Origin: an uncultured bacterium
GTDB lineage: Bacteria; Patescibacteriota; CALEFQ01
Assembly: GCA_937877125.1 (NCBI GenBank)
Contig: CALEFQ010000046.1
Location: forward strand, 1-16,891
Direction of reading: 5' to 3'
DNA length: 16,891 nucleotides
Each line of letters opens with the position of its first letter. Position 1 is the stretch's first letter. Of the stretch, positions 1 to 16,891 are shown piece by piece. Below the pieces are notes generated by a model, which saw only the letters and a program-made list of their open reading frames with translations, did no database searches and was not told the origin of the DNA. Made by a program: the position numbers and the translations under genes.

Positions 1-1
1 T

Positions 2-487
2 AATTTGACTCATCCCGCCGCGCCGTCCGCCAAGCTTCAGATCACATATATTAACAACGGTAAATTCACCAACCTAACGACCCGCTACCGGACCTGGGCC
101 CAGGTCTACGTGCCCGCCGGAGCGACTTTGATATCCTACGACGGCGCGGAAGTGACGGACAAATCTACAGCGCGTGGCGAGTTGCGCGAAGAAATCGACC
201 CCAACTCCGGTCGCAAAGTTTGGTCATATTTCAAATCGATTGAGCCGGGTACCCAGGAAACAATGACTATCGAATACCGCTTACCCGCCGAGGTAATCCA
301 AAAAAACTCTTACGCCTTGCTTTTCCAAAAGCAGCCGGGAACACCGGAATTTAAGCTTAACGTCGGCGTCAAATCCGGCCGGACCCCAAAACAGATTGAT
401 CCGGTCGAAGCCGGAAAAATTGAAACAACTAACGTCTCATTCGATTCCGATCTATCCGTTGATCGAGAATTTCGAGTGAATTACTAA
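2..487 (+). CDS. C-terminal part of a DUF4012-like envelope protein (cut by window edge)
   Basis: The reading frame is open to the left edge, so the real start lies outside the window and the TTG at 5 is unlikely to be a true start. About 161 residues are visible. They are beta-rich, with a segment reading like 'NLTTRYRTWAQVYVPAGATL' followed by a second Ig-like region with 'MTIEYRLP'. This resembles the C-terminus of DUF4012-type proteins, which are common in CPR bacteria and are anchored by an N-terminal membrane segment; their function is unknown. The stop is only 4 nt before the S41 protease gene, so the two are probably co-transcribed. The family call is from memory of the sequence pattern; an unrelated beta-sandwich surface protein is the alternative. 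Confidence 0.55.
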   Translation, partial: NLTHPAAPSAKLQITYINNGKFTNLTTRYRTWAQVYVPAGATLISYDGAEVTDKSTARGELREEIDPNSGRKVWSYFKSIEPGTQETMTIEYRLPAEVIQKNSYALLFQKQPGTPEFKLNVGVKSGRTPKQIDPVEAGKIETTNVSFDSDLSVDREFRVNY

Positions 488-491
488 AACC

Positions 492-1712
492 ATGACCGAC
501 CCCCAGCCCAAACGACATGTCGCCGCCTATGCTTTTGTCATCCTACTAATCGCTAGTTTTGGGATTGGTATTTGGGCCGGCAAGGTTATCTTCACTTCCG
601 AGACCAAACAAACCTATGTTGAGGTGGTCAATCGGGAAACCCCGGAAAATAAAACCGTTGATTTTAGTCTTTTCTGGCGAGTTTGGGACTCGGTCCTAGC
701 GAAAGCGTATAAACAGCCGGTCGACCAAGAAAAGATGTTTTACGGGGCCATTAAAGGCCTAGTCGCCTCAATCGGCGATCCCTATTCATCTTTCATGGAT
801 CCGACCGAAACCCAGGATTTTGACAAGGAATTAGCCGGTACTTTAGAAGGCATCGGCATTGAAATCGGCATCAAAAAAGAAAAACTGACGGTTGTTGCCC
901 CCATCGAAGGCACCCCAGCGGACAAGGCTGGTTTAAGGGCAGGCGACTGGATTATTAAGATAAATGATGAGCCGACGATGGAAATGTCATTGGATGCGGC
1001 CGTCCAGAAAATTCGCGGGCCAAAAGGCACCCCGGTCAAATTAACTGTTTCACGTGGCGGCACGGCTGAACCAACCGATCTGGAAATAAACCGCGACCGA
1101 ATCACCGTGAAATCAGTGAAGTTCAAAATGCTTGACGGCGGCATTGCCTGTGTGGAAATGACCCAGTTCGGCGATGATACCGTCCGGGAATTCGATCGAG
1201 CCGTTCTTGAAATGCAAGCTCAAAATGCTCGCGGATTAATTCTCGACCTACGCAACAACCCCGGCGGCCTGCTCGACGACGCGATTAAGATCGGCGGGGA
1301 ATTCCTGGAACAGAAAGTAATTGTCAAAGAAAAAGATTCCGACGGCAGTATGCTTGATTTACGATCCGAGGGGCCAGCGCGGCTAAAAGATTTGCCGGTC
1401 GTGGTTTTAGTGAATGAAGGAAGTGCTTCCGCCTCGGAAATTTTGGCCGGCGCCTTGCGCGATCACCGGCAAATAATTCTGATCGGGACCAAGACTTTTG
1501 GCAAAGGATCCGTCCAAGATCTGGAAAGTTTGCCCCAGGAAACCAGTCTCCGGATTACGGTGGCCCATTGGCTGACTCCTAACGGCAACGAAATCGATGA
1601 CAAAGGATTGGAACCGGATATAAAAGTGGAACTATCTGATGATGATTACAATAACGACCGCGATCCCCAACTCGACAAGGCCCAGGAAGTCATTCGGGAA
1701 AAAGCGCGTTAA
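492..1712 (+). CDS. ctpA: S41 family C-terminal processing peptidase (CtpA/Prc type)
   Basis: A membrane-anchored serine protease that cleaves substrates near their C-termini outside the membrane. The 406-residue protein has an N-terminal membrane span at about residues 10-29. A PDZ domain lies at about 115-190 ('GTLEGIGIEIG', 'AGLRAGDWIIKIN'), and the S41 catalytic core at about 205-385. The catalytic dyad is visible: Ser313 in 'NEGSASASEI' and Lys338 in 'TFGKGSVQ', with the same 25-residue spacing as Ser430/Lys455 of E. coli Prc. The substrate strand 'LRNNPGGLL' is intact. The length is normal for the CtpA subfamily. It follows the DUF4012-like gene by 4 nt. There is no Shine-Dalgarno before the ATG, so translation may be coupled to the upstream gene. 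Confidence 0.92.
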   Translation: MTDPQPKRHVAAYAFVILLIASFGIGIWAGKVIFTSETKQTYVEVVNRETPENKTVDFSLFWRVWDSVLAKAYKQPVDQEKMFYGAIKGLVASIGDPYSSFMDPTETQDFDKELAGTLEGIGIEIGIKKEKLTVVAPIEGTPADKAGLRAGDWIIKINDEPTMEMSLDAAVQKIRGPKGTPVKLTVSRGGTAEPTDLEINRDRITVKSVKFKMLDGGIACVEMTQFGDDTVREFDRAVLEMQAQNARGLILDLRNNPGGLLDDAIKIGGEFLEQKVIVKEKDSDGSMLDLRSEGPARLKDLPVVVLVNEGSASASEILAGALRDHRQIILIGTKTFGKGSVQDLESLPQETSLRITVAHWLTPNGNEIDDKGLEPDIKVELSDDDYNNDRDPQLDKAQEVIREKAR

Positions 1713-1715
1713 ACA

Positions 1716-1743
1716 TTGCCTTTTTTTCGAAATAAGTTATAAT
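1716..1743 (+). promoter_or_regulatory. sigma70-type promoter for rplI
   Basis: The -35 element is TTGCCT (1716-1721) and the -10 element is a perfect TATAAT (1738-1743), with a 16-nt spacer. It starts 4 nt after the S41 protease stop codon. The predicted transcription start is near 1750, giving an rplI leader of about 50 nt. Confidence 0.6.
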
Positions 1744-1751
1744 CCACTGTA

Positions 1752-1786
1752 GTCGTATGAAAACGCCAACTACGACCTTATTTTTT
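1752..1786 (+). promoter_or_regulatory. hairpin plus T-tract in the rplI leader (possible attenuator)
   Basis: GTCGTA (1752-1757) pairs with TACGAC (1771-1776) across a 13-nt loop, and a T-rich tract follows (1778-1786). An overlapping alternative pairs GTAGT (1749-1753) with ACTAC (1769-1773), so the leader could switch between two folds. The stem is short and weak. The shape is that of an intrinsic terminator, but regulation of rplI is inferred only from position. Confidence 0.3.
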
Positions 1787-1802
1787 AAAGTTGATAACTT
1801 GT

Positions 1803-2261
1803 ATGAAAGTGATATTAATGCAGTCAGTTAAAAACCTCGGGGCCAAGAATACGCTGGTCGAAGTCAAAGAAGGCTACGGGCGAAACTTCTTAATTCCCAA
1901 GAAAATCGCCGTTCTGGCAACCCCGGGCGCCCGAAAAAACCTGGAAATGCTCAAGAAAAAAGAAACCAAATCATGGGAACAAATCCAGGCCAAGGCTGAG
2001 GAATACGTTAAAAAACTGGCCAAACATAAAATCGAAATGAGCGCCAAGGCCGGGGAGAAGGGTAAGCTTTTCGGGTCGATCACCGCCGAAAAGTTAGCAG
2101 CCGCCGTCAGTGAGATCCTTAAGACTAGGATCCCGGAAAAAATGATCAAGTTGACCGAAGAACTCAAGACTACGGGCGAGCACGAAGCCGAGGTTAACTT
2201 CGGCGCCGGACATACCGCCGTCATCAAAATCTCCATCACCCCCGAACCAGAAAAGAAGTAA
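1803..2261 (+). CDS. rplI: 50S ribosomal protein L9 (bL9)
   Basis: A structural protein of the large ribosomal subunit that binds 23S rRNA near the L1 stalk. I chose the ATG at 1803, giving 152 residues starting 'MKVILMQSVKNLG', because L9 proteins begin MKVIL; the in-frame TTG at 1791 would add four unneeded residues. The N-terminal RNA-binding domain is clear ('GYGRNFLIPKKIAVLAT', about residues 24-40). A long charged connecting helix and a complete C-terminal domain ('GEKGKLFGSIT', about 82-150) follow. The start has no Shine-Dalgarno. As I recall, some CPR groups lack L9, so its presence helps place the organism. It has its own promoter and a possible terminator after it. Confidence 0.95.
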   Translation: MKVILMQSVKNLGAKNTLVEVKEGYGRNFLIPKKIAVLATPGARKNLEMLKKKETKSWEQIQAKAEEYVKKLAKHKIEMSAKAGEKGKLFGSITAEKLAAAVSEILKTRIPEKMIKLTEELKTTGEHEAEVNFGAGHTAVIKISITPEPEKK

Positions 2262-2266
2262 CTTAC

Positions 2267-2290
2267 ACCTGCACCTAACGGTGCAGGTTT
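2267..2290 (+). terminator. 9-bp hairpin between rplI and pyrG
   Basis: ACCTGCACC (2267-2275) pairs perfectly with GGTGCAGGT (2280-2288) around a TAAC loop. Only three T follow (2288-2290), so termination may be partial. It ends 18 nt before the pyrG ATG and could instead regulate pyrG readthrough or translation. Confidence 0.55.
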
Positions 2291-2306
2291 CATATATCAA
2301 AAACCT

Positions 2307-3953
2307 ATGCCAAAATCTCAGCCGAAATATATCTTTATCTCCGGGGGCGTTATTTCCGGCCTCGGCAAAGGCGTCACCTCTTCCTCGATCGCTAAAATAC
2401 TGCAGCACTACGGCTTGCGCGTCACTCAGATAAAATGCGAAATGTATGTCAATGTCGATGCCGGGACGATTCGTCCGACCGAACATGGCGAAGTTTTTGT
2501 CTGCGCCGACGGCACCGAAACCGACCAGGATCTCGGAACCTATGAAAGATTTTCCGGGTTGACGCTCGGCCACGACAATTTCGTGACTACCGGACAGATT
2601 TACCAAGCGGTGATTCAGCGAGAGAGAAACCTGGAATATGACGGGGAAGATGTCGAAGTTGTCCCGCATGTTCCTTTGGAAATAATCTCCCGTATCAAAA
2701 AGGCCGGCAAAAAAGGACGCGCTGATATCGTCATCGTCGAACTGGGCGGAACTGTCGGCGAGTACCAGCAGGTTCTCTTTCTCGAAGCCGCTCGCATGCT
2801 CAAGCTGGAAGTCGGTCGCGATGTGCTCAATATACACTTAGCCTACTTGCCGATACCGGCCAGTATCGGGGAAATGAAATCGAAGCCGGCTCAATATTCG
2901 GTCAAAACTCTTTTTTCCGCCGGCATCGTGCCGGATATCTTTATCGGTCGGGCGGAGCGCCCCCTGGACAAGCCGCGCATTAGCACCTTGTCCCGAAACA
3001 CCGGTATCCCCGTCAAGTCCATCTTCTCCAATCCAGACGTCAAATCGATTTATGAAGTGCCGATATTGCTGAACCGCCAAAGGATCGGCGAGCGCATCCT
3101 GGAATTACTGGGCTACCCCAAACAGAAACACCCAAAAATCAGCGACTTCGCCCGACTGCTGAAAACAATTCAGGCCGAAAAACCCGAGGTCAAAATCGCC
3201 ATTGTGGGTAAATATTTTGATACCGGTAATTTTGCCCTGGCCGACTCGTATGTTTCCGTGATTGAAGCGATCAAGCACGCCTGCTGGTATTATCGCCGCG
3301 AACCGAAGTTGCAATGGATTAATTCCAAAGATTACGAGAAAGACCCGCGTCGAGTTCAAGAGCTTTCTGAATTTGACGGCGTGATTATCCCCGGCGGTTT
3401 CGGCAAAACCGGCGTGGAAGGCAAGATCAGGGCCGTAAAATACATTCGGGAAAACAAAATCCCGTACCTCGGCCTATGCTACGGCATGCAAATGGCGATT
3501 ATCGAATTTGCGCGCAATCTCTGCGGTCTGCGGCGCGCTCACACGACGGAAGTCGATCCCCGCACCGCTTATCCTGTTATCGACATCCTGCCGGAACAAA
3601 AAGAAAAAATGGCCCGCCATCAATACGGAGCCACGATGCGGCTCGGCAATCACAAAGCTGTGCTCCTGCCGAAATCACTGGTAGGGAAGGCCTACGGCAA
3701 GCGTGTTGTTACCGAGCGCCACCGCCATCGCTACGAAGTCAATCCTAAATACATAAAAAAGCTGGAATCGCGCGGCGCAATCTTTTCCGGGCGTTCGCCG
3801 GACCGCCGCCTGATGGAATTCTTCGAACTTCCGCCTTCCCAGCACCCCTTCTTCGTCAGCACCCAGGCGCACCCAGAATTTTTGTCCCACCCGACCGACC
3901 CGCATCCCTTATTTCGCGATTTTATAAAAAGCGCGATCGCTCGCTCGAGGTAA
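2307..3953 (+). CDS. pyrG: CTP synthase (glutamine-hydrolysing)
   Basis: Makes CTP from UTP, ATP and glutamine in the cytoplasm. The 548 residues are the usual length. The N-terminal synthase domain (about 1-275) has the P-loop-like 'SGGVISGLGKGVTSSS', 'HGEVFVCADGTETDQDLG', 'ELGGTVGE' and 'GEMKSKPAQYSVKTL'. The C-terminal class I glutaminase domain (about 300-548) has nucleophile Cys391 in 'GLCYGMQMA', the His522/Glu524 pair in 'AHPEF', and 'YGATMRLG' plus 'ERHRHRYEVNP'. Several usually conserved synthase-domain residues differ: 'KCEMYVNVDAGT' for KxDPYxNVDPGT, Thr where E. coli has His75, 'VGEYQQ' for VGDIES, and 'PAQYS' for PTQHS. The catalytic residues I can identify are intact, so it is probably active. 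No Shine-Dalgarno precedes the ATG. It is bounded by hairpins on both sides. Confidence 0.96.
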   Translation: MPKSQPKYIFISGGVISGLGKGVTSSSIAKILQHYGLRVTQIKCEMYVNVDAGTIRPTEHGEVFVCADGTETDQDLGTYERFSGLTLGHDNFVTTGQIYQAVIQRERNLEYDGEDVEVVPHVPLEIISRIKKAGKKGRADIVIVELGGTVGEYQQVLFLEAARMLKLEVGRDVLNIHLAYLPIPASIGEMKSKPAQYSVKTLFSAGIVPDIFIGRAERPLDKPRISTLSRNTGIPVKSIFSNPDVKSIYEVPILLNRQRIGERILELLGYPKQKHPKISDFARLLKTIQAEKPEVKIAIVGKYFDTGNFALADSYVSVIEAIKHACWYYRREPKLQWINSKDYEKDPRRVQELSEFDGVIIPGGFGKTGVEGKIRAVKYIRENKIPYLGLCYGMQMAIIEFARNLCGLRRAHTTEVDPRTAYPVIDILPEQKEKMARHQYGATMRLGNHKAVLLPKSLVGKAYGKRVVTERHRHRYEVNPKYIKKLESRGAIFSGRSPDRRLMEFFELPPSQHPFFVSTQAHPEFLSHPTDPHPLFRDFIKSAIARSR

Positions 3954-3954
3954 A

Positions 3955-3984
3955 CAAAAAAAGAAGCCCAAGCTTCTTTTTTTG
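3955..3984. terminator. bidirectional intrinsic terminator, perfect 13-bp stem
   Basis: The left arm (3955-3967, CAAAAAAAGAAGC) and right arm (3972-3984, GCTTCTTTTTTTG) are exact inverted repeats with a CCAA loop. Seven A and seven T lie within the arms, so either transcript ends in a U-tract. It starts 2 nt after the pyrG stop and 9 nt from the stop of the convergent small membrane gene, so it serves both directions. Confidence 0.85.
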
Positions 3985-3992
3985 TTGGCGCG

Positions 3993-4148
3993 TTAATCGG
4001 TATTAACCGGCAGACCTTTGTGCAAACCTTCCACTTTATAATACTGGCCAATAGCCGTATAGCCGCCCGAGGCAAAAAAAGTTACCACCACGGCAGCCAA
4101 GACAACCATTAGGATGACGGCCGTAATCATCCAACCTTTTTTTTCCAT
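3993..4148 (-). CDS. 51-residue single-span membrane protein, unknown function
   Basis: An ATG (4148-4146) opens a 51-codon frame ending in TAA (3995-3993), shorter than many ORF cutoffs. The protein starts 'MEKKGWM', has one hydrophobic segment at about residues 7-26 ('MITAVILMVVLAAVVVTFFA'), then a small polar tail rich in Gly and Tyr ending in 'LPVNTD'. The positive N-terminus suggests N-in, C-out topology. It lies 21 nt after the rpmA stop on the same strand and ends just before the shared terminator, so it fits the end of the methyltransferase-rpmA transcript. No Shine-Dalgarno is seen, as for most genes here. I do not recognise the family. Confidence 0.7.
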   Translation of the reverse strand: MEKKGWMITAVILMVVLAAVVVTFFASGGYTAIGQYYKVEGLHKGLPVNTD

Positions 4149-4169
4149 TTTTTTAGATTTATTTTATAT

Positions 4170-4448
4170 TTACTTACTTTTGACGTTGACCACTCTCGTG
4201 ACAGCCAATAAGCCGTTAAACTTCTTCTTTTTGGAGATCTTGAAATCAACTACGCCGTCAATCAAGGAGTATAAGGTATCATCCTTGCCGCGTTTGACAT
4301 TTTTGCCGGGATGAAACTTAGTTCCGTGCTGGCGAATGATAATATTGCCTTTTTTGACTTTTTCGCCGCCGAAAAGCTTGACGCCAAGGCGTTGCCCGGG
4401 ACTGTCTTTTAAATTTTGGGCGGTACCGCCCGCTTTAACATGTGCCAT
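4170..4448 (-). CDS. rpmA: 50S ribosomal protein L27 (bL27)
   Basis: A large-subunit protein whose flexible N-terminus reaches the peptidyl-transferase centre. The 92 residues start '[20 protein letters not shown]', matching the usual MAHKKAGGS start, so no N-terminal cleavage signal of the Firmicutes type is seen. '[14 protein letters not shown]' and '[14 protein letters not shown]' are typical of L27. It is not next to rplU (L21), its usual partner. Instead it sits 32 nt downstream of a methyltransferase gene and 21 nt upstream of a small membrane protein. Confidence 0.96.
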
Positions 4449-4480
4449 TGTGTTATGGATTAAACCTGGTTGATTCGTGA

Positions 4481-5746
4481 TTACTTCACGAAAACAGCGA
4501 TCTCCCGACCGACGATTTGTCGCGGACGTTCGTAGAGGAGCGTGCCCCTATCGCCAGGTTCGTAATTAATTAATTTGGTCATTTCGTCGGTGAAAAAACT
4601 AACCTTAGTATACCCAAGCTGCCTGATATTGTCAAGAATCGGCAAGAAGTCGCGCGAACCGTTAGGGGAGAGGTAATAAGGAAAAACCGCCACTATCTTG
4701 CCTCCGGGGGCAAGGATTCTTTTATATTGTTCGAAAGCTTTAAGGTGAAGCCGGGACAATTGTCCGAAATATTTCGCCCTTAAACTAACGCCCGGAACGC
4801 GGGACAAGGCTGGCCCAAGCAGGCCCTCCGTCACAATAGCGTCAGCGGTATTAGCTGGAAAATGGCGCCCCAAAAAATGGACATCGACCGCCTGGAGCGA
4901 TAGCACCTGGTTCGTCGGCAATTTGTAACTACTAATCAGCCAATCCAGGTTTTGTTTGGCTTTTTTAATTGTGTCAGCGGAAGCGTCCGTGCCGATTACT
5001 TTGTAACCGCGTAATAAAGCCTCCTGAAGGATCGTACCCATGCCGCAAAAGGGGTCGAACACTACGCCGGCCTTGGGAATTTCAGCTAAATTGATCAGTA
5101 TCTGCGCCAGCTTAGGCGGTATCATGCCGGATTTCGGATCGGCGGCCGGCCGGCCGTAATCGCGGCGGCTGTAATTTTCGAAATCCTGGACCGCCAAGGT
5201 TTTCCCTAACGCCAGGTAATGGTCATCAAAAATAACGGCGATGTCAGCGCCCCGCGATAGCAACTTGTTTTTACTGACCACCACCGACGACAGAGCCGCG
5301 TCCTCGCTTACCACCAAGCGGCTCCCTAGATTTTGGCGCCGCAACGCTTGTTTCAGATCGATCCCGAAAGTCCGTAAAAATATTTGCAGATCTTTCGGGC
5401 TAAACTGGGAAGCCAGCGGGTAAACACTGAAACCGAATTCTATTTTTTGTTTTGTCTGGGCCAAATATAACCTAGCTAATTTATCCGGCGTAATTTCACT
5501 CTCAATTACTTTACGAGCCGTGGCTAAAGAAGAGAAGTTTTCGCTGTTGATGAGAATTATTTTGACCGTGCCGCCCAGTTCGGCCAGGCAGGTTTCCGGC
5601 GCCAAGAGGGGAGCGGGTGACTCGGCTATTAACAGGCCATTACCAAAACGCACCGGTTTCCAGCCGGCTTGTCGCTTAAGCCACACCGCTAATTCGGCCA
5701 GGGACAACAAAGGGCGATGCCCCAAAACAAAAGCGTAACGATACAT
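4481..5746 (-). CDS. TrmG10/Trm11-like SAM-dependent methyltransferase (UPF0020 family)
   Basis: Probably modifies RNA, by analogy with archaeal Trm-G10 and eukaryotic Trm11 (guanosine-10 N2 of tRNA). The 421-residue protein has an N-terminal region (about 1-185) in the position of a THUMP-like RNA-binding module. The family signature '[20 protein letters not shown]' follows at 195-214, then a Rossmann methyltransferase core with SAM motif I '[19 protein letters not shown]' (229-247) and acidic motif II 'VIGTDAS'. Motif IV, usually DPPYG in this family, reads '[11 protein letters not shown]' (302-312), so the catalytic Asp-Pro-Pro-Tyr is missing. The fold is confident; the substrate is not. 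It leads a cluster with rpmA, 32 nt upstream of it. Confidence 0.8.
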
Positions 5747-5767
5747 AGGCGCCAGTTAATTATTGTT

Positions 5768-5796
5768 AGTTTAACCGATGCCGGATCTTTTGTAAA
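5768..5796 (-). promoter_or_regulatory. possible promoter for the methyltransferase-rpmA cluster
   Basis: On the minus strand, TTTACA (5796-5791) and TAAACT (5773-5768) are separated by 17 nt, about 20 nt upstream of the methyltransferase ATG. The -10 matches consensus at only four of six positions. Confidence 0.35.
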
Positions 5797-5800
5797 TCAC

Positions 5801-5828
5801 TTGACAGCTGATCAGGAAAAGATATACT
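5801..5828 (+). promoter_or_regulatory. sigma70-type promoter for the Phd-like/iscS/iscU operon
   Basis: A perfect -35 TTGACA (5801-5806) and a -10 TATACT (5823-5828) have a 16-nt spacer. The predicted start is near 5835, leaving a leader of about 24 nt before the ATG at 5859. No Shine-Dalgarno is present in the leader. Confidence 0.7.
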
Positions 5829-5840
5829 ACATCTTGTATA
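5823..5840. promoter_or_regulatory. inverted repeat over the -10/start site, candidate operator
   Basis: TATAC (5823-5827) and GTATA (5836-5840) form an inverted repeat with an 8-nt centre that covers the -10 element and the predicted transcription start. The palindrome ATTTAAAT follows at 5843-5850. Phd/YefM proteins are known to repress their own promoters through short palindromes, so this is a plausible autoregulatory site. The arms are short and AT-rich, so chance is possible. Confidence 0.35.
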
Positions 5841-5858
5841 ACATTTAAATTTGCCGCG

Positions 5859-6095
5859 ATGACGAATAATCGTGAAAAATACACCAATCAGAACGAATTA
5901 AAAATCAAAACCAAAGATATCATTAACGACACCGCCGCCGGCAATCGTTATATTGTGTTACGGTACTCAAAACCAGTGGCCGTTCTTTTGGGCATGGACG
6001 AATATTGCAAATTGACCGGACAGCCGCCAAAAAATTGCCGGCAGTGTCAAAAAGTTATCGGCCAGGCACTGGCCAAATTAGACAAAATAAAATGA
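5859..6095 (+). CDS. Phd/YefM-like small DNA-binding protein with three cysteines
   Basis: The 78-residue protein matches the Phd/YefM antitoxin pattern: a charged N-terminus, 'DIINDTAAGNRYIVLRYSKPVAVLLG' (split here only by naming, residues 20-45) and 'MDEYCKL'. In type II toxin-antitoxin systems this fold binds DNA with its N-terminal part and the toxin with its C-terminus. No toxin gene is next to it. Its TGA overlaps the iscS ATG (ATGA, 6092-6095), which suggests coupled translation. It has Cys50, Cys60 and Cys63, the last two as CxxC in 'NCRQC'. Three cysteines next to Fe-S genes suggest a metal or Fe-S sensing regulator, but that is inference. An orphan antitoxin is the plain alternative. 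Confidence 0.7.
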   Translation: MTNNREKYTNQNELKIKTKDIINDTAAGNRYIVLRYSKPVAVLLGMDEYCKLTGQPPKNCRQCQKVIGQALAKLDKIK

Positions 6096-7267
6096 AAACT
6101 ATCTATCTCGATCATGCCGCCACGACGCCCGTCGATTCTCGGGTCCTAAAAAAAATGTTGCCCTATTTCCAGGACCAATTCGGCAACGCCTCCTCCGTGC
6201 ACCGCTTAGGGCAAGAGGCGTCCCAGGCCGTGGAAGGAGCCCGGGAACAGGCAGCTGGATTCTTAGGCGCTAAACCGGAAGAAATTATTTTTAACAGTGG
6301 CGCCACCGAAGGCAATAACACCGTGATCAAAACCGTTGCCCGTTTGCTCAAGAAGCAAAAAGGGCTAAACCACTTGATCACGTCGGCTATCGAGCACCAT
6401 TGCGTCTTGGAGACCATGCAATCTTTGGAAAAAGAAGGATTTAAAGTGACCTATTTGCCGGTCGGCCAGCAGGGGATTGTCAGCCCAGAAGATTTTCGCC
6501 AGGCTCTGACCCCGCAAACATCTCTAGCCTCTATCATGTACGCCAATAACGAAATCGGCACGATTCAGCCGATTGCCGAACTGGCTCGCCTCGCCAAGGA
6601 ACGCCGGGTGCTTTTCCATACCGATGCCGTTCAGGCGGCTAATTATCTCGACTGCCGAGTGAACCAGCTTGGCGTAGACTATCTTACACTTTCCGCTCAT
6701 AAATTTTACGGGCCGAAAGGCGTGGGCTTGATTTACCGACGTACCGGCGCTCCGCTGACGCCTTATTTGCACGGCGGCGCCCAAGAAAACCATCTGCGCG
6801 CCGGCACGCTAAATGTCCCGGGCATTGTCGGACTGGGAGAAGCCATCGCCCTAACCCGGTCGGAACAGGCACAGCGAAGTAAGCAGGCTGGCCGCTTGTC
6901 GACCCGGCTCAGGGTTGGTTTAACCGAGAAAATACCTGACCTGCTAATTAATGGCGATACCAAACGGCGTCTGCCCAACAATGTTAATATCACGATAAAA
7001 TACGTCGAAGGTGAAAGTCTGCTCATTAGCCTCGACCTGAAACAAATCGCTGTTTCTACCGGATCGGCCTGTTCTTCCGGATCACTCCAGCCGTCACATG
7101 TCATCCTCGCCCTCGGTGTCCCAAAGGAATTCAGCCACGGGAGCTTACGTTTTACAGTCGGCCAAGATAACACCCTAGACGATATCGAAACAGTAATCAA
7201 GGATTTACCGCCGATAGTTTCCCGTTTACGCAAAATGTCGCCAACCGCACCTGCTAAATATCATTAA
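6092..7267 (+). CDS. iscS: Cysteine desulfurase (IscS/NifS family)
   Basis: A PLP enzyme that removes sulfur from cysteine and passes it, as persulfide, to Fe-S scaffolds and to tRNA thiolation. I chose the ATG at 6092 (391 residues, 'MKTIYLDHAATTP') because this is the family N-terminus; an in-frame ATG at 6005 would add residues encoded inside the preceding gene. The PLP lysine is Lys204 in 'SAHKFYGPKG'. The sulfur-accepting Cys327 lies in 'STGSACSSGS'. 'MYANNEIGTIQP' and 'HTDAVQA' are the expected cofactor-pocket motifs. It overlaps the Phd-like gene by 4 nt and precedes iscU by 9 nt, forming a compact Fe-S operon. Confidence 0.96.
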   Translation: MKTIYLDHAATTPVDSRVLKKMLPYFQDQFGNASSVHRLGQEASQAVEGAREQAAGFLGAKPEEIIFNSGATEGNNTVIKTVARLLKKQKGLNHLITSAIEHHCVLETMQSLEKEGFKVTYLPVGQQGIVSPEDFRQALTPQTSLASIMYANNEIGTIQPIAELARLAKERRVLFHTDAVQAANYLDCRVNQLGVDYLTLSAHKFYGPKGVGLIYRRTGAPLTPYLHGGAQENHLRAGTLNVPGIVGLGEAIALTRSEQAQRSKQAGRLSTRLRVGLTEKIPDLLINGDTKRRLPNNVNITIKYVEGESLLISLDLKQIAVSTGSACSSGSLQPSHVILALGVPKEFSHGSLRFTVGQDNTLDDIETVIKDLPPIVSRLRKMSPTAPAKYH

Positions 7268-7276
7268 TAAAAAAAT

Positions 7277-7654
7277 ATGTATAATAAACAGATCATGGAT
7301 CATTTTCAGAACCCGCGAAATCAAGGATCACTTGAGCGGCCCGACGGAGAAGGGGAGGCCGGTAATCCGGTTTGCGGCGATATGATGCACATCTATCTCC
7401 GTGTCAAAGACAATAAAATCACCGATATTAAATTTCAGACTCTTGGCTGCGGCGTCGCTATCGCCACTTCCTCCGTACTAACAACTCTGGCCAAAGGCAA
7501 AACCCTGGAGGAAGCGGCCAAAATCACTAAAATGGACATCATAAATCAGCTTGGCGGCAAGGATCAAATCCCGCCCCAGAAATTTCACTGCAGTATTATT
7601 GCCGAAGAAGCTCTCGGCAAAGCAATTGCGGATTATCGACAAAAACCAAAATAA
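7277..7654 (+). CDS. iscU: Fe-S cluster scaffold protein IscU
   Basis: Receives sulfur from IscS and iron to build [2Fe-2S] clusters before transfer to target proteins. The 125 residues show all ligand residues: Cys33 and Asp35 in 'GNPVCGD', Cys58 in 'TLGCGVAIATSS', and His104-Cys105 in 'KFHCS'. 'IPPQK' (98-102) sits where the chaperone-binding LPPVK motif lies in E. coli IscU, although I see no hscA/hscB here. The start ATG is 9 nt after the iscS stop. I see no clear terminator after it; the next gene has its own promoter. Confidence 0.94.
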   Translation: MYNKQIMDHFQNPRNQGSLERPDGEGEAGNPVCGDMMHIYLRVKDNKITDIKFQTLGCGVAIATSSVLTTLAKGKTLEEAAKITKMDIINQLGGKDQIPPQKFHCSIIAEEALGKAIADYRQKPK

Positions 7655-7661
7655 AGGGCGC

Positions 7662-7690
7662 TTGGTTCTTATCGCCTAAAATGGTATAAT
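7662..7690 (+). promoter_or_regulatory. extended -10 promoter for the PrsW-like gene
   Basis: TTGGTT (7662-7667) and TATAAT (7685-7690) are 17 nt apart, and TGG just before the -10 makes it an extended -10 element. The predicted start near 7697 gives a leader of about 16 nt. Confidence 0.7.
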
Positions 7691-7700
7691 CTAGGGGATT

Positions 7701-7706
7701 AGGTGA
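7701..7706 (+). promoter_or_regulatory. Shine-Dalgarno of the PrsW-like gene
   Basis: AGGTGA lies 6 nt before the ATG at 7713. It is the clearest Shine-Dalgarno in the window, where most starts have none, and it supports this start choice. Confidence 0.6.
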
Positions 7707-7712
7707 TCTCGC

Positions 7713-8678
7713 ATGGCCTCATCTTTTTCCGTTATATTCCTAGCTGTCTTCCTAGGGTTTTCCCCCGGGTTGTTTTGGTTGTGGTTTTATCGCCAGCGCG
7801 ATAAAAAGAATCCGGAGCCGAATAAGCTGATGATCTACCTGTTTTTGGGAGGTATGGCCTCCACTATTCCGGCCGCATTATTGCAAAAATTCGCCCAGGA
7901 ATTCATCCCGCCCCAGTTTTTGCTCTGCCTGGACAACGCCTGCAATCTGAACGTCGGCGGTAATGCTTTGTTCCTACTGGGGTTTATGTTTCTGATCGTC
8001 GCCCCTACGGAAGAAATATTTAAGTTTCTTTTCGCCCGGTGGATTTCCTTTAAGTCCAACTCCTTCGACCAGATTATCGATGGCATCAAATACAGCGTGG
8101 CCGTGGCCTTAGGCTTTGCCTCGCTGGAAAACGCCCTCTACCTGATGGGGTCGCTTCAGATTGCCGACTTCGACACGGTAGTATCTACCTTATTGACTAG
8201 GTTTTTCATATCGACGCTGGCCCACACGCTATATGCCGGCATCAGCGGTTATTACCTAGGGCGCGCCCGTTTCGACAGCTACAATCGCCGCCGCTTGCTC
8301 TGGACCGGCTTAATCCTGGCAATTATCGCACATGGCGCGTTTAACTTCATGCTTTATAGCGGGATCGGTTTTTATTCTATCCTGTTAGTCGCTTTAATCT
8401 TTCTGATTTTACTCCAAAAATTCCGGAGCAAGGAACTGACTCGAGTACAGCAGATCGCTGTTTCCACGGGCAGTCAGCGGATTTCTTCGGCCGCGCTGCC
8501 GTCCGAATCCGGAACTGGCGACCGGACGGTTACGGACTTGATAAAAGCCAGCCGGGAGCAGGCAGACCCGATGCAAGTCACCGTTTCCGAATTTTGCCCG
8601 CGCTGTTTCAAGAAAAATATCTACCATTCAAAATTCTGCCCGAATTGCGGTGAAAAATTATACATAAAAGTGCGCTGA
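7713..8678 (+). CDS. PrsW-like intramembrane protease with C-terminal zinc ribbon
   Basis: A polytopic membrane protein of 321 residues related to PrsW, the site-1 protease of the B. subtilis SigW pathway. Hydrophobic segments fall at about 5-25, 38-58, 84-108, 125-146, 160-182, 196-216 and 218-235. The conserved residues of the family are present: 'EEIFKF' (Glu100, Glu101), 'FASLEN' (Glu139), His171 in 'HTLYAG' and His207 in 'HGAFNF'. After a polar linker (about 240-290) the tail has CPRC...CPNC (Cys295, 298, 309, 312), a zinc ribbon probably on the cytoplasmic side. No anti-sigma factor is visible nearby, so the substrate is unknown. It has its own promoter and Shine-Dalgarno, and the next gene starts 4 nt after its TGA stop. 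Confidence 0.85.
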   Translation: MASSFSVIFLAVFLGFSPGLFWLWFYRQRDKKNPEPNKLMIYLFLGGMASTIPAALLQKFAQEFIPPQFLLCLDNACNLNVGGNALFLLGFMFLIVAPTEEIFKFLFARWISFKSNSFDQIIDGIKYSVAVALGFASLENALYLMGSLQIADFDTVVSTLLTRFFISTLAHTLYAGISGYYLGRARFDSYNRRRLLWTGLILAIIAHGAFNFMLYSGIGFYSILLVALIFLILLQKFRSKELTRVQQIAVSTGSQRISSAALPSESGTGDRTVTDLIKASREQADPMQVTVSEFCPRCFKKNIYHSKFCPNCGEKLYIKVR

Positions 8679-8682
8679 AATC

Positions 8683-9546
8683 ATGAAGAAATTTCCACCC
8701 GTTATCTGGGGAAGTATTCTGATCACTATCATCTTTGTGGCGATAGTGATTTTAGTCAATTTCCTGACAAAACCTAAGTCGGCCGTCAGTCCGGATGCCA
8801 ACCAGCCTGACGTTGCGAGCTCGGCCACCCCGCCAGTAGAAACTCCAAGCGTTACAGCCGAAGCGCCCCTCCCGGAAACAGTCTTGGAGTTAATGAACCA
8901 TGAATCAGTTTTATTTTTCCCCGCTCTGCCGGTAAATATTTATCAATATTCCTTAATCCAGATAAAAAACATCGACTCGAAAAAGGCTGAGGACATAAAG
9001 GTCACCCTGCTCAATCGGGCGGGGGAAAGCCAGACCTATTCAATTAATAATCTGGAGCCGAATTCTATTAACCGGTTTAGCCTCAAAAACCTCTCCGGGA
9101 TCCCGATTAATTTCAGCCCCGGACTGGTCATCGTTTCTTCTGATCGCGAATTAGCCGCCTTAGCTGAAATTTTTTCCACGGCGTCTGAGGAAACTGTTCC
9201 TGATGAAACACTGGCCCCCGTTGATCAGACCGCCAAAGACCTAAGTTTCACAGTATATGCCGGCACTGACAACGAACCGTCCCAGAACCGCCTAATTATC
9301 ACCAACCCGGCCAATAAACTGATCGAGGCTCAAGTTACCTTAACGTCTCCGGCCTCCGGCAGCCAGATAGTCTTTACCGGGGAACTCGCCCCACTAAATA
9401 GCAACGTCGTCGAATTAAATCTTCCTAAATTCGCCGACATAACCGATCGCGCGACCGTGAATGTTTCCGGCACCAGTTATATTATTGGCACAATTTACCA
9501 CCTTGACAAAAACGCCGGACTATTGAGTAATATACAAGGGAGGTAG
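8683..9546 (+). CDS. Single-span surface protein with two similar beta-rich domains, unknown function
   Basis: I do not recognise this 287-residue protein. It has a short basic N-terminus, one membrane span at about residues 8-28 and a Pro/Ser/Thr/Ala-rich spacer at about 30-67, then two beta-rich segments. The two appear related. 'LIQIKNIDSK' (91-100) with 'VTLLNRAGES' corresponds to 'LIITNPANKL' (204-213) with 'VTLTSPASGS', and each is followed by a Leu-Pro/Asn stretch and a 'VIVSSD' or 'VNVSGT' strand. The topology suggests an exported, membrane-tethered domain. It starts 4 nt after the PrsW-like gene, with no Shine-Dalgarno, so the pair is likely one operon; the exported domain could even be a PrsW substrate, which is speculation. 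Confidence 0.75.
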   Translation: MKKFPPVIWGSILITIIFVAIVILVNFLTKPKSAVSPDANQPDVASSATPPVETPSVTAEAPLPETVLELMNHESVLFFPALPVNIYQYSLIQIKNIDSKKAEDIKVTLLNRAGESQTYSINNLEPNSINRFSLKNLSGIPINFSPGLVIVSSDRELAALAEIFSTASEETVPDETLAPVDQTAKDLSFTVYAGTDNEPSQNRLIITNPANKLIEAQVTLTSPASGSQIVFTGELAPLNSNVVELNLPKFADITDRATVNVSGTSYIIGTIYHLDKNAGLLSNIQGR

Positions 9547-9692
9547 GGAAGACGGAATCATGGAACGAGAAAAGACTAACTAAATTTGCCAGAGTTGGAG
9601 GTAGGATAGGTACACAGAAAATAAAAAATAATAAAATATTTATTTCACGGATGCAGATTGCGTGATCTAGCCAAGCGAGAAACCGAGACTTT

Positions 9693-9720
9693 GTGTCGCA
9701 CAATAAATCTTATGCGACAC
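9693..9720. repeat. perfect 8-bp inverted repeat in the gene-free region
   Basis: GTGTCGCA (9693-9700) pairs exactly with TGCGACAC (9713-9720) over a 12-nt AT-rich loop. No T-tract follows on either strand, so it is not a standard terminator. It could be part of a structured RNA or a protein binding site. Confidence 0.5.
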
Positions 9721-9839
9721 CATATCCCTGGAACACCCAGGCTATCTGCCTAAACCCGGCCCAGCGACTCTGTAAATAAACCTGCCTTTTTATTCTCCCA
9801 AACGCACCTATTCTCTATTTCAAGAATATAATGTTTTAT

Positions 9840-9866
9840 AAAACCGCCCAGACTTGGCGGATTTTT
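9840..9866 (+). terminator. intrinsic terminator, + strand
   Basis: CCGCC (9844-9848) pairs with GGCGG (9856-9860) around a 7-nt loop, with flanking A and T runs extending the stem, and ATTTTTATTT follows. It ends either the 7713-9546 transcript or an unannotated RNA in this region. Confidence 0.6.
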
Positions 9867-9966
9867 ATTTATATTCAAATAATAACCGTTTTGATTTACC
9901 GACTAAGCTGCCTTTATCCATTCCCAGATCCAGGAACCTTCCCGACGCGCCGGAATAGACTATTTT

Positions 9967-9988
9967 AAAAGCGGCCTCGAAGGACCGC
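9967..9988 (-). terminator. intrinsic terminator of the minus-strand M23 gene
   Basis: Read on the minus strand, GCGG-(T bulge)-CCT pairs with AGG-CCGC around a TCG loop (9988-9971) and TTTT follows (9970-9967). It lies 23 nt after the stop of the coiled-coil M23 peptidase gene. Confidence 0.6.
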
Positions 9989-10011
9989 CTAAGGCACTTT
10001 AGCTTCTGGTC

Positions 10012-11322
10012 CTAGAATAACCCCATCGGGGAAACTGTTTTCTCCGGCGCGTACCAGGGCGATTCGCCGTAAGAAGTTTTGACTGTCGCCATTTGAGTAT
10101 AAACCGCGAAGTGGAGATGACAGCCGGTGGAAAAGCCAGTCGAGCCCTCAAAACCAACCGTGTCTCCCTGTTTCATGACTTGGCCGGGCGCCACCGCCGT
10201 GCGGCTCATATGACCGTACAAGGTATAAAGATTGAGTTTTGGATGGAATAAAACAACCCAATTGCCGAAGCCATACGTCAAACTGCCGACTCCGAAAACC
10301 TGACCGTCAGCCGCCGCCACGACGGCCGTTCCGCACGGCAAAGCAAAATCAACTCCAGCATGAATTCTAGGCGATCCGTCGCTATTGTATCCATAGACAC
10401 CACTTTTAGCATAACTGGTTAATCCATAAGATTGACTGATTGATGACAATGCGCCTTTCATCGGTTCGCGCAGGAGGCCGGCGCCGATCGCCGGCGGGCC
10501 GGACGGAGTTGAGCCGCCGCGACTGTTCATTAGTTCCTGCTCAAGCGTCTGGATTTCGGCCGCCAATTTCCGTTGTTTTTCGGCCGACTCGCCAATCAAT
10601 TCCTGGTATTTGTCTTCCCGTTTTTCCGTTTTAGACAGCAATGATTCATTGTCCCGGCGCTGGCGCTCCAGCTCCTGATGCTGTTGGTCTAATTGCCCTT
10701 TCAGCGCTACCTGCTCGCGCTGTTTGTCTTCCAGTTCATATTTTTTGGCCAGAAGGTCATCTTTTAGAGCCTTGACCTTATCGTACATATTTTTGACCTC
10801 GGCCTGATATGACAAAGTTTGCTGTTGGAATTTCAAAAAATCAGAAAAGGTGGAACTGCGCAGAAGCATATTTATCGACGAACGATTGTCATCAAAATGA
10901 CGCAAATCCCGGATCAGACCAGACAAGATCTCCCGCTGATATTGCAAATCTTTTTCTTTTTCTTCTACTTGTTGTTTAGTAAGCTGAATCTGGGCGTTGG
11001 TCTGATCGATTTCGGCGCCGGTTTTTTCGATGGCCAAATTGGTGACTTCGATTTCATCGGCACTTATCTTAATTTTCAGCTCCAACGTAGTCGCTTCCTG
11101 GTCCAAGCGGGCTAAATCACCGGTATAACGACGAATTTCAGCCTGCACTTCGTCGATTTTCTTTTTTTTGTCGTCGATAACCGCTTGCGCGTTTTTTTCA
11201 GATTTGTCATCTTTTTTATCCGCCGTGCCGTCTTCGGCCCAAACAAAAATACCGCCGGCTAAGCCGAGAATGCATAACAACGAAACTACAAATATTTTTG
11301 TTCTAGTTTTTACCTTTTTCAT
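10012..11322 (-). CDS. Coiled-coil M23 peptidase (EnvC/PcsB-like murein hydrolase)
   Basis: A secreted or membrane-tethered peptidoglycan endopeptidase or hydrolase activator of 436 residues. A basic start and hydrophobic segment (about 9-29, ending 'FVWAED') form a signal peptide or anchor. A long coiled coil covers about 44-268 and contains 'INMLLRSSTFSDFLKF' (150-165), the pattern seen in EnvC/PcsB-type proteins that are gated by FtsEX. A short Gly/Pro linker leads to the M23 domain (about 283-436). All metal and catalytic residues are present: His321 and Asp325 in 'HAGVDF', His371 in 'LYGHMS', His402 and His404 in 'CHLHF'. It is therefore likely to be active, unlike E. coli EnvC. It has its own consensus promoter and a terminator. 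Confidence 0.9.
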   Translation of the reverse strand: MKKVKTRTKIFVVSLLCILGLAGGIFVWAEDGTADKKDDKSEKNAQAVIDDKKKKIDEVQAEIRRYTGDLARLDQEATTLELKIKISADEIEVTNLAIEKTGAEIDQTNAQIQLTKQQVEEKEKDLQYQREILSGLIRDLRHFDDNRSSINMLLRSSTFSDFLKFQQQTLSYQAEVKNMYDKVKALKDDLLAKKYELEDKQREQVALKGQLDQQHQELERQRRDNESLLSKTEKREDKYQELIGESAEKQRKLAAEIQTLEQELMNSRGGSTPSGPPAIGAGLLREPMKGALSSISQSYGLTSYAKSGVYGYNSDGSPRIHAGVDFALPCGTAVVAAADGQVFGVGSLTYGFGNWVVLFHPKLNLYTLYGHMSRTAVAPGQVMKQGDTVGFEGSTGFSTGCHLHFAVYTQMATVKTSYGESPWYAPEKTVSPMGLF

Positions 11323-11330
11323 ATTAGATA

Positions 11331-11359
11331 ATTATATCACGAAGGCAAGGCGCTGTCAA
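11331..11359 (-). promoter_or_regulatory. full-consensus promoter giving a near-leaderless mRNA
   Basis: On the minus strand, TTGACA (11359-11354) and TATAAT (11336-11331) are separated by 17 nt, with TGA before the -10 as an extended element. All 12 hexamer bases match consensus. Only 8 nt lie between the -10 and the ATG at 11322, so transcription should start within a couple of bases of the start codon. Confidence 0.8.
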
Positions 11360-11363
11360 ACAA

Positions 11364-12887
11364 TTACATTGACCAGCCGGCCACGTTAGTTCCGTTGCGG
11401 AAATTTTCAGTATAGGGCAAAAATTCCGACAAAATATCGCGCTGAATGTTGAACTTATATACTTTGACCCGGGCGGTACTGCGTCCGCTACTGCCGATGA
11501 TAATTTCGGCTTTGCCGTTTTGATCGTACTCAATCGTCCCGACATCGACGCCGTCGCGAAAATCAGCGCCAAAAGCGAAGAAATCGATCCCGCGCGGGGC
11601 ACCATCCTTGGCCTCTAAAACTCGCACGTGGCCGCCGCGCGAGGCCGCGCCAACCACGATTTCCGCTTCACGGTCATTATCGACATTGCCCGCAGATACC
11701 CGGACTCCTCCCGTAAGATTTTCGCCGAAAGCGAGGAAATCGCTATAGAGATTGTGCTCCATTTGCGGCTTGTATATTTTCACTAGTGGCTTATATCCGC
11801 TTTCCGGCGAAACGATAATTTCATCTTTGGTCGGAGTCGAGAGATCGACATTAGCGACCGCGACATCGACCCCGCCGCGAAAAGCCGGACCGTAGGGCCA
11901 AAGTTCCAAGGACCGCCTAGCCCCGTCCGCCTCGAAAATACGGACTTGCCCGCCGCCGCCGCGCCGCGGCGCCGTCACGATCTCGTCATGCCCGTCGCCG
12001 TCGACATCTCCCGCCGCCACCCGAATACCCCCTTTAAAATTTTTATCGTAGGCCAGGAATATAGAAATCTCCCGATTTGATTGGTCGCGCACGCTGACTT
12101 CCGGTTTGGCACCCGGCCCGGCGCCAAAGATAATTTCTTCATGGCCGTCGCCGTTAGTATCGCCGCAAGCAACATCGGCGCCGCCCCTAATCCTGGGATC
12201 CAGCACCAGGCTATTTATTTCGGCAACTTCGCCGTTCAAATAAAAGGAACGTAAATGTGAAGTGCCAATCGGCCCGGGCCCGGTCAAAATTCTCTGTCCA
12301 GTATCCGCCAATTGACGATGCGTATTTATAAAATCCGTCGGATTATGCCAGTCAGCCAATAGGGACTGGTCGCCCAAACCCCAATAAACCCAGGCAGAAG
12401 AAACATCGACATATGCGCCTTTCCGGATCCCGAAATGAAGGTGTTCGCCCCAGCCGCCATTTTCGGCGCGGTTGCCAAGATAGCCAATAGTGGTGCCGGC
12501 CTCGACGGCTTGGTTTTCTTTGACCCTGACATCAGCCGAACGCAAATGCCCGTAAAGCGATACGACCGAGCTTAAATCCGGCAACTGGTGCTCAATTAAT
12601 ATTACCGTCCCGAAGCTGGTGTGCTCACCGATGTGTCGCACAATACCGGTCCCGATGGCCAGCACCGAAGTGCCGGCCGGCCGAGAAATATCATTGCCGA
12701 GATGCCATTTCCCGCCGCTACGCCTTTCCCCGAAATTTTCAAAACTATAGGATTGGTAGTTATCTAGCGGAAAGCGGAAAGAATAACTAAACCCAGCCGT
12801 GGCAGTGAGCGAACTAAATAAACCAAACCAACCGACTAAAGCGGCTAACAATGAAAAAGAAACAAATTTTTGCCACCAGATCCGCAT
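11364..12887 (-). CDS. M23 peptidase fused to FG-GAP (integrin-like) repeats
   Basis: An exported 507-residue protein. A signal peptide covers about 1-31 ('FSLLAALVGWFGLFSSLTATAG'-like hydrophobic core, split at residue 31). The M23 domain (about 48-165) has His62 and Asp66 in 'WHLGND', His114 in 'LYGHL' and His149/His151 in 'EHLHF', so the zinc site is complete. From about 232 on there are five tandem FG-GAP/VCBS-type repeats with starts near residues 235, 286, 338, 393 and 445 (period 51-55) and a sixth broken off at 498. Repeats 1 and 2 keep the calcium-loop pattern 'DTNGDGHEE' and 'DVDGDGHDE'; later ones degenerate. The repeats probably bind a surface ligand or sugar and position the hydrolase. 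It starts 4 nt after gltX. Confidence 0.9.
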   Translation of the reverse strand: MRIWWQKFVSFSLLAALVGWFGLFSSLTATAGFSYSFRFPLDNYQSYSFENFGERRSGGKWHLGNDISRPAGTSVLAIGTGIVRHIGEHTSFGTVILIEHQLPDLSSVVSLYGHLRSADVRVKENQAVEAGTTIGYLGNRAENGGWGEHLHFGIRKGAYVDVSSAWVYWGLGDQSLLADWHNPTDFINTHRQLADTGQRILTGPGPIGTSHLRSFYLNGEVAEINSLVLDPRIRGGADVACGDTNGDGHEEIIFGAGPGAKPEVSVRDQSNREISIFLAYDKNFKGGIRVAAGDVDGDGHDEIVTAPRRGGGGQVRIFEADGARRSLELWPYGPAFRGGVDVAVANVDLSTPTKDEIIVSPESGYKPLVKIYKPQMEHNLYSDFLAFGENLTGGVRVSAGNVDNDREAEIVVGAASRGGHVRVLEAKDGAPRGIDFFAFGADFRDGVDVGTIEYDQNGKAEIIIGSSGRSTARVKVYKFNIQRDILSEFLPYTENFRNGTNVAGWSM

Positions 12888-12891
12888 AGAA

Positions 12892-14385
12892 TTATTTTTT
12901 GAGACGGTTCAGGCCAGACTGTATTCGGCGCAACGATTGAGTTTTGCCTAAGACGCCCATTATTTCAAACGGTGACGGACTTCTTTCCTTACCTGATAAA
13001 GCAAAACGAAGCGGCCAAAACATAGTTCCGTTGTCAATCCCCTGCTCTTTAGCGAAAGCTAATAAGGCAGGTTCTAATTTTGCCTGAACGAAATCCGCCT
13101 CAGTAAATAATTCGAGGCGATCCAAGGCCTTTTGCATCGCTAAAATAGTTTTAGGCCGGTCCGATTTGCGCCAGACCAGCTGGGCCGGATCATAATCCAG
13201 TTTTTCGCTGAAAAAAAAGCCGATGGCCTCCGGCAAATCAGACAGTTTTTTTATGCGAGATTGTTCCAGGGCGATCGCTTTTTCAATAAATTTTGTGTTC
13301 GCGCGATAATCTTGATAGCCCGGCAATGAACACAGGTATTGTTCGGATAGCTCGCGAACCCGAGGCACCGGCAGAGTCCGCAGATACTTGCCGTTGACCC
13401 AATTAAGTTTTTCTAAGTCAAAAACAGCCGCGGCTTTATGCACCTGGGCAAGCTCGAATCGCTTGACCAGTTCCGGCAAAGTAAAAATCTCTTCGGCGGT
13501 TTTCGGATTCCAGCCCAGGAGGACAATAAAATTAAGAATCGCGTCTTTTAAATAGCCTTTTTTGATGTAATCATCAACCGCCACATCACCACGACGCTTT
13601 GACAGCTTTTTTCTTTCCCGATCAACCAACAACGGCAAATGGGCGTAAGAAGGAACCGGCCATCTAAAAGCTTGATACAAAAAAATATGCTTCGGTGTTG
13701 AAGAAAGCCACTCCTCTCCCCTGATTATATCCGTCACTCCCATCAAATGATCATCAATTACCACCGCCAGATGATAAGTCGGGAAACCGTCGGATTTGAG
13801 CAAAACCTGATCATCGACCAGCTTGTTTTCAAACTGGACTCTTTTCCGAATCACGTCCTTGAAAACCGTATAGCCGTCGCGCGGTACTTTTAGACGAACA
13901 ACGTAAGGAGTTTTCTGGTCCAACTTTTGCTTAATCTGCTGTTCCGTCAATTGCAGACACCGGCGGTCATACATCGGCGGCACCCCGCGTTGTTGCTGAT
14001 CCGTCCGCATCGCCTCCAAGTCTTCTCTGGTACAAAAACACCGATAAGCATGGCCATGGTCGATGAGCTGTTTGGTGTACTCACGATAAATAGCCGTTCG
14101 CTTCGATTGGATATAGGGTCCGTTCTGGCCGCGTTCCTGGATTTTACCGTCCGAGGTCAGAACCGGGCCTTCATCATAATCAAAACCCGCCCAATTTAAA
14201 GTGCGGACGATTTGTTCGATCGCGCCCGGCACAAAACGCTCTCGATCGGTATCCTCGATCCGCAGGATAAACTTACCGCCGTTGTGCCTGGCCCAAAGAT
14301 AAGAATAAAGAGCGGTTCGCAAACTGCCGACATGCATCATTCCGGTGGGCGAAGGAGCGAAACGAGTAACAATATTTTTGTTCAT
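12892..14385 (-). CDS. gltX: Glutamyl-tRNA synthetase
   Basis: Charges tRNA-Glu with glutamate in the cytoplasm. The 497-residue protein is a class I synthetase: 'PSPTGMMHVGS' carries the HIGH-type motif as HVGS (His18), and 'KKLSKRRGD' carries the KMSKS-type motif (Lys260-Arg264). 'FILRIEDTDRERF' is the usual glutamate-pocket signature. Cys117, Cys119 and Cys143 fit the zinc-binding insertion. A complete anticodon-binding C-terminal half follows. I cannot tell from the sequence whether it also charges tRNA-Gln; no gat genes are visible. It starts 3 nt after the WecG/TagA gene and is followed 4 nt later by the M23/FG-GAP gene, so it is mid-operon. Confidence 0.96.
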   Translation of the reverse strand: MNKNIVTRFAPSPTGMMHVGSLRTALYSYLWARHNGGKFILRIEDTDRERFVPGAIEQIVRTLNWAGFDYDEGPVLTSDGKIQERGQNGPYIQSKRTAIYREYTKQLIDHGHAYRCFCTREDLEAMRTDQQQRGVPPMYDRRCLQLTEQQIKQKLDQKTPYVVRLKVPRDGYTVFKDVIRKRVQFENKLVDDQVLLKSDGFPTYHLAVVIDDHLMGVTDIIRGEEWLSSTPKHIFLYQAFRWPVPSYAHLPLLVDRERKKLSKRRGDVAVDDYIKKGYLKDAILNFIVLLGWNPKTAEEIFTLPELVKRFELAQVHKAAAVFDLEKLNWVNGKYLRTLPVPRVRELSEQYLCSLPGYQDYRANTKFIEKAIALEQSRIKKLSDLPEAIGFFFSEKLDYDPAQLVWRKSDRPKTILAMQKALDRLELFTEADFVQAKLEPALLAFAKEQGIDNGTMFWPLRFALSGKERSPSPFEIMGVLGKTQSLRRIQSGLNRLKK

Positions 14386-14388
14386 ATA

Positions 14389-15153
14389 TTATTTTTTATT
14401 GCCGGTAAAAACAAAGATCAAGGGGAAAACAACAACGGATCGAAATATTTTTCCCAAGCGTTGGCCGAAATAATAGCGGCCGCCGACGGGCCGGCTAAAC
14501 AAGCGAAACAGCCACTCCAGGCCGGCACGCTGCATCCAGGCCGGGCTCCGCCGGCGCTGGCCGGTCAAAAAATCCAGGCTTCCGCCAATACCCATGGCTA
14601 ATCGCACGGTTGGCAAACTATCCAAGTGGCGGCTAATCCAGATGTCCTGCGCTGGCGCGCCCAGGGCCGACAAGAGTAAGGCCGGCTGAAAGGTCCGGAT
14701 CGATCCCAAGAGCGATTCACTCGCCGCCGCTGACGGAGGTGTCTCGAAAACTTTGATCCTTAAGCGCAGATAGCGAACGGGCAGGCTTTTTTCTATTTTT
14801 TCGGCTGGGGATAACGAATCAGGCCGGTTGACCACAGCCACCGGCAAGCCCTTGCTGGCCGCCTGCCCTAAAAGATAGTCAACTAGATCACTGCCGGCGA
14901 TATGATGGTCAATTCTGATTTTGGTAAAACGAGAGGCAATCACCAAACCCACTCCGTCCGGAACCGCCAGGTCGGCGGCATTGATGATGCGCCGAAATTC
15001 AGGATGACGGCGCGCGGCCAAGACAAATTCCGGATTCGGCGTGACGACATGGTGCTGGCCTTGCACCAAAAATGAATCCAAAAGATCAAGCGCATCAGCC
15101 GGGCTAATCGCGTCAATCAGCGACCCTAAGATTTCGGTCCGCCAACGCTTCAT
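14389..15153 (-). CDS. WecG/TagA/CpsF family glycosyltransferase
   Basis: This family transfers N-acetylmannosamine or a related sugar to a lipid-linked precursor in cell-surface polymer synthesis. I chose the ATG at 15153 (254 residues, 'MKRWRTEILGSLID'), which overlaps the thpR stop by 4 nt (ATGA); the longer frame only adds residues encoded within thpR. Family motifs are 'TPNPEF' (38-43, Thr38), 'PDGVGLV' (65-71, Asp66 in the place of the catalytic Asp of TagA) and 'AGSDLVDYLL'. The C-terminus ends in a basic and hydrophobic stretch ('SVVVFPLIFVF'), consistent with membrane association. The sugar and acceptor cannot be read from the sequence. The neighbouring M23 hydrolases fit a cell-envelope role. 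Confidence 0.9.
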   Translation of the reverse strand: MKRWRTEILGSLIDAISPADALDLLDSFLVQGQHHVVTPNPEFVLAARRHPEFRRIINAADLAVPDGVGLVIASRFTKIRIDHHIAGSDLVDYLLGQAASKGLPVAVVNRPDSLSPAEKIEKSLPVRYLRLRIKVFETPPSAAASESLLGSIRTFQPALLLSALGAPAQDIWISRHLDSLPTVRLAMGIGGSLDFLTGQRRRSPAWMQRAGLEWLFRLFSRPVGGRYYFGQRLGKIFRSVVVFPLIFVFTGNKK

Positions 15154-15731
15154 GATGATTGCACTAACGGGTAGGAATAAAGCAAATGATATTTCGGAGG
15201 GCAAAATTTCAAATCGCTCTCCAGCAAGGACAAATAATTCGCGGCAAATGATTCTGACCATCCCGTCTCGGCCGGAATTTTTCTCTCTATATTTCGAGCG
15301 CTAACCGGTAGCCGGAAACGGCCAAGTGTAATATGGGGACGGAATACTCGATCAGCGGGAAAGCGAAACGATTCGGCCGCCAGTCTTTGAACTAATTTAT
15401 CGCGCAAAGTTAATAAATTATCAGCCGCGAACAAGCTTAAGTGCCAGCTTAGCGTCGAATCGGCGGCGCGGAAAAAACCGAAATTGGCGGTACGGAGCTC
15501 AAAAACCGGAGTCTCATGGGCCAAGTTCTTTAGTAATCGGCTGATCCTCGGGAGATTGACGACCGGCTGGGAACCGAGAAAAAGCAAGGTAAAATGAAGG
15601 TTTTCGGGCTCGACCAAGCGCAACGGCCAGGCCAAGCGCCCGGCTTTCTCCTGGGCTTCTTGCAAGCGCCGCTTAATCACGTCAGGCAAATCGATCGTGA
15701 CAAAAACCCTTTTCGAGGCATCTCGATTCAT
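15150..15731 (-). CDS. thpR: RNA 2',3'-cyclic phosphodiesterase (ThpR / LigT)
   Basis: A 2H phosphoesterase that opens 2',3'-cyclic phosphate ends of RNA and can reversibly join 2'-5' ends in vitro. I chose the ATG at 15731 (193 residues, 'MNRDASKRVFVTIDLP'), as the family begins just before this strand and the promoter is placed for it; the longer frame to 15782 would run through the promoter. The two HxT motifs that define the active site are 'HFTLLFLG' (His46, Thr48) and 'HITLGRF' (His133, Thr135). The length is normal. It is first in the operon with wecG-like, gltX and the M23 genes and overlaps the next gene by 4 nt. Confidence 0.93.
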   Translation of the reverse strand: MNRDASKRVFVTIDLPDVIKRRLQEAQEKAGRLAWPLRLVEPENLHFTLLFLGSQPVVNLPRISRLLKNLAHETPVFELRTANFGFFRAADSTLSWHLSLFAADNLLTLRDKLVQRLAAESFRFPADRVFRPHITLGRFRLPVSARNIERKIPAETGWSESFAANYLSLLESDLKFCPPKYHLLYSYPLVQSS

Positions 15732-15737
15732 ATTTGC

Positions 15738-15766
15738 ATAATAACAATTACGGGCGTAAAATACAA
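15738..15766 (-). promoter_or_regulatory. promoter of the thpR operon, likely leaderless
   Basis: On the minus strand, TTGTAT (15766-15761) and TATTAT (15743-15738) have a 17-nt spacer. Six nt separate the -10 from the thpR ATG, so the transcript should begin at or next to the start codon. The divergent radical SAM gene shares this 64-bp gap; TATGCT (15774-15779) is a weak -10 candidate for it. Confidence 0.55.
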
Positions 15767-15795
15767 GATAGGTTATGCTCAAAAAAGGCTTATCT

Positions 15796-16833
15796 ATGCG
15801 TGAAACCTTGTTTTATGAAAAACTGCCTCGGATGGCCGTGCGCTGCCGGACCTGCGCTCATTTTTGCGAACGATTGCCCGGACAATGGGGACGCTGCGGC
15901 ATCAGGCAAAACATTGACGGAAAAATGATAGTCCTGAATTACGGACGAATTATTTCCGCCGCCGCCGATCCGATCGAGAAAAAACCCTTGTTTCATTTTC
16001 TACCCGGGACCAAAACCTTTTCCATCGCCGCCGCGGGTTGTAATTTTTCTTGCCGCTACTGCCAAAACTGGCAAATTTCCCAAGTCCGCGACTTAGCCAA
16101 GGATCCCTCCCGGATAAATTCCTTCTGGGGCGAACCGGCCGACCCCGCCCAAATCGTCACGGAAGCGATAAAGTATAATTGTCACAGCCTCTCTTATACT
16201 TATACCGAGCCAACGATTTTCGTGGAATTCGCCCTGGCCGTCATGAAAGCGGCCCGGGCCAAAGGACTCAAAAATTGCTGGGTCAGCAATGGATTCATGT
16301 CGGCGGAAACACGCGCCGCTATCCTTCCCTATCTCGACGCCATCAATATTGACTTAAAGTTTTTCGACGACCGAAAATACCAACAGATTTGCGGCGCCCG
16401 GCTAAATCCGGTCTTGGAAAATATCGCGGTACTGAAGACAGCCGGCGTTTGGGTGGAGCTGACGACTCTAGTCGTTCCCGGACAAAATGATGATCCGACG
16501 CAACTCAGGAAAATGGCGGAGTTCATCGCTAAAAAAGTCGGACCGGCCACTCCCTGGCACCTGTCGCGTTTTTCGCCGGAAATTTCTTACCGGCTCCAGG
16601 ACGGGACAACCACCCCGAGCCAAACGATCATCAAGGGAATCGCCATCGGACAGCAAGCCGGCCTGGCCTATGTTTATGGCGGAAATTTGCCCGGCTACCA
16701 GCTCGAGGATACGCTTTGTCCCCACTGCCGGAAAACTTTGGTCGTAAGGAGGGGATTCAGCAGTGATTTTCCCTACGGAAAAGCAAAAAAATGTCCCAAT
16801 TGCCAAGCCAAAACTGATTTGATCTGGGCCTAA
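15796..16833 (+). CDS. amrS: AmmeMemoRadiSam system radical SAM enzyme
   Basis: A radical SAM protein of the PflA-like type that occurs with AMMECR1 and Memo/LigB-like proteins in bacteria and archaea; the reaction is not known to me. I chose ATG 15796 (345 residues, 'MRETLFYEKL') because family members start this way and AAGG lies 7 nt upstream; ATG 15775 would add seven residues. An N-terminal cysteine cluster (Cys17, 20, 24, 34) precedes 'DPIEKKPLFHFLPGT'. The [4Fe-4S] motif is 'GCNFSCRYCQNW' (Cys82, 86, 89). 'YTYTEPTIF' and 'NIDLKFF' follow. The C-terminus has a zinc ribbon (CPHC...CPNC). The next gene, 27 nt on, fits the system's partner. Confidence 0.92.
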   Translation: MRETLFYEKLPRMAVRCRTCAHFCERLPGQWGRCGIRQNIDGKMIVLNYGRIISAAADPIEKKPLFHFLPGTKTFSIAAAGCNFSCRYCQNWQISQVRDLAKDPSRINSFWGEPADPAQIVTEAIKYNCHSLSYTYTEPTIFVEFALAVMKAARAKGLKNCWVSNGFMSAETRAAILPYLDAINIDLKFFDDRKYQQICGARLNPVLENIAVLKTAGVWVELTTLVVPGQNDDPTQLRKMAEFIAKKVGPATPWHLSRFSPEISYRLQDGTTTPSQTIIKGIAIGQQAGLAYVYGGNLPGYQLEDTLCPHCRKTLVVRRGFSSDFPYGKAKKCPNCQAKTDLIWA

Positions 16834-16860
16834 TAACCAAATTTCCCTAAATAAAATAAT

Positions 16861-16891
16861 ATGCCTCTGGTCTTCGCCGCCATCACGCCCC
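16861..16891 (+). CDS. start of a LigB/Memo-like extradiol dioxygenase-type protein (cut by window edge)
   Basis: Only ten codons are visible, reading 'MPLVFAAITP'. This matches the start of LigB-like class III extradiol dioxygenase proteins of AmmeMemoRadiSam loci, where 'AAIxPHPP' is common and the His that would follow is a metal ligand. The position 27 nt after the radical SAM gene supports the call. With ten residues this remains tentative. Confidence 0.5.
   Translation, partial: MPLVFAAITP

What the first reader, a model, noticed from the sequence alone, without database searches (positions are those of the whole stretch)
5801..7654. Phd/YefM-like protein with three cysteines coupled to iscS-iscU: possible local Fe-S regulator
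Seen: a 78-residue Phd/YefM-like gene with no toxin partner overlaps iscS by ATGA, carries Cys50, Cys60 and Cys63, and sits behind a TTGACA promoter whose -10 lies in a TATAC-n8-GTATA inverted repeat. Known: Phd/YefM proteins repress their own promoters through palindromes, and the unrelated regulator IscR uses three cysteines to hold a cluster and control isc genes. Inference: an antitoxin fold may have been recruited as an IscR-like sensor in a lineage without IscR.
Basis: partly seen in the sequence, partly recalled or inferred. Interest (0 to 1): 0.7.

Follow-up and report, generated by a model that had tools for sequence, protein, structure and literature searches.

The report
Cysteine-tailed antitoxin-like gene beside iscS-iscU
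A small protein built like a DNA-binding antitoxin, but with no toxin beside it and with a conserved two-cysteine motif on its tail, is encoded in one operon with the iron-sulfur cluster genes of what is probably an ultra-small bacterium, and it may switch that operon on and off.

Summary
The gene is real: 78 aa, 5859-6095, overlapping iscS by ATGA, with no toxin beside it; profiles and a model give the Phd/YefM fold. Cys50 is not conserved (21 of 167 homologues), but Cys60-x-x-Cys63 marks a family: 165 of 167 fetched homologues have CxxC, including 118 of the 120 listed by a profile that left that region out. All 12 homologues shown with an organism name are Patescibacteria/CPR. None of 67 Phd-type ORFs of other groups found with the same profile has CxxC, and no family-level score appeared in about 1,780 non-CPR genomes. 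The inverted repeat at the -10 is at chance level. Elsewhere the gene before iscS is often an Rrf2/IscR-type regulator (30 of 74 loci); here a CxxC-Phd gene holds that place. Best reading: a toxin-less Phd/YefM autorepressor whose dimer carries two CxxC motifs as a metal, Fe-S or thiol switch. The Fe-S link rests on this one operon: neighbourhoods of the homologues could not be fetched, so the decisive test, co-conservation with iscS, stays open.

The parts
5801..5828 (+). sigma-70-like promoter: TTGACA (5801-5806), 16-base spacer, TATACT (5823-5828)
   Evidence: 11 of 12 consensus matches; ends 30 bases before the ATG
5823..5840 (.). TATAC-n8-GTATA inverted repeat over the -10 (candidate operator, not significant)
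   Evidence: present; repeats with 5-bp arms are expected by chance
5859..6095 (+). CxxC-tailed Phd/YefM-like protein, 78 aa
   Evidence: fold; family
6006..6008 (+). Cys50 codon (subgroup feature, not conserved in the family)
   Evidence: read; Cys in 21 of 167 homologues
6036..6047 (+). Cys60-Arg-Gln-Cys63: CxxC at the start of the last helix
   Evidence: 165 of 167 homologues have CxxC; helix 61-77 in the model
6092..7267 (+). iscS, cysteine desulfurase (IscS/NifS type), 391 aa, ATGA overlap with the gene before it
   Evidence: PF00266 280.4 bits; best NCBIfam model TIGR03402 504.6 bits (below its cut-off of 530.75)
7277..7654 (+). iscU/nifU-type Fe-S scaffold, 125 aa, 9 bases after iscS
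   Evidence: PF01592 154.1 bits; best NCBIfam model TIGR03419 168.3 bits (below its cut-off of 187.9)
4481..5746 (-). divergent methyltransferase gene; marks the upstream limit of the operon
   Evidence: PF01555 and PF01170 over their cut-offs

Best explanation
The gene encodes a toxin-less Phd/YefM-fold repressor of a family that, as far as tested, is confined to CPR bacteria. The antitoxin's toxin-binding tail has become a short helix that opens with CxxC. The likely mechanism: the protein dimerises through the Phd domain, binds the promoter at about 5801-5840 and represses its own operon (itself, iscS, iscU). The two CxxC motifs of the dimer (four thiols) hold a metal or Fe-S cluster, or form reversible disulfides, so that repression is relieved when Fe-S or thiol status falls. 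Supported by results here: the fold (profile and model), the CxxC conservation, the operon and the absence of an adjacent toxin. Inferred: DNA binding, autoregulation, the dimer, the ligand and the sensing.
Against: The gene neighbourhood is known for the window only. The family is large (803 hits to the N-terminal profile, 120 listed) and may serve many operons that have nothing to do with Fe-S. Two thiols per subunit are also what a structural zinc site would show. No significant operator was found. The third cysteine is not conserved. The models are monomers, so whether the two CxxC motifs meet in a dimer is unknown. Pfam's own Phd/YefM cut-off is not reached by the window protein.
Confidence: 0.4

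Rival explanations
1. Structural-zinc regulator. The CxxC pair is a permanent Zn site or dimer clamp that replaces toxin binding as the stabiliser of a Phd repressor. The family regulates various CPR operons, and iscSU is only one of them; nothing is sensed.
For: CxxC is conserved across diverse subgroups with five main spacings from RYSKP (21, 22, 23, 25 and 28 residues). The commonest motifs have basic residues between the cysteines (CKRC 26, CKKC 18, CRKC 16), as in many zinc knuckles (recalled). The family is large.
Against: The window member lies in an Fe-S assembly operon. Only two conserved ligands per chain, so a dimer is needed.
Confidence: 0.27
2. Sulfur carrier or IscS partner. The CxxC tail takes persulfide from IscS or modulates it, and the Phd domain serves dimerisation or docking rather than DNA binding.
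For: Overlapping genes suggest coupled synthesis with IscS. CxxC at a helix start is a usual place for reactive thiols (general knowledge).
Against: Besides Cys60, the invariant residues of an alignment of 120 (window plus 119 of the 120 homologues; P0039 left out) lie in the Phd domain: R35, Y36, P39. No known sulfur carrier has this fold, as far as I recall.
Confidence: 0.1
3. True antitoxin whose toxin lies elsewhere, or remnant of a toxin-antitoxin pair captured by the operon.
For: Phd/YefM family profiles. Public sources name several homologues 'Phd/YefM family antitoxin' or 'prevent-host-death'. Phd antitoxins are known with Fic/Doc, PIN, RelE and MazF-type toxins (PMC2701414, passages).
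Against: No toxin family among the window genes scanned and none beside the gene. The tail is short and its CxxC near-invariant, whereas antitoxin tails follow their toxins (general knowledge). The best non-CPR hit, L152, lacks CxxC and is the one that lies beside a gene reading like a PIN toxin (by eye). Strong conservation speaks against decay.
Confidence: 0.12

Closest known systems
Phd/YefM antitoxins (PF02604; P1 Phd, E. coli YefM)
   Same: N-terminal fold, residues 6-59 of the model aligned to P1 Phd; profile match over residues 12-53
   Different: no adjacent toxin; toxin-binding tail replaced by a CxxC helix (0 of 67 control Phd-type ORFs have CxxC); operon partners are iscS and iscU
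IscR / RisR (Rrf2 family, PF02082)
   Same: small regulator-type gene at the head of an Fe-S operon; cysteines; same gene position (Rrf2 before iscS in 30 of 74 loci)
   Different: unrelated fold; two conserved cysteines instead of the three of IscR/RisR (PMC9973013, passages); no ligand shown
Archaeal HTH protein with C-x2-H...C...C tail before iscS (L078/L153, L169, L170, L172)
   Same: small DNA-binding-type protein with cysteines directly before iscS
   Different: HTH-like sequence (weak Pfam matches, all under cut-off); Cys/His motif; Woesearchaeota relatives; beside iscS in 4 of 20 loci read

Membership tests
Phd/YefM antitoxin (type II toxin-antitoxin) | Phd/YefM N-terminal fold | tested here: met
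   TIGR01552 over cut-off; PF02604 E 6.1e-5 but under its cut-off; structure matches
Phd/YefM antitoxin (type II toxin-antitoxin) | toxin gene next to it | tested here: not met
   neighbours are iscS and a divergent methyltransferase; a toxin elsewhere in the genome was not testable
Phd/YefM antitoxin (type II toxin-antitoxin) | binds an operator palindrome in its own promoter | tested here: inconclusive
   inverted repeat at chance level; no TGTACA; binding itself not testable
IscR-type Rrf2 regulator | Rrf2 winged-helix domain (PF02082) | tested here: not met
   Pfam scan at E <= 0.1 gives Phd/YefM and one chance-level family, not Rrf2
IscR-type Rrf2 regulator | three conserved cluster-binding cysteines | tested here: not met
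   third cysteine in 21 of 167 homologues; CxxC in 165 of 167
IscR-type Rrf2 regulator | binds a Fe-S cluster and represses the isc operon | not testable with these tools
   needs purified protein
CxxC-tailed Phd family of CPR (defined here) | Phd domain with RYSKP and C-terminal CxxC | tested here: met
   window scores 91.2 bits to profile A8 (it is one of the 76 rows of A8); 92 homologues outside A8 score 74.3 or more; best non-CPR hit to A8 43.1

The most novel reading that the evidence does not exclude
An antitoxin fold was turned, within CPR bacteria, into an Fe-S or metal sensor that does the work of IscR: a Phd dimer with a cluster or metal held by two CxxC motifs, controlling the minimal iscSU operon, with related members controlling other thiol or metal operons across the CPR.
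Probability: 0.25. Interest if true: 0.8.

Novelty: new variant of a known kind. Interest (0 to 1): 0.55.

Why it matters
Little is known of gene regulation in CPR bacteria (general knowledge), and public sources name several of these proteins antitoxins. A large family with a near-invariant CxxC where antitoxins bind toxins suggests that many CPR 'antitoxins' are stand-alone metal or redox regulators. If the iscS link holds, it would show how minimal genomes control Fe-S assembly by a fold not known for it.

Tried and rejected
Three-cysteine IscR-like motif: rejected; Cys50 is a subgroup feature (22 of 41 TNQxEL members counting the window, and in no homologue outside that subgroup). Inverted repeat as operator: not significant; the pattern-specific expectation of 0.16 is not a fair test because the pattern was taken from the sequence. 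RNA structure in the leader: z -1.79, 7 of 200 shuffles fold as well, weak. Homologues in IMG/VR with four alignments: none confirmed; in phages and plasmids with P0044 alone: none; window DNA 5501-8000 in phages: none. The iscU scan of IMG/VR gave none. No title among the 80 names a CPR genome; three titles name no phylum. Profiles A1 and A2 found no family-level match in these 80 loci (A1 none, A2 best 15.7 bits). Eight genome searches served as controls and partly to find stray CPR contigs; none found. PDB sequence search with the single protein gave only chance hits; with profile A2 the Phd antitoxin hits cover profile positions 2-49. Literature: ten searches listed no paper that, by title and start of abstract, deals with a CxxC Phd protein or with isc regulation in CPR; only the listings were read except for passages of PMC2701414, PMC9973013 and PMC4803016, and most subscription papers are not held.

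Full report
What is there. The ORF at 5859-6095 (+) encodes 78 aa with Cys50, Cys60 and Cys63. Its stop overlaps the iscS start by ATGA, and iscU follows 9 bases after iscS. IscS and IscU are confirmed by Pfam (280.4 and 154.1 bits); the best NCBIfam models, TIGR03402 and TIGR03419, fall below their cut-offs. A near-consensus promoter lies at 5801-5828. The upstream gene is divergent, and no toxin is encoded beside the small gene. Other genes of the window recognised by Pfam are an S41 protease, rplI, pyrG, a ribosomal L27 gene, two M23 peptidases, a WecG/TagA-type transferase, a LigT-type protein and a radical SAM protein and a PrsW protease; the radical SAM protein is a likely Fe-S client. 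The ORF at 12892-14385 reads like gltX (by eye).

Family. The first search found 9 homologues among 10 candidates; a profile of ten sequences found 145, 120 listed, 118 of them with CxxC. To avoid selecting for the cysteines I built a profile that stops before the CxxC region (A4). It found 803 proteins among 7,986 scored candidates; 120 are listed, and 118 of these 120 have CxxC, as do all 47 that had not been seen before. Over both lists 165 of 167 distinct proteins have CxxC; the exceptions are P0039 and P0110. The 20 seed pieces of A4 came from CxxC proteins, so the test is fair for the motif but confined to their relatives, and 683 hits were not listed. The Cys50 position is Cys in 21 of 167, all within the TNQxEL subgroup (22 of 41 counting the window). 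Of the 167, 12 are shown with an organism name, and all 12 are Patescibacteria, Berkelbacteria or CPR2; that the window itself is CPR is inferred from this.

Controls. Profile A2 (full length, built from 40 family members) run on other groups gave loci L089-L151, in which 67 Phd-type ORFs were read; 0 of 67 has CxxC. Genome surveys: 0 of 57 relatives of a Saganbacteria genome (A1); 1 of 327 in the phylum of a Woesearchaeota genome, a partial match without any cysteine (A2); 4 of 13 assorted genomes, none with CxxC; 82 of 301 in the phylum of a Dehalococcoidia genome, best 38.3 bits; 37 of 193 in the phylum of an Omnitrophica genome, best 40.2 bits. With A8 at E <= 1e-9: 1 of 392 (43.1 bits, no CxxC, beside a PIN-like gene), 0 of 299 and 0 of 198. 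In some searches only the best 30 loci each were fetched and read; the rest were judged by their scores. True members score 74.3 bits or more with A8, including 92 not used to build it. The sums add to 1,780 genomes, a few counted twice. 'CPR-specific' thus rests on 12 names and on these surveys.

Operon position. Around 80 iscS loci of other prokaryotes, 74 had a readable upstream ORF by my rule (same strand, at least 60 aa, ending between 500 bases before and 60 bases after the match start, longest taken); 6 were dropped. Rrf2 is upstream in 30 of 74 (E <= 1e-5); the longest-ORF rule may have picked the wrong ORF in some. In the window the CxxC-Phd gene takes that place. Rrf2 regulators are described as recruited several times independently into Fe-S gene clusters (PMC9973013, passages only).

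Operator. TATAC-n8-GTATA is present, but inverted repeats of that size occur in 75% of shuffles of the intergenic region and in 45% of shuffles of the promoter. The YefM core TGTACA, taken from passages of PMC4803016, is absent from the window.

Mechanism. Phd and YefM dimerise and bind operators by the N-terminal domain, and the YefM C-terminal peptide binds its toxin (PMC4803016, passages). Here the tail is a short CxxC helix. A dimer would carry four thiols, enough for Zn, a cluster or disulfides. I therefore favour a toxin-less autorepressor with a metal, Fe-S or thiol switch (0.4), with a structural-zinc regulator as the main rival (0.27). The spacing between RYSKP and CxxC varies (mainly 21, 22, 23, 25 or 28 residues; 25 in the window), which fits a helix of varying length before the motif; this is inference.

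Limits. The neighbourhoods of the homologues remained out of reach, and no whole genome is held for the window. The link between the family and Fe-S assembly therefore rests on one operon. The absence of IscR in this lineage is untested.

Noticed in passing
L078 (about 2618-3001), L153, L169, L170, L172: Woesearchaeota relatives carry an HTH-like protein with a conserved C-x2-H...C...C tail. A match at E <= 0.001 occurs in 72 of 117 genomes searched. The gene lies directly before iscS in 4 of the 20 loci read (L153 is L078 itself); in 15 no iscS match lies within about 1.5 kb, and in L158 iscS is not adjacent. In L078 it overlaps iscS by 4 bases. A possible archaeal Fe-S operon regulator.
   Followed up: partly
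L078 4176-5984: The iscU-like ORF after iscS is 602 aa long, with an inserted stretch that reads like an intein (by eye; not tested).
   Followed up: no
L085 5001-7211: A 216-kb IMG/VR contig carries iscS followed by an IscU-like and a DUF59-like ORF (the last two named by eye). L086 shows the same iscS match values on another IMG/VR contig (not read).
   Followed up: no
window 7713-8678: PrsW-family intramembrane protease gene 58 bases after iscU, with a C-terminal stretch weakly like a zinc ribbon (PF12773 20.4 bits, under its cut-off).
   Followed up: no
P0039 (protein): A family member close to P0030-P0036 in the Phd domain, whose tail departs from the CxxC pattern; could be a frameshift or an assembly error (by eye).
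   Followed up: no
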